Assembly: GCF_016031625.1 (NCBI RefSeq)
Contig: NZ_JACCHP010000001.1
Span: forward strand, 248,001-312,000
Direction: 5' to 3'
DNA: 64,000 bases
Source of the DNA: Bradyrhizobium agreste
Lineage (GTDB): Bacteria; Pseudomonadota; Alphaproteobacteria; Rhizobiales; Xanthobacteraceae
The notes below the pieces were generated by a model, which was not told the DNA's origin, searched no databases, and saw nothing but the letters and a program-made list of their open reading frames with translations. Within the stretch, counting starts at the first letter, position 1. Every line of letters begins with the position of its first letter. Of this stretch, positions 1-64,000 are shown in pieces. The position numbers were made by a program, and so were the translations under genes.

Positions 1-192
1 TTGTTGGGAGAGAAACCAGATGCACTGGCAATCTCGATTGCAAATGCTGCAAAGGACATCGAGTGTGCTGTGCGCCTAGCGCGCGAGAGTGCCGTTTCCG
101 TGCCGGTCCTGGATGCTGCCGCGCAGGAACTCAACCTCTCAGTTGTCGCAGGCAAAGGTGAACTGACCCTACCACATTTGGCCCGATCGTAG
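1..192 (+). CDS. C-terminal fragment of a 3-hydroxyisobutyrate/6-phosphogluconate dehydrogenase-like protein (5' end outside window)
   Basis: The reading frame is open from the first base, so the true start lies upstream. The 63 visible residues are an alpha-helical tail with the pattern NAAKDI..AVRLARESAVSVPVLDAAAQ. This is typical of the C-terminal helical domain of NAD(P)-dependent beta-hydroxyacid dehydrogenases (3-hydroxyisobutyrate or 2-hydroxy-3-oxopropionate dehydrogenase), where the conserved Lys-Asp sits near the active site. The Rossmann domain is outside the window, so substrate and intactness cannot be judged. The gene is followed by degraded DNA. The call rests on this one helix pattern and is tentative. 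Confidence 0.5.
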   Translation: MLGEKPDALAISIANAAKDIECAVRLARESAVSVPVLDAAAQELNLSVVAGKGELTLPHLARS

Positions 193-309
193 ACGCTTGG
201 TATGGCTCCAAGCGCGGCATTTCTCCACGAGTCCTTGATGCCCTCGACTCCCTCCGCATCGAGAGCAATGATTGGGACGAGATGGTCCGCATCTTCAAAG
301 AAGTCAGGG

Positions 310-640
310 GGCGTTTCTTATGACGATGGAGTGGAGTTCGATCCAAACAGCGTCAAGGTCAATCGCATTCGCGAGGAAACCGAGTAGGCGGCCTGCGTAT
401 CACCGCCGACGCATTGGTCGATACCGCCAAGGCCCGTATCGTTATCAATATCGCCTTTGGTGATGCGGTCGAATCGGGTCTACTGGAAATGGACCTGTCG
501 GTTCTCCACGATCTTCCTGCTCTGCATCTCTCGCGCTTCTGCACGTGAGACGATCATCGCCGAGAAATTCCAGCCGATGGTCATGCTGGGCCGCACCAAT
601 ATTCGTGGTGCTCGCGGGCTATCATTGGCGCGGATACTTG
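310..640 (+). pseudogene. Remnant of an AbiEii/AbiGii-type nucleotidyltransferase toxin gene
   Basis: Three short stretches in different frames line up with the middle of AbiEii-family nucleotidyltransferases. About 313-386 reads YDDGVEFDPNSVKVNRIREE. About 390-546 contains ALVDTAKARIVINIAFGDAV, the beta-sheet region. About 549-612 reads ETIIAEKFQPMVMLGRTNIR, the conserved 'ETxIAEKxxAMV' helix. The first frame break sits near 385, where one base appears missing before a Gly-Gly-Leu-Arg run; the second is near 547. No start codon, N-terminal GSxxxD nucleotidyltransferase motif or antitoxin gene remains. In intact systems such proteins are the toxin half of a toxin-antitoxin/abortive infection pair. 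This copy is dead. Confidence 0.6.
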
Positions 641-753
641 AGGGCTTTGGCACACGCAGCTGTTATCCATCCGCGCTGATCTGCCGGACAAAGTATCTCA
701 TTTCTGCTCCCGCCTGAAAGAACAAGAAGGTGTGGGTCCAGCAAAGAAAAGGA

Positions 754-816
754 CCGCTGCCGGATTTCTCCGGCAGCGGCTCAAGTCTGGGGAGAAGGCA
801 GACGTACCGGTCTGCC
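754..816 (+). terminator. Double-hairpin intergenic element (copy 1)
   Basis: Two adjacent hairpins lie between the AbiEii remnant and the end of the convergent aldehyde dehydrogenase gene. The first pairs CCGCTGCCGG (754-763) perfectly with 770-779. The second pairs GGCAGAC (797-803) with GTCTGCC (810-816) around a 6-nt loop. A close relative lies at 60493-60555, in the same order and with compensatory changes in the second stem. There is no long U-tract, so this may be a bidirectional or processed 3' end rather than a classical intrinsic terminator. Confidence 0.55.
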
Positions 817-900
817 AGCGGAGAAGGACGGAGCGCTTGAGGCGATCCGGCGGCACTAACGAAGTCGTTCTGCTCCGGTTTGGTATCTGGTAGTGCCGTT

Positions 901-2367
901 CTAGCTCGCCTGGCTCACAAATTTGGTGTCGAGATAGCCCTCGATTGCCTCGAGGCCACCTTCCGAACCGAAGCCGGACTCCTTCGTTCCTCCGAAGGGC
1001 ACTTCAGGAAGCCCAAGCCCATGATGATTGATCGATACCATCCCGCATTGGAGATCGGTCCCGATAGCGGCCATCGTTGCGGCGGATCGCGTGTAGGCGT
1101 AGGCGGCGAGCCCGTAAGGCAGTCGATTGGCCTCCGCGACAACCTCGTCATAGGTTTCAAACCGCACAATCGGCGCGACAGGGCCGAACGGCTCTTCATT
1201 CATGATGCGCGCTTGAGGTGGAACATCGGTCAGGACCGTCGGCTCGAAGAAGTACCCCGTATTGCCGATACGCTTGCCGCCGGTGCGCAACTGGGCGCCG
1301 CAATCGAGAGCGTCCGCGACAAGGCTCTCCATTGCATCGACCCGCCGCGAATTGGCGAGCGGCCCCATCCGGCTATCTCTTTCAAGGCCATTGCCAACCT
1401 TGATCGCGCTGGCCTCGGCAACGAACCTCTTAACGAAATCTTCATAGATACTCTCATGCACCAGAAACCGCGTCGGCGAGACGCAGACTTGCCCCCCGTT
1501 GCGGAACTTGTTTGCCGACAAGATTCTTGCGGCTTTCTCGACGTCGGCATCCGGGAAAACGATGGCAGGCGCGTGGCCGCCGAGCTCCATGGTGGCGCGC
1601 TTCATATGGGCGCCGGCAAGGGCTGCGAGATGCTTTCCGACCACGGTCGAACCGGTGAAGGAAACTTTCCGGATGATAGGATGGCGTATGAGATAATCTG
1701 AAACTTCGGATGGCACCCCGAAGACGAGATTGATCACGCCCGCCGGCAAGCCCGCATCCGCGAAACTACGCACCAGCTCCATGCAGCTCGCTGGCGTCTC
1801 TTCAGGTCCCTTGACGATGATGGAGCAGCCGGCTGCAAGGCTGGCGGAGATCTTCCGCACGGCCTGGTTGATCGGAAAATTCCAGGGCGTAAATGCCGCA
1901 ACCGGCCCGACCGGCTCCTTGGTCACGAGCTGGGCAATATTGCCAAAGCGCGCCGGGACGATCCGTCCATATGCACGCCGCCCTTCCTCGGCGAGCCAGT
2001 CGATGATATCGGCAGCAAGGAGCGATTCAGCACGCGATTCGGTGAGCGGCTTACCCTGTTCGAGCGTCATGATCGATGCGATGCTGGCTGCGCGCGAGCG
2101 TATGAGATCGGCGGCCTTGCGCATCGTCCTGTATCGGTCAAAGGCCGAAATCTTTCGCCAAATCTCAAAGCCCTCCTTAGCGGCCGTGATCGCACGATCG
2201 AGATCGCCGCGGGACGCATAAGGAGTTTCGCCAATTGGCTGTCCGGTCGCGGGGTTGAGGATCTTTTCCGAGCGATCCGAACCCCCTTCCGTCCATTCGC
2301 CGGCAATGAACATCCTGATCTTGGGGTACACAGGTTCTGCCTGCGTGGCTTGTTTACGGCGCATCAT
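901..2367 (-). CDS. NAD(P)-dependent aldehyde dehydrogenase, probable 2-ketoglutaric semialdehyde dehydrogenase
   Basis: This 488-residue protein is a full-length aldehyde dehydrogenase of the succinate-semialdehyde/ketoglutarate-semialdehyde branch. It has the cofactor region FTPWNFPINQ (about 159-168), the Rossmann stretch FTGSTVVGK (about 237-245), the general base in MELGGHAP (E261) and the catalytic cysteine in GGQVCVSPTR (C295). The C-terminal half has the usual EEPFGPVAPI and PFGGTKESGFG motifs. It starts nine bases after the stop of the DapA-type gene and is probably co-transcribed with it. The neighbour should make 2-oxoglutarate semialdehyde from a deoxy-keto sugar acid, so oxidation to 2-oxoglutarate is the most likely reaction. 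Succinate semialdehyde is an alternative substrate. The family is certain; the substrate is inferred from context. Confidence 0.85.
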   Translation of the reverse strand: MMRRKQATQAEPVYPKIRMFIAGEWTEGGSDRSEKILNPATGQPIGETPYASRGDLDRAITAAKEGFEIWRKISAFDRYRTMRKAADLIRSRAASIASIMTLEQGKPLTESRAESLLAADIIDWLAEEGRRAYGRIVPARFGNIAQLVTKEPVGPVAAFTPWNFPINQAVRKISASLAAGCSIIVKGPEETPASCMELVRSFADAGLPAGVINLVFGVPSEVSDYLIRHPIIRKVSFTGSTVVGKHLAALAGAHMKRATMELGGHAPAIVFPDADVEKAARILSANKFRNGGQVCVSPTRFLVHESIYEDFVKRFVAEASAIKVGNGLERDSRMGPLANSRRVDAMESLVADALDCGAQLRTGGKRIGNTGYFFEPTVLTDVPPQARIMNEEPFGPVAPIVRFETYDEVVAEANRLPYGLAAYAYTRSAATMAAIGTDLQCGMVSINHHGLGLPEVPFGGTKESGFGSEGGLEAIEGYLDTKFVSQAS

Positions 2368-2376
2368 GCCCGCACC

Positions 2377-3306
2377 TCAATGTCCCCAGCGAAGAGCCAG
2401 CGGGTTGAGCTCACGCGCGAGCTCGATCAATCCAGCTTTCGTCGCCGGATGGATCTGCTCGAGCGGATGCCGCACGGCTTCGCATTTGATCACGCCACCT
2501 TCAGCCATTACGCTCTTGGCGGCGCGCAGGCCACACTGGCGGTTTTCGAAATTGATGAGCGGCAGCACCCTTGCATACGCAAGAGCGGCTTCCTGCCTGT
2601 CGCCCGCTTTGTGATGATCGAGCACGGGGCGGAGCAGATCAGGCAAGAGCGCGCTTGACATTGTTCCGATCGCACCGGCATCGAGGTCTGCCATCATGGT
2701 GATGGCTTCCTCCCCGTCAAAAGGACCGATGATGACCTCACCGCTGAGCTCGATCAGACTGCGCAGCTTGGCAGCCGCAAACGGCACCTCGATCTTGAAA
2801 TATCTGGCGAGCGGCACCTCGCAAGCGAGCCGGACGAGAAAAGGCACCGTCAATGTAACGCCGGAGAGCGGCGCGTCCTGGACCATGATTGGAATGTTGG
2901 CGGCATCGGCGACCCGGCCGAAATGCCCGATCATGGCGCCTTCATCCGCCTTGAGGCTTGCACCATGATAAGGCGGCATCAGCATGAGGAGGCTTGCGCC
3001 ACGTTCGGCCGCATAGCGGGCGCGTTGCACCGCAATCTGGGTGCTGAAATGGCTGCAGGTCACCATGACGGGCTTGCGGCCCGCGACATGCGAGAGGCAG
3101 AGATCGACCAGAATATCGCGTTCCTGATCCGACAGCAGGAACTGCTCGGAATAGTTGGCCAGAATGCAGATTCCGTCCACGCCTTGATCGATCATGCAAT
3201 CGAGCACGCGCCGCTGCCCTTCGAGATCGAGATCTCCAGATTCCGTAAAGGGCGTCGGAGCGACCGGGAACAGGCCGCGATAGACGGGAGTTTTCGCATT
3301 TATCAT
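2377..3306 (-). CDS. DapA-family lyase, probable L-2-keto-3-deoxyarabonate dehydratase
   Basis: This 309-residue (beta/alpha)8 lyase belongs to the dihydrodipicolinate synthase/N-acetylneuraminate lyase superfamily. The N-terminal YRGLFPVAPTPF and the VDGICILANYSEQFLLSDQER segment resemble the Azospirillum-type L-2-keto-3-deoxyarabonate dehydratase group more than true DapA. The Schiff-base lysine is expected in YFKIEVP (about residue 170). The downstream GPFDGEEAITMMADLDAGAIGTM and LINFENRQCGL stretches fit the same group. The product would be 2-oxoglutarate semialdehyde, which the adjacent aldehyde dehydrogenase can oxidise. A 5-keto-4-deoxyglucarate dehydratase gives the same product and cannot be excluded. 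The gene lies between the GH88 gene (159-base gap) and the dehydrogenase, all in one direction. Confidence 0.75.
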   Translation of the reverse strand: MINAKTPVYRGLFPVAPTPFTESGDLDLEGQRRVLDCMIDQGVDGICILANYSEQFLLSDQERDILVDLCLSHVAGRKPVMVTCSHFSTQIAVQRARYAAERGASLLMLMPPYHGASLKADEGAMIGHFGRVADAANIPIMVQDAPLSGVTLTVPFLVRLACEVPLARYFKIEVPFAAAKLRSLIELSGEVIIGPFDGEEAITMMADLDAGAIGTMSSALLPDLLRPVLDHHKAGDRQEAALAYARVLPLINFENRQCGLRAAKSVMAEGGVIKCEAVRHPLEQIHPATKAGLIELARELNPLALRWGH

Positions 3307-3465
3307 GTAGAGGATTCCAGACAGGAAGCAGTCAGTTGCTGTCGAACTCGATCAGCCCATCGCAGACATCGATGCCGTCGCACTTTTTGGACAGATTTGG
3401 CGTGGCGTCACAAACAAGATTGGTTTGGAGCTTTGCTCGCGTCGGAACCCTTTCGCGCCTCCTCA

Positions 3466-4617
3466 TTAGATCCAGCCAGGCGGCACCAGATCGGTCAGGA
3501 TGGCAAGGCATTCAAACAGGAAGTAGCTTCCGAAGATCAGCTCGACGTTCTGGGCCGCATCGATATCGCGCACGATCGCCTTTCGGGTGAAGCAGCCGCC
3601 GGTGAGCATTCCAGGCGGGCGCGGGTCATCGGGAGCAGTCGGTGTCAGGTATTTCGAGCTCAGCTGAGTAACTGTGCGCTCCGCAAATGATCGATATTTG
3701 GCGCCCTGCTCAGGACCAAGTGCGGATGCGAGGCGCAGCGCCGCGGCAGCAGCAATAGCAGTGGCTGCAGTATCCCTGCTGGTGTTGGGGATCGCCGGAT
3801 CGTCGAAATCCCAGAAGGCAATGAGATCCGAAGGGACATGGTCGATCCACCAATCAAGAAGGCGCACGGCGTAGTCGCGCCATAGCGGTTCGTCCGGGCG
3901 GACCATGGCGGCGTGAGCGGTGTAGAGCATCGCCCATCCCTGCGCCCGGCCCCAGGTGCTGATATCGCTATATCCCTTGTGCGTGTGCGTTCTGAGTATC
4001 TTGCCGGTGTGTGGATCAAGCGTGGAAGACTGGATAACTGAATTGTCCTGCCGCACATGGATCTCCAGGACACGCCGCATATGTGCATTGGCGACCTCCT
4101 CCATCCGGGCATCGGAAAGCTCGTCCGCGGCCCAATAGAGCAGGCCCGTCGCCTGGAGCGAGTCGATGCTGCTCTCGGACGCTCCGACTGCGCTCGCCTC
4201 CTCGGCATCCCTGCCCAACGGTATCAGTCCGAGGTGTGGATCGAACATATCACGAAGCGACCTTGCTGCTGTCAGAGCCACCGCGCGCGCGTTTTCTTCC
4301 TTGAACAGGATGCTGCCGAGGGCGCCGGCATGATAGAAGCCGAAGCCCTTGAACGCCGTAAGCCGCTCGGCACGCGGCAACATTCGGCTTAGCGCAGCAC
4401 GCGCGTCTTCGATTGGGAACTGCCTGGGATCAGCGAGATGCGCGAGCCACAGCTCACCAACAAATGCCCCGCCGGTCCAATCGCCATCGGGTGTAAACGT
4501 CCATTTTCCGTCGGCGGCATTCGCCCAGTGTGGCAAGCCCGAGCGTGCAGCGTCCCGAGTCTCGGCAATGCGCTTCAGCATACGCTCGCGCGCTAGCAGA
4601 TATTGGCTTTCCGACAT
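3466..4617 (-). CDS. Glycoside hydrolase family 88 protein (unsaturated glucuronyl hydrolase-like)
   Basis: A 383-residue cytoplasmic protein without a signal peptide, with the (alpha/alpha)6-barrel pattern of GH88. Visible family signatures are ASESSIDSLQATGLLYWAADE (about 168-188), HTHKGYSDISTWGRAQGWAMLY (about 235-256) and FWDFDDPAIPNTSRDTAATAIAA. These contain the conserved aspartates and the Trp-Gly-Arg-Ala-Gln-Gly-Trp motif lining the active site. GH88 enzymes hydrate the double bond of unsaturated uronic acid at the non-reducing end left by polysaccharide lyases. The DapA-type and aldehyde dehydrogenase genes downstream agree with a uronate-derived carbon source. GH105 is a structural relative, but the aspartate spacing here fits GH88 better. 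The start ATG has only a weak ribosome-binding site. Confidence 0.75.
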   Translation of the reverse strand: MSESQYLLARERMLKRIAETRDAARSGLPHWANAADGKWTFTPDGDWTGGAFVGELWLAHLADPRQFPIEDARAALSRMLPRAERLTAFKGFGFYHAGALGSILFKEENARAVALTAARSLRDMFDPHLGLIPLGRDAEEASAVGASESSIDSLQATGLLYWAADELSDARMEEVANAHMRRVLEIHVRQDNSVIQSSTLDPHTGKILRTHTHKGYSDISTWGRAQGWAMLYTAHAAMVRPDEPLWRDYAVRLLDWWIDHVPSDLIAFWDFDDPAIPNTSRDTAATAIAAAAALRLASALGPEQGAKYRSFAERTVTQLSSKYLTPTAPDDPRPPGMLTGGCFTRKAIVRDIDAAQNVELIFGSYFLFECLAILTDLVPPGWI

Positions 4618-4865
4618 GGCTTCTGGCCCAACATAATACTCGCCGCGCGGCTTTGGCCTGACGGCAACTTAAAGCTCTTTACCAACAGATCCTGGACTGG
4701 CGTGAACGGTTAGTGTTCACCAGACTTCCAAGCGTGCCTTGGTTGCGTCGCTGCCGAGGAGCACGCCTCGTCAGAGCACCCCAGGGAAGGCCGCGTGCAA
4801 GTTTATGCGGATCACCATACCCTCCTGACGTAAGCGTGCTACTTTCGAGAATCCTCGTTGTTCGT

Positions 4866-6068
4866 TTAGTGATACGAGTCCGCAGCACCGATGGCGCCAG
4901 TATCGTAGAGATCCTTCAATTTCCCGGCGTCATAGCCCAGCTCTTTCAGAATCTCTTCCGTTTGCGCACCGAGCTTTTGCGGCGGCAAACGCACGCCCGG
5001 CTGCTCGCCGTCGTAGCGCACCGGATGGCTGACAAGGGTGATAGGAGTTCCGGTCGCGCCGGTCACGACCTGAAAATTTCTGTTGTGCGCAATCTGCGGA
5101 TCCGCAACGACGTCCGCATAATCGTTCACCGCAGCGTGCCAAATTCCACGCGCCTCGAACAAGACGATGCATTCGGTGGTTGTGCGTTTGGCGACGCTGG
5201 CCGCAATGATGGCTGAGGCCTCGTCCCGCCGGCGATAGGCCTCCTCGTCGGGAATTCGCTGGTCGGCCGGAAGGCCAAGCGCGTCTGAGAGCGCCTCCAG
5301 CGATCCCAAAGAAATCGCAATGTGTCCATCGCGTGTCGCATAGATGCCGTAAGGTGCACCGTAGTACCAGCCGGCCACCGGGCCCGGCTGGCGGACGTCG
5401 TCAGGCCTTTGGCCGTTCAGGTAGCAGGTAAAAGATTCCATCTGCAGGTCGAGCGCAGCCGACAGCAGGCTAACATCGACGCGGCAACCCTGCCCCGTCC
5501 GCGCTTTCCTCACCAGGGCAGCCAGGATCCCCGCCGCAAATAAGGCGGCGCCGTGATGATCGATGGCGGAAACGCCGACAGCCCGCGGCCCCTGCTCGCG
5601 ACTTCCGGTGATCATCGCAAGTCCTGAGAGCGCCTGGATCAAGAGATCCTGGCCTGGGCGATCGACATAGGGCCCGTCAGGTCCGTAGCCGGAGGCAGCG
5701 GCATAGATGATCTGCGGATTGATCTTCTTTGCATCCTCGTAGCCGAGACCAAGCTTGTCGAGCACACCCGGGCGGAAGTTCTCTGCGATGACATCCGATT
5801 TAGCGATCAGTTGCCTTGCGATGACCACGGCTTCGGGTTTTTTCAGATCGAGCGTGAGGCTGCGCTTGTTTCGGTTTCCCGTCAGAAGCAACATCGATTG
5901 GCCGTCAACCCGCTTGTCCGCCCCGCCCCATTTCCTCTGAAAGGCTCCCCCGGGCGGTTCCACGGCGATCACGTCCGCACCGAGGTCGGCGAGAAACTGC
6001 ACGCCAACCGGACCCATCAGAAAGTGATTGAGGCTGAGGACACGAATGCCCTTCAAGAGATCGACCAT
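4866..6068 (-). CDS. CaiB/BaiF family (family III) CoA-transferase
   Basis: A 400-residue family III CoA-transferase. It begins with LLKGIRVLSLNHFLMGPVG and continues with the characteristic LADLGADVIAVEPPGG, GNRNKRSLTLDLKKPE and VIAENFRPGVLDKLGLGY motifs. The catalytic aspartate that forms the acyl-anhydride is expected in DRPGQDLLIQALSGL (about residue 145). These enzymes move CoA between carboxylic acids, for example succinyl-CoA or formyl-CoA donors. The start has AAGGA four bases upstream. A perfect 14-bp palindrome of LacI-operator type lies 52-65 bases upstream and matches two sites before the enoyl-CoA hydratase gene, so both genes are probably controlled by the divergent LacI protein. 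The acid substrate is unknown. Confidence 0.85.
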   Translation of the reverse strand: MVDLLKGIRVLSLNHFLMGPVGVQFLADLGADVIAVEPPGGAFQRKWGGADKRVDGQSMLLLTGNRNKRSLTLDLKKPEAVVIARQLIAKSDVIAENFRPGVLDKLGLGYEDAKKINPQIIYAAASGYGPDGPYVDRPGQDLLIQALSGLAMITGSREQGPRAVGVSAIDHHGAALFAAGILAALVRKARTGQGCRVDVSLLSAALDLQMESFTCYLNGQRPDDVRQPGPVAGWYYGAPYGIYATRDGHIAISLGSLEALSDALGLPADQRIPDEEAYRRRDEASAIIAASVAKRTTTECIVLFEARGIWHAAVNDYADVVADPQIAHNRNFQVVTGATGTPITLVSHPVRYDGEQPGVRLPPQKLGAQTEEILKELGYDAGKLKDLYDTGAIGAADSYH

Positions 6069-6093
6069 ACATCCTTGCTTTCGGTTTGACCTG

Positions 6094-6133
6094 AAATCGA
6101 GCTGTTGGCTCTCGATTTATGAAATCGATTTCA
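6094..6133. promoter_or_regulatory. LacI-type operator region between CoA-transferase and regulator genes
   Basis: A perfect palindrome TGAAATCGATTTCA lies at 6120-6133. Just beside it AAATCGAG (6094-6101) and CTCGATTT (6111-6118) form a second inverted repeat. The first palindrome recurs at 12243-12256 and, with the same core, at 12407-12418. Central CG and two-fold symmetry are normal for LacI-family operators. The position suits repression of the minus-strand CoA-transferase gene and possibly autoregulation of the plus-strand LacI gene. Confidence 0.7.
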
Positions 6134-6332
6134 GACTTAGGCTTTGCAAGAACCGGAGTCAAGCGCATCGACCAACTTTCGGATGAGATTCGCTTCATCC
6201 CGCTCCATCTGCGCATGAGAGGGCCAGAAAATAGCGCCGATGGCCCGCATAGAGGGCTTGAGAAGGTGGCGCTCGTGATGGTTTAACCCTTTTGAGGGGA
6301 GACCCTCTCCTTCTCCTGGTGGACCAACGCAA

Positions 6333-7424
6333 ATGGACAAGAAACCTGTAATCGCGCTAAAAGGCCGCCAGCAGCCGCGCGTGAAGATCGAGGACGTTGC
6401 CCGGAAGGCGAATGTGTCGCCGGCGACGGTGTCGCGGGTTCTCAATCACCCCGATATCGTACGGCCGGAGCTTCGTGACAAGGTCATGCGGCATATCAAT
6501 GACCTCGCCTACACGCGCGATAGCGCAGCTAGAGCATTGAAATCGGGACGCATGCGGACCGTCGGCGTCATCGTTCCGACACTGGCACTCGGTATCTTTG
6601 CAGAAGGCGTGGAAGCGCTCCAGAACCGCCTCAGCGAAAGCGGCTACACGCTGTTCATTGCGAATTCGCAATATGACCAGCGGCGTGAATTTCAGGAGCT
6701 GCAAAGTCTCATTGAACGCGGCATCGATGGAATCGTGCTGGTCGGAGCTTCCCACGGACGGGAGCTGAGGAGCCTGATCGAACAGGCAGGCGTACCTGTC
6801 ATCACCACCTATGTTGCCAAGGCCGGCGGCGGCATCCCAGCGATCGGAATCGACAACGAAAGCGCCACCCGCGAGATAACGGAGTATCTGCTAAGGCTTG
6901 GACACGTCCGTTTCGGCGCGATTGCCAACGTTGTCGCCGCGTCCAACGACAGATCCCGCGCCAGGCTCGAGGGAATTCAGCGCGCGCTCTCGGACGCCGG
7001 TCTCCCGCTCAAGCCAAGCCAGATCGTCAAGGCCGATTATTCGCTTGCGCAGGGCCGTAGTGCCCTTCGTCAACTCCTCACCGATCATCCGGACACGACA
7101 GCAGTAATCTGCACCACCGACACGCTTGCCATCGGTGCAATGGCAGAGGCTCGCAAGATGGGGCTGGCCGTACCGTCCACGCTTTCCATCACAGGATTTG
7201 ACGATGTGGAGCTGGCGGCGCAAATGGACCCGCCGCTCACAACAGTCAGCGTTCCGGCAGCAGAAATCGGCCGGGGAGCCGCCGATTATCTCATCAATGC
7301 CATTGCCGGAAGTCCTGTCCCGAGAAGTGTCGTGTTGCCGTATCGGCTGGTCATGCGGTCATCGAGCGCCCCGCCGCGCTCCAGCGTCCGTCCCGCCCGT
7401 CGCGGGCGCAGTCGAGATCATTGA
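6333..7424 (+). CDS. LacI family transcriptional regulator
   Basis: A 363-residue regulator with the LacI helix-turn-helix VKIEDVARKANVSPATVSRVLNHP near residues 17-40 and the hinge-helix region around SAARALKSGRMRTVGVIVP (about 65-84). A periplasmic-binding-protein-like effector domain follows to about residue 345. The effector domain shows the usual ERGIDGIVLVG, ITTYVAK, IGIDNESA, GHVRFGAIA and ITGFDDVELA motifs. It is divergent from the CoA-transferase gene, and the palindromes in the shared region and before the enoyl-CoA hydratase are plausible operators. The effector is not evident; members of this group usually sense sugars or sugar acids, which fits the GH88/DapA-type/dehydrogenase genes next door. 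The C-terminal tail is rich in Arg and Pro and probably disordered. Confidence 0.9.
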   Translation: MDKKPVIALKGRQQPRVKIEDVARKANVSPATVSRVLNHPDIVRPELRDKVMRHINDLAYTRDSAARALKSGRMRTVGVIVPTLALGIFAEGVEALQNRLSESGYTLFIANSQYDQRREFQELQSLIERGIDGIVLVGASHGRELRSLIEQAGVPVITTYVAKAGGGIPAIGIDNESATREITEYLLRLGHVRFGAIANVVAASNDRSRARLEGIQRALSDAGLPLKPSQIVKADYSLAQGRSALRQLLTDHPDTTAVICTTDTLAIGAMAEARKMGLAVPSTLSITGFDDVELAAQMDPPLTTVSVPAAEIGRGAADYLINAIAGSPVPRSVVLPYRLVMRSSSAPPRSSVRPARRGRSRDH

Positions 7425-7588
7425 CCGGGCCACGGTCCTGATAAGTATTGCAGAACCGTAGCCTGGCCTTCGTGTCCCAGGACTCGGTGTCGCAAGCTGC
7501 TCGCCCCATACCATTATTCGCCGTTAAGTAGAGGTGGCTGAGCATGCGATGCGCCACCTGCGCGCCCGTCAATGGCACAAGAGGCTTC

Positions 7589-10222
7589 TCAATGCTCGCG
7601 TTCAACGTGAACGGAGTGAACGGGCGCATGGTGGTGGCTGGCGCCCAGTTCGTGCAATCTATGATGCAGGCGATGATGCGCAAGTTCCAGGGCAGCTCGC
7701 AGCCGCGAGTGTCGCGCTTCGTCGGACTTGGGAGCGAGCGTGTCCATATAGGCGATCGATCCCTCGATTTGAGCAAGGACCGAGACTGCATCCGCGGTGG
7801 CAAAGATGGGCATTCCGCCTACTTTGACATATACCGCACTGGTGTGCGCCGCAATGTCAGCCTCGCGTCCGGCGACACTGCCCCGAACGCGCAGCGCGAT
7901 CCAACATGACTCGCCGATGGGCAGGGAGAGCTGTCCCTTGCACGCCAAGCCTTCGCATCGAACCTCCTCGAGGACCGTGCCATTACATATGAGCTCCACC
8001 CGGGCCGGCGGAACGCTGACCGATTCGATCCGCCAGTCGATCGTGAGAGTGCCGCCTGAACGGGGAAGGGCCACCGTGCCTCCAGGGCGACGTCCTTCAA
8101 CGGTCATCTCAACCAGAGGCCCGACAGTGATGAACGTGTCCCCGCTGCGTACAGCATCCATCCAGTTGCGATATGTGAAGTCGCGTTCACCCAGCCGCAC
8201 ATAGGTCCGCGCCCCCCCGAGGAGTGCGGCCGCGTCCATCTTGTCGGAGCCGGCTACCAGCGGCAGATGGTACCCGATGTTGAGGTAGCGATACCAATCG
8301 GCGAGACCAAATGCGCTGATCTGCGCGGTCCGCGGGTTGAACGACATCATTTCGATGGCGTCGACAAGGCCGAGCACAATGTCGGCCGCACGTTCCGCCT
8401 GCGGGTTCGGCGCGTGCGGCATGACCACCAGCCCCCCTTGCTGACGGCAGCGCTCCGCCCAGTCGGCCATGGTCGCCTCCAGCACATGGCCGATCGCAGC
8501 TTCGTTGGACCCGCCGCAAGAGAGCGGATTGATCATTTCACCTTCGTAGCCGAGCAGCGATATGTGCCCCAGAACCTGCATCCGGTTCTCCGTGCCGACC
8601 CGAACCAGGAATTCTCCGTCCCCGCCGAAATCCTTTGCCCCGATCGTCGTGCGTCCGTCGAAATCGGCGACGTTGGTGAATAGCTCGCCCCACTGTGCGG
8701 CGAGCAAGTTGACGACGTTGACACCCTCCGCCTTGCCCTCAAGCAGCGCTGTCTGCGGGCTCAGGAAATGGACGTGCGTATCAGAGCTAACCCATCCTTG
8801 TTCGCGCCAGCGCAGCACACGATCGAGCTCAAAGGTGAGATTGTCCGTCGTTGCAGTGATTTCGACGATGGTGCGCAACGGGCGCACCTCGAAACCCCTG
8901 CAGATCTCCACGAACACGGGCCCGAGTGGCAGGTCCGCCTCGCAACTGCCGTCAACGTAGGCGTACTGGTTCAGCCCATTGGCAAATTCGCCCGAGAAGT
9001 CCTCGAACCTGCCGGTATTGACCTTGCGGTGATGTCCCTTGGGTGGCAGATACTCTCCGTGCGCACCATGGACATGCAGCCGCGCGGCAACACGCACGCC
9101 ACTGCCCTTCTCCACGATGCGGATCTTGACCGGCCTTGTGGCCGGTTCGACTGTCGCCACATTGAGCGAGGCGCCTGCGTTACCGCCACCTTCCAACGAT
9201 CGAAGCTCGAACATGTGCAAGCGGCCATCGTCGGACCGCAGATAGAGCCTTGCGTCCGGATGCGCGGAGTACTCCACGATGACTTCGCTCCCGGAGCGCA
9301 CGGGCTGCACATCAACTTTGGCGCCCAGCCAATCGGCTCTAGAGTACTCGAGCACTGCGCGGGCGGAGATGACCGTGCCGAGGTCCATGCCGATCTGCTC
9401 GCCCCGATCGTCGACATCGAGCTCGCCAAGCTTGTTTAGATGGACCCCGGGCGGCAGCCTCACCTTCAGCTTGCGACGGCCCTGAAGGCGCAGCGGGTGC
9501 TGGGTGAGAGCTGTCGTGGTCACCGCAAACACAAGCGAGATTTCCTGTTCCGCGCGCAAGCTCAACGCCGAAAGCTCCTTGTCCGGATAAGGATTCGGGA
9601 GGGCGTAAAGCCACACATTCTCACCTTGTCGATCCATGCGTCCCGATTGGGTGCGGGCCTCGCCCTGGAAGAAGCTCGCCCCTGGCGCTCTGCCGAGTAC
9701 AAAATCCTCGCCGTTGCTTGCATGCACGATAGGGCCGCGCAGCGGCAGTGCGGCGAACGCACTCGCACTCCAGGAGATGTGGTTCTGCTGGATCGCGAAG
9801 CGGCGCAGCACCGGCACGTCGGTCTCGCTGCCGTCGGCATAGCGGAGCCCGTATGTCGCCACCCGCTCGCCAAGTGGATTGCCTTCGACAGGCAGCGTAG
9901 CCGGGCCGATCTCTCCGAAACCATCGGGGCTTGCACTGGGGCGGTCTGCCGCCACTTGCACGAACAGCACATAGCTCGCCATTGTCGGCGGCAACGCGAT
10001 GACGGCAGGAGGGGCCCCGGGGCGCAGCTCCAGCACATCCGGCCCCGTTTCGCTGCCGAAGAGAAAGGGCATGCCGCGATGGGTCTGGAGCCCGCGAAGC
10101 GAATCGATCCAGCCGGTGTCACCTGGGCGGGCGGCGAACCCTTCACCGGCATTTGCGCGCTTGGCGTTGAAATATCGCTTCAAGTCCACAGGCGTGAAGT
10201 GCGGCGATGAAGGTGTTTTCAT
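7589..10222 (-). CDS. Large CehA/McbA-family metallohydrolase (PHP-like)
   Basis: An 877-residue protein. The first 450 residues are beta-rich with no recognised domain. The central part carries the CehA/McbA (PHP-type) metal site: SSDTHVHFLSP, then QVLGHISLLGYEGEMINPL, GGLVVMPHAPNP, DAIEMMSFNPRT and LPLVAGSDKMDA. These supply the His and Asp ligands expected for a multinuclear metal centre. CehA and McbA hydrolyse carbaryl, so an ester- or amide-hydrolase role is possible, but the family is broad. There is no signal peptide. The start has GGAG eight bases upstream, and AGTTTCAGAAACT (10234-10246), a 6-1-6 palindrome, overlaps the leader. The gene lies just downstream of the MFS transporter in the same direction, suggesting uptake and hydrolysis of one compound. 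Confidence 0.7.
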   Translation of the reverse strand: MKTPSSPHFTPVDLKRYFNAKRANAGEGFAARPGDTGWIDSLRGLQTHRGMPFLFGSETGPDVLELRPGAPPAVIALPPTMASYVLFVQVAADRPSASPDGFGEIGPATLPVEGNPLGERVATYGLRYADGSETDVPVLRRFAIQQNHISWSASAFAALPLRGPIVHASNGEDFVLGRAPGASFFQGEARTQSGRMDRQGENVWLYALPNPYPDKELSALSLRAEQEISLVFAVTTTALTQHPLRLQGRRKLKVRLPPGVHLNKLGELDVDDRGEQIGMDLGTVISARAVLEYSRADWLGAKVDVQPVRSGSEVIVEYSAHPDARLYLRSDDGRLHMFELRSLEGGGNAGASLNVATVEPATRPVKIRIVEKGSGVRVAARLHVHGAHGEYLPPKGHHRKVNTGRFEDFSGEFANGLNQYAYVDGSCEADLPLGPVFVEICRGFEVRPLRTIVEITATTDNLTFELDRVLRWREQGWVSSDTHVHFLSPQTALLEGKAEGVNVVNLLAAQWGELFTNVADFDGRTTIGAKDFGGDGEFLVRVGTENRMQVLGHISLLGYEGEMINPLSCGGSNEAAIGHVLEATMADWAERCRQQGGLVVMPHAPNPQAERAADIVLGLVDAIEMMSFNPRTAQISAFGLADWYRYLNIGYHLPLVAGSDKMDAAALLGGARTYVRLGERDFTYRNWMDAVRSGDTFITVGPLVEMTVEGRRPGGTVALPRSGGTLTIDWRIESVSVPPARVELICNGTVLEEVRCEGLACKGQLSLPIGESCWIALRVRGSVAGREADIAAHTSAVYVKVGGMPIFATADAVSVLAQIEGSIAYMDTLAPKSDEARHSRLRAALELAHHRLHHRLHELGASHHHAPVHSVHVEREH

Positions 10223-10422
10223 GCTTCGGACTCCAGTTTCAGAAACTCAGTGCCTCGCAAGCATTCTTTGTTTGTTGTGAATGACTGCTCGCGCAAGGAC
10301 GCTTGCGCCGCCCCCACGCTCATGCCCAGCATGAAGAGATACGCGCGAGCTCTTATGTTTTGCACCTGACGTGGACGCTTGCGTCCGTCGCGGGCACGGC
10401 GAAGCGCAGGGGCATAGCGTGT

Positions 10423-11748
10423 TCATTCACCGATGTAGAGGCGACCGCGCTTCTTGGCGATCTGGTAGACCAGCACGCTCAGGAGCGCGATCAACGATCC
10501 GTAGACCGGAAACATCCAGGCGATGTGCTCGCGTTGCAACCAGACCAGCAGATAGGGTGACGTCCCGCCAAACAGAGAGACGCCGAGCGCATAGCCGAGA
10601 GCCACTCCGGTGGTCCGCACGGCGCGCGGCATCAGCGTGGTGGCGATGAAGTTATAGAGGGCCATGTTGAAGCCTACGATCGCGCCGCCGAACACGGTGA
10701 CAAAGAAGAACGTGACGATGCCCTTTTCCGAATAGAGCAGTGTCAGGAAGAAGCATGGGATGAGCAACAGGCGCAGCAGCGTGAACGCGCGCGAGGGTCG
10801 CACCTTGTCCGCGAAAGTGCCGACAAGAGGCGCCGTTGACATCCAGATCAGGACCATCAGCGTCATGATCCCGTACACATACGTGCTATTCTCCTTGAAG
10901 ACCGTGTTAGCCATGTTGGGCAGACCGGTGTTCCAGGCATAGTTTGCGATCTGCACCGACCCGATCACCAGGATGACGGCGAGCAGCGAAAGGCGGACGC
11001 TCCATAGCGTTGTCCACACACCGCCAGTCGTTTCCTGAATGCGCGAAGACTCGTCTTGGCGATGCATGGCTCGATTGATCAAGGTTTCCGGCACCGTCGT
11101 GCGCAGATAGATGATCAAAAGGCCCAGCACGCCACCGACTGCAAAGGGTATACGCCAGGCCCACTCGCGCATGGCTTCAGGTGCGACCGAGGCGCTCACC
11201 AGGAAGGCAACTAGGCTGGATCCGAGGTTTCCCAACTGGATGAATGTGCCGCCAATCAGACCGAGGTAGTGTCCCTCCTTTCCAGGTGGCGCCAGTTCAA
11301 TTGCAATGGCGTTGGCGACACCAGCTTCAGCGCCTGTGGCAAGCCCCTGAATCAGCCGCATGATCAGCAGCGCTATGGCCGCCGTGACGCCGAGATCCTT
11401 GTAGGTGGGCAACAAGGATATCAAAAGCGAGCAAACCGCCATGGCCGTGACTGAGATCAGCATCACGCGCTTGTGGCTGATGCGATCTGCGACCGGCCCC
11501 AGCAAAACAGCGCCCAGCGGTCGAGCGCAAAAGCCCGCCCCGTACACGGCCAGTCCCGCCAGCAGCGAGGTGGTGGGATCATCGGAAGGGAAGAAATGCG
11601 GCGAGAGAAACGCTGCCATTACGCCGTAGACATTCCAGTCGTACCACTCCAGCGCCACCCCTCCTCCAAGGCCGGCGGTCATCCGCTTGTTGGCAGTTTG
11701 CTTGTCAAGCTGGATGGGGACGGCGCTGGGCTGAGCAATGATGTTCAT
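10423..11748 (-). CDS. MFS transporter of the metabolite:H+ symporter (MHS/ShiA-like) type
   Basis: About 441 residues with twelve predicted membrane helices. The ALEWYDWNVYG and FFPSDDPTTSLLAGLAVYGAGFCARPLGAVLLG segments, with the R-P-L-G and RISHKRVM loops, are typical of the MHS subfamily (shikimate, ketoglutarate, proline/betaine and dicarboxylate symporters). The longest frame opens at 11823, but the ATG at 11746-11748 has GAGGA five bases before it and starts directly ahead of the first helix. It is therefore preferred, and the extra 25 Arg-rich residues are rejected. It probably takes up the substrate of the CehA-type hydrolase encoded next to it. The substrate cannot be read from the sequence. 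Confidence 0.8.
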   Translation of the reverse strand: MNIIAQPSAVPIQLDKQTANKRMTAGLGGGVALEWYDWNVYGVMAAFLSPHFFPSDDPTTSLLAGLAVYGAGFCARPLGAVLLGPVADRISHKRVMLISVTAMAVCSLLISLLPTYKDLGVTAAIALLIMRLIQGLATGAEAGVANAIAIELAPPGKEGHYLGLIGGTFIQLGNLGSSLVAFLVSASVAPEAMREWAWRIPFAVGGVLGLLIIYLRTTVPETLINRAMHRQDESSRIQETTGGVWTTLWSVRLSLLAVILVIGSVQIANYAWNTGLPNMANTVFKENSTYVYGIMTLMVLIWMSTAPLVGTFADKVRPSRAFTLLRLLLIPCFFLTLLYSEKGIVTFFFVTVFGGAIVGFNMALYNFIATTLMPRAVRTTGVALGYALGVSLFGGTSPYLLVWLQREHIAWMFPVYGSLIALLSVLVYQIAKKRGRLYIGE

Positions 11749-12242
11749 GGGTCCTCGGGCTCTAATGATGACGTTAATGATGTTGCGGGTCGCGCGAGAA
11801 CGAGCAGCCGCTCGTCGGCTCAACTGCGCCCGCCGCGACGGGGGTCTACGAGAGCGGCGGCCTTGAGCAGGCCGGACCGCGGAAGCGCAGGCGCAAAAGG
11901 TGCCCGGGATGCCGGCGGAAAGCCCGCCTGGCTTCAGGTATTTGTGGGCCTCGCCTCACGAGCGGCCATTGCACGAGCCCAGTGGCGCAGGACGCCTCCA
12001 CCGCTGCTTCCGACTTGCGCGGCAGCTCGCATAAAGCGCGCGCGAGATTCCGTGCCATTCGCATGGCTAGCCTTCCTCCTGTTGCTCTAAGCGCGCTTCT
12101 GAAGAAGCTGATGTTCTTATTGGACAGCGCGGCGTCACAAGACCCCTCGCATCGTCAGTGAGATCTTTCAGATGCGACCCACTCTCGCCGGTCGCATGCT
12201 TCCGGTTTCCCGCAGTATCGCGTAGTTCTAACGTGCGATTTC

Positions 12243-12256
12243 TGAAATCGATTTCA
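12243..12256. promoter_or_regulatory. LacI-type operator, upstream copy
   Basis: TGAAATCGATTTCA, identical to 6120-6133, lies about 200 bases before the enoyl-CoA hydratase start. It may act together with the copy at 12407-12418, about 160 bp downstream, through DNA looping as is common for tetrameric LacI proteins. Confidence 0.7.
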
Positions 12257-12404
12257 ACGTCAATACGCATTCGGAACCACGGAGTCAAGCGGATTTCAGC
12301 AGTTAGGGCTGCCTCGCCGCTCACCGTCAGCGCCGCCTTGAGCGCGGGTCCGTCGGGGCTGCGAGCCGAACAGCCAAAAACAGGCTCCAAGAAGGCTTGT
12401 TGCT

Positions 12405-12420
12405 ACGAAATCGATTTCAT
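12405..12420. promoter_or_regulatory. LacI-type operator, proximal copy
   Basis: ACGAAATCGATTTCAT contains the same 12-bp core GAAATCGATTTC (12407-12418) as the copies at 6120 and 12243. It sits about 40-52 bases before the enoyl-CoA hydratase start, a position where a repressor would block transcription. Confidence 0.7.
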
Positions 12421-12458
12421 TTTAAGTGGTTCTCATATTCCTTCAGGAGAACCGCTCT

Positions 12459-13241
12459 ATGACCAAGTCGTCCGATCTCATCCTTGCGACGTCTGTCGCG
12501 CCCCACGTGCGCCTATTGACGCTGAATAGGACATCAAAACGAAACGCCTTGAGCAACGAGCTGATCGTGGAGCTTGGCGCCACTTTACGCCGTGCCGCAC
12601 TCGATGAGGATGTCCGCTGTGTCGTGCTTTGTGGCAGCGATGCGTTCTTCTCTGCCGGAGCGGACATCAAGGAGATGCGGGAGCGCGGCTTTGAGGCAAT
12701 CGACAATTCCACCCGACGTTCTGCCTGGCGGGATGTCGCCAATTTCCCCAAGCCTCTCATTGCCGCGGTCGAGGGCATTTGCTTCGGCGGCGGCCACGAA
12801 TTGGCGCTGCTCGCGGATATCGTGATAGCAGGTGAAGGGGCGGTATTTGGGCAGCCTGAGATCAACATCGGAATATTGCCCGGCGACGGCGCGACGCAGA
12901 GGCTAACACGCGTGGCTGGCAAATCACTGGCCATGCTGATGATCCTGAGCGGCCAATCCATCACGGCGCGGAGTGCGATGCAGGCCGGCCTTGTGGCGGA
13001 AGTTGTCGAAAGCGGCAGGGCGCAGACGCGAGCGCTCGAAATAGCCGATCTGATCGCACAAAAGCCTCCCCGCTCGGCTGAACTTGCCAAAGCGGCCGTT
13101 CTCGCCGCGTTTCAGACCACGCTGGATGCGGGGCTCGAGTTTGAGCGGCAAGCGATCCGCTTTGCGTTCAGCACAGCTGACCAGAAGGAGGGAATGAACG
13201 CCTTCTTTGAGAAGAGGCCGCCGAACTATCGCGGGAAGTAG
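12459..13241 (+). CDS. Enoyl-CoA hydratase/isomerase family protein
   Basis: About 260 residues of crotonase fold. The oxyanion-hole motifs are present as SDAFFSAGADIKEM and GICFGGGHELALLADIVIA. The following GQPEINIGILPGDGATQRLTRVAGKSLAMLMILSG stretch is canonical and includes the Glu at the usual hydratase position (QPEINIG). The ATG at 12459 is preferred over the longer frame because AGGAGA sits seven bases upstream. Two LacI-type operators lie upstream and match the one before the CoA-transferase gene. A CoA-transferase plus a crotonase suggests activation and beta-oxidation-like processing of a carboxylic acid. The exact reaction is not identifiable. Confidence 0.85.
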   Translation: MTKSSDLILATSVAPHVRLLTLNRTSKRNALSNELIVELGATLRRAALDEDVRCVVLCGSDAFFSAGADIKEMRERGFEAIDNSTRRSAWRDVANFPKPLIAAVEGICFGGGHELALLADIVIAGEGAVFGQPEINIGILPGDGATQRLTRVAGKSLAMLMILSGQSITARSAMQAGLVAEVVESGRAQTRALEIADLIAQKPPRSAELAKAAVLAAFQTTLDAGLEFERQAIRFAFSTADQKEGMNAFFEKRPPNYRGK

Positions 13242-13299
13242 CCCCCGCGATCGGCTCGCACGCGGCGCCGGCGAAGCTCGCCCGCGCAACATGCGGCAT

Positions 13300-14520
13300 T
13301 CAACACTCCTTCGGCTCGACCGGGCCGGCGCTACGGGCGACAATCTCGTATTGGCCGGCCTTTGCCACGCCAATGTACATGTTCATCCTGCAGTGGCGCT
13401 TGCCCGGCACCATCTCCGCCGGCCCGCCAGGCCCTTGCGCAATCTTGGCGTGGTCAAGCGCGGCAGCGACGGCCTCGCGGTCAATTGTACCGGCTTCCCT
13501 CACTGCGGCTTCCCACAGCTTCAGGCCTCGATAAGTGCCGGTCGCAGCACTACCTGCTGAAAACCGGAACTTGCCAGGAAACTGCTTTTCGTAGGCCGAC
13601 TGAATTTTGGCGCTCACCGGATCTTCCACCGCGAGCGCCTTGTAATAGTCGAGGCTGCTGGCGAGGCCTTCGATCTCGTGAGCCTGGTTCATCTCGAGCG
13701 TGTTCTCGTCATAGTACACGCAGCCCAGCTGTCCCCCATTCCTGGAAAAGCCCGCTTCATAAAGCTGTTTGAAGAACGAGCCGACGCCCGGGGGAATGAC
13801 GCTGTTGAATACCACGTCTACCTTGTTGGACGTGATGCGGCTCACGGTTGATGAAAAATCGATCTGGTCAAGCGGGTAGTACTCCTCGAACACCACCTCC
13901 CCGCCGCTGCTCTCGATCACCTTGCGCGCATAGGCATTGATTGTTTGCGGCCAGACGTAGTTCGATCCAGGCAGCGCGAAGCGTCTGCCACCGTTCTTGA
14001 TCAACCACGGAATGAACCGGTCGCAATTCTGCGCCGGTACCGGCCCGGTGCAAAACAGATAGGGCGTGCACTCCCTGCCCTCGTAGGCCTGCGGATAGAT
14101 GTAGAGCGTCTTGCCACGAGAGATGATGATGTCCTTGATGGCGTTGCGCATCGAGCTCGCAATGCCGCCGAGCACCAGGTCGACCTTGTCTCGTTGAACC
14201 AGCTTGCGGACATTGCCAACAGCAACGGACTCGTTGGACGCGGTGTCCTCGATCAGGAGCTCGATCGGGCGCCCCAAGAGACCACCGTTCTCGTTGATCT
14301 CGCTCGCGACCATGCGAGCGACATTGGCGTCGGTATTTCCGGCAAAGCCGAGTGCCCCCGTAAGGTCGGTCGCAATGCCAATCCTGATCGGGCCTTCGGC
14401 AGCGTTGGCCCAGTCAGGACGGATCACCCAGCTGCCCGGGCCGGCCGCAATGGCCGCAGACGCAAAGGCGAAATGGCCGAGAAAGCGGCGGCGGCTGAGT
14501 TGTCGGTGATCATTCAGCAT
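13300..14520 (-). CDS. Urea/amide-type ABC transporter substrate-binding protein (paralogue A)
   Basis: A 406-residue periplasmic binding protein of the Leu/Ile/Val-urea-amide group (Peripla_BP_5/6). A twin-arginine signal LSRRRFLGHFAFASAAIAAG opens the protein. The mature part has IGIATDLTGALGFAGNTDANV, EDTASNESVAVGNVRKLVQRDKVD and EEYYPLDQIDFSSTVSRI, close in style to UrtA/FmdD. The ATG at 14520 has AGGGAGGT seven bases upstream and is preferred over the 14556 start. It is about 88% identical over its full 406 residues to the protein encoded at 18489-19709. It lies last in the transporter cluster, after the amidohydrolase gene, and the 150-base leader contains a single TGGGTA (14641). Confidence 0.85.
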   Translation of the reverse strand: MLNDHRQLSRRRFLGHFAFASAAIAAGPGSWVIRPDWANAAEGPIRIGIATDLTGALGFAGNTDANVARMVASEINENGGLLGRPIELLIEDTASNESVAVGNVRKLVQRDKVDLVLGGIASSMRNAIKDIIISRGKTLYIYPQAYEGRECTPYLFCTGPVPAQNCDRFIPWLIKNGGRRFALPGSNYVWPQTINAYARKVIESSGGEVVFEEYYPLDQIDFSSTVSRITSNKVDVVFNSVIPPGVGSFFKQLYEAGFSRNGGQLGCVYYDENTLEMNQAHEIEGLASSLDYYKALAVEDPVSAKIQSAYEKQFPGKFRFSAGSAATGTYRGLKLWEAAVREAGTIDREAVAAALDHAKIAQGPGGPAEMVPGKRHCRMNMYIGVAKAGQYEIVARSAGPVEPKEC

Positions 14521-14670
14521 CGAACTGACCTCCCTTGGCTCATGGCCGAGCTCCACGCGCCCTGCTCTTTCCCGCGGGGCGCTGTAACCGGAAAACTATC
14601 CGTTATTTTTCCGTTTCGAGCGGGCTCTTCGGCTCAACTTTGGGTAAAATCGCGTAACGAAGTGCAGCAA

Positions 14671-15927
14671 TCAGGACAGTCTGAAAAACTCCCTCGCGTT
14701 CTCGCCAAGGATTCTGACCGCCAAGCGCTCTGCGTCTCGAGACCGAAAGTAACCGCTCGCGACTTTTTCGTTCAGAACCTCGCCAATGAGCCGGCGTGCG
14801 CCCTGTATCGCGGCAAACGTCTCCTCGACGTGAAGACAATCTCCTCCGATCATCATTCGCGATTCATCGGGCAAAACTTCAATAGCCTCGTGCAGAGCGA
14901 GCTTGAAATGTGACGGGCTCAACAGAAAGGACCAGCACAAATCCAGCCAAACATTTCGATACACAAAGGCCATGCCCAACAAGTCCCGGCTCCAGGGATA
15001 GGCCATATGCATCAGCAGAAAGCGCGTCCGAGGATGACGCTCAATCAACCCGGTCATACGTAGCGGGTGGGAGCCGCTTATGATGGCCGTTCCGAGGTGA
15101 GTTTGGACTGGCAGGTCGGCCTCGCCTGCGAGTTGACAAAACAAGTCGACGACGAAGTCGCAGAACGCCTTGCGCGCCGCAGGGGATGGAGACCTTTGTC
15201 CCCAGGCCTGCCGAGCCAGCTCCTCGTTCGGTTCGTCAAAGCTTAGATCCCGGTCATAGGCGAGCGCGTTTTTGAGCGCAACGTGATTGCGCCGGGCGCA
15301 GCCGGCTACGAGCTCGCGGATCGCGGCGCAATAATCGTCAAAGGTTTTCACCTCTATGCCGAGGCGCCGCAGCAACGTATGGCCGCAATTTCCATTATGG
15401 TCGCGGGATTCGGGGTGCCAGCCGAGCGCGAATGCGTTGATCCGCAGGACCGCATCGTAGCTTTGCCCAAGGACCGGGCGCGGATCCATTAACGGATCGA
15501 GAAAAGGGTCCGTTACGATCCTCCCGATGGCGGCGCGCCTAATCACTTCACTTGGCCATGTCGCCTGCTTGTGGCGCAAGCGCACTGAGGCGTCTACCGC
15601 CTCCCAGTTGTCGCGCGTGATGCCGGTCTCGGCGAAGCCGTAAAGCTCGGCGACACCGCCGGTGAGGTTACGAACGAATGCATTTGAGCCGCTGCTCTCT
15701 AGGAATGGAGCAAGGGCCTCCCAGGTGGTTGGCTCGGTAGGGGTAGATAACATATCGCCCGTCGCCCTGGGTTCGGATGGCAGGACCCGGCTTGTCCAAG
15801 CCGCATAGCTCTGCTGGAAGAGCTTCAACAGATTTACGTCCCTGCTATGTGCGACCTCGGGCATGTGATGTTCATGGACATCGATGACTTGGCACGCATT
15901 CACAAAATCACTCATGGTTTTGGACAT
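14671..15927 (-). CDS. Amidohydrolase-family (amidohydrolase 2 type) metal-dependent hydrolase
   Basis: About 418 residues. The N-terminal VIDVHEHHMPEV supplies the first-strand His-x-His metal motif of the amidohydrolase superfamily. Later histidines appear in PVQTHLGTA and FLLMHMAYPWSRD, and an aspartate in MMIGGDCLHVEETFAA at the last barrel strand. It resembles uronate-isomerase/amidohydrolase 2 proteins that hydrolyse or decarboxylate ring compounds. The ATG at 15927 (MSKTMSDF) follows GAGGG at four bases and is preferred over 15963. It is encoded within the ABC importer cluster between the LivF-type ATPase and the second binding protein, so its substrate is probably what the importer brings in. 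Confidence 0.7.
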   Translation of the reverse strand: MSKTMSDFVNACQVIDVHEHHMPEVAHSRDVNLLKLFQQSYAAWTSRVLPSEPRATGDMLSTPTEPTTWEALAPFLESSGSNAFVRNLTGGVAELYGFAETGITRDNWEAVDASVRLRHKQATWPSEVIRRAAIGRIVTDPFLDPLMDPRPVLGQSYDAVLRINAFALGWHPESRDHNGNCGHTLLRRLGIEVKTFDDYCAAIRELVAGCARRNHVALKNALAYDRDLSFDEPNEELARQAWGQRSPSPAARKAFCDFVVDLFCQLAGEADLPVQTHLGTAIISGSHPLRMTGLIERHPRTRFLLMHMAYPWSRDLLGMAFVYRNVWLDLCWSFLLSPSHFKLALHEAIEVLPDESRMMIGGDCLHVEETFAAIQGARRLIGEVLNEKVASGYFRSRDAERLAVRILGENAREFFRLS

Positions 15928-16003
15928 CGTCCCTCTCTGTTCAGTCATCTCAAGGAACTTCAACGCGCCATCTTTCGGGCGTGAGATGGCAGCCGGGACG
16001 CCT

Positions 16004-16699
16004 CTAGGGCGCTAGATACGTCAACAGCCGCGGGTCGTCGCGCAGCTGTTGCGACGGGCCCGACAGCGCGACACGGCCGCGATCGAGCACATAGGCGTGC
16101 TCCGCGACACGCATTGCGAGATCGAGATGTTGCTCGACGATGATGATGGCGATCTCTCTGGCTAATTCGATCAAGCGCTCGGTGATCTCCTCGATGACGC
16201 CGATCCAGACACCCTCGGTCGGCTCATCCAGCAGGAGGAGTTTAGGGTTTCCGAGCATCGCGCGGGCGATTGCGAGCATCTTGCGCTCGCCACCGGACAG
16301 CGTTCCGGCCGGCTGATCCAGGCGCTGGCCGAGTTTTGGAAACATCCTCATGACCCTGTCCACTGCCGATCCATCGCGGTGCAAAAGCGATCCGACGGCG
16401 AGATTGTCGCGCACGGACAGGCGCGCGAACACTGAATGCTCTTGCGGCACATATCCAATGCCGGCCCGCACCCGCTCTTCGGTGCGGCGGCGATCGATGT
16501 CTTGGCCGTTGAATTGCACGCCGCCCTTCCATGCCGGCAGTTCGCCCACGATCGCCTTCATGAGCGTGCTCTTTCCGGCTCCGTTGCGGCCGAGGACGGC
16601 CACACCGCCGCGCGGCGGGACGGCCATATTGACGCCGAACAGGACCTGGCTGCGTCCATAGCCGGCGTCGAGATGCTTGATATTGAGGAATTCAGGCAC
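16004..16699 (-). CDS. ABC transporter ATP-binding protein, LivF/UrtE type
   Basis: About 231 residues. Walker A is GRNGAGKSTLMK, the Q-loop YVPQEHSVF, the signature LSGGERKMLAIARAM and Walker B LLLLDEPTEGV, with the switch His in IIVEQHLDL. The EGV after Walker B and the short length are typical of the LivF/UrtE branch. The GTG at 16697-16699 is preferred because it overlaps the end of the upstream ATPase gene by eight bases and begins at PEFLNIKHLDAGYG. The longer frame from 16747 only adds residues antisense to real coding. It partners the ATPase encoded upstream and the two permeases. Confidence 0.85.
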   Translation of the reverse strand: MPEFLNIKHLDAGYGRSQVLFGVNMAVPPRGGVAVLGRNGAGKSTLMKAIVGELPAWKGGVQFNGQDIDRRRTEERVRAGIGYVPQEHSVFARLSVRDNLAVGSLLHRDGSAVDRVMRMFPKLGQRLDQPAGTLSGGERKMLAIARAMLGNPKLLLLDEPTEGVWIGVIEEITERLIELAREIAIIIVEQHLDLAMRVAEHAYVLDRGRVALSGPSQQLRDDPRLLTYLAP

Positions 16700-17426
16700 G
16701 GCGCAAATAGATCTCCTGGACGCTTCTGTTGGCCTGGATCTCGGCAACCGTCCCCGACGCCAGAACCTTGCCCTGATCGAGCACGGTTAGCCGGTCGCAG
16801 ATGTCGCGGATGAAATCCAGGTCGTGCTCCACGATGACAAGCGAGCAATGCTGCTTGATCGGCTGCAGCAACTCGCCCGTGACGCGACGCTCCTCCAGGC
16901 TCATGCCTCCGGTCGGCTCGTCCAAGAGCAGAAGGCGCGGCCGGCATGCGAGCGCCATTGCGATCTCCAACCATTGCTGCTGCCCGTGAGACAGGGTCGC
17001 CGCAGCATCAAAGGCGCGATCGGCGAGCCGGAATTGGAGGAGCATCGTCATGACCTCCTCGTGCAGTCGTCCCCGACTACGCGAGAACGCCAGATCCAGC
17101 AGTGAGGACTGGGCCTGCAGCGCGAGCAGGATGTTGTCGTAAAGAGTGAGGGTTGGTAGCACGGCGGTGATCTGGAATTTCAGGCTCATGCCCGCTCGCG
17201 CACGCTCTGGCGGCGTCAAGGAGGTGACGTCAGTATTGATGAAGGTCACCTTGCCTCGGGTCGGCACGAGCGCACCTGCAAGACACTTCATCAGCGTGCT
17301 CTTGCCAGAGCCGTTCGGCCCGATCAGGCCATGAAACTCTCTCTCGCCGACGGTGAGCGCTGCTCCGTCCAGCGCGGTGAGCTTGCCAAAGACCTTGGAG
17401 ATGCCCACGGCTTCAAGGAGCGGCAT
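16692..17426 (-). CDS. ABC transporter ATP-binding protein, LivG/UrtD type
   Basis: A 244-residue ATPase with Walker A GPNGSGKSTLMKC, the Q-loop SLKFQITAVLPTLT, signature LSHGQQQWLEIAMAL and Walker B LLLLDEPTGGM, followed by VIVEHDLDFI. The degenerate signature (LSHGQQ) and the LEIAMAL context are characteristic of UrtD-like ATPases rather than canonical LivG, supporting a urea/amide-type importer. It overlaps the permease gene upstream by 14 bases and the second ATPase gene by eight. Confidence 0.85.
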   Translation of the reverse strand: MPLLEAVGISKVFGKLTALDGAALTVGEREFHGLIGPNGSGKSTLMKCLAGALVPTRGKVTFINTDVTSLTPPERARAGMSLKFQITAVLPTLTLYDNILLALQAQSSLLDLAFSRSRGRLHEEVMTMLLQFRLADRAFDAAATLSHGQQQWLEIAMALACRPRLLLLDEPTGGMSLEERRVTGELLQPIKQHCSLVIVEHDLDFIRDICDRLTVLDQGKVLASGTVAEIQANRSVQEIYLRRA

Positions 17427-18495
17427 TGCGCTTCTCCTTCACGCCCGGGCCGAAATGACCTACACGTTCCCGCTCGCCCAGCACGAGGCTGATCAAGCCG
17501 AGGGGGCGGAACATAATGACGAGCAACAGCAAAACGCCGAGAATGATCGGCCAGATATCGCGATAATTGTCGGAGAGCCAGAAGCTGAGGCCCTCAACAA
17601 TCGCGGTGCCGATGACCGCACCGATCAATGTCCCGGAGCCGCCGAACAAGACGTAGAGCACGACCTGGGTCGACATGACCACGCCCAGCATGTTCGTCCA
17701 GACGAAGCCCTCGTGAAACGCATAGAGGCTGCCGGCAGTACCTGCGATCGCGCCGCTGATTGCGAATATGATCGCCTTTAAATGTTGCACTTTGTACCCG
17801 AAGAAGGCGATGCGCTGTTCGTTCTCTCGCAATCCCGCCAGTGCCAGACCGAACTGCGACCGCAGCAAAAAGCGCGACAGAAGGTAGATCAGAACCAGAA
17901 TGGCGAGAACTAGGTAGTAAAATCCTGGTCCCTCGCTCATTTCGTGCGAGCCGATTGTCATCGGTGGGATCGAAGGGATACCGTTCTGGCCGCCAAGGTA
18001 ATGAGAACCCCGAGCCAGCCGGTCGGCTGCGTAAGCTCCAGTCATAGTACCAAGCGAAACGAAGACCACACTCGAGGGGTGACGGCCAAGCAGCAGGAAG
18101 CCTGCCAGCAACAATGCCGCGATAAAGCCTATCAGGCTTCCGGCCGGAAGAACGGCAAAGATCGATCCGACTCCGAAGTCGCGTGAAAGCAGCGCTACAG
18201 CGTAGCCGGCCATGCCGAAGAACAGCGACTGGCCCAAGCTCAATATCCCGGCATAGCCCCACACCAGGTCGAACGACAACGCGAAGAGGCACAGGATGAG
18301 CACTCGCGTTGCATAGACGGTGATGTAATCCCGCAGGACGAGCGGTGCGATCGAAGCGGCAATCAGCAATGCCAATTCGAGAATTGGAAGCACCTTCGTT
18401 CGCGCTGCGAAGGCAGATGCCATGACGGGCGAACGAGCAGCTCCAATCACCTGTGGCGGGGGCCGTATGCCAGTGCCGGTCGATGACATCAGCAT
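17413..18495 (-). CDS. ABC transporter permease, LivM/UrtC type
   Basis: A 360-residue inner-membrane permease with about nine helices. The FALSFDLVWGYAGILSLGQSLFFG block and the EAA-like loop GLRENEQRIAFFGYKVQHLKAIIFAISG are diagnostic of LivM/UrtC. Its start overlaps the stop of the binding-protein gene upstream (TGC TGA read through an ATG), implying coupled translation. A second in-frame ATG two codons later is equally possible. The C-terminal tail is charged and cytoplasmic. Confidence 0.85.
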   Translation of the reverse strand: MLMSSTGTGIRPPPQVIGAARSPVMASAFAARTKVLPILELALLIAASIAPLVLRDYITVYATRVLILCLFALSFDLVWGYAGILSLGQSLFFGMAGYAVALLSRDFGVGSIFAVLPAGSLIGFIAALLLAGFLLLGRHPSSVVFVSLGTMTGAYAADRLARGSHYLGGQNGIPSIPPMTIGSHEMSEGPGFYYLVLAILVLIYLLSRFLLRSQFGLALAGLRENEQRIAFFGYKVQHLKAIIFAISGAIAGTAGSLYAFHEGFVWTNMLGVVMSTQVVLYVLFGGSGTLIGAVIGTAIVEGLSFWLSDNYRDIWPIILGVLLLLVIMFRPLGLISLVLGERERVGHFGPGVKEKRNAAP

Positions 18496-19709
18496 TCCTT
18501 CGGATCGACCAGGCCGGCACTACGCGCGACAATCTCGTACTGGCCGCCCTTCGCCACTCCAATGTACATGTTCATCCTGCAGTGGCGCTTGCCGGGCGCC
18601 ATTTCGGCTGGCCCGCCCGGCCCTTCCGCAATCTTTGCGTGGTCGAGGGCGGCGGCTACCGCGTCGCGGTCAATTGTACCGGCCTCCTTCACCGCAGCTT
18701 CCCACAGCTTCAATCCTCGATAGGTGCCGGTTGCGGCGCTGCCTGCCGAGAACCGGAATTTGGCAGGGAACTGCTTGTCGTAAGCCGACTGAATCCTGGC
18801 GCTCACCGGATCCTCCGCCGCGAGCACCTTGTAGTAGTCGAGGCTGCTCGCGAGCCCTTCAATCTCCTGGGCCTGGTTCATTTCCAGGAAATTTTCGTCG
18901 TAATAGACGCACCCCAGCCGCCCGCCGTTTTTGGAGAAGCCGGCTTGATAGAGCTGTTTGAAGAATGGGCTAACGCCGGGGGGGACAATGGCGTTGAACA
19001 CCACGTCGACTTTGTTGGATATGATGCGGCTAACTGTAGAGGAAAAGTCGATCTGGTCGAGCGGGTAGTATTCTTCAAAGACGACTTCGCCACCGCTGCT
19101 CTCGATTACCTTGCGTGCATAGGCATTGATTGTTTGCGGCCAAACATAGTTGGAGCCAGGCAACGCGAAGCGTTTGCCACCGTTTTTGATCAACCAGGGA
19201 ATGAACTGATCACAATTCTGTGCCGGTACCGGCCCGGTGCAGAACAGATAGGGCGTGCACTCTTTACCTTCGTAACCTTCCGGATAGATATAGAGCGTTT
19301 TGCCGCGAGAGATAATGACGTCCTTAATCGCATTGCGCATCGAGCTCGAGATACCGCCGATCACCAAGTCGACCTTGTCTCGCTGGATCAGCTTGCGCAC
19401 ATTTCCCACGGCGACGGATTCGTCGGAGGCAGTATCCTCAATTAGGAGTTCGATCGGGCGTCCCAATAGGCCGCCGGAGTCGTTGATCTCCTTGACCAGC
19501 ATGCGAGCGACATTGGCGTCGGTGTTGCCGGCAAAGCCGAGTGACCCGGTAAGATCGGTCGCAATGCCAAGCCTGATCGGGCCTTCCGCGGCATTTGCCC
19601 AATCCGGGCGAATTATCCAGCTGCCCGGACCCGCCGCGATGGCGGCGGAGGCGAAGGCGAAATTGCCGAGAAAGCGTCGGCGGCTCAGTTGACGGCTGGC
19701 GTTGATCAT
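18489..19709 (-). CDS. Urea/amide-type ABC transporter substrate-binding protein (paralogue B)
   Basis: A 406-residue binding protein with the Tat signal LSRRRFLGNFAFASAAIAAG and the same mature motifs as the protein at 13300-14520. Differences are scattered, about 12%, with no indels. The reading frame extends open to 20753, but that extension is antisense or out of frame with the permease gene. The ATG at 19707-19709 has AGAGGGG upstream and overlaps the permease stop as ATGA. Gene order permease-binding protein-permease-ATPase-ATPase makes this the primary receptor of the system. Paralogue A may widen specificity. Confidence 0.88.
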   Translation of the reverse strand: MINASRQLSRRRFLGNFAFASAAIAAGPGSWIIRPDWANAAEGPIRLGIATDLTGSLGFAGNTDANVARMLVKEINDSGGLLGRPIELLIEDTASDESVAVGNVRKLIQRDKVDLVIGGISSSMRNAIKDVIISRGKTLYIYPEGYEGKECTPYLFCTGPVPAQNCDQFIPWLIKNGGKRFALPGSNYVWPQTINAYARKVIESSGGEVVFEEYYPLDQIDFSSTVSRIISNKVDVVFNAIVPPGVSPFFKQLYQAGFSKNGGRLGCVYYDENFLEMNQAQEIEGLASSLDYYKVLAAEDPVSARIQSAYDKQFPAKFRFSAGSAATGTYRGLKLWEAAVKEAGTIDRDAVAAALDHAKIAEGPGGPAEMAPGKRHCRMNMYIGVAKGGQYEIVARSAGLVDPKEC

Positions 19710-20569
19710 CGGTTGACCCCTCTTCCCGAAACAAGGCCTTGCGGCCGGAGCTTGATGAAAATGATGGCGAGCACGAACACCAGAACGTCGGCGATAACCG
19801 GTGACATCAGCCAAGGCAGCCAGGCACTGAACGTGCCGATGACGCTGGCGCCAGCGACTGGGCCGGCGAAGGACCCGACGCCACCGACCATCACGGCAAC
19901 GAAACCCTGGATAAGAAAGCGGATGCCGAGATCGGCAAATAATGAAAAGACTGGCACGATCAGCGCGCCGGCGAGACCTGCGAGTGCCGCACCAAATGCA
20001 AAGGTGATGCTGTAGATCAGGCCCGTGGAGATGCCCGAGGCACGCGCCAGCTGTGGGTTCTCCAACGAGGCGCGGACTCGCAGGCCGAACGAGGTGTAGG
20101 CGAGCAGTGCATGGCTCGCGGCCATGACCAGCAAAGTGATGATGACGATGACGCCGCGCCAGGTGGCGAAATGCAGATTTCCGATCGTGATAGAGCCACT
20201 GATTGGCTCCGGCACCGAGAGATACAGTCCCCCGGTCAGGCCGCGCACGGCTTCGCGAATGATCAGCCCCAGCGCGTAGGTGCCAAGCATGGCGACGATT
20301 GGAGCGGCATAGAATCGGCGCACCACGAGTTTTTCCAGGACGAAACCAAGCGTGCCGACCGCGACGGGCGCGGCAAGCATGCCGAGCGGGACCGGCAAAC
20401 CGACGCTGTGCACGAGATAAGTGACGTAAGCGCCGAGCAGGACGAACTCGCCTTGGGCGAAGTTGAAGATGCCCATCATGCTGGCAATGATCCCAAGACC
20501 GAGCACGACCAGCACAACAATGGCACCAAAGCTCAAAATCTCGAAGGTCGCGATAAGTAGCGTATCCAT
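19706..20569 (-). CDS. ABC transporter permease, LivH/UrtB type
   Basis: A 287-residue membrane protein with about eight helices. The opening LSFGAIVVLVVLGLGIIASM, NFAQGEFVLLGAYVTYLV and the loop FGLRVRASLENPQLARASGIST are classical LivH/UrtB signatures. It is the first gene of the minus-strand importer operon. The 230 bases upstream are free of genes and carry a TGAGTA-N4-TGGGTA repeat at 20800-20815, related to two other sites in this window. Confidence 0.88.
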   Translation of the reverse strand: MDTLLIATFEILSFGAIVVLVVLGLGIIASMMGIFNFAQGEFVLLGAYVTYLVHSVGLPVPLGMLAAPVAVGTLGFVLEKLVVRRFYAAPIVAMLGTYALGLIIREAVRGLTGGLYLSVPEPISGSITIGNLHFATWRGVIVIITLLVMAASHALLAYTSFGLRVRASLENPQLARASGISTGLIYSITFAFGAALAGLAGALIVPVFSLFADLGIRFLIQGFVAVMVGGVGSFAGPVAGASVIGTFSAWLPWLMSPVIADVLVFVLAIIFIKLRPQGLVSGRGVNR

Positions 20570-20799
20570 GCTGCTGCGTCACATTCCTTGGGCTTGCGAG
20601 CAAATCATCTTCACGCCGAGCGCTCGAAGGCGTGAGCTGCACGTTGGAATGCGAAGGGCTGCTGGCACGAGAGCGCTCCTGGAAGGTCATCCCGGCAATG
20701 GGAGTTGCAGGCGATGGCGGACTTCTTGAGCGGCCCGCCTCTCGGCGCTTCATTCACGACATGCGGCGCGAGATTGCCTAGAAAAAACGTAGGGATATC

Positions 20800-20815
20800 T
20801 GAGTAATCTTGGGTA
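20800..20815. promoter_or_regulatory. Direct repeat TGAGTA-N4-TGGGTA (weak copy of shared module)
   Basis: TGAGTAATCTTGGGTA has half-sites 10 bp apart, as at 30471-30486 and 60835-60850. Forty-six bases before it the sequence is TCACGA, a 4/6 match to the TCTAGA found at that offset in the other two copies. It lies about 230 bases before the LivH-type gene. Confidence 0.45.
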
Positions 20816-21039
20816 ATGTTCGCCGGACAAGCGACATTGCGCCCGCGTCAAAGGGAGCCCTCCGGCGGGTGCCTAACGTTCTCGCCAGCCCAATTACGCG
20901 GCCAAAAGCGATAGAAGAGCTATCCGCATGCCCTAACCGCGTCGCAGGCGGGGACACGCGTTCCGCGGCGAACGATGCCGAACCATGGGAGGAAACCAGA
21001 CGAGAGGACGCACCACTTCACTAATGACCGCCGGCGGTT

Positions 21040-21280
21040 AGTTCAGCGCCAAAAGGATGAAGTTATGTGGGCCGAATACCTGGCTTGCGCGATCCAACCA
21101 TACTCCGTGAGGTGTCCTCGGATCGCGTTGATGAGCTGGGTTCGTTGCCGCACTAACGGGTTCGAAATACCAAGCCCGCAGCCTGTTGCTCCTCGGTCTT
21201 TACGGCAACGAACCGCATGCTGGGCCGCTGCGCGGCTTCGCAGATCGCCTCAGCATCAATCGCGTCGTTCTTCTTTGAAG
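21040..21280 (-). pseudogene. Frameshifted scar of an IS110-family transposase
   Basis: On the minus strand, 21276 to about 21160 reads KKNDAIDAEAICEAAQRPSM followed by RFVAVKTEEQQAAG. This is the IS110 transposase segment between the DEDD catalytic strand and the helical region. A frame change follows, and about 21155-21045 reads QRTQLINAIRGHLTEYGW, the next conserved segment. The ends of the transposase and of the element are missing. It is a decayed insertion and cannot be active. Confidence 0.65.
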
Positions 21281-21407
21281 CATCAATTGATCCACGAACT
21301 ATCCAGGATCACGTGAAATGTGTATGATGGCAGCATACAACTGTTGTCGGACGCAGAGGAATAGATCACGTTGAAAAAGTGAGCTACGTGCGGAGGGGCT
21401 ACCTACA

Positions 21408-22487
21408 ATGGCAACCACGTCGGAAGGCTCGCGACGCGAGGCAGATGCCACTGAGCAAGGGCGGCCAGGTCGACCGTCGGCTAAGGTAGCAGGCAAAAGG
21501 CGAATCGGATTTTTGCTGCACCTCTTCGGCCCCGCGTACGTGGTGGCCGCGGTATCGCTGCTCGTCATCGCCGCAGTATACGCCTTGAAAGGCTGGCCGC
21601 CTCACTTTCCAGCATCCGGCGCCACGGTGGAATCTTCAAATCTTAAAGATCTTTTCGACCACACGCTCCGCGATTACAAAGCCGGACTTACCGCGCTCGA
21701 TACCAACCTTAGTGCTCAGGCACTCGTTGTGGCGACAGCCGTCCTCGTCATCATCCGCCGATCCGATTCGTTGAACTTCTTCGGAAATTCAATTCCCCTG
21801 AGTTGGTTGCACGCTTTCATTCCAATCCTTCTGCTGTATCTCTTTATGGCTTACGGGAATATCTCTCACAGATTGATCGCGAGCCGAATGCTCGGCGTAC
21901 AATTAGCCTGTGCGTTGTCCCTAGCCCCCCAGGACGCGGCGGCGCCTAAGGCACTCAGGCTTGACGAGGCGGCTGCGAAATGTGGAACAGGCAACCCCCG
22001 CCGAGAGCTGCTTCGCGACGCGGGCTGGATCGACGCTTGGTACATTTCATTTATCGACACAGAACAAAATATTTCAGGAATCGATCGCACGTACGCGGCC
22101 TATATAAAAACTGTAATGATTATCGTATTGGGAACACAAATCGCTGCTGCACACGCAAGCACGCTGGCGATCGTGTCCATTGGCTGTCGAAGATATTTCA
22201 CCACAAGATATAAACGACGTCTCATCTGGTATTACGTGTTGCCCTTGGCGCCATTGATCTCCCTTGGCGTCGCAAACTTCCTCTTCGCCTACGGGGGACC
22301 GCACAGGAATACGTATCAGTTGTATGTTGTGGCAGTCTCAATTACCCTGATGGCGTTCCTGCTATGGCTTTCAGTGAAGATCGACAGCACCTCTCACCCT
22401 GAGACGTTGCGGTGTCTCAGGCTGCGGCGGCAGCAAGCCTTGCCCAAAGTAGATCAAGCAACCGCAGTTACAGCCAGTACAACGTAG
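21408..22487 (+). CDS. Multi-pass membrane protein of unknown function
   Basis: A 359-residue protein with a charged, Gly/Arg-rich cytoplasmic N-terminus (about 1-30) and predicted membrane segments at roughly 35-60, 100-118, 128-150, 235-260, 278-300 and 310-330. A soluble loop (about 150-230) contains two cysteines and a WIDAWYISFIDTEQN patch. No catalytic motif or known family is recognisable. Codon use is less GC-biased than its neighbours (many AAT, ATT and TTA codons), which suggests transfer. The start ATG has no strong ribosome-binding site; GAGGGGCTACCTAC precedes it. It follows an IS110 scar and may be passenger DNA. Confidence 0.6.
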   Translation: MATTSEGSRREADATEQGRPGRPSAKVAGKRRIGFLLHLFGPAYVVAAVSLLVIAAVYALKGWPPHFPASGATVESSNLKDLFDHTLRDYKAGLTALDTNLSAQALVVATAVLVIIRRSDSLNFFGNSIPLSWLHAFIPILLLYLFMAYGNISHRLIASRMLGVQLACALSLAPQDAAAPKALRLDEAAAKCGTGNPRRELLRDAGWIDAWYISFIDTEQNISGIDRTYAAYIKTVMIIVLGTQIAAAHASTLAIVSIGCRRYFTTRYKRRLIWYYVLPLAPLISLGVANFLFAYGGPHRNTYQLYVVAVSITLMAFLLWLSVKIDSTSHPETLRCLRLRRQQALPKVDQATAVTASTT

Positions 22488-23001
22488 CCTCGTCGAACAG
22501 ATCAAGATCGAGTGATTTCGATCCCGTCGCGGTTTCCCTTTTTGAGTTAGAAGCAGGTATCATCCAAAGAATGTCCGGACGGTCCGCTTTGGGTCAGATG
22601 CGCCGTTTTGACCAGCGCTCGGGCGCTTCCGGTTTACCCGCGACTCCGACATCTCGCCGCGATGCACCAACGGAAGCGATGGGCCAGAACCTGAAGCCTC
22701 GCCCCTCGCGCAATTTGGTTAGTCGACCATGATCAATTTAGTATGCAGGAGCCCAAAGGTCGCGGCGATCGCAGACTTCATACTCAGAACCGTAAACCGG
22801 GAAGAAATTGCTCGTTTCTATGCTGAGCTCGGTCTGAGCGCGAACGAGCATCAGCACGGGCGCGCATTCGCGCTCTTTCCATATTCCCAGACAAACCTCG
22901 GTCAGCCCGGCTGACGCGTTTCAATTCAGCGGAGAGCTCGGTTTGGCGCTGCGGTCTGATCCATTGTAGAATATGGTGGGTTGGTGGGCCGTGGTGCGGG
23001 C
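22488..23001. other. Intergenic region with a small frame at 22729-22914
   Basis: A 61-residue plus-strand frame (22729-22914) contains SPKVAAIADFILRTVNREEI, which weakly resembles the C-terminus of LysR-type regulators. It has no convincing ribosome-binding site and is more likely a relic than a gene. Nothing else is visible. Confidence 0.3.
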
Positions 23002-24797
23002 ATGGTGCACGAGCGGGTCCGAGTCGAGCGTAGATTATCGGCGATCTTGGCCGCCGACGTGGCTGGCTATTCTCGGCTCATGCACAATGACGAAGAGGCG
23101 ACCCACGCCAAGCTGACAGCACTCCTCGCCGGAGGTGTTGAGCCCGCAATTGCGGAGCACGGCGGCCGCATCGTGAAGAACACCGGCGACGGGTTTTTGG
23201 CGGAGTTTCCAAGTGCGGTCGAAGCGGTGCGGGCTGCCATGCAGTTCCAGTCCCGCATCAACGAACTTACCAGCGACGATGCAGAGGACAGGCGCATTCT
23301 CTTCCGTGTGGGGCTCAATATTGGCGACATCATCGTCGAATCCCATGACATCTTTGGGGACGGCGTCAACATCGCCGCACGGCTCGAGAGCATCGCCGAA
23401 CCCGGCGGCATCTGCATCTCTCAGACCGTCTTCAATCACGCGCGCGACAAGGTGCCTTTCGACGTCGAGGAAGCGGGCGAGCAAACTCTCAAGAACATCG
23501 CCCGGCCTGTCCACGTTTACCGCATCATCATCGACCCAGGCCCGCGGACCGCAACGCTCAAACGCGGGGGTCCGGCGCTCGCGTTGCCTGACAAGCCCTC
23601 TGTCGCCGTACTGCCGCTGACCAATATGAGCGGCGACCCGGAACAGGAATTCGTTTCCGACGGTATTGCCGAAGATGTGATCACGGCCCTATCGCGCTAT
23701 CCCTCGTTGTTCGTGATCGCGCGGAACTCGTCGTTCACTTACAAAGGGCGAGCGGTTGATGTGAGACAGGTCGGGCGCGAGCTTGGCGTCCGCTACGTGC
23801 TCGAAGGTAGTGTGCGCAAGGCCGGCAGCCGGATCCGCGTGACCGCGCAACTGATAGAGGCGGCGTCCAGCAATCATGTCTGGGCCGAGCGCTACGACCG
23901 CGATCTCGCTGATGTTTTCGCCGTGCAGGATGAGCTTACCGAAGCGCTGACGACTGCGATCGCCCCCGCCATTGCGGACGCCGAGCTCCGACGCGCCATG
24001 CGCAGGCCGCCGGGGAGCCTTGATGCCTGGGCAGCCTATCAGCGCGGCCTGTGGCATCTGAGCAAAGCGACCGCAGACGACGATGAGATCGCAGAGAAAT
24101 TCTTCAGACAGGCGATCGATCTCGACCCGACCTTCGGCGGCAGCTACAGCGCGCTCGGTCTCTACCAGCTGCAAGCGGCCGCGCTTTACCAGAAGATGGG
24201 ACTGCGGGACGCGCAACGCTCGGCGGAGGCCTTGGCCCGCCGGGCGGTCGCGCTGGATGGTGCCGATGCGGAAGCCCGTTCGTGCCTTGGCTGGGCCTTG
24301 CAAGCCGCGGCGAGGCTGAAGATGCGTTGGCGGAGATTGAGCGAGCTCTCTCCATGAGTCCAAATCTCGCGATCGCGCATGGCCATCGAGGCGCGACATT
24401 GATCTTTGCCGGACGGCCAAAGGAGGGGGTCATGGCTCTCAACGCGTGTATCAGGCTCGATCCCCGCGACCCCTATCTGGCGGTCCGCTTGTTGCACATT
24501 GCATGCGGTTTGTATTTCTGCGGCGAATACGAGGCTTCGATCGAGGCCGCAAAACGTCTGATCCGGTCATATCCCGACTTTCCGATGATCTACCGCTGGT
24601 CCGCGGCGGCGCTGGGCCAGCTTGGCCGCGCAGCGGAAGCGAAGGAAGAACTGGAAAAGGCCATCTCGCGTGCACCGGGAGCATTCGACATGTATGTCCG
24701 CAACAGAGCTCCGTGGTTTCGGCCAGAAGACCACGCGCATCTCGTCGACGGTCTGCGTAAGGCCGGCTGGAGGCAATGGGAGAACAAGGGACGATGA
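23002..24797 (+). pseudogene. Class III adenylate/guanylate cyclase with TPR region, frameshifted
   Basis: The N-terminus carries a class III nucleotide cyclase domain: RLSAILAADVAGYSRLMHND and VKNTGDGFLAEFPSAVEA hold the two metal-binding aspartates, and FGDGVNIAARLESIAEPGGI is the dimer-interface motif. A linker leads to the 'PSVAVLPLTNMSGDPEQEF' TolB-like/adenylate-cyclase-associated segment, then tetratricopeptide-like helices. This is a common rhizobial architecture of about 590 residues. The frame breaks near 24305, where one base appears missing before RGEAEDALAEIERALSMSPN; the rest continues in another frame to 24797. If the break is real, the cyclase domain may still be made as a 450-residue protein with a wrong tail. 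A sequencing error is the alternative. Confidence 0.75.
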
Positions 24798-25146
24798 ATG
24801 TCGCCTCGGAGTCACGAGCGCTAGTCTGGACCTGAGTCGACGACTTCCGGTTCAGCCCTGTCTCCGGACGTGGCCCATGCGCGCAAACCGTCGCGAAGGG
24901 CCAAGAGGCGACATTCTGACGAGCGACGCCGCGAAGCGAGGCGGCTTACTCGTGTCGTCAAACCTTGACCGCTGAGGTGACCAAGATCGCAGCCAGTCCA
25001 AGCAACAAATTGAACTCGGCACGATGCCCAGAAGCAAGCCGCCGATGAACGTCCCGATCATTAATCTCTAGTCTGGGACTTGGGGGACTGTAACCACCGG
25101 ATCGCCAATGTGTTAGACTTTGCCCAGCCGATCAGGAAGAAAAGCC
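24798..25146. other. Intergenic region, no gene supported
   Basis: A minus-strand stretch (about 25061 to 24960) encodes hydrophobic peptides in two frames (IGTFIGGLLLGIVPSS, then LLGLAAILVTSAVKV with a stop). It looks like a small membrane-protein gene broken by a frameshift, but it has no clear start. No other signal is visible. Confidence 0.3.
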
Positions 25147-25324
25147 ATGACCGCCGAGTTCGATGAAGTCCGCTTCAATATGGCTATCCGTAAGTTTCTG
25201 AAGCATGTCGGAGTTACATCGCAGCGTGAAATCGAGAACCTGTGGCGAGCTCAAACTGCGAATGACCCTGTCCGCTGAGGGGATGCCGTTGAAACATGTT
25301 GTGGAGGAAACAGTCGCACTCTGA
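25147..25324 (+). pseudogene. Disrupted DUF6494-like small gene
   Basis: From ATG 25147 the frame reads FNMAIRKFLKHVGVTSQREI, a good match to the N-terminal consensus of the small DUF6494 family. It then runs out of frame to a stop at 25278. The expected C-terminal part appears in another frame at about 25244-25324 as GELKLRMTLSAEGMPLKHVV with a stop at 25322-25324. A short deletion with a frameshift has fused the two halves. The function of the family is unknown to me. Confidence 0.45.
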
Positions 25325-25815
25325 CGAGGGCACACGCTGCGACCCAACGTCCGTCCAGGGTCAATCGCGTTGGTTTGGCTGCGCCTCCGCGAGGTCCGGT
25401 CTTGCCTTAACCGCTGCCGAGCCGGACGTCATCGCCACAGTTCGCCTCTGGGCCAGAAGCCGCCGTCCGACTTTTCAATCAAATTTTGGATTGCTGAGCG
25501 GATACAACCTTAATCCTGAGTGGGGGTAAAAGGATTGGGTCTTCTATCGAGGAAGCTTGATGACGCTCTTCCAAGGAACTAACGGTTCTCGGTGGGATCG
25601 CTTTGCTAACCATCATCTTTGTAGGGTTCGTCAAAGGCGACAGCGTTAAGCCCGACGATACCCCAGAGAGGTTTCCCGGCGGAGGTCCCGGGGGCGATTT
25701 TTCGAACTAAGCGCTCCTAGCGACAAACGTCGAGCAAAGTCAGCTCTGGGGCAGACTGCGAAGAACTCAGGCTGAGCTAATTGGCACGCTTGCTACCGTG
25801 GAGGCGCGACTTACC
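25325..25815. other. Intergenic region with a possible 48-codon membrane peptide frame (25564-25710)
   Basis: The frame ending at the TAA of 25708-25710 reads TVLGGIALLTIIFVGFVKGD, then a hydrophilic tail PERFPGGGPGGDFSN. That is a plausible single-span small protein with a Gly-rich C-terminus. No ATG or GTG opens it and the upstream codons are stops, so it may be a relic. The rest of the region shows nothing. Confidence 0.3.
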
Positions 25816-26184
25816 ATGTTTGTCCGGTTTGTCGTCGGCACTGACGGTGAGAACCACCGCTGGCTGACGGGTATCATCACTGAGGCGCGGCTCCTTCGCG
25901 ACCGCGGACAACTCGCCCCCTATCAGACGGCCTGGCTTGAGGACACCTACGCTTGGCTAAACGACCATCTCCCTTGTCCGCCATTCTCGACGAGCAACTG
26001 GGGACCGGAAGCAGCTTCTTGGTTTAAGGACACGGCCGAGCCATCGATCAAAAAGATGTGGGAAATCGCGACACTCCTTGAGGATCACGGCACCGCAGTG
26101 CGCCTGCTCAGATCGAAGAACCCCGGAAAGGTTGTCTATGAGGACGACTTCCAGATCGTAGTTCAGGAGTGGAAGCGTCTCTAG
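25816..26184 (+). CDS. Conserved-looking hypothetical protein
   Basis: About 122 residues, MFVRFVVGTDGENHRWLTGI onward, acidic and Trp-rich with no membrane segment. It contains LLRDRGQLAPYQTAWLEDTYAWLNDHLPCPPF and a long helix SIKKMWEIATLLEDHGTAVRLLRS. No domain is recognised. The ATG at 25816 is chosen over 25798 (GTG) because the first residues of the latter are not typical, but neither has a strong ribosome-binding site. It stands alone between decayed small genes. Confidence 0.5.
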   Translation: MFVRFVVGTDGENHRWLTGIITEARLLRDRGQLAPYQTAWLEDTYAWLNDHLPCPPFSTSNWGPEAASWFKDTAEPSIKKMWEIATLLEDHGTAVRLLRSKNPGKVVYEDDFQIVVQEWKRL

Positions 26185-26514
26185 ACCGACACCAACGTCT
26201 GCTCTGGGTCACGAGCGTCGCCCTCTGCAACACTCGGCCGCGCATCAACTTCCGCTATGCCCCGTTCGCGACCGAGGTCTTGTGGCGGCGCAATATGTCG
26301 CGAAGGCCCGGGTGATGCGGTTGCCGGCCCAACGGTTGCGACGATCTTGGCATGGCGTTAGCGGCGCACCGTTGCCGTCCAGGTCAGAAGATAAGCCCGG
26401 TATCAGACGGGATAGGGCCGCTCATAAGATATTCAAAGCGAGCTGGCCGACATTGCGTAGTTCTGCTCTCGCCGTTGTCCGTCGTTGCTAGGCGACCAGG
26501 TGAGAACAGTTCGC
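26185..26514. other. Intergenic region, nothing recognised
   Basis: Non-coding between a plus-strand hypothetical gene and the end of the minus-strand flavoprotein gene. No clear terminator hairpin or regulatory repeat is evident. Confidence 0.4.
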
Positions 26515-28290
26515 TTACGCTGTGGATGCTGCCGCCGTCTGTCCCTGATGGGTGGATTGTACGATGCTGTTCACCGCTCGGTAGGCGAACACGATGGCTG
26601 GCCCGATCGTAATGCCTGCCCCAGGGTAGATCCCACGCATCGGTGAGGTCATGTCGTTGCCGCAGGCATAAAGACCTGCGATCGGCACGCCATTTCCATT
26701 TAGGACCCTACCGCCAGGATCCGTTGACAGGCCGGTCGCAGTTCCAAGGGTCGCCGGGACAATCGGAAGCGCAATGAATGGCCCGTTTTTGATAGCTCCA
26801 AGGTTCGGGTTTTTCTTTCCGACCGCGGGATCTCCCAGGGTTCGGTTGAAAGCCGATTCACCGCGTTTGAAAAGCGGATCGCGTCCTTCAGCTGCGTGGG
26901 CGTTGTGTTCTTCAACGGTCTTTTGGAGCTCTTGCGGGTCGAGGTCCAATTCCGCCGCAAGCTCCGCAATCGTCCGGCCAATTTCGATGTAGCCCAACCA
27001 AGCATACTTCTTGATACTCAATGTCCATGGCCAGGGGAGCAAGTGTCCCATCCCCCTGAGGCGGACGAATTCCTTGTCGCAGATGAAATAAAACCGCTTG
27101 TCCGCCGGATAACCGTTGTTGAACATGGCAAGGCAGATATCATGATATGAATTGGATTCATTGACGAAGCGCTTGGCATTTGGCCCTACGGCGATGACAC
27201 CTGGACGGCCACGATCGAGCCAGCCGTACGGGACCACTTGCGAGGCGCGGCCGTTCCTGAGGATCGACACGGGCGTCCAGAATCCACTCGATGCAACGTC
27301 ATTATCGATCGCAGCTCCGAGCTTACTTGCGAGCGCAATGCCGTCTCCAGTGACATCGCTGTGGGCCAGCGTATCATTGTGCTGGTGGGCTCGGCTGAGC
27401 TGGGCTCGCAATTGAGCGTTCCGCGCAAAGCCACCAGTTGCCAGGATCACCCCGTGAGAGGCGCGGATGCGGAGATCGGCGCCATCACGCTTGACGATTG
27501 CGCCAGTGACTCTCCCGCCCTCGCTCGTCAGATCAACCGCTGGGCAGCTTGGCCAGATTTCAATGCCATACCTGCGAAGGCTTACCAATAACCGCGCGAT
27601 CAGAGCATTGCCGCCACTGAGTTCAGTGCCCCGCCTGTAGCGCAGCCGGTCGCGTGCGTAGCGGCTGACCCGGCGCAGGACGTGCTTGAGCGAGGCAGCC
27701 GACTGGAATGGATTGAGGAAGCTTCTGACCTCGCCGGACGAAATCATCATGCCGCCGAGCACGACGCGAATCGGATCACCTATCAGGTCGAAATCCTTGC
27801 CTAGAAGCCGTCCGTCGTAAGGTGCGGGGCTCAGCGCCCGGCCCTTGTCGATCCCTCCGATTTGGCTGGAATGATAATCCGGAGCGGAGGCCAGTGTGAA
27901 CTTGACTTCACTCCCATTCTCCAAGCTGGCGAGCGCCGTTGGGCCGTCTTCTAGATAGGCGTCTACGAACTCGGGCCGATAGTAGTTGCCAAGTTCGTGT
28001 TGCAGATAGATCTTCGCATTCGCAATCGAATCATTGATTTTCGCCGCTCGGGCCTGCATTGAGTATGGAATCCAGATCATGCCGTTCGACAGGGCAGTCG
28101 TGCCACCGAGCCGGTCAGATTTCTCGCACACCGTCACGCGAAGTCCGGCCTTTGCCGCATAGAGCGCTGCGGACAGTCCAGCCGCGCCGCTGCCGATCAC
28201 GAGCACGTCCGTCTCGCAATCGTGCGTTGGCTTGCTCACTTTGGAGAAGGAAGGGGAATTTGGTTTCAATTTGGTGATTGGGCTATTCAT
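26515..28290 (-). CDS. FAD-dependent oxidoreductase of the fumarate reductase/ketosteroid dehydrogenase type
   Basis: A 591-residue flavoprotein (FAD_binding_2). The dinucleotide motif DVLVIGSGAAGLSAALYAAKAG lies at about 29-50, followed by VTVCEKSDRLGGTTALSNGM, the Gly-Gly-Thr/Ser motif contacting FAD pyrophosphate. The C-terminal NGVPIAGLYACGNDMTSPMRGIYPGAGITIG is the second FAD contact, as in 3-ketosteroid dehydrogenases and fumarate reductases. There is no signal peptide or heme site. It is the third gene of an operon with the Tm-1-like and PEP-hydrolase-like genes, overlapping the latter by eight bases. It probably desaturates or reduces a carbonyl compound handled by that pair; the substrate is unknown. 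Confidence 0.8.
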   Translation of the reverse strand: MNSPITKLKPNSPSFSKVSKPTHDCETDVLVIGSGAAGLSAALYAAKAGLRVTVCEKSDRLGGTTALSNGMIWIPYSMQARAAKINDSIANAKIYLQHELGNYYRPEFVDAYLEDGPTALASLENGSEVKFTLASAPDYHSSQIGGIDKGRALSPAPYDGRLLGKDFDLIGDPIRVVLGGMMISSGEVRSFLNPFQSAASLKHVLRRVSRYARDRLRYRRGTELSGGNALIARLLVSLRRYGIEIWPSCPAVDLTSEGGRVTGAIVKRDGADLRIRASHGVILATGGFARNAQLRAQLSRAHQHNDTLAHSDVTGDGIALASKLGAAIDNDVASSGFWTPVSILRNGRASQVVPYGWLDRGRPGVIAVGPNAKRFVNESNSYHDICLAMFNNGYPADKRFYFICDKEFVRLRGMGHLLPWPWTLSIKKYAWLGYIEIGRTIAELAAELDLDPQELQKTVEEHNAHAAEGRDPLFKRGESAFNRTLGDPAVGKKNPNLGAIKNGPFIALPIVPATLGTATGLSTDPGGRVLNGNGVPIAGLYACGNDMTSPMRGIYPGAGITIGPAIVFAYRAVNSIVQSTHQGQTAAASTA

Positions 28291-29152
28291 TCGTGCCTCG
28301 GTGCAGATTCTGCAGTAAATGCTGACGCTTTCGCGGGAGCGGAACGGCTTTGAATTCTTCGGCTGCAGCCTTCACCGCGCGCTCAATCGGGATCCGTTCG
28401 ATGGAGGAGGCGCCAACGAAACCGACACATCCGGTCGATCGGTAGACTTCCGAGGTATCCTGAGGCTCAGCGATTGCCCCGCCATGGCAGAGAAGGATCA
28501 CATCCGGACGGACGGCCTGAACCGCAGCATTGATCTCGTTGATGCGCCTGATGACCTCTTCGATCGACTGTCCCTCCTCATGACCAACAAGTCCGCCGCG
28601 CGTTGCGCCGACATGTGGGACGATGCAGTCGGCTCCCGCGGTTGCCATCGCTTTGGCATCCTGCGGGCTTGCGACATAGGCGAGCGAGAAGATCTTCTTC
28701 TTGCGGGCCGCCGCGACCATCTCGACCTCACGCTCAAAGCCGAGCCCGACGCGGCCTCGACGATCGCGCCATTTCTCACCCATCGTTGAAATGGTCGGGT
28801 AATTGATCACGCCGGAGAATCCGGCAGCCCAGAACTTGTCCAAGAGATCATCGAGGTCGAGCCGGACGGGATCCCAGGCCTCAACACCGCCTATAACAGG
28901 AACGGAGGAGACAACGTTGCGGATCTCCGCCGCGAGTTCGAGCGTGCGCGCATTGGAATCGCCGATCCGGCTCGTCGGCAGCCCCATCAACCGCGATAGC
29001 CCGGTGCTGTAGACCACAAGCATGTCGGCGCCGCCGAGAGCTGCGCATTTTGCGACGAGGCCGCAACTGCTCGCCGCGGCGAGCACCGCCCTTCCAGCCG
29101 CAACTTGAGCTGTGATCTTTGCGAGTATTTCGGCCCGATCAAACATCCGCAC
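28283..29152 (-). CDS. Phosphoenolpyruvate hydrolase-family TIM-barrel protein
   Basis: A 289-residue TIM barrel of the PEP_hydrolase family (PF09370-like), related to PEP mutase/isocitrate lyase-type barrels. Diagnostic blocks are VLAAASSCGLVAKCAALGGADMLVVYSTG, PVIGGVEAWDP, GFSGVINYPTISTMGEKWR, ADCIVPHVGATRGGLVGHE, VILLCHGGAIAEPQDT and VGFVGASSIERIP. This family forms the C-terminal half of the tomato Tm-1 protein; here it is a separate gene overlapping the Tm-1-like N-terminal homologue by 14 bases. Enzymatic activity is poorly defined in the literature I know. A related domain is fused to an AAA+ regulator at 61473-63332. Confidence 0.85.
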   Translation of the reverse strand: MRMFDRAEILAKITAQVAAGRAVLAAASSCGLVAKCAALGGADMLVVYSTGLSRLMGLPTSRIGDSNARTLELAAEIRNVVSSVPVIGGVEAWDPVRLDLDDLLDKFWAAGFSGVINYPTISTMGEKWRDRRGRVGLGFEREVEMVAAARKKKIFSLAYVASPQDAKAMATAGADCIVPHVGATRGGLVGHEEGQSIEEVIRRINEINAAVQAVRPDVILLCHGGAIAEPQDTSEVYRSTGCVGFVGASSIERIPIERAVKAAAEEFKAVPLPRKRQHLLQNLHRGTNE

Positions 29153-30389
29153 GGGATGAACCTCCTGGTGTCAATTGTTCGACGATCCACGATGCGGCTG
29201 CCTCCGCAAATTCCGGATCATTGATGTGACAGTCCAACTCGCGGGCGCTGATCGAGCGCGGCAGGTGTCGCCTGACCGCGTCGAACCAGGCTCTATCGGC
29301 TTCAGGATTTCGAAAGATGCCGCCGTCCCGGTCATAGTCAGACACCCCCTTGGCCGGCCACAAAACGAGGGCGGGCGCCTTTGCTTGCGAAAGGCGCTCG
29401 GCTGTAAGCCTGCCTATGCGCTCGTTCTCCGAGACGGTCGTGCGCATGAGCGTCGTGAAGGGAGTATGCGAATAGAATTGGCGCCCCGTGAACTCGGCAG
29501 GCACGCTCGAGGCAGGGCCAAAATTCACCATATCGACGGCCCCCGGGGCTATGAGCTGCGGAATCAAGCGGTGAGAAGCTGCCTTGAGCCGATCCGGACC
29601 TGCACTGGCGGTGCCGCCCACAATCTCGTCAGCGAGTTCGGTTGTGGTCAGATCGAGCACCGCATCGAACTCACCGGCGGACACGAGTTGCTCCATCTTG
29701 CGCCCACCGGCGCCGTTGGCCGGAAAGACAATCGCGTCGATGCCTGCTTCCGCCAGCCGATCGACACAGCGATTTGCCGCCGGCGTCGTGACTCCAAAGG
29801 CGGTTATCGCGACTGTCTTCCTCTCCCGCCGCTCTCGAGCAGGCACATAGCGCATCGCCGCAATGGCCCGCCCCGCATTGCAGAGAACGCGTTCGGTGAA
29901 CGCGTTGATCCCGAAAAGATCGACCAGGGTCGGATAGAGGATGATGTCGTTGTGGAGGGCCAGTTCGGCCAGGAGGGCTGGCCTCGCGCTGCTCACCAGC
30001 AACTTCGGGAAGCCATACGGCAAATCCGAAACAACTTCACCGAAGACTGCGCTGCCCTTGCCGCCCGCTATTCCGACGACAGCGTCGATCGCACCTGATC
30101 TCAGGAGCTCCTTGACTTCTTCACGCGCGCTTGCAGCTATTTGCCGTAAGAGCTCGGCGGGTGCAGCCACCCGTGCATCGTTGCCGTCCGGCTCGCTTCT
30201 GCCCCTCCTGTTTGATGTGCCTACATCTATCGTAAGAGTCTCGCGGCCCCACTGTTCGATCACTCGTGCGAGATAAGCGGTCTCGTGGCCCTTTGTGTCC
30301 AGGGTTGCGACGATCGCGACCTTGCCGGCAAGATCGGACGGGTGACCATCCCGGACCGACCTCTGGTCGTCCGCGCAATGGTGAGACAC
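29139..30389 (-). CDS. Tm-1-like (UPF0261) ATP-binding protein
   Basis: About 416 residues of the UPF0261/Tm-1-like family. The opening KVAIVATLDTKGHETAYLARVI is diagnostic, followed by SNRRGRSEPDGND, VVGIAGGKGSAVFGEVVSDLPYGFPKLLVSS, KTVAITAFGVTTPAANRC and VDMVNFGPASSVPAEFTGR. The GTG at 30389 is preferred over the ATG at 30407 because AGGAGGA lies six bases before it. In tomato the homologous N-terminal domain of Tm-1 binds the viral replication protein. In bacteria the family sits next to PEP-hydrolase-type barrels, as here. The leader contains TCTAGA and a TGGGTA direct repeat also found before 60857. It is the first gene of a three-gene operon. Confidence 0.85.
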   Translation of the reverse strand: MSHHCADDQRSVRDGHPSDLAGKVAIVATLDTKGHETAYLARVIEQWGRETLTIDVGTSNRRGRSEPDGNDARVAAPAELLRQIAASAREEVKELLRSGAIDAVVGIAGGKGSAVFGEVVSDLPYGFPKLLVSSARPALLAELALHNDIILYPTLVDLFGINAFTERVLCNAGRAIAAMRYVPARERRERKTVAITAFGVTTPAANRCVDRLAEAGIDAIVFPANGAGGRKMEQLVSAGEFDAVLDLTTTELADEIVGGTASAGPDRLKAASHRLIPQLIAPGAVDMVNFGPASSVPAEFTGRQFYSHTPFTTLMRTTVSENERIGRLTAERLSQAKAPALVLWPAKGVSDYDRDGGIFRNPEADRAWFDAVRRHLPRSISARELDCHINDPEFAEAAASWIVEQLTPGGSSRADV

Positions 30390-30424
30390 GATGTTCCTCC
30401 TGGACATTTCTGGACACTTGGAGG

Positions 30425-30486
30425 TCTAGATCGGAGTAAAATGGCTCATAAGCCCGGATACGAGCGCGACTGGGTAAAGTTGGGTA
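30425..30486. promoter_or_regulatory. Shared regulatory module upstream of the Tm-1-like operon
   Basis: TCTAGA at 30425-30430 is followed after exactly 40 bases by TGGGTAAAGTTGGGTA (30471-30486), two TGGGTA half-sites 10 bp apart. The same arrangement, with the same 40-base gap, occurs at 60789-60850. It lies 36-97 bases before the GTG start of the Tm-1-like gene. Confidence 0.6.
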
Positions 30487-30550
30487 GGCGCCAAGCGGCC
30501 ATAGGAGTAGCAGCCGCTTCGCGGAGGACTTGAACGCTCGTAAGAAGGAG

Positions 30551-31542
30551 ATGACCTTCAAGGCCGTTGCAGAAAAATTCCTGGAAGTTTCCGGTGCTGA
30601 CGGAAGGTCAGCGCAACCCCGTCTACGTTGCAGGCCACGAGCGCCGGGCGCGCAAGTACCTCATCCCCTTCTTCGGCAAGAAGGGCCTTTTAGAAATCAC
30701 GGGCGGTCGCGTGAACGAGTACCGCCTGAGCCGCGTCGAGCAGTCCAAGGAACGATGGCGCGACGATGGATCAGGAGATCGTGTGCCTTCGGCAGATCCT
30801 GAAAACGGCCCTACGGCATCAATGGCTCAACGCACTTCCTGATCTTTCAGAGCCTTATCGCAAAAACGGCATGATTTCGCATCGTGCATGGTTCTCGCGC
30901 GACGAGTACCGCCGGCTCTACGAGGCGAGCGGGCGGAGGGCCCGAAAGCCCAAGAGCAGCAGATGGCGCTGGTGGGGCGAGCAGTTGCACGACCTCATCG
31001 TCTTCATGAGCAATACCGGCCTGCGGCCGGATGAGGCCAGGCGCCTCCAATACTGCGATGTAACGAAAGCCTTCGATGAAAGCACCCAGGAAACCATCCT
31101 TGAAATCGAGGTGCGCGGAAAGCGTGGCTACGGTCCTTGCAAAAGCACGCAGAACGTGGTGCCCGTATTTGAGCGTTTGAAGAAGCGCAACAAACCCAAG
31201 CCCGATGATTTTATTTTCCCCAAGTACCACCATGAAATGTTCAACCGCATCCTGGAGGAAGAAGGCCTCAAGCTTGACCGGGAAGGACGGCCCCGCACGC
31301 TCTACAGTCTGCGGCACACCTACATCTGTTTCCGGCTCACGGAGGGCGCCGACATCAACATGCTGGCTAAGAACTGCCGGACCAGCGTTGAGATGATCGA
31401 GAAATATTACGCAGCCCACCTCAAGGACGTGCTGGACGCCAGCGCCATCAACGTCCGGAACAAGAAGCCGCCGAAGAAGGAAGTGGCGGAAATCCGCCAA
31501 GGTGAGCTGGAGACCATGCGCCGTACTTGGCGCATTGGCTGA
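30551..31542 (+). pseudogene. Tyrosine recombinase (phage-type integrase), disrupted in its N-terminal half
   Basis: The catalytic half is open as 30766-31542 (258 codons). It contains the box I arginine in TGLRPDEARRL, the beta-strand lysine region EIEVRGKRG, box II LYSLRHTYICFRL and the nucleophile tyrosine in MIEKYYAAH. The N-terminal arm-binding/core-binding half is split. MTFKAVAEKFLE starts at 30551, then a frame change near 30590 leads to LTEGQRNPVYVAGHERRARK and YLIPFFGKKGLLEITGGRVN. A second break near 30760, with loss of several codons, precedes MDQEIVCLRQILKTALRHQW. The gene is probably inactive. It marks mobile-element DNA beside the Tm-1 operon, but I see no attachment repeat next to it. 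Confidence 0.75.
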
Positions 31543-31863
31543 AGGTGCTGAAGGCCGACAAGCGGGCCATTTCACAGCCGGGTCAAAGGCCGAAGAGGCA
31601 GGCGGCCGTCTTCGTATCCCGGAAGTCCGGCCAAATGCTCGGCCTTGAGGGCAGCTTGCACTACCGTGGTAACGCCTCGGCGCAGCGAAGTCTCAAGGCC
31701 GCTTGCGGCGCAAGGAAGCAGCCGTGTCTGTTGCATTAAAGACGCACTGGTTGAAATAATGACTTCCGACAACCTGACTTCTTGCGCACTCTCAATAAGT
31801 CGTATCTCCTCGGCTCGACAGCCTCGAAGATTTTCAGACCAAACGATTTGATGAGGAAGTCGC
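31543..31863. other. Intergenic region after the integrase
   Basis: No gene is supported. The sequence has no recognisable tRNA, repeat or strong hairpin. The last 30 bases carry the weak translation start region of the lipoprotein gene. Confidence 0.4.
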
Positions 31864-32706
31864 ATGTTCGCAATTCGATTGCTTGCACTGGCTGTGGCAA
31901 TGGGCGCGCTGATGGGCTGCGGGCTTCGTGTGCCACCCATCGATGACTCCGGTGACCGCGTCGAGGGTCAGCGATTTGTCCAGGCGATTCTCATCAACAT
32001 AACCTGCGAGCTGAGGGCCGCCGTAACCGATCTGCGTGCGGCATATCCCGAGGGCACATTCCTCGATGGATTCGGGATTCAAACAACCCTCACGCTGACG
32101 TACGATGAAAAGGGCGCCTTGGCGCCCGGAGTGAACTGGTCTCCTCCCAGCCCCGCCGATGCGGTCTTTTCCCTGGGCGCCGGCCTTACCGTATCGTCTG
32201 ACGCGACCCGGACGAACAAGATTGACGCCTACTATTTGGTTTCCGATTTGCAGAAGGCGACGTGCTCTGACGAGTCACGCCCGAATGGCGCGTTCTTGCT
32301 ACAAAGCGATTTGAAGCTTTCGGAGTGGCTCTTTACCGCCGTCAGCGCTTCGATGACGAATACAGTGAACTTCAAGACCGCCACGCTCGCAGTGAAGGAC
32401 TCGATCCTGCAGCATCAGGTCAAGTTCGTCATCAGCACGAATGCCACGGCCACGCCGAGTTGGACTTTGACCAGAGTCACCGTCAATCCGAGCGGTAACT
32501 TCCTGAGCCTCGATCGCACCAGAACGAATGATCTCACGATCACGTTGGGGCCGGCCGTTCCGGCGGTCGTGGCTGAAGTGGTGAAGAATGGACGGAGGAC
32601 CACAGTGGCAGGCAGGGTGCCGGACAGGCGTGCGGCAGATCTGCATCTTTCCGCGCAAATAGCAAACGGGATTGAAACCGGAGTGAGGAACGCACTTCAA
32701 CGCTAG
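31864..32706 (+). CDS. Hypothetical lipoprotein
   Basis: A 280-residue protein with a lipoprotein signal peptide: MFAIRLLALAVAMGALMGCG has a lipobox LMGC with the acylated cysteine at residue 19. The remainder is a soluble, beta-rich region without known motifs. The segment NITCELRAAVTDLRAAYPEG and repeated Thr/Asn-rich strands (TLTLTYDEKG, TVNFKTATLAV) suggest an outer-membrane-attached beta-sandwich. Glycine after the cysteine favours outer-membrane sorting. A small basic/proline-rich gene begins 11 bases after its stop and may be co-transcribed. Confidence 0.65.
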   Translation: MFAIRLLALAVAMGALMGCGLRVPPIDDSGDRVEGQRFVQAILINITCELRAAVTDLRAAYPEGTFLDGFGIQTTLTLTYDEKGALAPGVNWSPPSPADAVFSLGAGLTVSSDATRTNKIDAYYLVSDLQKATCSDESRPNGAFLLQSDLKLSEWLFTAVSASMTNTVNFKTATLAVKDSILQHQVKFVISTNATATPSWTLTRVTVNPSGNFLSLDRTRTNDLTITLGPAVPAVVAEVVKNGRRTTVAGRVPDRRAADLHLSAQIANGIETGVRNALQR

Positions 32707-32717
32707 AGGGGGAGACA

Positions 32718-32981
32718 GTGGCCAAGATAGGTAAACGTAAACCGACGGTTGCTTTACCAAAGGATTTCAAGAGGCCCCGGAGATTCAGCGAACCCGAGGC
32801 TCATGCGCTGGTTGCACGCACGACCGCGTCAATGGGTCCTCCTCCTTACATCTGTGTGCCGACCGGCCCTCCGCCGGCACCTTGTTTGCGGTATCGACGA
32901 GATCCAAAAACCGGCGCATACAGCATCCCGCCATTTGGCGAAGTTGTAGATTGCGCGACTTGTCGTGCGGGCGCGAAGTGA
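32718..32981 (+). CDS. Small proline-rich hypothetical protein
   Basis: An 87-residue frame opening with GTG at 32718 after a GAGGGGGA ribosome-binding site. The N-terminus is basic (KIGKRKPTVALPKDFKRPRR), the middle is proline-rich (MGPPPYICVPTGPPPAPC) and the end has a CATC motif. Three further cysteines hint at metal or disulphide binding. No known family. It is probably translated with the upstream lipoprotein gene, as only 11 bases separate them. Confidence 0.5.
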   Translation: MAKIGKRKPTVALPKDFKRPRRFSEPEAHALVARTTASMGPPPYICVPTGPPPAPCLRYRRDPKTGAYSIPPFGEVVDCATCRAGAK

Positions 32982-33049
32982 GTGGCCAACAGGTGGTCAG
33001 CAGAAACGGCAGTTCTGCGCGTTTTGGCTAGACCAGTCCACCCCCAGCG

Positions 33050-33997
33050 CTACTTCAGGGCATCGTTAAGGAGGCGCGCCAGCCGCGCGGCTCCCAGTGC
33101 CGCCTGGCTACGCGCAATGTTGCGGGCGTTGGTTTCGTATTCGCGCGTGAGGAGCACCGGGTTGGATCCCACGCTCACCGGTGCGGCATAGGCGTATTGC
33201 TTGGCGAGTTCTGCGCTCTCGTCAATCCATGCCTGTGGATCGGAGACTTGCGCGGAAGTCTCGTTGACGGCGATATGCGCGAGGCCGTCCTTATCCTCGG
33301 CATCGAAGACCGCACCGTAAGGCGAGACGTACCCGCCGAAAAGGCTGTCCCAGTAGGCATGGAGCGCCATGGTGTCACCGTTTGCCGGGATCACCTGCTC
33401 GGCATTGCCGCCTGCATCTCCGCCCGGAATTTGTCGGGTGTAGCGGCGGATCGCATGAAGCGGCTGGTGAGCGTCGCCGACCAGATGCAGCATCCAGACG
33501 AGGTCATACGAGCGGACGTCGTCGGTGGCGCCGGATGTTGACGGTAGTGCCGCGATTATCAGTTTGAGCTGGGTGACCAGGTCGACGGGATCAGGCTGCG
33601 GAAGCGGTGTGCCGTCCGGCGAGAAATTCGTATCCTTGTAATGCCAGTAGGCGTGCTGATTACGATCGGCGTAGCCGATGTTCTGTCCTGCCGTCGGGCT
33701 GTCGACCTTGTCTCGCGTATAGTTATATTCCTTGGTTTTGATGTCATCCGCCCAGGTCGCCGCGTGCACGAAAGCGTAGAGCTTTGCCGTGCGCTCGTCG
33801 GGCGCACCTGCGGTCCACTTCGCATAATCCTTGTTGAGCTTGAGAAGCGCGTCGACCTTGTCCTTCACCGGAGCGTCGAGCTTCTTGTACGCGACATAGG
33901 CGATCTGCATGTGGCCGGCGTCCCACCATGCGGATGCCTCCGTGGCAACCAATGCCAACACGAGTGCGAGTGCCGGGATCTGGACAACACGGCGCAT
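33050..33997 (-). CDS. S1/P1-type zinc nuclease, secreted
   Basis: About 315 residues with a Sec signal peptide cleaved after EASA, so the mature enzyme starts with WWDAGH. The N-terminal Trp and nearby His are zinc ligands in S1/P1 nucleases. Further ligands are in FVHAATWADDI, DLVWMLHLVGDAHQPLH (the HxxGDxHQPLH motif) and GGNAEQV. It cleaves single-stranded DNA/RNA or releases 3'-phosphates outside the cytoplasm, with three Zn ions per active site. The ATG at 33997 is preferred because AAGGGAG is six bases upstream; the ATG at 34003 touches it directly, and the longer frame from 34282 is not coding. It is a single gene. Confidence 0.88.
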   Translation of the reverse strand: MRRVVQIPALALVLALVATEASAWWDAGHMQIAYVAYKKLDAPVKDKVDALLKLNKDYAKWTAGAPDERTAKLYAFVHAATWADDIKTKEYNYTRDKVDSPTAGQNIGYADRNQHAYWHYKDTNFSPDGTPLPQPDPVDLVTQLKLIIAALPSTSGATDDVRSYDLVWMLHLVGDAHQPLHAIRRYTRQIPGGDAGGNAEQVIPANGDTMALHAYWDSLFGGYVSPYGAVFDAEDKDGLAHIAVNETSAQVSDPQAWIDESAELAKQYAYAAPVSVGSNPVLLTREYETNARNIARSQAALGAARLARLLNDALK

Positions 33998-34316
33998 GTT
34001 CATCTCCCTTGAGCTCCGGCCATGGGCCCGCGACCGTACGCCCAGCATTTTCACGATCCGGATGAAACGCTGATGACACAGGCTCATGTCCGAAAGCACT
34101 GTAACCACGATTCTGCCTGCGGTTGTGTGAACTGGCCCACATTCGGCTGGAGGAGGAACGCGCCAACTCTGTCCGACCAGCAGCCAATGGCTAAACTGCG
34201 CGTCTTGCAGCTGGAAAGTCACGCTCTTCCCTAGAGTGTGATTGCCCCTCACCACACCCTTTGATCCTTGGCTGAATTCCACTACTTTCTTCGCCGCTCA
34301 ACTGAAGGAACACGGC

Positions 34317-34991
34317 ATGACCGAGATCTGGAGTTGGCTTTCGACATTGAACGACACGCAGAAGTTCGATCTGCTCAAGATGGCGTTCGAAAAACTGCTT
34401 CTCGCTGGTGTCCTTGGGATGGCGGGCGCGATCTTCGGCGTTCTCATGGAACGATACAAATCTGCGCTGAAGAAGCAGGAAGAGCTTTCCAAGATAATGA
34501 TCCCCGAAATCAAGAGCATGCTGGAGGATGCGGAAGGTCTTTTCAATGCGGGCGTTGGAGCGATACGCGTCTTCGAGCAGCAGGCGCTCAGCTGCCAGAG
34601 CAATGCGCATCGAGACCGGGGAACGGTATAAGGTGCCAGAGGATCTCAACGCGAGATTGTCCGGTTCGAAGACTCACTGATTTCACCTATGGCGCTGCTC
34701 GAGAGCACGGCGCCGAACGATGCGGCGCGGGCGCTCCTCCTTCACCCACGCCTTACTATCAGTCCCAAGGAGAAGCTCGTCGGTGGCGAATTTCCCGGCC
34801 TTCTGTTCATCGTGCTCAATCAGACCCCTGAGACGCGAGATGCGAAAGGGCTCGCAACTTTGCTGGCAGGCACGCTGTTCGGACGGTTGGACCGCGCTCC
34901 CGACGATGCTTACACTGAAAAGTCAAATGCGTTCGTGTTGGCAATGATGCGGTGGCCTACGATGCCAATTAGTCGATTTCTTCGCGCGTGA
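34317..34991 (+). pseudogene. Membrane-anchored coiled-coil protein interrupted by an in-frame stop
   Basis: From ATG 34317 the frame encodes 104 residues: a short amphipathic start, a membrane helix (LLLAGVLGMAGAIFGVLM, about 31-48), then a charged helix (ERYKSALKKQEELSKIM). A TAA lies at 34629-34631. The same frame then stays open to 34991 (GARGSQREIVRFEDSLISPMALLESTAPND to SRFLRA), giving 224 codons if the stop were sense. Either a nonsense mutation split one gene, or two short genes happen to share the frame; 34689 is an internal ATG. No homologue is recognised. The N-terminal part is still plausible as a small membrane protein. Confidence 0.45.
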
Positions 34992-35429
34992 TGGGGTTAG
35001 GCACTCGCCTAACCCTTGGTACATCAGAAATTTGGGGGCGGGGAAGCGCGGCCACCGATACCGACACGCGCTGATCGGTGTCGATCTGAAAGCACCAATC
35101 CCTTATCCCAACACCAGCCAAACCTACGATATCTCATCCAATCCTTCGCACGGAGCGACGACCAGCCGGACCGAACAGCCGTAGGCAAATTGGAATTTGT
35201 CAAAAATAGAATCGTTCAAACAACAGCTCGGTAAAATGCGCACAGAGAGCAAGCCGTTCTCATTGCTCACTTACTTTATTTTTCCCGAAGCCTTGCGAAA
35301 AGACGCTGAGCATCCCGCGGGCGAAGGCGGCGGGCACGTTTAGATCAATTCTGAGCTGAGGCGTATTGTCACACTTTCGTGTGTCACTGTAGGCGAGGGC
35401 CCTCAGGCTTTTCTTTGAAGGGGACAGCA
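34992..35429. other. Intergenic region, AT-richer promoter DNA
   Basis: A 438-base gap with A/T-rich stretches near 35190-35290 and 35340-35400, probably the promoter of the following operon. No gene or clear operator is recognised. Confidence 0.4.
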
Positions 35430-36332
35430 GTGAAGCGTTTCGTAAGACCGGTATGCGCGGCAGCTGTGATGCTGACCGCTTGGCAGGCACGTGCAGGAGA
35501 ATCACCGTTCGGCTGGATTTACACCGCCGATGTGCATCCGCAGGGCACGTTTGAATACGAACACAAATCGTTCATGCAGGCCGGGCAGTCGCAGGGGCAG
35601 TATTTTTTCATGCAGAACAAGGAGGAGATCGAATACGGTCTCACCAACCAGCTGCAGATCTCCGGCTATTTCAACTGGAGCTATGCCAACGCCTTCCGCA
35701 ACGGCTTCGACGGGACGACGGGCGGACCGGGCGTCTCTCAGTTTCTCGATGCTTCCTTCGACCCGTACTCGCGTTACGAGAAGACGCGCTTCGATTCGGT
35801 TTCCTTCGAGGCGATCTACCAGGTTCTCAATCCCGTGACCGATCCGATCGGGCTTGCGCTCTACATCGAGCCGGAGATCGGGCCGAAGACGAAGGAGCTG
35901 GAATGGCGGGTGATCTTGCAGAAAAACTTCCTGGACGACCGCCTCATTGCCGCTATCAATATCATGGGCAAGCATGAGCGCGAAGTTTACGCCGACGGCT
36001 CGATCGAAAGGGCTTCGCCGATCGACGTGACCTTCGGCATGTCCTATCTGGTGATGCCGAACTGGATGATCGGCTTCGAGACCCGCATTCACAACGAGTT
36101 CACCGGCTACTGGTTCAACAATCCCGAACATTCCGCGTTCTTTGCCGGCCCGGTCATCCACTACGGCCAGAAAGAATTCTGGTGGACGCTGGCCTGGCGT
36201 CACCAACTGCCGATGGTCATCACCTACAACGAGGACCAGGCGTCGGTGGTGAAGCACGGTCGCATCTACGGCGACGAGCACGCGCGGGACGAGGTGATGT
36301 TCCGCCTCGGCGTGCCGTTCGCCGTGAAGTAG
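35430..36332 (+). CDS. Exported beta-barrel-like protein (DUF6662-like)
   Basis: About 300 residues, starting with GTG at 35430 after GAAGGGGA. A Sec signal peptide (KRFVRPVCAAAVMLTAWQARA) precedes a mature region of alternating amphipathic strands with many aromatic girdle residues (FGWIYTADVHPQGTFEYEHKS, YGLTNQLQISGYFNWSY, FWWTLAWRHQLP). This is consistent with an outer-membrane beta-barrel. It resembles proteins annotated as DUF6662. An FMN-binding protein, ApbE and a four-helix membrane protein follow at gaps of 18, 2 and 3 bases, so all four are one operon. Outer-membrane passage or anchoring of an electron-transfer module is a reasonable guess. Confidence 0.7.
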   Translation: MKRFVRPVCAAAVMLTAWQARAGESPFGWIYTADVHPQGTFEYEHKSFMQAGQSQGQYFFMQNKEEIEYGLTNQLQISGYFNWSYANAFRNGFDGTTGGPGVSQFLDASFDPYSRYEKTRFDSVSFEAIYQVLNPVTDPIGLALYIEPEIGPKTKELEWRVILQKNFLDDRLIAAINIMGKHEREVYADGSIERASPIDVTFGMSYLVMPNWMIGFETRIHNEFTGYWFNNPEHSAFFAGPVIHYGQKEFWWTLAWRHQLPMVITYNEDQASVVKHGRIYGDEHARDEVMFRLGVPFAVK

Positions 36333-36350
36333 GGTTTCGAGGCAGGCAGC

Positions 36351-36806
36351 ATGAAGTGGACACCACTCCTCACCGCGCCGACGGCGATCGTTCTGATCGC
36401 GCCGGCCGGCGCCACTGTGTATATGAGCGAACAGCAGGCGATGCAGGCGATTTTTCCCGGCGCATCGTTCTCCGCCGGCGGCAGGGCGGGCGTCTTCCGC
36501 GCCTCCTCGGGGGGCATCGTCGTGATCGACCGCGTGCTCGGCAAGCACGAATACATCAAATACGCCGTGGGCATCACCGCCGGCGGCACCGTCAAGCACA
36601 TCGAGATCCTCGAGTATAACGAGTCCTATGGCTACGAGGTTCGCGAGGCCTCGTGGCGCTCGCAATTCACAGACAAGAGCGCGAGTTCGCCGTTGCAGCT
36701 CAATGTCGATATCAAGAACATCAGCGGCGCGACCTTGTCGTGCAAGCACATCACCGATGGCGTGAGGCGTGTCGTCGGGCAGTACCAGAGTCTGAAGGGG
36801 CAGTAG
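36351..36806 (+). CDS. Exported FMN-binding domain protein
   Basis: A 151-residue protein with an N-terminal hydrophobic segment (LLTAPTAIVLIAPAGATVYM). The FMN-binding domain includes KYAVGITAGGTVKHIEILEYNESYGYEV and ends with ISGATLSCKHITDGVRR. The SGAT(L)S motif is the site where ApbE attaches FMN to a threonine by a phosphoester bond, in the style of NqrC/RnfG/UrdA. ApbE is encoded two bases downstream, and a membrane protein with paired histidines follows, so this is probably a periplasmic one-electron carrier. The final electron acceptor is not evident. Confidence 0.82.
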   Translation: MKWTPLLTAPTAIVLIAPAGATVYMSEQQAMQAIFPGASFSAGGRAGVFRASSGGIVVIDRVLGKHEYIKYAVGITAGGTVKHIEILEYNESYGYEVREASWRSQFTDKSASSPLQLNVDIKNISGATLSCKHITDGVRRVVGQYQSLKGQ

Positions 36807-36808
36807 CC

Positions 36809-37624
36809 ATGAGGCGCGCACGTCCGCTGCTGGGCACGATCGTGGAGATCGAGGTCGACGGCGTCGCGCAAGCCGACGCTGAACGAGCGATTGCCCGCGC
36901 CTTCGAGGCGGTGTCGCTGGTGCAGCGCCTGATGAGCTTTCACGATGCAGGTAGCGACATCGGACGCATCAACCGCGAGGCGTTTCGCAGGCCCGTGGCG
37001 GTCCATCCCTGGACGGCGCGAGTTTTGTATCACGCAGCAGCGTTTCACGCCGCGAGCAACGGCCTGTTCGACTGCGCGGTCGGCTTCGAGCTGATGCGCC
37101 GCGGGTTGCTGCCGTCCAACGATCTCGATCATATCTGTGACGGCGACTTCAGCGCGGTCCGCCTGTTGGAGGATCGATCCGTGCGCTTGACGGCACCGGT
37201 CGCGATCGATCTTGGCGGAATAGCCAAGGGCTACGCGGTCGATCGCGCGATCGCCTCGCTTCGCGCAGCGGGCGTCCGACGCGCGACTGTCAACGCCGGC
37301 GGAGACCTGCGCGTCATGGGCGAGATCGACCAGCCGATCCATGTGCACGTGCCAGGCCAGGGGTTGCTGCAGGCTGGATTTTTGCGCAACGGCGCCATTG
37401 CAACCTCCTCCTCCACGGCCACCGTCGGCCGGCGCGGAGCGTTGGACTCGCCGGGCTCAACAACGGACAGACGAGCCTATTCGGTCGTCGCAGCAAGCTG
37501 CATCGTCGCGGACGCCTTGACAAAGATCCTGGTCCAGAGCGGCGAGCCGCAGCATCCCTGCTTCGCTCGCTTTGGCGCGACGGCCTTCATCAGCGGCGGC
37601 GTTCTCCAGGCGGTGGCGGCCTGA
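36809..37624 (+). CDS. apbE: FAD:protein FMN transferase (ApbE)
   Basis: About 271 residues. It begins RRARPLLGTIVEIEV, the ApbE opening normally found after a signal peptide; here none is visible, and the start at 36809 lies two bases after the preceding stop. The conserved core is present: IDLGGIAKGYAVDRAIASLRAAGV, TVNAGGDLRVMG and the metal-binding C-terminal VVAASCIVADALTKIL (D-A-x-T-K). The enzyme cleaves FAD and couples FMN to Thr in a [S/T]GAT motif, which the preceding gene's product carries. Lack of an export signal is unusual and suggests either a cytoplasmic variant or a missed upstream start. Confidence 0.88.
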   Translation: MRRARPLLGTIVEIEVDGVAQADAERAIARAFEAVSLVQRLMSFHDAGSDIGRINREAFRRPVAVHPWTARVLYHAAAFHAASNGLFDCAVGFELMRRGLLPSNDLDHICDGDFSAVRLLEDRSVRLTAPVAIDLGGIAKGYAVDRAIASLRAAGVRRATVNAGGDLRVMGEIDQPIHVHVPGQGLLQAGFLRNGAIATSSSTATVGRRGALDSPGSTTDRRAYSVVAASCIVADALTKILVQSGEPQHPCFARFGATAFISGGVLQAVAA

Positions 37625-37627
37625 TCC

Positions 37628-38113
37628 ATGCGCCTCGGCTTCGTTCAAAAGAGCGCCATCTGGACCGCAGCCACGGTGGTCGCGCTGAGCGGCGGCGCCT
37701 GGCTCGTCCTGCACGACCTCGTCGACGCCGAGCCCGGTGAAGCCGAACGGTTGCTATTGATGGTCCACGGTATCTCCGCCTATGCCATTTTGATCGCAAT
37801 CGGTTCGCTGCTTCCGCTGCACGTGCGGTCGGGCTGGCACCGGCGGCGCAAGCGATGGACCGGGGGCAGCACGCTAGCCATGCTTGTCGTGCTCGCCATC
37901 ACGGGTCTCGTGCTCTACTACGGGGGCGAAGCAACGCGGGAGCCGGCCCGGTGGATTCACATCGCCATCGGGATTGCATGCTTCGCGTTGTTTCCTGTCC
38001 ATGCGCTACTTGCGGCAACGGTCAGGCGCAGCGCGGACAGCGCGATATCATCTCGGGATGGCACGGCGGAGAGCCGGAGTCGCTATGCATCCGCAGATGC
38101 TGGTCGACGATAG
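37628..38113 (+). CDS. Four-helix membrane protein, possible b-type cytochrome subunit
   Basis: A 161-residue protein with four predicted membrane helices (about 9-28, 42-62, 80-98 and 105-128). Histidines fall inside or at the edges of the helices: LMVHGISAYAIL, LPLHVRSGWH, RWIHIAIGIA and FPVHALLA. Such paired histidines resemble DUF4405/cytochrome b561-type di-heme proteins. It follows apbE by three bases and ends the operon with the FMN-binding protein and the barrel protein. It could pass electrons from the quinone pool to the flavoprotein. Heme binding is inferred from histidine placement only. Confidence 0.6.
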   Translation: MRLGFVQKSAIWTAATVVALSGGAWLVLHDLVDAEPGEAERLLLMVHGISAYAILIAIGSLLPLHVRSGWHRRRKRWTGGSTLAMLVVLAITGLVLYYGGEATREPARWIHIAIGIACFALFPVHALLAATVRRSADSAISSRDGTAESRSRYASADAGRR

Positions 38114-38250
38114 GTAGCTAGGCGCTTTCTCAAAACCGGTCTCTGTCCAGCCAAGATTAGTTCAGCATTCATTCAAGTGAGAATGCCTAGTTTTCCCGGA
38201 ACAGGCTCCGCGTCTCGAAGCGCCGGTCTGTTAGAACCGGGAGATGGGTC

Positions 38251-38544
38251 ATGAAATTAAAGAGTGCACTTCTGGCCACTGCGTTTGCCTTTACGGCACT
38301 GTCCACACTACCGGCGCTCGCCCATGACGAGTGGGATAATGGGCACCGCGCATTTCATGACCAGCTATTGGAAGCGCATGAACGGGCCCACGAGGAAGGG
38401 TTTGAGAGCCGTGCCGAGCATCGCGCTTATCACCGCGCGCTCCGCGACTTGCACGGGAACTATCATGAGGATCGTGGCGACTACAGCTATTACCGGCCGC
38501 GCTACCATTATTACTATCCCAACTACCGCAGTTGGGGATGGTAG
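38251..38544 (+). CDS. Exported His/Tyr-rich small protein
   Basis: A 97-residue protein with a clear Sec signal (KLKSALLATAFAFTALSTLPALA, cleavage before HDEWD). The mature part has about eleven histidines and a tyrosine-rich C-terminus (YSYYRPRYHYYYPNYRSWGW), suggesting metal binding or aggregation. GGGAGATGGGTC precedes the ATG. It is encoded before the decayed copper-resistance genes, so a metal-related role is possible but unproven. Confidence 0.6.
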   Translation: MKLKSALLATAFAFTALSTLPALAHDEWDNGHRAFHDQLLEAHERAHEEGFESRAEHRAYHRALRDLHGNYHEDRGDYSYYRPRYHYYYPNYRSWGW

Positions 38545-38575
38545 CCACGTGGCTTAGAGGCGAGGAGAATGAAAT

Positions 38576-38949
38576 ATGCGCGCTAGACTTTTGGCCATCA
38601 GCGCGGCCATCGGCCTCGCCCTTGCTGCGACGGAAGCAATGGCGCATCCGAAGCTCACATCCTCTGCTCCACCGGCGGATGGCATCGCGCGCGCCGCGCC
38701 GACGACCAAGGAAATCCGCCTGAACTTCTCGGAAGGAGTGATTGCCAAATTTTCAGGCCTGGAGTTGCGGGACGAGAGCGGCAAATCGATTGCTACAGGT
38801 ACCCCGGCGTCGACCTGAAGGACAAGAAGCAGCTTGTGGTGCCTCTCGATGCGCCGTTACCGGCGGGCAAGTACCGGGTGATATGGCACGCGGTCTCTGA
38901 GGACACCCACCGAGTCAAGGGCGAATACACCTTCACGATCGGCAACTAG
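38576..38949 (+). pseudogene. copC: CopC-like periplasmic copper-binding protein gene, frameshifted
   Basis: The N-terminal 80 codons encode a signal peptide and HPKLTSSAPPADGIARAAPT, in which the first mature residue His is a copper ligand in CopC proteins, then EIRLNFSEGVIAKFSGLELRDESGKSIATG. The frame stops at 38818. The missing second half follows in another frame (about 38803-38949): YPGVDLKDKKQLVVPLDAPL, then PAGKYRVIWHAVSEDTHRVKGEYTFTIGN with stop. A small deletion near 38800 joins them. If real, copper binding is lost because the C-terminal ligand region (SEDTHRVKG) is not translated in frame. Confidence 0.75.
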
Positions 38950-38951
38950 CC

Positions 38952-39377
38952 GTGGAGCTATGGCTCGTCCTCGTCCGCTTCGTGCACTACGCGGCGTCTC
39001 TCGTACTATTTGGCTTGGTGTTGTTCCCCTTCTACGCCTGTCCGCCAACGACAAGTCGCGACGGGGGCAGCCGCGCGCTGGCAATCTCGCTGTCGGTTTC
39101 ACTTCTCGTCCTTGCCAGCGGCATTTTGTGGTTCATCGGCGTCGCGACCAGCATGACTGGAGGCGGCGTGAACTGGGAAACGGCCAGCTTCGTGCTGACG
39201 GATACGTCCTTTGGAGCCGTCGCATTATTGCGGCTCGGGGCGACGATTGCAGCGATCGGCGGCAAAGGACAATGCACATTTGCCGCAGCACGAAAGTGGG
39301 TTCCGGCCGCTTGTCTGATGTGGTCTCGGCCGCTCTACGGATCCGAGGCCCACGCGGCGCAGCGGCTCCGCCGCTGA
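38952..39377 (+). pseudogene. copD: Truncated CopD-like inner-membrane protein
   Basis: Beginning with GTG three bases after the copC remnant, the 141-residue frame shows the CopD N-terminus (LWLVLVRFVHYAASLVLFGLVLFPFYA) and two further helices (ALAISLSVSLLVLASGILWF and FGAVALLRLGATIAAIGG). CopD is normally about 290 residues with eight helices. Here the sequence loses similarity near 39270 and ends after non-hydrophobic residues. The truncation lies 60-160 bases from the tRNA-derived attachment scar, so insertion of the island probably removed the rest. Confidence 0.65.
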
Positions 39378-39436
39378 CTTTTAAAAGATGTATGGCTAGC
39401 CGGTCGAAGTATGCACCCATGACGACGTCGTGTACT

Positions 39437-39572
39437 TGGTTGCGGGGGTAATTTGAGCACAAGACCTAAGCGGCAATTTCGAAGACAAAAATAACCCGCA
39501 AGCCTTACGAATTGCTGGGGTTATTTGCCAATTTGGTTGCGGGGATAGGATTTGAACCTATGACCTTCAGGA
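39437..39572 (-). mobile_element. tRNA-derived attachment site: 3' fragment of a Met-tRNA-like gene plus short direct repeat
   Basis: Reading the minus strand from about 39571 to 39534 gives CCTGAAGGTCATAGG, TTCAAAT, CCTATCCCCGCAACC. This is the anticodon-stem 3' side, a closed T-arm (ATAGG/CCTAT around TTCAAAT) and the acceptor 3' strand of an initiator Met-tRNA-like gene. The 5' half is absent. A second copy of TTGGTTGCGGGG lies at 39437-39448. The repeat pair flanks an AATAACCC...GGGGTTATT hairpin (about 39490-39523). This is the usual scar of an element integrated into a tRNA 3' end. The tandem GTGCTA motifs beyond it (about 39632-39650) also resemble att-adjacent DNA. Confidence 0.7.
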
Positions 39573-39757
39573 TAGCAATTGGAATAAGCACTTGATATGG
39601 ATTGATAAATTTAGCTTGAAAATTTTTCTGTGCTAGAGTTTGTGCTAAATCAGAGACTTAAACAGCCTCAAGTGTGATAGATGTCACACATTTAAGCAAC
39701 GATCTTGACGAGCTCCCCAGCCGGGATGGATGGTCTGCTATCGCCTCGCTACCGAGC

Positions 39758-40354
39758 TCATCGGGCGGAGCCTCTGCCCTGCTCTTCCAACAGCCCTTGA
39801 ATAACTGCCGTGAGCGCCGCTTCGTTGCCGCCGAAGCTTGCGATGACGGCTTTCATGATCCGCTCCGGATCGAGCCGCCTGAGCACTAAGGGGTGGCCCG
39901 CCTTCTCCGCCAGAAGCGTTAGGAAGGTCAATTGCGCCCGGCCGTTCCCTTCGCGAAAGGGATGGATGGCGTTCAACTCGGCGAGGAAATGGGCCGCCTG
40001 TTTGGCGAAAGCCTGGGGATTGCTGCCCTTGAAATGCTTCGCTTTGGCTAGGGCCTTGAACAGCTTGCTCATCTCCTGGTCGATATGCTCAGGATAGCAA
40101 AAGGTGCTTCCTCCCTTGGAAATCCGTACAGTCCGCACCTTTCCCGCCCACGTGTATACATCCTGGAAGAGATGCCGGTGTATCGCTCGGTAGTGCGTGT
40201 AACTAAGCCTGCCCGTAGGCATCGCCTCGGTCGATCGCTGGAACGAGATTTCCGTCTCGAAAGCATCGAGATCGCGCTGCTCGCGGAGGCCTAGCTTGTT
40301 TTTGAGGACGGTCGTGCCGGGATAGCAGTACGGGTCATCAATGGCCGCGTACAT
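39758..40354 (-). CDS. Fic-domain toxin (AMPylase-like)
   Basis: A 198-residue Fic/Doc protein. The active loop reads HPFREGNGRAQ (from His131), close to the consensus HxFxxGNGRxxR, with His131 as catalytic base and the first Arg (139) retained. The last consensus arginine is replaced, as the sequence continues AQLTF. The flap region TVRISKGGSTFCYPEHI precedes it. Fic enzymes transfer AMP or related groups to target hydroxyls. A 67-codon gene ends 12 bases upstream and is probably its antitoxin. The pair opens the island next to the tRNA scar. Confidence 0.82.
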   Translation of the reverse strand: MYAAIDDPYCYPGTTVLKNKLGLREQRDLDAFETEISFQRSTEAMPTGRLSYTHYRAIHRHLFQDVYTWAGKVRTVRISKGGSTFCYPEHIDQEMSKLFKALAKAKHFKGSNPQAFAKQAAHFLAELNAIHPFREGNGRAQLTFLTLLAEKAGHPLVLRRLDPERIMKAVIASFGGNEAALTAVIQGLLEEQGRGSAR

Positions 40355-40366
40355 GGGACTCGATCA

Positions 40367-40570
40367 TCAACCTTTGCGATAAGCCTTGATGATCTCACGG
40401 CGCCGCTCGCTAGCCGAAAGCCCCCTCACCTCAAAGTCAGAGGCACGCTTTTTCATGGCTGCGGTCGGCTTGATGCCTTCTACGGCACTGATCTTCGCAA
40501 AACGCTCCCTGCCAAGCACGAACTTAGCGGAGACGCGCTTGTTAGAACCAGATTTTTTGCGAATGGGCAT
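40367..40570 (-). CDS. Small antitoxin partner of the Fic protein
   Basis: A 67-residue basic protein. FAKISAVEGIKPTAAMKKRA resembles the inhibitory helix of Fic-associated antitoxins (S/TxxxE[G/N] type, here with a shortened spacing), and RGLSASERRREIIKAYRKG is a helical tail. It lies immediately upstream of the Fic gene on the same strand, as is usual for VbhA/VbhT-like pairs. The assignment is from position and the Glu-Gly motif; direct inhibition is inferred. Confidence 0.6.
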   Translation of the reverse strand: MPIRKKSGSNKRVSAKFVLGRERFAKISAVEGIKPTAAMKKRASDFEVRGLSASERRREIIKAYRKG

Positions 40571-40709
40571 GTCGCGAATCTATCACATTTGGCGCTAAAT
40601 TCCACTCACTAAGCTTAGAGATCGCATCCCCTGTTGCTTAGTTGTCAGTCTCGGCAGACCTGAATCGTCTTTGACAGCCAAGGTTCTCCGGCAGGAATAT
40701 TTGGAAGAG

Positions 40710-42218
40710 ATGGAAAAGATCCTCTACCTATTTCCCGATACCAATCTCTTTGCCCAATGCCGAGCCCTCGACGAACTGGATTGGGCACGTTGGGGCGATG
40801 CTGATGAAATACACCTCATCGTCTCGCGACCGGTTCAGGCCGAAATCGACCGCCAAAAGAACAAGGGGAGCGACCGTCTGGCGCGCCGCGCCAAAGCAAC
40901 CTCCAGCCTGTTCCGCGAGATTATTCTGAGTACATCGGATCACAAGGTCGTCGCTGGTCCCTCCCCCACCGTGAAGCTGTTCATCCTCAACAGTCTTAAG
41001 CCGGACTCAGCTCTCAAGGATCAACTCGACTACGAGCATAACGACGATGCTCTCGTCGGTATCGCGCATGCCTTCGCAAGCAAGCATTCTGGCAAGGATG
41101 TCCGTGTTCTCACCCACGACACCGGCCCTATGGCTTCCGCCAAAATGGTCGGAGTCGCGATCGCTCCCATACCGGACGACTGGCTGCTTGAGCCTGAGTC
41201 GACCGAGAAGGACAAAACAATCAAGGCCCTTGAAACCAAGGTAAAACAACTCGAACGGTCAGAGCCGGCCATAAGAATTGCGTGCATTGATGTCGATCAG
41301 AAGCCATTGAAGCGGCTTGAAGGCGAAGTGATCGTCTATCAGCCGCTCACATCATCCGAAGTTTCGGAGTTGATGGGCAAAATTTCTGGGCAGTTCCCTA
41401 TGGTTACGGATTTTACGACGCCACCGACGCCCGCGCCAAAGTTTCCACAAATCGGGGGACACTCGTTCTCGAACGCGGTGTACCAATACGAACCTCCGAG
41501 CAAGCCTGCGATTGCGCGATACAGAGATAAGCACTACCCGGCCTGGATCTCGCAATGCGAATCCATTCTCAAAGGCCTGCACCACATCATGCAGGCTGAA
41601 CAGAACGACAATAGGTTTGCATTCTATGCAGCCAACACCGGCAGCCGACCAGCTAAAGACGTGCTCGTGACCGTCAAGGCGAAGGGCAACTTCGAACTCG
41701 TCAATCGCGAAAAGGATGACGACGAACCGTTGGTTTCCGAGTTTCAACCACCACCCACGGCTCCCACTGGGACTTGGGCTCCTCAAGGCAGCTTTGCATT
41801 GTCCGCTCTCGCAAGAGTCCCCGTAGTGGGAGCAGAAGTTTCTCAGCGGCCGCTCGACCTATTGGGCCTACACAGCTTGCATAATTTCCGGGATCGAAAG
41901 CGAGATCCGAACAAGTTCTTTTGGAAGCCGCGCCCGGATAATGGAATTCCCGTTCCTCAGTTCGTCTACGAATGCGAGCAATGGCGACACGGAGGTGACC
42001 CCGAGTCGTTCTGGGGATACATTTGGTTCAGCCCTGACCAGGACACGGTTTCAGGCGCTATCGAATGTGAAATCCAGGCCGAGAATCTGACAAGCCCGGC
42101 AAAGCTTCTGGTCCCCGTACGGCTAACCGTGGCGCGGAAGAGCGTCCTTAGCACCGCTGAAGAAAAGGTCGAGATGCTCTTGAAGTCGAAAAACTTTCGC
42201 TTCGGTACTAAGAGCTGA
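40710..42218 (+). CDS. PIN-domain protein with large uncharacterised C-terminal region
   Basis: About 502 residues from ATG 40710 (a TTG at 40671 would add 13). The N-terminal PIN nuclease fold is clear: YLFPDTNLFAQC (first Asp), PVQAEIDRQKNKG (Glu), EHNDDALVGIA (Asp) and VRVLTHDTGPMASA (Asp) supply the acidic metal-binding quartet. After a short coiled linker (KTIKALETKVKQLERSE, about 170-190) follow about 300 residues with no known domain, including a beta-rich C-terminal region. PIN proteins are Mg/Mn-dependent RNases and often toxins. No antitoxin gene is adjacent. It lies in the island among other nuclease and toxin-type genes, so a defence role is plausible. Confidence 0.72.
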   Translation: MEKILYLFPDTNLFAQCRALDELDWARWGDADEIHLIVSRPVQAEIDRQKNKGSDRLARRAKATSSLFREIILSTSDHKVVAGPSPTVKLFILNSLKPDSALKDQLDYEHNDDALVGIAHAFASKHSGKDVRVLTHDTGPMASAKMVGVAIAPIPDDWLLEPESTEKDKTIKALETKVKQLERSEPAIRIACIDVDQKPLKRLEGEVIVYQPLTSSEVSELMGKISGQFPMVTDFTTPPTPAPKFPQIGGHSFSNAVYQYEPPSKPAIARYRDKHYPAWISQCESILKGLHHIMQAEQNDNRFAFYAANTGSRPAKDVLVTVKAKGNFELVNREKDDDEPLVSEFQPPPTAPTGTWAPQGSFALSALARVPVVGAEVSQRPLDLLGLHSLHNFRDRKRDPNKFFWKPRPDNGIPVPQFVYECEQWRHGGDPESFWGYIWFSPDQDTVSGAIECEIQAENLTSPAKLLVPVRLTVARKSVLSTAEEKVEMLLKSKNFRFGTKS

Positions 42219-42307
42219 GCATCTACCAACATCGCCTGTCCGGAGCCATTTTTTTCAAATAGTTAGATGATGGTCGGCCCCTCACCTGCTCGTGGTACAG
42301 TACCTTC

Positions 42308-43190
42308 ATGACCAACTCAGATTTCGCAGTTGCAATCTTCCCCTTCCTTAAGACGTCTTCGCCGGTACGCATCGGCGGCTATAATTTCCGGTCAACTGAG
42401 GACGTGGAAGGATTGCCACCACATCAAGCAACTGCAATCGATGAGCTTGCACGGATGCTCTTTGTGCAAAGCGATCTGCGTGTGAAATCGGCCTCTTATG
42501 CAATTCTACCGGATATCGAGGTTCACTCCGGCGATCCGCGTCTCCGCCACCTCGCGCACTTAAGGGATGTCGTAGCTTACTTATACGCAGCTCCTCATGA
42601 TGTCTTAGAAACCGTGTTCCTATCGCCCGAAGAGATCAGCCTTGTGCTGTTCACACCTAGCCGCGTGAGCGCTCTTCTGACTCGCCCGGAACATCACACA
42701 GAAAGCGTCACACCCTTATCGGGGCCAGAACCCGATAAGGGAGACTATGTCCCCGGCTATAATGGCCTCTATAACCTCAGACATGCCTTCTGGGTCGAAC
42801 CCGCTCACGCCTGTATGGCCCGAAGCCGCAAATGACATTGAAACATCTCGCAAGACATCCACATTGATTTCGAGCACCGGATGGCTCGTCGCCCTTATCA
42901 CCACCTGCTGCTTGATCTATTGGAGAAACCAGAAACGCCGACATCCCTGCGCGTTTTTTCCGCCCTGCATTGGTTCAATGCCGCCAACGAAAATGGCCTT
43001 AGTCAAAGCCAGGCAGTCCTCAACCTGGCCGTAGCCTTCGAAACACTCCTACGCTTGCCGGAACCTTCGAAGACCGACCGTCTGGTGGACGCGATCTCGC
43101 TGTTGCTTGGTCGAACGGAGCGCCTCGATGAGTGGGCTCACCAATTCTACAAGGCACGTTCTCAGGTGGCTCATGAAGGCAATGGGTTCG
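42308..43190 (+). pseudogene. HEPN-like (ApeA-type) protein gene, frameshifted and truncated
   Basis: Frame one (42308-about 42790) encodes a 160-residue N-terminal domain ending YNLRHAFWVEP. After frame changes near 42790 and 42860 the sequence continues as DIHIDFEHRMARRPYHHLLL, then NLAVAFETLLRLPEPSKTDRL and RTERLDEWAHQFYKARSQVAHEG. The last part, with its R-x-x-x-A-H motif, is a HEPN RNase-type helical domain. At about 43190 the match stops and the antisense strand becomes a parB-like gene. The gene is therefore both broken and cut at a recombination junction. It was probably an antiviral HEPN protein. Confidence 0.65.
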
Positions 43191-43468
43191 TCCTTCCTGA
43201 TCTGCCTGCGCTTCGCCCGCAGCAACTGCGCCAGCCTGCGGCCTTCGCCGATGGTGACGAAGTAGTGTCCGGTCTCGCGGCCTTCGCCGTCGCGCTCCGG
43301 CTCCACGACAAGGTTCTGCAGCATGCCGTTGGCGGCGATGCTGGCCGCCAAGCCTTCAATCTCCGCCGCCGTATGCCCGGTCTTGCGCACGTTGCGCGGG
43401 GACTTCTTCAGCATGTTCAGCGGCACGAAAATCTCGCTGCCGCTCTTGGGTTGGGTTTTTTTGGTCAT
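43180..43468 (-). pseudogene. ParB/Spo0J-like partition protein gene, truncated after its N-terminal domain
   Basis: From ATG 43468 the minus strand reads MTKKTQPKSGSEIFVPLNML, then KSPRNVRKTGHTAAEIEGLA and ASIAANGMLQNLVVEPERDG, followed by HYFVTIGEGRRLAQLLRAKR. This is the ParB nuclease-like N-terminal domain with its GEGRRLAQL box, as found on plasmids and integrative elements. Similarity ends at KDEPIA around 43185, exactly where the opposing HEPN-like gene also ends. The helix-turn-helix and C-terminal regions are missing. It shows that a plasmid/ICE backbone was joined here. Confidence 0.75.
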
Positions 43469-43802
43469 CTTAGGTCTCTTCCGTTGGTTTACAGGTTTCA
43501 GCGCAAAAGCCGCGCTGAACCTCTGCCCGTCGGCGAGACCGGGGAGGCAAGTGCAAGGGCGGACGCAGCCCGTGGGGTATCTCCCGGTCTGCACAAGCGT
43601 AAGCGCGGAAGACTGGGGAAACGGCTGCGGCCGAGCGTTCTTCACGCGACCCCTTGCAGGCGCCAGGGGCAGCGCCCCTTAGCAAACGGGAGTAAATTCG
43701 GTCGAAAACACGGAAAGGATGTGCAGATGGCTTTTGCGTTTACAAGCAAAGATTGCCGTGATCTAAAGGCTCGCCTTGTGACATTAGAGGCAGTTTATTG
43801 CC

Positions 43803-44942
43803 ATGCGATCATTGTACGGGCGGCTCTTTAGATACCGCGAACGGCCAATCCGCAAGCCGCTCGAAGATTACTTGTCCGAATGCCTCGCTGACTTCTTCAA
43901 TCGGCTTCCCCATGAAGCTAAAATCGCATTCGTGCAAAAAATGTTCGTGCCTCCGGTCTGCGCAGGCGATTGGCGCTCGTCCATCTCGGACGTGACGAAC
44001 GTCAACATGAAAACCCAATATGAGATACCGAACGGACGCCTGGATATTGTAATCCTGCTCGACAATAAGCCCACTTTCGTCATTGAGAACAAGGTTGCGG
44101 CTCCCATTGGGAAACGCTCTGACAATGTCGACCAATTAAGGGCCTATGGCGCGTGGCTGAAGCGGACTGCCGACCGAGCCGGCCAGAAGTTCGCGGTGCT
44201 GTGCCTGCTCACGCACATCACCGATCCGCCCGAGGATTTCAAGGAAGATCAGCGGGATCAGGACGGGACGGCTTCCAAGGTGGTGAGATGGTCGCAGATT
44301 GCGGGCGAAGTCCAAGTGCTCGCAAACAGCGGTACGCTTCCCCTCGACGTCCGTACCTTTGCCCGCGAATTCCACCTCTTCTTGCTGGAGCAGAACATGA
44401 CCACTGAATTCGCCCGCTTCGAGGACTTCGCGGCCGCTATAGTCTACGTCAAATCCGGAACACGCATTTCATCTACGTTCGAGAAGATCTACGATCACGT
44501 CTCGGAACTTGGCGGTCCGTTTGTGAGGGGCTTCTACCAAGACGATGCGTTCGTTGACTTCGATTCCGAGACGAACCTGATCCACGGATGGAAATACCTT
44601 TCAGCGGATCCCATAAAAACTCTCTGTTTCGCATACGGCATCTGCCTCCAACCGCGACGATCGCTCGCCAACGAAGCTCTGCCGGATGAGGACTCGATCT
44701 TCTTGAGCATCGGGGTTGAAACCAGGAGAGAAAGGAATCTCCTTGAAGCGAGATCAAAAGACCTGGGTCCTGAATGGCACCACGTTTCGTTCCCGGACCA
44801 GTCCGTGCTGGCCACCTTCCGGCCTTTGCATCCGGCATTGGCAGAGCCCAAGTTGTTTGCAAGCACGATGACGGGTTGGATTGACCAATCGCACAGTCGC
44901 ATTGCGGAACTTATACGAGCATTGCAAAAGCAATACGCGTAG
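43803..44942 (+). CDS. PD-(D/E)XK nuclease superfamily protein
   Basis: A 379-residue soluble protein. NGRLDIVILLDNKPTFVIENK (about 77-97) gives the PD-(D/E)XK core, D81, E95 and K97, with an N-terminal helix EDYLSECLADFF likely supplying a further acidic residue. This is the PDDEXK_4-like branch found in many phage-defence proteins and uncharacterised restriction-like enzymes. The rest is alpha/beta without known motifs, ending in a helical tail HSRIAELIRALQKQYA. No methyltransferase gene is adjacent, which argues against a classical restriction pair. It stands alone in the island. Confidence 0.75.
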   Translation: MRSLYGRLFRYRERPIRKPLEDYLSECLADFFNRLPHEAKIAFVQKMFVPPVCAGDWRSSISDVTNVNMKTQYEIPNGRLDIVILLDNKPTFVIENKVAAPIGKRSDNVDQLRAYGAWLKRTADRAGQKFAVLCLLTHITDPPEDFKEDQRDQDGTASKVVRWSQIAGEVQVLANSGTLPLDVRTFAREFHLFLLEQNMTTEFARFEDFAAAIVYVKSGTRISSTFEKIYDHVSELGGPFVRGFYQDDAFVDFDSETNLIHGWKYLSADPIKTLCFAYGICLQPRRSLANEALPDEDSIFLSIGVETRRERNLLEARSKDLGPEWHHVSFPDQSVLATFRPLHPALAEPKLFASTMTGWIDQSHSRIAELIRALQKQYA

Positions 44943-45121
44943 CGCGAACACGTCGCGCGAGGGATCGTGACCGAAGGCCGGGACCTCGGCCCGGCGCGCT
45001 TGCGCGTAGAGCCCGGTCGGCTTGCCGACGCGTCCCCATCGGCAGCTCATGTCCAGACAGGTTCCGCTTGTCGTCTCCTGCAACTTTCCGTATATGTGAG
45101 CGATTTCAATGGAGTATTGCC

Positions 45122-45580
45122 ATGTCAGCCGACAATTCAGATGGCCGCGAAGTTTTCATTCGCCAACTCGTGAACGATGTGGCACCGGCCGAGGCGCCGT
45201 TGGTCCCCGATTACATAGCAGCTGTCGACGCGGCGAAAGCCAAGTCGGTCGATGGTCTTGAGTTCGGGATCGAAGGTGTTGTCGAAGCGCTCGGGCCACT
45301 TGTCGTACTCGTGTCAACGACCCTCTTCACGGATTTGGGCAAGTGGGCTCTCTCCGGCGCCGAGGAAGCCATCAAGACCATGATCAAGCAAGGCGGGCAA
45401 CGTCTGCTCGCGGCTTGGTTAGGCGCCCCGAAGAAGGGAGGTCTGAAGGATGTCCTGACCGATGAGGGGAAGTCCGAAGTCATGGTGATGGTCCGGGCTT
45501 CCCTACGGGGTAAGAAGATCGAAAAGGAGAAGGTCGACAAAATCATGACGGCGCTCGAGAAGAGACTTTTCGAGCCCTGA
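45122..45580 (+). CDS. Small single-span membrane protein next to an M48 protease gene
   Basis: A 152-residue protein. The middle holds a hydrophobic segment GVVEALGPLVVLVSTTLFTDL (about 48-68) that could span or insert in a membrane. Flanking helices are charged, and the C-terminus is Lys/Glu-rich (RGKKIEKEKVDKIMTALEKR). No family is recognised. It ends 26 bases before the M48 protease gene on the same strand, implying a two-gene operon. A pore-forming or effector role with control by the protease is a guess from context. Confidence 0.55.
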   Translation: MSADNSDGREVFIRQLVNDVAPAEAPLVPDYIAAVDAAKAKSVDGLEFGIEGVVEALGPLVVLVSTTLFTDLGKWALSGAEEAIKTMIKQGGQRLLAAWLGAPKKGGLKDVLTDEGKSEVMVMVRASLRGKKIEKEKVDKIMTALEKRLFEP

Positions 45581-45606
45581 GAAGAACGTCATCCGGGAGG
45601 CGGGCC

Positions 45607-47109
45607 ATGCTGAAGAGGTTGCGCCGGGAGAACGCACTGAGGTCCTGGTCCGTCTCACTGCTGTGCTTCGTCATTTCCGTGATGTACTTTGGTACGACGA
45701 TCTTTCCCGCGCTTCGAGGCAGCTGGGTCGAAGCCAGGATCCCAGAGCATCATCTCGTCGTTGGGGCACTCACCTACGGGCTGTTCTTCTCCCTGGCCTT
45801 TTATGGGGGGACATTCGCTTCGATTTACAATTTCAAGCGGCTGGCTCCCCGGCATATCCGGAGCCCGCTTGTCGTGGAGGCGAGCGCACAACTATCCCGT
45901 AAGTTGGCGATCAGGCCGCTGCTCTTTTCCTTCGGCAACTTCGAGGAAAAACGGATTGTGGCCACGTCAATCCGGTCAAAACCCATCGTGCTGATCGGGG
46001 CTGGCGTCTTGCCCCTGGCGGCAGTCGCTCCTGGTGAGTTTGCATTCCGGCTGGCGCACGAGCTGACACACCTGGCGGCGAACGACTATCGCGCGGACCG
46101 CATCGTAAGGACGCATTATATCTGCTTCGCAGTGCTTATGGGGATAGTCCTCGCGGAATCCCTCTATGGCTACATCGCGCATGCAATCCGCTGGATCCAC
46201 ATCATATCCCGTCCGGGAATGGTGGGCAGTTCCACCCCGATGAGTACGATTCTCTCAGGACTCGCAAGCAGCTTGGAGATTTCATCGCTTATTGGGCTCG
46301 TGGTTGCGCTATTGCTTCTGGAGCGCATGGCGACTCGCCGGTCACGTGAACTCCATGCGGACGGAATCGCTTCGCGCATCACTAAAGAGAGTTTCCCGAC
46401 GTTTAGCGCCGTCGAACCCGCGCGCAAGACCAACCGCATAGTTCGCTCGCTCAATGAGTGGTTCGCGCCGCATCCGGATCGGTCAGAGCGGGCCTTGGCG
46501 CTTGAGGAGCACAATCCGTTCACTGGGGTGAGCAGGGTGTTTCTCGTCACACATTGTTTTCTGCTCAGCTATTTCATTGACGTAACCCTGCAACTCGCGA
46601 GCTATGATGCGCGACACCGGGCCATGATGATCGCTTGGAGATGGCGTGACGAACCAATCACCGTCTTCATCCCATCGTTCCTGGCTGGACTTTTCTATAT
46701 TGCGTCAACGCACATCATGGTCAGCAGGGTGACCCTTTCCTGGCGCGCCGAGAAGAGATTCTCTTTCGTCAAGTTTGCCGACTATCTGGCCTGCGCCGTA
46801 GCGGGAGCGGCCTTGATGATCCTTACAAGTCAATCCATCTGGTACTCCTTGAGGCCTGTCACGCGTGGAGTTGCCAGATTGTGGACAGCCCAATGGGACC
46901 TTTTTTGTCTCTTGGCGGCAAGCAGCCTGGCAGTAGCGGTTGCTTTGAGTCTTGCGACGGCCTTTGGGAATTCGAAAAAACGTTTCAGTTGGGTTTCAGT
47001 GCTGCCAATCTCGGTCGTGCTAGCAACTGCATTGGGAATAGCAATCGCCACGCCGGCCCCACCGGCACCGTGTACCGATCGTGACTACATGCACAGACGC
47101 GATTGTTAG
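45607..47109 (+). CDS. Membrane-embedded M48-family zinc metalloprotease
   Basis: A 500-residue protein with about nine predicted membrane helices. The zinc site is HELTHLAAND (H151, E152, H155) with a second glutamate ligand in RRSRELHADGIAS (E248), the pattern of the HtpX/Ste24 M48 family. Two helices precede the catalytic domain. A long C-terminal multi-helix region (about 310-480) is not part of standard HtpX. The start ATG follows GGGAGGCGGGCC. Because a small membrane protein is encoded just upstream, the pair may form a sensor/effector unit, but no direct evidence is present. Confidence 0.8.
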   Translation: MLKRLRRENALRSWSVSLLCFVISVMYFGTTIFPALRGSWVEARIPEHHLVVGALTYGLFFSLAFYGGTFASIYNFKRLAPRHIRSPLVVEASAQLSRKLAIRPLLFSFGNFEEKRIVATSIRSKPIVLIGAGVLPLAAVAPGEFAFRLAHELTHLAANDYRADRIVRTHYICFAVLMGIVLAESLYGYIAHAIRWIHIISRPGMVGSSTPMSTILSGLASSLEISSLIGLVVALLLLERMATRRSRELHADGIASRITKESFPTFSAVEPARKTNRIVRSLNEWFAPHPDRSERALALEEHNPFTGVSRVFLVTHCFLLSYFIDVTLQLASYDARHRAMMIAWRWRDEPITVFIPSFLAGLFYIASTHIMVSRVTLSWRAEKRFSFVKFADYLACAVAGAALMILTSQSIWYSLRPVTRGVARLWTAQWDLFCLLAASSLAVAVALSLATAFGNSKKRFSWVSVLPISVVLATALGIAIATPAPPAPCTDRDYMHRRDC

Positions 47110-47288
47110 CAAAAGTGCCCCGCACCGTTTCCGGCGCGGGGCAAGTAGCTCTGCACCTTGCGGGTCATCAGCTCTCAACGGACTTCTACCACCTACGAGG
47201 ATGGTTTCCCTTGCCACGCCAGCGTGCCTCGCCGCTGCTCCGGGATGAATCGCACAGAGCCACGTCGGTGTCTGGTCTTCTGTGACAA

Positions 47289-47483
47289 TCAGCCGGCGGC
47301 GTCCTTGCGCTCGCGAATGACGAGTCTTCCGCTGACGGGCAGTGCGATCAGTTCGACGTTGAAACCTTTGCCGTCGTCATGCGGCCAGATCGCGCCGATC
47401 TTGGTCCAGAACGCACTCTCGCCTTCGCCGGTGATGACGAAGGCCTCGTGGCTCGGCTTCTTGGCTTTGGGTTTTGCAGGCAT
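47289..47483 (-). CDS. Small conserved mobile-element protein
   Basis: A 64-residue protein: basic N-terminus (PAKPKAKKPSHEAF), then VITGEGESAFWTKIGAIWPH and GKGFNVELIALPVSGRLVIR. It resembles small proteins commonly encoded on rhizobial plasmids and integrative elements. GGAGA precedes the ATG by about five bases. The function is unknown. It supports the view that the parB fragment and this stretch come from one conjugative or integrative element. Confidence 0.6.
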   Translation of the reverse strand: MPAKPKAKKPSHEAFVITGEGESAFWTKIGAIWPHDDGKGFNVELIALPVSGRLVIRERKDAAG

Positions 47484-47833
47484 TGCATTCTCCAGGTTGG
47501 GTTTGCCGCAGGGGCAGCACCGGCCGGAGACAAAAACGTTCTGGTGCCGGTCGTTACCGGCTTGCGGTTGCTTTCAACTTAGCAGGATGCGGCGCGACAA
47601 TGATTGCTGAGTGTCACTTCGATCGTCGAAGGGTGGCGACGAGGGCACGCTTCGTCGGACATAGGATAGGTTTGGGGAAGCCAAAGCTGGTTTCTGCGCA
47701 ACCGAAGATGGGCTTGAGAATACAAAAGGACTGGAGGGTGCTCGTAAATGCGTGAACAAGCCTTGTGGTGAAAACCCTCAGAGGGGCCTTTCGCAAGCTT
47801 ACGGCCAATCCCCGCCTTCGTCGCCTTCATCGA
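47484..47833. other. Intergenic region, nothing recognised
   Basis: Non-coding gap between two minus-strand small genes. Several short frames overlap here on both strands but none has a good start or recognisable product. Confidence 0.4.
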
Positions 47834-48067
47834 TCACCTTCGGCATTCCTGGCCTTCGTAGGCTGGACGGAAATTGACGCAGAGCCCACCGAAGCCGCCT
47901 TCGTATTCGGCGTGTTCGGAGATGATTCCGTAGTGATCTGCGAGAACCTTGGCGACATGGGCTACGGAGGTTTTCAGCGCATCGATCAGGACACGTTGTG
48001 TGTCGTCGTCGAGCGTGGACGCGGCGATCGCGTCGCAAAGGTCGTTGACATTAAGGATCTTGGTCAT
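47834..48067 (-). CDS. Small acidic hypothetical protein
   Basis: A 77-residue protein, TKILNVNDLCDAIAASTLDD onward, with a GGFGGLCVNFRPAYEG end. GGGAGA lies about seven bases before the ATG. It is acidic, probably helical in its first half, and occurs with parB-type and small mobile-element genes. No function is known to me. Confidence 0.5.
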   Translation of the reverse strand: MTKILNVNDLCDAIAASTLDDDTQRVLIDALKTSVAHVAKVLADHYGIISEHAEYEGGFGGLCVNFRPAYEGQECRR

Positions 48068-48475
48068 TTGAGGATCTCCCTTTCGTTATCGGCTGCGCCA
48101 ATCGCGGCCGGACGGGAAATTTCGAGGAACGAGGGGATAGCAGCGGCGCAATGGAGGGTCCGGCCGAGGGCTTCCTTTAGGGATACGTTGGATGCCTTGC
48201 GCAGATGCGCCTCGGGCCTAGTTTCCCCGCCCTATTGGCCGTGCATTGGGGTTAGATGCGCAACGGGAGATGGGCTTGAGACGCAATAGAACCGCGCTCA
48301 AGAACTTTTTAGTGTCGGGATGAGAGAGGAAAAGCTTCAGTCGTCCAGAGCGCCTAATGGCGAGCTCTTGGACGGCATAGGATTCAGCTACATTAACAGA
48401 AGTACGGTGAGAAGACGTCCGGGCAGAAACTTCGGAAATGAAGGTCCATGCCGTACGGTCGATCGCCAACACCTT
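48068..48475. other. Intergenic region between mobile-element gene and patatin gene
   Basis: No gene is supported. A minus-strand frame at 48218-48472 begins just after the patatin stop but has no ribosome-binding site or recognisable product. The boundary between plasmid-like DNA and the defence operon probably lies here. Confidence 0.4.
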
Positions 48476-49678
48476 TCAGAGATGCGGCATATAGCGATCA
48501 ATGATAATGTGGGTGAGCTGTTCGCCCCGTTTGACCAAAAGATGAAGGTCTTTGGCAGGGATAGGCGCAAAGTCTGTCGGATACTGGCGCACTTCGTCGC
48601 GGCTCACCAAGTCAGCCGGACGATGGGGCAATCGTTGGTCCTGCTGGCCGAGATAGACCATTCCAAAACCCTCTAGGTCTCCGGTCTCAACATGGCGGTG
48701 AAGCCGGGCATAGACGTGGTCCTGCGACTTCCGATGCACAGCTTCAAAGGACTTTGCTACGCGGCTGGCCCACCAGAATGGGTGGTCACCTCCGTCGAGC
48801 TGGCCGGGGCCCGCATTCAGGCTGATGATGTGCGTGACGGGATATGTGTCAGTAATGTCCCCGTCCCGACCTGGTTCCAGTACAGCCACACCCAAGTTAT
48901 CGAACACTCCGCCATCAGTCAGGACGACGGTCTGCGTTTGGGCGCGGCCAGCTTTGGTGAACCGGAAGGTTTCGATCAACGGCGGCAGAATGATCGGGAA
49001 GGCCGCTGAGGCGGCCACCGCTTTTGCGACGGTTGGAGCCACACCGTCAATTTGGCCATATCGCCAACCACCGGACCTTTGAGAGCCAAATCGGAACGCC
49101 GTGCCTGTCTTCAGATCACAGGCATTTATGACCACATGTAATCCTGGGCGCGCAACGTCGCGGACGGTCTTCGATCCAAAAAGCCTGGTCAAAGCCTGCT
49201 CGAATGCCGTAGTGAGGCTGCCCAAGATGGGTAGGGATTGCCGAAACGTTGCTAGGCTACGCTCGATTCTTCTCGTCGGAATTCCAGTAAAAATTCGCAG
49301 CAACGCGAGAAGTGATGATAAGCACCACAGAGCTAGGGTCGGCAGGCCGGTTATAATCAACGTCAGGAGAATTTTCGCAATCTGAGAGCTTAGCAGCGTC
49401 TCTTTCACGATCATCCGCTGGATGCCATTTTGAAGCAGCTCAACCAGCTTCTTGTCAAATGTGGTGAAATCATCGGAGCTGTAAGCATAGCACGCACCGA
49501 TTACACTGCCCCCCGAGACGGTGGAGACCACCTTTACTTTGTCAAGGAGGCCTCGGTCATGAAGTGCCCGCAAACATCCCAAGTGGAACGCCATTGCACG
49601 TGCGCCTCCTCCAGACAGGGCGAGTCCGATAAACGGCCGCTTAGGCTGCGGGTTAGGACTGGTAGTCGGCGCGCTCAA
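48476..49678 (-). CDS. Patatin-like phospholipase with a membrane segment (effector-type)
   Basis: A 400-residue patatin-fold lipase. The oxyanion motif is LALSGGGARAMAF (about 19-31), the nucleophile Ser55 sits in STVSGGSVIG, and the catalytic Asp is in TVVLTDGGVFDNLG. Between them a hydrophobic stretch (about 100-130, AKILLTLIITGLPTLALWCLSSLLALL) can anchor the protein in the membrane. The start is TTG at 49678 with GGGGA six bases upstream, and the gene overlaps the end of the E2-E1-JAB gene by 26 bases. Patatin proteins act as membrane-degrading effectors in CBASS (CapV). Here the signal that would activate it is unknown because no CD-NTase gene is present. Confidence 0.82.
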   Translation of the reverse strand: MSAPTTSPNPQPKRPFIGLALSGGGARAMAFHLGCLRALHDRGLLDKVKVVSTVSGGSVIGACYAYSSDDFTTFDKKLVELLQNGIQRMIVKETLLSSQIAKILLTLIITGLPTLALWCLSSLLALLRIFTGIPTRRIERSLATFRQSLPILGSLTTAFEQALTRLFGSKTVRDVARPGLHVVINACDLKTGTAFRFGSQRSGGWRYGQIDGVAPTVAKAVAASAAFPIILPPLIETFRFTKAGRAQTQTVVLTDGGVFDNLGVAVLEPGRDGDITDTYPVTHIISLNAGPGQLDGGDHPFWWASRVAKSFEAVHRKSQDHVYARLHRHVETGDLEGFGMVYLGQQDQRLPHRPADLVSRDEVRQYPTDFAPIPAKDLHLLVKRGEQLTHIIIDRYMPHL

Positions 49679-51896
49679 AGACCGTCCCCGAAATGAGGGG
49701 CCGCGATGAGTCAGCCCCTATGATCATCATTAGAAAGCGCTTGGCCTGGAATTCATCCCCCGTGAGGAGCTTCGCCATCGCGCTATAATCGGTATGGCTA
49801 GGAAGAGGCATTCCCCCTGGATGCGTGTGCCACATTCCGACAAATGCAACAGACTTCCTGGTCCTTTTGATCTTTTCCGCATTCATTTCGAAAACCCCCG
49901 CCGTGCCGCAGACGAAAGCGGCGGCAGACTGAACGCTGTCCGGGGGCGGCCCACTAATCTCGTCTACCCAGATAATCTTCAGGAATTCATCGGTGTGGCC
50001 AAACAGGATGCCGCCTGTTTCAACGTGCCGACCATTCACCCGCTCTGATCTGCGCATCCACGAGCGCATTCCGGAAAGGGCAGCTTGACTTACGCGGACT
50101 TGGAAATCGTTGCGACCGTCCGGAAGAATGACATCACTTGGCCAGTCAAACTCGAATTCACGAAGAGCGCCTGTGCGTTGCCCCGTCAGATCAAAGGACC
50201 TGGCGCGCGAGACAGCAGCCGATGGATTTGCCAACCATCGGCTTGCGACGTTCGTCATTTGCGCGGTGAGTGCCATAACGTCAGCGGCAGAGCCGCGGAA
50301 GGTAGGACTGGAGCAACCAGGTTCCGGCTGAAACAAGCGCGTCCGGTCGGGACTTACAGGCCAGAATTCGTCAAGGACGTGCTTTGCTTTGGGTAGATTG
50401 GACAAGGCGATCTTTGTGCGGCGGTCAATGTCCAGCGTAATGCCGGGGGCGTCTTGTACTGCCATGGTCATTAGCGCCTGATCGGCTTTATGCCCAAGAG
50501 CCATGGAGATGATTGGCGGGTGGGTTTTCGGCCAGCCCTGAAATTGCTTCTCAAGTGAGGTTGCGACCATCGTCGAAGCAGTTGCATTGATGATCACGTC
50601 AGCGGCCAGGACATCTGCCAGTCTATCGGTGTTTTCAAGCAATCTAACGACATCCGCGCTCGACTGGAGAGCCTCGACAGAAGGATTCGCGAAGCGGACG
50701 TTTTCTGCAGTCGCTTTCGCTTTGTTGACGCCGATCTGATATCTGTCGAACAACTGTCTGACCAAGATGCCTGGCTTGACCGAGTCTTTGTCATACAGCT
50801 GCAATTTGCCGACACCTGCCCGAGCAAGCAGCATGGCGACAGCGCTCCCGATCGCTCCGCAACCAAACAGAACAACATGGCGCCCAGCCCACCATGCCAA
50901 AGCGCTTTCGGCATCCCTTCTCGTAACGATCTCGGGGCGGTCCTCAAGGACGCCGCACCACTCGATTTTGGCCTTTTCGGCCCAAATATAGAAGTCGGCG
51001 ATATCAACCGGACTATCGTCCGTAGAAGCCTTGATAGCCTCGCGGATTTCATCGACGCGCTTAGCGTCGATCTGCCAGCAAGCTTGGTGCTGCAGACGTT
51101 GTCCGCCCGCAATGCCTCGCATGGCGGCGCCCAAAACGAAGATGAGTGACTTGCCGCTTTCACTTCTCAGCACGCCGAGCTGGATCATCAACCGAATAAT
51201 CTCAACGGGCACATCACGAGCTTTAAGCTCCTTCAGGAGCCCCGAGAGCGTGTCTGGATATTCGTGCGGCATCCCTGTTGGCAGAAGCACGACGGCAGCC
51301 AACCGGCCGTCAGGGATAGTGCCGGAGTGCTCAATCCATTGGCCGAGTTCGATGCGGTTCTCGTTCTCGCGCGTGATCTTCGCATATCCCGCCCAGAAGG
51401 GCGGTTCTGGCGTGGGTGTATTCTGTGTCGGGACGACCTTTGTGCCGCTGACTCCATAGGTGACGGGCGGATGCAGGGGCATCCCAGCGGGATCTAGTTC
51501 ACTTACAGCGGCCGCTCGGAGCCAATCATCGACACGCTGCATAAAGCCGAATAGACCATCTTCCGGCTGCCACTCGCTATCGGGTGCTTGATAGAGACAG
51601 ATATAGTCACCCCATTGCACGTGCGAGAAGTCACGATAGCGCTTATGCGCGAAGTGCAAGCGCGGCAATTCCAAGGGGAATTTGGCTGGAAGCTTAAGTA
51701 GCAGCCTTTCCCGCGCCTTAAGCGGAATGCCGCCCTCTTTGCGAGGATACCCTGAGCAATCCACCGACAGCGAGACGGATGCTGTCTCGCCTTGGACGGC
51801 CGGCTCGACGATTTCGATAATCTCGAGCGATCCGGAGGAGGCTTGAACAATTTCAGCTAGTTGGCCGAGCGCCCAAGCCTGTCCTTCGGATTTCAT
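49653..51896 (-). CDS. E2-E1-JAB fusion protein of bacterial ubiquitin-like conjugation type
   Basis: A 747-residue fusion. Residues about 1-135 form an E2-like domain with the presumed conjugating cysteine at C100 (WGDYICLYQ). Residues about 150-320 are a linker/helical region. Residues about 335-560 form an E1 (ThiF) adenylation domain with HVVLFGCGAIGSAVAMLLA nucleotide loop, LQLYDKDSV, and a candidate catalytic cysteine C528 in QPEPGCSSPTFRG. Residues about 590-740 form a JAB/JAMM protease with E626 (HVETGGILFGH) and HTHPGGMPLPSHTD (H690, H692, S700, D703), all metal ligands present. In type II CBASS, Cap2 (E1-E2) and Cap3 (JAB) are separate proteins; here they are joined. It overlaps the metallo-beta-lactamase gene as ATGA. 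The conjugation target is unknown. Confidence 0.88.
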   Translation of the reverse strand: MKSEGQAWALGQLAEIVQASSGSLEIIEIVEPAVQGETASVSLSVDCSGYPRKEGGIPLKARERLLLKLPAKFPLELPRLHFAHKRYRDFSHVQWGDYICLYQAPDSEWQPEDGLFGFMQRVDDWLRAAAVSELDPAGMPLHPPVTYGVSGTKVVPTQNTPTPEPPFWAGYAKITRENENRIELGQWIEHSGTIPDGRLAAVVLLPTGMPHEYPDTLSGLLKELKARDVPVEIIRLMIQLGVLRSESGKSLIFVLGAAMRGIAGGQRLQHQACWQIDAKRVDEIREAIKASTDDSPVDIADFYIWAEKAKIEWCGVLEDRPEIVTRRDAESALAWWAGRHVVLFGCGAIGSAVAMLLARAGVGKLQLYDKDSVKPGILVRQLFDRYQIGVNKAKATAENVRFANPSVEALQSSADVVRLLENTDRLADVLAADVIINATASTMVATSLEKQFQGWPKTHPPIISMALGHKADQALMTMAVQDAPGITLDIDRRTKIALSNLPKAKHVLDEFWPVSPDRTRLFQPEPGCSSPTFRGSAADVMALTAQMTNVASRWLANPSAAVSRARSFDLTGQRTGALREFEFDWPSDVILPDGRNDFQVRVSQAALSGMRSWMRRSERVNGRHVETGGILFGHTDEFLKIIWVDEISGPPPDSVQSAAAFVCGTAGVFEMNAEKIKRTRKSVAFVGMWHTHPGGMPLPSHTDYSAMAKLLTGDEFQAKRFLMMIIGADSSRPLISGTVFERADYQS

Positions 51897-53059
51897 TCGC
51901 GGCCGAAACCAACTTTGGCGCTTGGAGGTGCGGCGCGCCCGCGAGCGGCGGCCACGGCCGCTGCCAACGCCAACGTTTCTCGCGCGCTATCAGACACCTC
52001 GTATTCATCGTCGTCGAGGAAAACGCCGTTCTCATTCACGGTGAAGATGATCGGCCGCAGATTCTCAGGTGTGCTGTATTCACCCGTGCACAAGAAAGCG
52101 GTGTTGACGATCTCCTCATAGCGGTTCCTCGCCTTTACGTGTGGCGGGTTGTCGCCAGAGGAGTTCGACGCCGGGAATTCCGGCGAGCTGGCGACGATGT
52201 AACCGATGTCTAGCTGAGCCGTTTGAAGCTCGTCCATCGCGTCCTGCTGTAGCACATCGTCTTCGTACATCACCTTCTTCGAGCAGTGATGCGGGGCCAG
52301 CAGCACGTTCCAATTCAACATGGGATCATTGTTGTGATCGTGCGTTTGCTGAAAGGTTTGCATCAATGTCGGGTAGGAGACATCGCCTAGGAACAATCCA
52401 TACATCGGGTGGTCCTGAGACCCAATGATCAAGCGCATCGTGACGCTGGTTTCGTTGCGGGCATCGGCTTCCCCCTCTTTGAAGGGACCGTGAATGAAGG
52501 CGTGGAATCTGTCGCTGACGTCTGCGCCATCAAGTAGGGTGATCGAAGAGCCCGGTCGCGTGTAGAACTGCTTCGGCAGATCATGGTATTTTTCGCCAGG
52601 CTCGAACAGAGAGCTGTAACCGATGACCCTCACGCGATTCCCGGCACCGGGATCGCCGCCGACTTTTATCGTCTTTGCCGCACGACGATGGGCTTCCTTG
52701 CGGAATACTTCCGCATCCTCGCATAGGACCTTCTCGTCTTCATACTCCCGGAAGATGTGCGGGCTATGCCATAGCTCTCCGATAACAACCCTTTTGAGCA
52801 GATCTGCGAAGCCACGGCAGTGGTCCTGGTCAGGATGCGTGAGCACGAAGCAAGACAGGTAGGGTTTCCCGTCGCGCTCGGGGAGCTTCGCGACCAGTTC
52901 ATCAACTAGCGGGATGTGCTCATTATCGTCGTCCTCCGCCATGACCTTGTCGTTCAAATCAATCTGGAGCACTTCGGATTCACTGATCACAATGGTCGTG
53001 CTGTCTCCGCAGCCAACAGGCCAAAAAATGAAGGATGGTCCTTTCACGTCTGCAAACAT
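51893..53059 (-). CDS. Metallo-beta-lactamase-fold protein of a ubiquitin-like/CBASS-type operon
   Basis: About 388 residues. The N-terminal FIFWPVGCGDSTTIVI and the metal motif FVLTHPDQDHCRGF (HxDxDH-like) place it in the MBL fold, close to ComEC-type domains. Further ligands are in LFLGDVS and LLAPHHCSKKV. The C-terminus is a low-complexity tail, AAAVAAARGRAAPPSAKVGFGRE, not needed for the fold. The ATG at 53059 is preferred (GAGGAG five bases upstream); a GTG precedes it by one codon. It is the first of three overlapping genes with the E2-E1-JAB fusion and the patatin. It may hydrolyse a nucleotide or be the protein that is conjugated, taking the place of the CD-NTase of CBASS. Confidence 0.75.
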   Translation of the reverse strand: MFADVKGPSFIFWPVGCGDSTTIVISESEVLQIDLNDKVMAEDDDNEHIPLVDELVAKLPERDGKPYLSCFVLTHPDQDHCRGFADLLKRVVIGELWHSPHIFREYEDEKVLCEDAEVFRKEAHRRAAKTIKVGGDPGAGNRVRVIGYSSLFEPGEKYHDLPKQFYTRPGSSITLLDGADVSDRFHAFIHGPFKEGEADARNETSVTMRLIIGSQDHPMYGLFLGDVSYPTLMQTFQQTHDHNNDPMLNWNVLLAPHHCSKKVMYEDDVLQQDAMDELQTAQLDIGYIVASSPEFPASNSSGDNPPHVKARNRYEEIVNTAFLCTGEYSTPENLRPIIFTVNENGVFLDDDEYEVSDSARETLALAAAVAAARGRAAPPSAKVGFGRE

Positions 53060-53959
53060 CACATCTCCTCGGCCGAGCTGGCACTACAATTTGATTTTCA
53101 ACCAATCCTGCAGCGCGAAGGGGAGCGTCTCCCATGGGACGGTCGGCTGCCGCTAACTAAAAAATATACATCGATTCCTGGTTGCAAGCCACGCGAGTGG
53201 CGCAGAAAGTGGCAGATATCCAATGTAAAATGGTGCGGGCGGCGGACCCGAGCCGGCACAGGCCTTGCAGCCCCAGGATTTTTATCACCTTTCGGCTCTC
53301 GCCGCCGCCCATCAGGCGTTCGTGGTCTGGACTATCCCTTCACCCTGGTACGCCAGCATTTTGCTTTGCCCATGCACGACGGGGCTTCTTCGAGCTGGCC
53401 GACAGATGTCACACGCGCAACGTGGAACACGACAGCATCGCGCGTGGCTCATCGTCGTTACGTCAGTCTGCAAGAATGGATTTCTCTTTGGCGCGCCTGC
53501 CGGCCGAATTATCTTCCTGCAAGGAAACGCGCCGCGCGTTTTCGGTTTCAAAGTTGCATAAACCGCCGACATTCGGGTCCGGCCCGCACCAAGATATGCT
53601 ATGTTCCACAACATCTGCAATGCGGAGGACAGTCTATGCAGCCGGCAGCGTCTTGGCTTCAGGTTCTTCGTCGTATGACTCGGCGAGTACAGAGATGGCG
53701 CCGAAGACTTGCGCGCTCGGCGGCGGCCGACGGACGGGATAATCTCCACGAGCTCTTTCTATTCGGGCCGCACGGCTAACCGCGCCTCACGCATCCACCA
53801 CGCTTGGGTCGAAAGTGGCCCAATTCCACGCTGGCGCCACCGCATCCGGCACCGAAATTAGATTACGTCGCGGCACTTTGAAAATTATCCCTAGCACCGC
53901 ACAATCGTGTGCGGCCGGCTGATCGGTAGAGCCACAGCATGACGGGTTGCGGCGAGCGT
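53060..53959. other. Intergenic region upstream of the defence-type operon
   Basis: The first 100 bases should contain the promoter of the MBL/E2-E1-JAB/patatin operon; AT-rich stretches near 53085-53170 fit. The rest (53200-53950) has overlapping frames on the plus strand with no recognisable product, probably decayed DNA. No CD-NTase or regulator gene is present. Confidence 0.45.
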
Positions 53960-55109
53960 CACGTGATCATCATCACGCATGTCCAGATCCCTATTGCTTT
54001 GTGCCTCGGCGCATATATTGGCGACTACATCGCGAGCCTGCTCGAACAGCAGGCATCGGATCGGGCGGACGCGCCACCTCTCTCGTGCATGGCACTTGCG
54101 TCGGCATCAGCGAAAGCGACGCCGACGTCCTGGTCAACTCTGGAGGATGGCCGCGCGCTTCTCGGAGACGCCGTCATCCTCGCGACCGGACATGACACAA
54201 GAGCTAGCAGTCCGGGGCATGCAGATCCCTGGGCGTCGCCTTCAGCCGCTCCCATCTCCCCCGACGCAACCGTTCTGATCCTCGGCACCGGACTGACGAT
54301 GGTCGACTACGTCCTGTCGCTGCTCCGCGATGGGCACCGAGGCCCGATCATCGCGATGTCGCTGCGAGGCGTGCTCGCAAGACCCCGTCGCCGGGTCGAT
54401 GCTGTGCCTATCGCGGAGACCGAGGTTCCGTTCGGCGCCGGAATCAACAGGTTGCTGCGCTGGCTGCGGGACCGCATTGACCGCCACATCGCTGAGGGAG
54501 GAGACTGGCGCGGTGTCATCGACGGTCTTCGTCCGTATACCCAGCGGCTATGGCGCGAACTTTCACCGATCTCCAAGCGTCGCTTCCTGGAGCACGCGCG
54601 CCTGGTGGGACGTGCATCGCCATCGTATGGCGCCCGAACTGGAGGGGCGGATCACCCAAGCCATCTATAAGGGGCAGCTCACCCTGTTGGCGGTGAAGGT
54701 GATCGGTACTGAGCCTAATGCCGCCGTCTGGGTCAGATATTGCCGACGCGGCGATGTCGACATTCGCGACATGCAGGTCGGCGCCGTCATCCATTGCACC
54801 GGCATCGTCAAGGATCCCCGCGCCACGCCAAATCCAGCGGTACGCAGCCTGGTCGATCGGGGCCTCGCACGGGTCGACCCGCTCTGTATTGGTATCGATA
54901 CGGACGCCGACTGCGCGATCATAGATCGCAACGGCATTGGCTCGCGCCGGCTGTTCGCAATCGGACCGCTGACCCGCGCCGCCTTCTGGGAGATCATTGC
55001 GATCCCCGATATCCGCAACCAATGTGCGGCACTCGCCGCGCGGCTGGCCAAAACCGACAGCGAGCAACCGCCGGAACCCATCGTCAGCTCGCCAGCGTCT
55101 ACCTGCTGA
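53960..55109 (+). pseudogene. FAD/NAD(P)-binding protein (COG4529-like), heavily frameshifted
   Basis: Fragments in successive frames match a flavin-dependent NAD(P)-binding protein: FVPRRIY, then GDYIASLLEQQ, DAVILATGHDT, DATVLILGTGLTMVDYVLSL (second dinucleotide motif GTGLT), RGPIIAMSLRG, ELSPISKRRFLEHAR, then in another frame WWDVHRHRMAPELEGRITQA and the C-terminal VGAVIHCTGIVKDPRATPNP and IGSRRLFAIGPLTRAAFWEI. At least three frame changes (about 54020, 54100 and 54605) and loss of the N-terminal GxGxxG show that the gene is dead. Confidence 0.7.
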
Positions 55110-55119
55110 AGCCGGCTGG

Positions 55120-55381
55120 GGTCGATGGCTTTTCCAGCCCGTTCATGAGCCGCACCAGGCTCGATTTGCCGGCGCCGGAGCGCCCAATCACACCGTTGAT
55201 CGAGCCGCGCGGGATGCAAAATCGATGTCCTGCAGCGCCTGCAGGGATTGTCGCGGTAGGCGCGATAGACCTTCGAGGCCGCCTCGTACCGCACCATGGC
55301 GTCGTTTGCGGCCGGTGCAGGTGCGACGGGCGGCAGAAATTCGATAGGCCGCACCGCAGTCAGGAATTGATGTGCGTCCAT
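55120..55381 (-). pseudogene. Fragment of a MetN-like ABC transporter ATPase gene
   Basis: The minus-strand frame starts at ATG 55381 directly after the flavoprotein remnant's stop. It encodes [18 protein letters not shown] before the frame shifts. In other frames [10 protein letters not shown] and then [20 protein letters not shown] (about 55215-55125) follow, the Walker A region of methionine-type (MetN) ATPases, with MNGLEKPS. The gene is then cut off at about 55120. At least two indels and the truncation make it non-functional. Confidence 0.7.
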
Positions 55382-55950
55382 TCAGTCATCCAGTTGCAGG
55401 TGGCCTTGGCCGCTCGGGCGCAGCGAGACCGTCCAGCGGTCATGCTTCTGCCTGCGCAGGCCGTTGGCGCCGGCAACGGCGCCGCTGTCGTCCACGAGCA
55501 GTTCGAGCGCAGGACTGTGATCGAGGATGGTGACGCCGGCCTGCTTGGTGCGCTTGAGCATCAGGCGCATATATTCAGGCCCCTGCAGCGAGTTGCGTTG
55601 CGACCGGCCGCGCTCGTCCATCGGATAGGGATAGCCCCAATCGGCCAGACGATACGCGCGCCATCCAGCGACGATCCTGGAGGTAGCTACCCATTTTCTC
55701 GCGGTTAGCCATCGCGACCTCGCGCGACGCCGGATCCGGATCGACATGCGCCGGTGCCGGCCGCCGCAGTCGCGCCCGAGGTGCCGCAAAAGCCCTTGTC
55801 AGCCAGCACCACGCGCGCGCCGCGTTCAGCGGCGCTCACCGCCACCCAGGTACCGGCCGGTCCGCCGCCGAGCACCAACACATCGGCGTCAAACTCCACG
55901 GATCCGGGCTGCGCGGATAGCCGCTCGGCGCGGTCGGGTTGGATGGTCAT
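55382..55950 (-). pseudogene. Fragment of a flavoprotein of the fumarate/adenylylsulfate reductase type
   Basis: From ATG 55950 the minus strand reads FDADVLVLGGGPAGTWVAVS (FAD motif GGGPAG) and GARVVLADKGFCGTSGATAA (substrate-side FAD contact). A frame change near 55790 and another near 55710 follow. The frame then continues with RNSLQGPEYMRLMLKRTKQA, GVTILDHSPALELLVDDSGA and VAGANGLRRQKHDRWTVSLR before ending. The catalytic C-terminal half is missing. With the MetN fragment it is the relic of a sulfur-scavenging type operon. Confidence 0.7.
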
Positions 55951-56240
55951 GACTCACGTCTCCGGGCGGACTCGATCGCGTACCGCGTTGCACCACCATC
56001 GTTACGCGCGCAAACGCCGCCGGCAATTTCAGATATTTGCAGAGAGTTGGACGAAGCTTTCTCAGCCCTCACCGGCGGAAGAAGATTCGTGTGCCGGATA
56101 CCGAATGTTTCGCCGCTGCGATGAGGCGCGACACGAGATTCCGCGCAAGGACGGCCAGCGGAGACGGATATTTTTGTCTTGCTCGTGGCCGCCCGTGATT
56201 CAGTCTCTCACGCGTGTCCCATCGGCATCACTGGCGCCAT
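55951..56240. other. Intergenic region between relic genes and monooxygenase
   Basis: No gene is supported in this stretch. It probably carries the 3' end region of the flavin monooxygenase transcript; no strong hairpin stands out. Confidence 0.35.
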
Positions 56241-57335
56241 TTAGCAGGCGCCGGTCACGAGCGTCGGCCTGTCGTTGACTTTGGTCGGCGGCGCCGCGTG
56301 CACCCGCGGGATAATCTCCTTGGCAAAACGCTCCATCTCCGCCTCGAACGGCTGGAATTGCAGCATGAACAATTCGATTCCAGCGGCATGAAACGCCCGA
56401 ATGCGGGCCGCCACCTCGTCGTAGCTGCCGACCAACCCCGCGGCGGTCCCGCCGTTGCTGCCGACCCGCGCCGATTTCTGCATGGTCTGCATCATGACGA
56501 CCTTCGGGTCGGTGTTCTGCTTCTGGATCGCCTTGATCGGCGCATCCTTCTTCGACAGATCGAGCAGCCGCTCATAGGCGGCTTGCGCCTCGGCGTGCGT
56601 TTCGCGCGTGATGACAAAGGCGGACAGGCCGAAACGGAGCGGCGCCCCGGCACGCGGCCGGGCCGCCACGTCGGCAATCAAGCCGGCGACATCCTCGAGC
56701 GGCTGTCCGTTGATGAACCAGACATCGCCGTGATCGGCAACCAATGCGCGCGCCGGTTCGGATTCACCGCCGACATAGATCAACGGCCGAGGCCGGTAGA
56801 GGCTCGCCGGCCGCAACACATAGTCGCGGACGTCGAAATGCTCGCCCTTATAGGTCAGCCGCTCGCCTTGCATCAGGCGCGACACCACCGTGATCCATTC
56901 GCGGCCGTAGGCATAGCGGGCGTCGTGCTCGGCGAAACCGATGCCCGCCCTGTCGAGCTCGGGCCGATTCCAGGCATTGACCAGATTAATGGCGAACCGG
57001 CCTTGGCTGATGTTCTCGATCCCGAGCGCAAGCTTGGCCAGCACGACCGGATGGTAGAGATAGGGCTTGATGGCCGCGATGATCTCGATCCGGCTGGTCA
57101 GGGCCGCCAGTGCGGCCGCCGCGCTCCAGGCCTCGAGCTGATCGAGATCCTCCTGGTGCGGATTGATCGTATGCTGCGCGATCAGCGTGGAATCGTAACC
57201 CAGCGCCTCCGCCGCGAGCACGAGATCGCGATTGCGCTCCCATGATGCATCGTATGGCTCTTCGGGATCCTGATAGGCAGCGCGCGAACCGTGCACCAGC
57301 GCCCAGATGCCAAAACGGAGCGGTCGTATCGTCAT
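56241..57335 (-). CDS. LLM-class flavin-dependent monooxygenase (SsuD/SfnG-like)
   Basis: About 364 residues of the luciferase-like monooxygenase family. The opening RFGIWALVHGSRAAYQDPEEPYDASWERNRDL and LAAEALGYDSTLIAQHTINP, then ALAALTSRIEIIAAIKPYLYHPVVLAKLA, RFAINLVNAWNRPELDRAGI and PRPLIYVGGESEPARALVADHGDVWFING, are typical of SsuD/SfnG-type FMNH2-dependent sulfonate or sulfone monooxygenases. The ATG at 57335 has GGGAGA upstream; the longer frame to 57599 is not coding. It is divergent from an Ssu-type transporter, so release of sulfite from alkane- or dimethyl-sulfur compounds is likely. The exact substrate is open. Confidence 0.85.
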   Translation of the reverse strand: MTIRPLRFGIWALVHGSRAAYQDPEEPYDASWERNRDLVLAAEALGYDSTLIAQHTINPHQEDLDQLEAWSAAAALAALTSRIEIIAAIKPYLYHPVVLAKLALGIENISQGRFAINLVNAWNRPELDRAGIGFAEHDARYAYGREWITVVSRLMQGERLTYKGEHFDVRDYVLRPASLYRPRPLIYVGGESEPARALVADHGDVWFINGQPLEDVAGLIADVAARPRAGAPLRFGLSAFVITRETHAEAQAAYERLLDLSKKDAPIKAIQKQNTDPKVVMMQTMQKSARVGSNGGTAAGLVGSYDEVAARIRAFHAAGIELFMLQFQPFEAEMERFAKEIIPRVHAAPPTKVNDRPTLVTGAC

Positions 57336-57638
57336 CGGCTGTCTCTCCCGAATTCTCCTTCGCATTGACCCGTTTTCCGCAAAGCGCGGCGAGAGATCAA
57401 GCGACGCCGCATCAAAAGATTTTCCTTGTCGTGTTGCGCACACGGATAAATCAGAAAACTCGGGAACAAACGACAATTGGAAAACCACTCTATTTCTGTC
57501 CGCCGAAAATCGTGGGACAGTTTGCGGCGCGTGAACGACGGTTTCATTCGAATGGCGACACATTGCCGACCGGGTGAACGAAGACATGCGCCGCATCAAC
57601 GACTATCGTGCGCAGCGATTAACAAGGACGAATTCATC

Positions 57639-58505
57639 TTGAGCAACCTCGAACAGACCGCCTCATCGGTCGCATTCGATGCCGCGCAGCCCAGCGACAA
57701 TGCCGTCTCACGCGCTCGGAAGGTTCCGTTCGAGATCGGCCGGCGCGGTTTGCTGCTGTTGTCGTGGCTTGCTCCGGTCGTGCTTCTCATCGTCTGGGAG
57801 CTGCTGGCGCAGGCCGGCTGGTTGTCGCCGCAGGTACTGCCCGCGCCGAGCAAGGTGCTCAGGACCGCATTCAAGCTGGCGGCCTCGGGAAGTTTGCTGA
57901 ACGACCTCGGCATCAGCCTGCTGCGCGCGATTGGGGGCTTTACCATCGGCGCCAGCATCGGCTTCGCACTAGGCATCCTGGTCGGCTTTTCGCGGATCGC
58001 GGAGGCCGCCATCGATCGCAGCGTCCAGATGATCCGTGCGATACCGTTCCTCGCCCTGCTACCGCTGGTGATCGTCTGGCTCGGCGTCGGCGAAGCCGAG
58101 AAGATCTTTTTGGTCGCGCTTGGCGTGGCCTTCCCGATCTATATCAACACCACGCTCGGGATCCGGCAGATCGACCCGAAGCTGATCGAGCTTGGCCGCG
58201 TGCAAGGGCTCGGCACGCTGGACCTGATCCGGCGCATTGTCCTGCCGGGCGCCCTGCCCTCGATCCTGACTGGGGTTCGCTATGCACTGGCCACCGCGTG
58301 GCTGGCGCTGGTGGTGGCCGAAACCATCGGCGCGCAATCCGGGATCGGCTTTCTCGCCATGGACGCGCGCGAATTCCTGCGCACCGACGTGATCGTGCTG
58401 ACGATCGTGATCTACGCGCTGATCGGCGTCGCAGCCGACGCGATCGCCCGCACTCTCGAGCGTCGCCTGCTGGCTTGGCATCCGAACTATGGGGGCACAC
58501 GGTGA
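57639..58505 (+). CDS. ABC transporter permease, aliphatic sulfonate/nitrate (SsuC) type
   Basis: About 288 residues, probably from TTG 57639 after AAGGA; no better start exists and the longer frame from 57477 is antisense to the monooxygenase leader. Six membrane helices are predicted. The EAA-type loop ELGRVQGLGTLDLIRRIVLPGALPSILTG, followed by YALATAWLALVVAETIGAQSGIGFLAM, is the hallmark of SsuC/TauC/NrtB permeases. Its stop overlaps the ATPase gene start as GTGA. The neighbouring monooxygenase and binding protein make sulfonate uptake the likely role. Confidence 0.85.
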   Translation: MSNLEQTASSVAFDAAQPSDNAVSRARKVPFEIGRRGLLLLSWLAPVVLLIVWELLAQAGWLSPQVLPAPSKVLRTAFKLAASGSLLNDLGISLLRAIGGFTIGASIGFALGILVGFSRIAEAAIDRSVQMIRAIPFLALLPLVIVWLGVGEAEKIFLVALGVAFPIYINTTLGIRQIDPKLIELGRVQGLGTLDLIRRIVLPGALPSILTGVRYALATAWLALVVAETIGAQSGIGFLAMDAREFLRTDVIVLTIVIYALIGVAADAIARTLERRLLAWHPNYGGTR

Positions 58506-59227
58506 CCTTGCACGTTGTCCCCTCTTCGACCGCGGCTTCGCCGGCCGTCGCCGTGACACATCTCTATCGCGCCTACGGCAGCCGCGTCGTGATCGAGAAC
58601 CTCAACCTGCGCATCGAGCGCGGCGAGTTCGTTGCCCTGCTCGGTGAAAGCGGCTGCGGCAAGACCACGCTGCTCCGTGCGCTGGCCGGGCTCGACCCGA
58701 TCGACGGCGGGCGCATCGCCGCACCGCGTCGCCCAGCGGTGGTCTTTCAGGAGCACCGGCTGCTGCCGTGGGACACCCTGTGGCGCAACGTGGCACTCGG
58801 CCTGCAGGCAGCCGATGCCCGCGAGCGTGCGGCCGCGGCGCTGGCCGAGGTCGGGCTCGGTGACCGGCTCGACGACTGGCCGCGTAACCTCTCCGGCGGC
58901 GAGGCGCAGCGCGTTGCGCTGGCCCGCGCCCTGATGCAGGAACCCGAGTTGCTCCTGCTTGATGAACCCTTTGCCGCGCTCGACGCGCTGACCCGCATCC
59001 GCATGCACCATCTGGTGCGCGAATTGGTGGCCACGCACCGGCCCGGCGTGCTCCTCGTCACCCATGACGTGGATGAAGCGATCGCGCTAGCGGACCGCAT
59101 CCTGGTGATGCGCGACGGTCGGATCGCCTTCGAGCATCGCACCAGCGGTCATGGTGCGCGGTCGATTGCGCGCGCCGAGCTGCTGGCCGAGCTCGGCGTC
59201 GTCGCCTCCCACCCCATCCCTGCCTGA
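58502..59227 (+). CDS. ABC transporter ATP-binding protein, SsuB type
   Basis: A 241-residue ATPase beginning with GTG that overlaps the permease stop. It has Walker A GESGCGKTTLLRAL, the Q-loop VVFQEHRLLPWDTLWRNV (characteristic of SsuB/TauB: 'LLPWxTVxxNV'), signature LSGGEAQRVALARAL, Walker B LLLLDEPFAALDALTR and switch LVTHDVDEAIALADRI. The longer upstream frame from 57764 runs out of frame through the permease gene and is not coding. Confidence 0.9.
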   Translation: MTLHVVPSSTAASPAVAVTHLYRAYGSRVVIENLNLRIERGEFVALLGESGCGKTTLLRALAGLDPIDGGRIAAPRRPAVVFQEHRLLPWDTLWRNVALGLQAADARERAAAALAEVGLGDRLDDWPRNLSGGEAQRVALARALMQEPELLLLDEPFAALDALTRIRMHHLVRELVATHRPGVLLVTHDVDEAIALADRILVMRDGRIAFEHRTSGHGARSIARAELLAELGVVASHPIPA

Positions 59228-59248
59228 GTTCTCCGGAAGGACACTGTC

Positions 59249-60247
59249 ATGTCTAAATTCGCAAACCCTTCCCGCCGCGGTTTCCTCGGCGGCGCCGCCT
59301 TCGGCATCGGCGCGCTGGCGGGCTTTGACCTGTCCCAGACCGCGGAGGCGGCGACCGGCCGTGTCACCGACACCGTTCGCCTGACCTGGGGTTTGAGCGG
59401 CCTGAACCTGATCGCCAAGGAGCGCGGCCAGTTCGAGAAGCTGCTCGCCAAGGACGGCATCAAGGTCGAATGGCTGGGGCCGTTCCCGAACCACGCCCCG
59501 ACGCTGCAGGCGGTGACCGGCGGTAGCGCCGATTTCAGCTTCGGCGGCAGCACGACCCCGGCGCTGGCCGCGATAATCGCGGGCTCCCCGCTCGTGTTCA
59601 CTCAGTTCGTGGTCTACGAGCCGCGCACCACCGCGATCATCGCGAAGGACGATTCCGGCATCAACAGGATTGAGGATCTGGTCGGCAAGTCGGTGGCGGT
59701 GAACCGTTCCGGTCTCGGCGAATTCCTGCTGGTCGCGGCGCTCGAGAAGCACAAGGTCGATCGCTCCGCAGTGAAATTCGTCTACCTCAATCCGCCGGAT
59801 GCGGCACCGGCCCTCGCCTCCGGAAAGGTCGACGCGTGGTCGATGTGGAGCCCCGGCGTCGACATCGCCCGGCTCGAATACAAGGCGCACGATATCTTCC
59901 TCGAGGGCCGCGACCTGGATTTCCAAATCGACTACACCTCCTATCTCACCACGCGCAAATTCGCGACCGAAAACCCGGCGCTGGTCCGCGCGGTCAACGA
60001 AGCATTTCGCGCCGAGGGGAAATGGATCTCGGAGAACGGCAAGGACGCGGAGTACATCGCGCAGAAGGCCGGCAAATACAGCGACCAGGTGCGCGATCAG
60101 TTCATCGCACTGAACCGGACATATCGCTACTTCCCGGTCAACGACGAGAAATTCGTGTCCGAATTGCAAAAGGCCACCGATTGGCTGGTCGCGCGCAAGG
60201 TGCTGCCTGAGCCAGTCAAGGTCAGCGATTACCTGGCTCAGCTCTGA
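59249..60247 (+). CDS. Aliphatic sulfonate/nitrate/taurine-type substrate-binding protein (SsuA-like)
   Basis: A 332-residue binding protein with a Tat signal PSRRGFLGGAAFGIGALAGF (cleavage near TAEAA). The mature region TVRLTWGLSGLNLIAKERGQF, HAPTLQAVTGGSADFSFGGSTTPALAAIIAGSP and IEDLVGKSVAVNRSGLGEFL is typical of NMT1/SsuA-like proteins. The permease and ATPase genes precede it directly, giving gene order permease-ATPase-binding protein. A double-hairpin element lies about 245 bases after its stop. Alkanesulfonates or related sulfur compounds are the expected ligand. Confidence 0.85.
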   Translation: MSKFANPSRRGFLGGAAFGIGALAGFDLSQTAEAATGRVTDTVRLTWGLSGLNLIAKERGQFEKLLAKDGIKVEWLGPFPNHAPTLQAVTGGSADFSFGGSTTPALAAIIAGSPLVFTQFVVYEPRTTAIIAKDDSGINRIEDLVGKSVAVNRSGLGEFLLVAALEKHKVDRSAVKFVYLNPPDAAPALASGKVDAWSMWSPGVDIARLEYKAHDIFLEGRDLDFQIDYTSYLTTRKFATENPALVRAVNEAFRAEGKWISENGKDAEYIAQKAGKYSDQVRDQFIALNRTYRYFPVNDEKFVSELQKATDWLVARKVLPEPVKVSDYLAQL

Positions 60248-60492
60248 ACCAACGCCGCCCTAGCCTCAGCCGGATCCACGCATGAACAAGTCAGTCTCTG
60301 CCCATTCTTTTGAAGCCCCGCATAACGGCGGCCACCGTCACGGGAGGCCTTCGAAGCAATTCTCTGAACTGACTGGGGCAAGCGTAGCCGGCGGATCTTT
60401 GTTGGATTGGGCTCCCGCATGGTCGCGAGCCGTCCAATTCCGCGACACCAGTTCCCGACAGCGCGGCGAAGCGCGCTCCGCTTCAAAAAGAT

Positions 60493-60555
60493 GCCGCTGC
60501 CGGAGTTTTCCAGCAGCGGCGCCAGTCAGGGAGGAAGCAGACGAGCCGGTCTGCT
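60493..60555 (+). terminator. Double-hairpin intergenic element (copy 2)
   Basis: GCCGCTGC (60493-60500) pairs with GCAGCGGC (60513-60520), extended inward after one mismatch. AGCAGAC (60536-60542) pairs with GTCTGCT (60549-60555). Order, spacing and loop match copy 1 at 754-816, and the outer base pair of the second stem is A-U here but G-C there, a compensatory change. It follows the sulfonate transporter operon and may be its 3' end. Confidence 0.55.
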
Positions 60556-60788
60556 AGCGGATCCGTAGGGCGCAGATAGCTCGCCCGAAATTTTCATACC
60601 CGAGACGCTTCACGGACCCTCTTTCACCGCGAGCGGAGCTCGCTCAGTACGCTGCAGCAAATCGCATCCGGCACTCAGGACAGGCGCGGAGAGCCCAATT
60701 AAGCAGCCAGCAGGAGACGGCGCCGACGACCATCCCTTCCCAGCCGAACCTGGCTCCTGCGCCAAAGAAAGCAGGACGAACGTCGTGG

Positions 60789-60850
60789 TCTAGACCTGCA
60801 TGAAGCGGCGTGTAAGATCGGCTGAAGCATCAATTGGGTAGGGTTGGGTA
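60789..60850. promoter_or_regulatory. Shared regulatory module upstream of the half-barrel gene
   Basis: TCTAGA (60789-60794), 40 bases, then TGGGTAGGGTTGGGTA (60835-60850). This is the same sequence logic and identical spacing as at 30425-30486 before the Tm-1-like operon. It sits 7-68 bases before the GTG start at 60857. Confidence 0.6.
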
Positions 60851-60856
60851 GAAACC

Positions 60857-61468
60857 GTGAGAGCCAATGTCTTAGGTCGCCTTGCCGCAAGTCTCTCCGC
60901 GTCTCGCGGTGATCAGATGACGATCTATGCGCCGTCACTGCGGACCCTTCCACCGAACGCCATGCTGGTCATGGCCACGCTTCCCGTCATCGACTGGAAC
61001 GACTGTCTCCTGCGGGACTTGCAAGCGGGGCCCAAAGTGCCCCTTTCCTGCTATGCGGCGATCGTCATGATCGACCCGTTTGCATGCTGGGAAGATCTTG
61101 GTGATTTGTTGGAAGCTGCAAGGATGACCGGAGTGACGAACTTTCCGCCTGCCTCCATGATCGAACGGACACCGGCAGGAGTGCCGCTCGATCGCGGTCA
61201 GGAGCTCGAGCTTCGCCGTATGGAGTGGTTTGCAAGGCGAGGGTTCAAAGTCCTGTTTATCGCGGCAGACGAGGCAAGGATGACAGCAGCCGAGCAACGG
61301 CTAGGTTCACAGCTGGATGGGTCCGTCTATCTGCGACCCGAGGCGCTTGAGCTGCCGATTGGATCGGACATCAGCCTCGTAAGCCTTGGCTCTCATGGCT
61401 CGTCATCGGTACCGAAGTTCTCCCTGGAACATGCCGCCACGGCCAAGCAGCCGCTCCGACGGGCATGA
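60857..61468 (+). CDS. Half-size PEP-hydrolase-like TIM-barrel protein
   Basis: A 203-residue protein from GTG 60857 (ATG 60917 is an alternative). The middle GVTNFPPASMIERTPAGVPL, then ELELRRMEWFARRGFKVLFIAADEARMTAAEQRLG, matches the same stretch of the larger regulator ([42 protein letters not shown]). It is thus a divergent relative of the PEP-hydrolase barrel covering about half its strands. The first third (YAPSLRTLPPNAMLVMATLPV) corresponds to the first strands. It lacks the His/Glu motifs of the full enzyme and is probably not catalytic. It converges on the regulator gene with four bases between stops, and its leader has the shared TGGGTA module. Confidence 0.55.
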   Translation: MRANVLGRLAASLSASRGDQMTIYAPSLRTLPPNAMLVMATLPVIDWNDCLLRDLQAGPKVPLSCYAAIVMIDPFACWEDLGDLLEAARMTGVTNFPPASMIERTPAGVPLDRGQELELRRMEWFARRGFKVLFIAADEARMTAAEQRLGSQLDGSVYLRPEALELPIGSDISLVSLGSHGSSSVPKFSLEHAATAKQPLRRA

Positions 61469-61472
61469 GGCC

Positions 61473-63332
61473 TTATTCGAGGATCCGCAGTTTCTTGATT
61501 TTGTTGTAGAGGGTTTTGCGCGAAAGCCCGAGAGAGCGAGCAGTCTTGCCGCGGTGAAGCCGATTTCTCTTCAGGCCCTCGATAATCCAGTCTCGCTCGG
61601 ACAGCGAGGCCGCGGGCCGTGCGCCTGAAGGTGGCCCCAACAACGGCTTTAGCACCTCACCGGTGATGTGACTTGATGGCAGCGTCACGAGCTGGTTCAC
61701 GACCTGCCGCAACTCGCGCAAATTGCCTGGCCAATCGTGGCCGGCGAGCGCAAGGAATGCAGAGTTTTCTATCGTGAGCGTCTGGGCGCTAGAATCTCCT
61801 TTGGCTTCGACGGTGAAGTGTTGAACGAGTTGCGGCAGATCTTCAAGCCTGTCGGGTAGCGAAGGTAATTGGACATCCAGCCCGGCAAAAAGGTCGAGAA
61901 GCCGCGCGCACAGAACCGTTTCAAGGCCAGCGCCTCGGGCCACGGTCGCGGTCGCAATGATCCGGGCATTGGAACGCATGACAGTTACCCCGTACAGAGG
62001 GGTAAATCCGCCTGTCTCAAGGTAATCGGCAAGGCGCTCCTGTCCATCGCGCGAAAGTTGGTCGACATGCAATAGCACGACGGCACCGTCACTCGACGCC
62101 TCCAGGAGTGACAATTGACGTTTGCCGCTCTCAAGACGCTCGGCGCCGAACAACGGGCCAAGTATATCCATTGCCGGACCGGGACGGCAATGAAACAGCG
62201 TCGCCTTGGCGTGCCTGCGGTCGCTAAACGCGTGGACCAGGGATGCTATTCTACGCTTGCCGGAGCCAGCCTCCCCCCAGATGAGGACCGGGCGGGGGGT
62301 GGCCGCAACGCGTTTGGTGATCTCGAGGATGCGCTTCATTGCCGAGGACTGCGCGATCACGCCGTGCCTGAAACCACTCAACTGCAGCTGCCGTTCGAGT
62401 AGATCCACCTTCTCGCGCAACAGGTGGATGGTCTTGAAGCCCGACGTCACCTCGAGGACCGACATCTCCAGAGGCACGCGGTCCAGCGAAGACCCTCCGA
62501 TGAATCCCTGGATTCCGGTCTCGCGACAGATGTCCAGGAGTTCATCCGGCTTTGTGATCGGGCCCCCACCAAGCAGGCAGATGGTGCTCTTGTTGACGGA
62601 TTGAGCAACGCGCGCAACGGCATTCGTACGGGCTGCAAGTTCAGACAGGCTGATCGATGGATCGGACTCGCTTTCAACCCCGCGGTTTAGATTGAAGTTG
62701 ATGCAAATGGCCTCGGCGCCCGCTTCGACCATTCGACGCGCCTCGGATTGACTGCGCGTATAGGCAATCGTCATCAGGCCGCGTTTTGCAGCTTTCACGA
62801 GGAACTCGATTTCCCGGGAGTAACCGAGACCACACTTCTCGAGCAATGACCTGCGCTCATCGTCGATGTGTATGACCGATGGGAAGTTGGTCACACCGGC
62901 AAATCCCCATTTGATGATCCGATCGAGCCAACGATCAAGATCGAGCTCGGGGTCGAAGGTACAGGCGCCGAAGAAGACCGGCAATTTCGTGCTGGGCAGG
63001 ATTTCGGTCCGTCCGAAGCTTGCCACGAATTCGTTACTGTTGCGGATTGGGAGGATCGAGGCAGGTGAGGCCCCACCCATGGCTCGAAAACGGCCCGCAT
63101 TGAGCGCGAGCACAAAATCGGCCCCCGCCCGCTCGGCGGCCCTGGCGGTCATGCCCGACCCGATCCCCGCACCAAGGACAAACGAGCGGGAATTGCGGAA
63201 GAACTGCCTGATACCGGCTCCCTTCACCTCAGCCGTCCGCCTGTCGATCCTGAGCCGCGCATCATCGCACGGCTCTACGTGAAGACTAGCTCCAACTCGC
63301 CGGTGCGCGCAACCGCCGTACCGCCTTTCCAT
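61473..63332 (-). CDS. PEP-hydrolase-type TIM barrel fused to a degenerate sigma-54-activator AAA+ domain and Fis HTH
   Basis: A 619-residue fusion. Residues about 40-300 are a PEP-hydrolase-like TIM barrel ([79 protein letters not shown]). A coiled linker (about 303-318) leads to a AAA+ domain: Walker [10 protein letters not shown] (353-361), a Walker B region VVLLHVDQL in which the usual Glu is Gln425, and WPGNLREL (about 534-541). The GAFTGA loop that contacts sigma-54 is missing. A Fis-type HTH ([20 protein letters not shown]) ends the protein. Loss of GAFTGA and of the Walker B Glu suggests a repressor or non-hydrolysing regulator. The start may instead be GTG 63227, as the gene overlaps the upstream ATPase gene by 47 bases. 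Confidence 0.8.
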
Positions 63333-64000
63333 TGCTCATGAACAAGTGGCAATCGGCTGGAGCGGCGGTGAGGGTGAGCTTGGAGGCGCCTTTGGGCCAA
63401 CCGGATTGTGGCGCCCTGGCGACGAGAGCTTCGTTTCCGGCATTACCGTAGATGTACGTGACGCTGCCGAGATGCTCGACGAAATCGACCCCAAGTTCAA
63501 TCGAGATCTCCTGCTGCCCGCGCATTGACGAGGAGAAGTCGTCCGGGCGAATTCCAACAGTGACCGGCTTGCCAACCAGCATCTGGTCCGGCTGAACCGG
63601 AACGGAGATCGTGGGCCCGGCGTTCAACCGGACGTCCATGCCATGTTCATGAGCTGCCTCGACCTTGCCGCCCAGGAAGTTCATCTTGGGCGAGCCGATG
63701 AATCCTGCCACAAAGCGCGAAGCGGGACTGTGATACAGATCGTGCGGGCTGCCGACCTGTTCGATGTTGCCGTCCTTGAGCACGACGATCTTGTCAGCCA
63801 TGGTCATCGCCTCGACCTGGTCATGCGTCACATAGATCATGGTATTTCCGAGCTGCTTGTGGAGCTTGGCGATCTGAACCCGCATTTGCACGCGCAACTC
63901 GGTGTCCAGGTTGGACAGGGGCTCATCGAACAGGAACACTTTTGGTTCTCGCATGATGGCGCGTCCGATTGCGACGCGCTGGCGTTGCCCGCCTGAAAGC
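63286..64000 (-). CDS. ABC transporter ATP-binding protein, MalK/UgpC type (5' end outside window)
   Basis: The gene continues beyond the window; the visible part covers signature [16 protein letters not shown], Walker [14 protein letters not shown], the switch [19 protein letters not shown] and the C-terminal TOBE/regulatory domain ([24 protein letters not shown]). This is the CUT1 sugar/glycerol-3-phosphate branch (MalK/UgpC). The regulator gene follows with overlapping ends on the same strand, so the two may be co-transcribed. Its permeases and binding protein are not in the window. Confidence 0.88.

Follow-up and report, generated by a model that had tools for sequence, protein, structure and literature searches.

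Regulators with a Fis-type helix-turn-helix (HTH) usually bind palindromes, so that head-to-tail half-sites are unusual in this group. AAA+/Fis proteins that lack GAFTGA, TyrR for example, are capable of both repression and activation. In the available text of one account, the NtrC proteins of Rhodobacter capsulatus and Caulobacter and VpsR of Vibrio cholerae are reported as bEBPs without GAFTGA that act at sigma70 promoters (PMC10274813). For TyrR, the accessible part of another account gives GAFTGA as missing in the Escherichia coli protein and present in the Azospirillum protein, and the TyrR box as a palindrome, TGTAACG-N4-CTTTACA (PMC6375630).

The window analysed here, meaning the whole stretch of 64,000 nucleotides from a Bradyrhizobium genome, encodes at 61473..63332 on the minus strand a candidate regulator that, by Pfam and alignment, consists of a PEP_hydrolase-like TIM barrel (residues 42-302), a degenerate AAA+ domain without GAFTGA and a Fis-type HTH. 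Like the NtrC proteins of R. capsulatus and Caulobacter and VpsR, it is an AAA+/Fis-type bEBP that lacks GAFTGA, and sigma70 elements are predicted at its locus from position and conservation. Unlike these proteins, which have a receiver domain, it carries a PEP_hydrolase-like TIM barrel as its sensor; its predicted operator is a head-to-tail TGGGTA doublet, and its family also has members with GAFTGA and sigma54 promoters. With TyrR it shares the succession of an N-terminal sensing region, an AAA+ domain and an HTH, but the operator is a direct repeat instead of a palindromic box and the sensor belongs to another family. The sensor barrel is of the type of PF09370 and of the solved protein Mll9387 (2p10), but is here fused to a DNA-binding regulator. 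The Tm-1-like and PEP_hydrolase proteins of an operon in the same window are kin of two domains of a plant Tm-1-like protein, as far as the available text goes (PMC5028733); unlike the regulator, PEP_hydrolase enzymes and tomato Tm-1 are enzyme-type or plant resistance proteins. That paper concerns the origin of plant Tm-1-like genes, and the terms sigma, AAA, Fis and transcription are absent from it.

We consider it likely that the doublet is the operator of this PEP_hydrolase-AAA+-Fis regulator, which would assist sigma70 polymerase where GAFTGA is absent and sigma54 polymerase where it is present, so that the family would have undergone a switch of sigma factor. An earlier note on this DNA had proposed an undescribed regulon, and this description still applies: no paper on the regulon was found under gene names, domain names or the motif, in a search that mostly covered journals outside subscription.

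The TGGGTA doublet in the window and its genome

A whole-genome pattern search found three exact copies of TGGGTA-N4-TGGGTA in the 7.88-Mb genome (C1:278471, 308835 and 318332), all on the plus strand of one contig and spanning less than 40 kb, whereas the reversed-pattern control gave no match in the same 7.88 Mb. Two of the copies lie in the window. Site B, TGGGTAAAGTTGGGTA (30471..30486, plus strand), is the predicted operator of the Tm-1 operon, which is itself on the minus strand, and site C, TGGGTAGGGTTGGGTA (60835..60850, plus strand), is a predicted operator 6 bases before the GTG of the half-barrel gene. The half-sites start at 30471 and 30481 and at 60835 and 60845, and a TCTAGA starts at 30425 and at 60789. 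At both sites TCTAGA and doublet are 46 bp apart, start to start, and the half-sites 10 bp apart, exactly as the earlier note had described. Its statement that the remaining sequence differs fits the 60-base flanks, which agree at 17 and 22 positions, but not so well the 40 bases between TCTAGA and the doublet, where 18 bases are identical, including a minus-strand CTTA element that is conserved in relatives; altogether 38 of the 62 bases of the module agree.

Two sites were not part of that description. Site D, the third exact doublet (C1:318332, plus strand), lies 6.3 kb beyond the end of the window, before a sugar-ABC operon. Site A, TGAGTAATCTTGGGTA (20800..20815, plus strand), has one mismatch and is located upstream of a minus-strand gene for a 754-aa protein of the periplasmic-binding type; its position is kept in G027, G058, G021, G005, G088 and G059, and the site is an exact TGGGTA doublet in G021, G005 and G072. 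A weak doublet at window position 14641 (C1:262641), TGGGTAAAATCGCGTA, passes only if a unit may begin with C; the five doublets counted for G000 include it, but it was not taken as a target.

The distance from site B to site C varies among Bradyrhizobium genomes from 526 bp (G021) to 30.4 kb in the genome under study, and the region between them (30487-60788), which separates the Tm-1 operon from the half-barrel gene, has repeatedly received insertions. It contains a weak phage-integrase match at 30766-31542 (PF00589, below cut-off). That site B might be an accident inside a degraded integrase gene there was considered and dropped, as the site is conserved in 11 genomes, this one counted.

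Genes behind the doublet

The operon behind site B starts with a Tm-1-like (UPF0261) gene (29139..30407), followed by a gene for a PEP_hydrolase family enzyme (28283..29152) and, as third gene, one for an FAD-dependent oxidoreductase (26515..28290), all on the minus strand and assigned by Pfam. The pMLa counterpart of the PEP_hydrolase (L205:5854-6708) is the solved Mll9387 (2p10), with 285 of 286 chain residues and an E-value of 2.1e-189. The half-barrel gene behind site C (60857..61468, plus strand, 203 aa) is an open frame with no Pfam match and a weak blastp match to PEP_hydrolase (E 0.014). Its counterparts beside Tm-1 are annotated as phosphoenolpyruvate hydrolase family protein in NGR234 and MAFF303099 and as hypothetical protein in others; in NGR234 the doublet lies 19 bases from the annotated half-barrel start. 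An intact doublet has also survived at the broken Tm-1 or half-barrel copies of G034 and G059 and at the half-barrel pieces of G058 (L215, L216, L217).

Behind site A, domain matches identify the 754-aa gene as Peripla_BP_6-type (18489..20753, minus strand), followed by permease and ATPase genes. The site-D operon, also on the minus strand, encodes a sugar-binding protein, two permeases, a PfkB kinase, an SDR, a HAD hydrolase and a MalK-like ATPase, and then the regulator; the annotations of B. guangxiense, Phyllobacterium and Bradyrhizobium sp. 172 show the genes in this order too. The last transport gene of the operon, a MalK/UgpC-like ATPase with OB and TOBE domains by domain match, appears in the window at 63286..63954 (minus strand), which is probably the C-terminal part of a gene running past the window. 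The earlier note had placed the module before the Tm-1/PEP-hydrolase operon and the half-barrel gene. This holds in relatives, but the predicted regulon is wider, since sites A and D and sugar-ABC operons belong to it as well. That the doublet marks a regulon of sugar uptake and breakdown in soil and root-nodule bacteria is a well-supported prediction.

The same contig carries nifH (C1:428039-428857), about 117 kb from the regulator, which suggests that the region may be a symbiosis island.

Co-occurrence of doublet and regulator

The exact doublet was searched for in 89 Bradyrhizobium genomes, the one under study included. Full-length homologues of the regulator with at least 80% identity were found in 19 of the 89 (21 loci), and every one of these 19 genomes contains the exact doublet, in one to seven copies. 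Among the 70 genomes without the regulator, five (G008, G018, G023, G025 and G037) have a single copy each, none of them near its genome's listed PEP_hydrolase match. The reversed-pattern control matches 2 of the 19 genomes with the regulator and 18 of the 70 without; in view of these figures, the five regulator-free genomes with a doublet are regarded as background. These five genomes and the reversed matches are also what could be cited for chance, that is, for unrelated TGGGTA doublets with an accidental TCTAGA offset. Such an explanation has a negligible probability: there are three clustered copies against no reversed match in the genome under study, and the co-occurrence within the genus and the conservation of the site refute it, in line with the earlier judgement that chance was very unlikely.

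The Bradyrhizobium doublets are situated within about 45 kb of the regulator, with the exception of five distal ones. In G005, a second Tm-1/PEPh/FAD operon with open frames lies about 87 kb from the regulator, has the doublet in its promoter and has no adjoining regulator, and therefore argues for action in trans. The half-barrel gene of this second operon is split in two frames.

The pairing of doublet and regulator is clean within Bradyrhizobium and, by the exact pattern, weaker outside. The exact doublet occurs in 5 of the 60 non-Bradyrhizobium genomes searched (G093, G111, G118, G124 and G134), of which G111 alone has the regulator, and it is absent from G103, G114 and G132, where the regulator is present. 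Under a relaxed criterion (at most one mismatch, with C or T accepted as the first base of each unit), the doublet is found in 53 of the 54 regulator loci examined in Alphaproteobacteria, with a median of two per locus, and is kept down to 30.5-34% regulator identity; both G036 loci, L202 and the remaining plasmid matches among the homologues lie outside these 54. The sole exception is G149 (L198), a full-length homologue with no doublet within its 20-kb stretch. Loci with a relaxed doublet include those of Sinorhizobium fredii NGR234 (pNGR234a), Mesorhizobium japonicum MAFF 303099 (pMLa), S. garamanticum, R. gallicum, Shinella, Phyllobacterium, Azospirillum, Bosea and Qingshengfaniella. Among the regulator homologues on plasmids, Bradyrhizobium accounts for 16 of the 36 records, which are also the 16 closest and include B. 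guangzhouense NZ_CP030054.1.

A comparison with other regulators gives the same picture. The 35 regulator loci that remain when the 19 Bradyrhizobium genome loci are excluded have 56 relaxed matches in 0.74 Mb, distributed over 34 loci, versus 9 matches in 1.26 Mb, in 9 of 78 loci, for control loci of other Fis-type AAA+ regulators. These controls derive from a scan of genome contigs that returned at least 80 loci, of which L106 and L107 carry the fused sensor and the other 78 served as controls. In addition, no relaxed doublet occurs at two Tm-1/PEP-hydrolase operons that lack the regulator, L105 of G001 and L200 of the genome under study.

The doublet lies between divergent half-barrel and Tm-1 genes in NGR234, MAFF 303099, S. 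garamanticum, R. gallicum and, with one mismatch, Mesorhizobium AR07. In Phyllobacterium a doublet with one mismatch overlaps the start annotated for the gene that occupies the half-barrel position. The doublet also precedes sugar-ABC genes in NGR234, S. garamanticum, Phyllobacterium and Bradyrhizobium sp. 172. A profile of 39 sites, out of 40 chosen (one ran off the locus end), shows a direct repeat whose TGGGTA columns are conserved partly by construction, as the sites were picked from pattern matches, together with an AA signal at -21/-20 that was not selected for. No conserved inverted partner of the half-site is present in the columns from -25 to +44 of this profile. Three tandem units with a 10-bp pitch were observed at L243:12167, L244:12427 and L245:12215, the array of G758 reading TACTCA-N4-TACCCA-N4-TACCCA, which suggests that the protein may bind as a head-to-tail oligomer. 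At L106:11560, a third TGGGTA follows two bases after the doublet.

Sites B and C seem to have arisen from one divergent promoter by splitting or duplication, because G042 has a single such site between its Tm-1 and half-barrel genes. Descent from that promoter could also be the whole explanation, with the doublet kept by linkage alone; the single doublet of G042, the common spacing and the partial identity of B and C would all fit. This is very improbable, given that the doublet, in sites picked by pattern, is near-invariant across families while the flanks have diverged, and that it also stands before sugar-ABC genes.

The candidate regulator

The domain assignment of the 61473-63332 protein is based on Pfam matches to PEP_hydrolase (PF09370, E 1.8e-86), Sigma54_activat (PF00158, E 8.3e-17), an AAA lid and HTH_8 (PF02954, E 3e-8), so that the bEBP domain set, a Sigma54_activat AAA+ domain plus a Fis-type HTH, is present. 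The sensor matches the solved Mll9387 (2p10) with an E-value of 1.2e-37. The GAFTGA loop, which contacts sigma54, is missing, and the HTH is kept. The acidic pair of Walker B is lost in the Bradyrhizobium regulators, and in one clade of six homologues (G489, G252, G176, G525, G226 and G482) Walker A is lost too.

The HTH core SRKTLYNK is nearly invariant among the regulator homologues, with departures in Mesorhizobium B2-7-2 (TRKTLYNK), Phyllobacterium (SRKTLFNK), G672 (SRKTLYNR) and G149 (STRTLYNK). Since control loci without the doublet share this core, which was itself one of the scan patterns, SRKTLYNK alone does not set the site. The departure in G149, the locus with no doublet, is a single case and could reflect a change of operator.

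The records examined give the homologues no annotation beyond 'phosphoenolpyruvate hydrolase family' or 'sigma-54-dependent Fis family' protein. Other annotated regulators occur at some loci, namely GntR (Terrarubrum, S. garamanticum, Qingshengfaniella), LysR (B. guangxiense, R. gallicum), MarR (Azospirillum) and MucR (NGR234). In the 12 annotated loci, the TIM-barrel/AAA+/Fis protein is the sole annotated regulator common to all. It is by far the best candidate regulator, as the earlier note had proposed, and its association with the doublet (19 of 19 against 5 of 70 genomes, and 53 of 54 loci) supports that choice. Judged from these sequence comparisons, the doublet is very probably the landing site of this TIM-barrel-sensor regulator.

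A predicted sigma70-type promoter

Genome-wide, TCTAGA-N38..42-TGGGTA is confined to the two reported places, and the third exact doublet, D, has no TCTAGA at that distance; the search for a TCTAGA 46 bp upstream that the earlier note had suggested thus recovers B and C but neither A nor D. On the minus strand, sites B and C consist of TACCCA-N4-TACCCA, 18 bases, CTTATG or CTTACA, 17 bases and CTAGAC. At site B these would be the -35 element of the Tm-1 promoter (CTTATG, 30447..30452, minus strand), 18 bases past the doublet, and its -10 element (CTAGAC, 30424..30429, minus strand), 17 bases further and overlapping TCTAGA. At site C the putative -35 and -10 elements of a leftward promoter are CTTACA (60811..60816, minus strand) and CTAGAC (60788..60793, minus strand), the latter again overlapping TCTAGA. 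The common form CTTAnn-N17-CTAGAC resembles CTTGAC-N17-CTATAT, the sigma70 consensus used for S. meliloti in the available text of its source (PMC2873474).

The conservation of these elements depends on the class of site. Of 14 Bradyrhizobium Tm-1/half-barrel rows, 12 have CTTA at offset 18 and 10 have TCTAGA at offset 39-40, the rest reading TCTAAGA (three) or TTTAGA (one). TCTAGA is found in none of the 11 rows of other Bradyrhizobium sites and is absent at A and D. Among the 11 site-B rows of a larger set of close relatives, 9 have it, as do 10 of the 11 site-C rows. The reading of TCTAGA as a second operator was rejected on this distribution; in the module of the earlier note, TCTAGA is not part of the operator and sits at the -10 position of the predicted promoter.

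Furthermore, at an offset of exactly 19 bases past the doublet, a TT is found in 15 of the 32 rows from outside Bradyrhizobium (where the mean over offsets is 2.6) and in 13 of the 25 Bradyrhizobium rows (mean 1.9). None of 5000 single-base shuffles of the flanks matched either maximum at any offset, a figure that does not translate into a probability as the rows are kin, those of Bradyrhizobium closely so. The remaining 29 of 57 rows, which include sites A and D, have no TT at this offset. The set of rows is free of the near-copies Sgar Tm1, Rgal Tm1, AR07 Tm1, Sgar SBP and G111b and of G132; it contains G661 without its near-copies G639 and G612, and the four GAFTGA-bearing loci other than G132 lie outside it.

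Taken together, TCTAGA probably represents the -10 region of a sigma70-type promoter directed leftwards, the doublet keeping a constant distance and orientation upstream of the -35 element. Because TCTAGA is restricted to one class of sites and TT and CTTA stand at fixed offsets, the constant 46 bp are best explained as the spacing between an upstream operator and a predicted -10 box.

GAFTGA loop and promoter class

GAFTGA status was checked in all 54 loci. The loop is kept in 5 of the 41 homologues on the tree (G132, G748, G758, G689 and G772), and a perfect TGGCAC-N5-TTGC lies no more than 220 bp from a doublet at each of these five loci but at none of the 49 others, three of which (G059, Mesorhizobium B2-7-2 and Qingshengfaniella) show a match with one mismatch. 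The five GAFTGA-bearing homologues fall on one side of a branch with support 100/99 in the tree of 41; because they form one clade, the sigma contrast amounts to about one evolutionary event. An order-wide search (E<=1e-95) returned 16 of 397 sampled genomes, with four new GAFTGA-bearing members, and class-wide (3 of 385 genomes) and phylum-wide (3 of 349) samples at E<=1e-90 gave no further one. The sigma54 promoter runs against the TGGGTA strand in G132 and along it in the other four, and three tandem units are present in G758, G689 and G772 and, less cleanly, in G748. The variable orientation and the tandem units fit an enhancer.

In the 144-kb stretch of the genome under study, no TGGCAC-N5-TTGC with at most one mismatch lies within 220 bp of any doublet. 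Sigma54 control of the window's own promoters was rejected, as both GAFTGA and the -24/-12 boxes are missing, and the window's regulator is probably not a sigma54 activator. Three loci (G661, G639 and G612) carry TGGCACGGATCTTCC 20 bases past the doublet, Azospirillum has TGGCAC there and others have TT(G); the sigma54 box of G132 is 52 bases from the doublet and thus farther away than TGGCACGGATCTTCC. In G661, G639 and G612 the sequence looks as if a -12 box had decayed, although descent from a sigma54 box is a guess; by extension, the -35 box may have grown out of a -24 box. The available text on Bradyrhizobium DOA9 reports that a permease gene named y4oQ is down in rpoN mutants (PMC13207237), which could reflect sigma54 control if that gene belonged to this locus.

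The correlation between loop and promoter bears on the identity of the binding protein. Some other DNA-binding protein travelling with the locus could occupy the doublet, the TIM-barrel/AAA+/Fis protein being merely linked. In its favour, regulators of the GntR, LysR, MarR or MucR type are annotated at some loci, and a direct repeat is unusual for a Fis-type HTH. The TyrR box, given as a palindrome in the accessible part of its source, points in the same direction (PMC6375630). We hold this to be improbable, as only the TIM-barrel/AAA+/Fis regulator is common to all 12 annotated loci and the promoter class near the doublet tracks the GAFTGA state of this very protein.

A second alternative accepts the operator, so that its odds overlap with those of the preferred reading, and differs in the effect: bound to the doublet, the regulator would repress, keeping the half-barrel gene and the divergent promoter shut off as long as no ligand is bound. 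The close position of the doublet to the half-barrel gene, 6 bases from the GTG at site C and 19 bases from the annotated start in NGR234, would suit a repressor, and TyrR-type proteins without GAFTGA repress as well as activate. An activator fits better with a doublet that keeps one distance and one orientation upstream of the -35-like elements of many Tm-1 and SBP promoters, and the GAFTGA-bearing relatives with sigma54 promoters are expected to activate there. Repression is therefore regarded as unlikely, though less so than a different binding protein.

Proposed mechanism and its meaning

In the preferred reading, that of an activator acting from the doublet, the regulator encoded at 61473-63332, whose association with the site is observed, would bind TTGGGTAAnATTGGGTAA as two head-to-tail units one helical turn apart. 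Its enzyme-like TIM barrel, a paralogue of the operon's PEP_hydrolase, would be the probable ligand sensor. In the GAFTGA-less majority, the genome under study included, the regulator would probably sit just upstream of sigma70-type promoters with fixed spacing and orientation. The housekeeping polymerase would receive its help at the Tm-1/PEP-hydrolase operon, at the sugar-ABC operon and at two more sites. In the GAFTGA clade, the same predicted operator is found near perfect sigma54 promoter sequences. The family would thus have switched its sigma factor with the DNA site unchanged, in a direction that we infer. A regulator family with such a switch at a constant operator is likely. The fuller account, in which a TIM-barrel enzyme became a sensor and activation moved between sigma54 (GAFTGA, flexible site) and sigma70 (degenerate AAA+, fixed site) under a constant operator, is in our estimate evenly poised between right and wrong.

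For the regulator family, including the member on the symbiotic plasmid of NGR234, the finding names a probable binding site, lists targets and proposes a mechanism that can be tested. To our knowledge, the role of the Tm-1-like/PEP-hydrolase genes in bacteria is unsettled, and these genes gain a predicted sugar-uptake regulon as context. In addition, the family forms a natural series for setting the loss of the sigma54-contacting loop against promoter change at one operator, making the origin of sigma70-type bEBPs directly testable.
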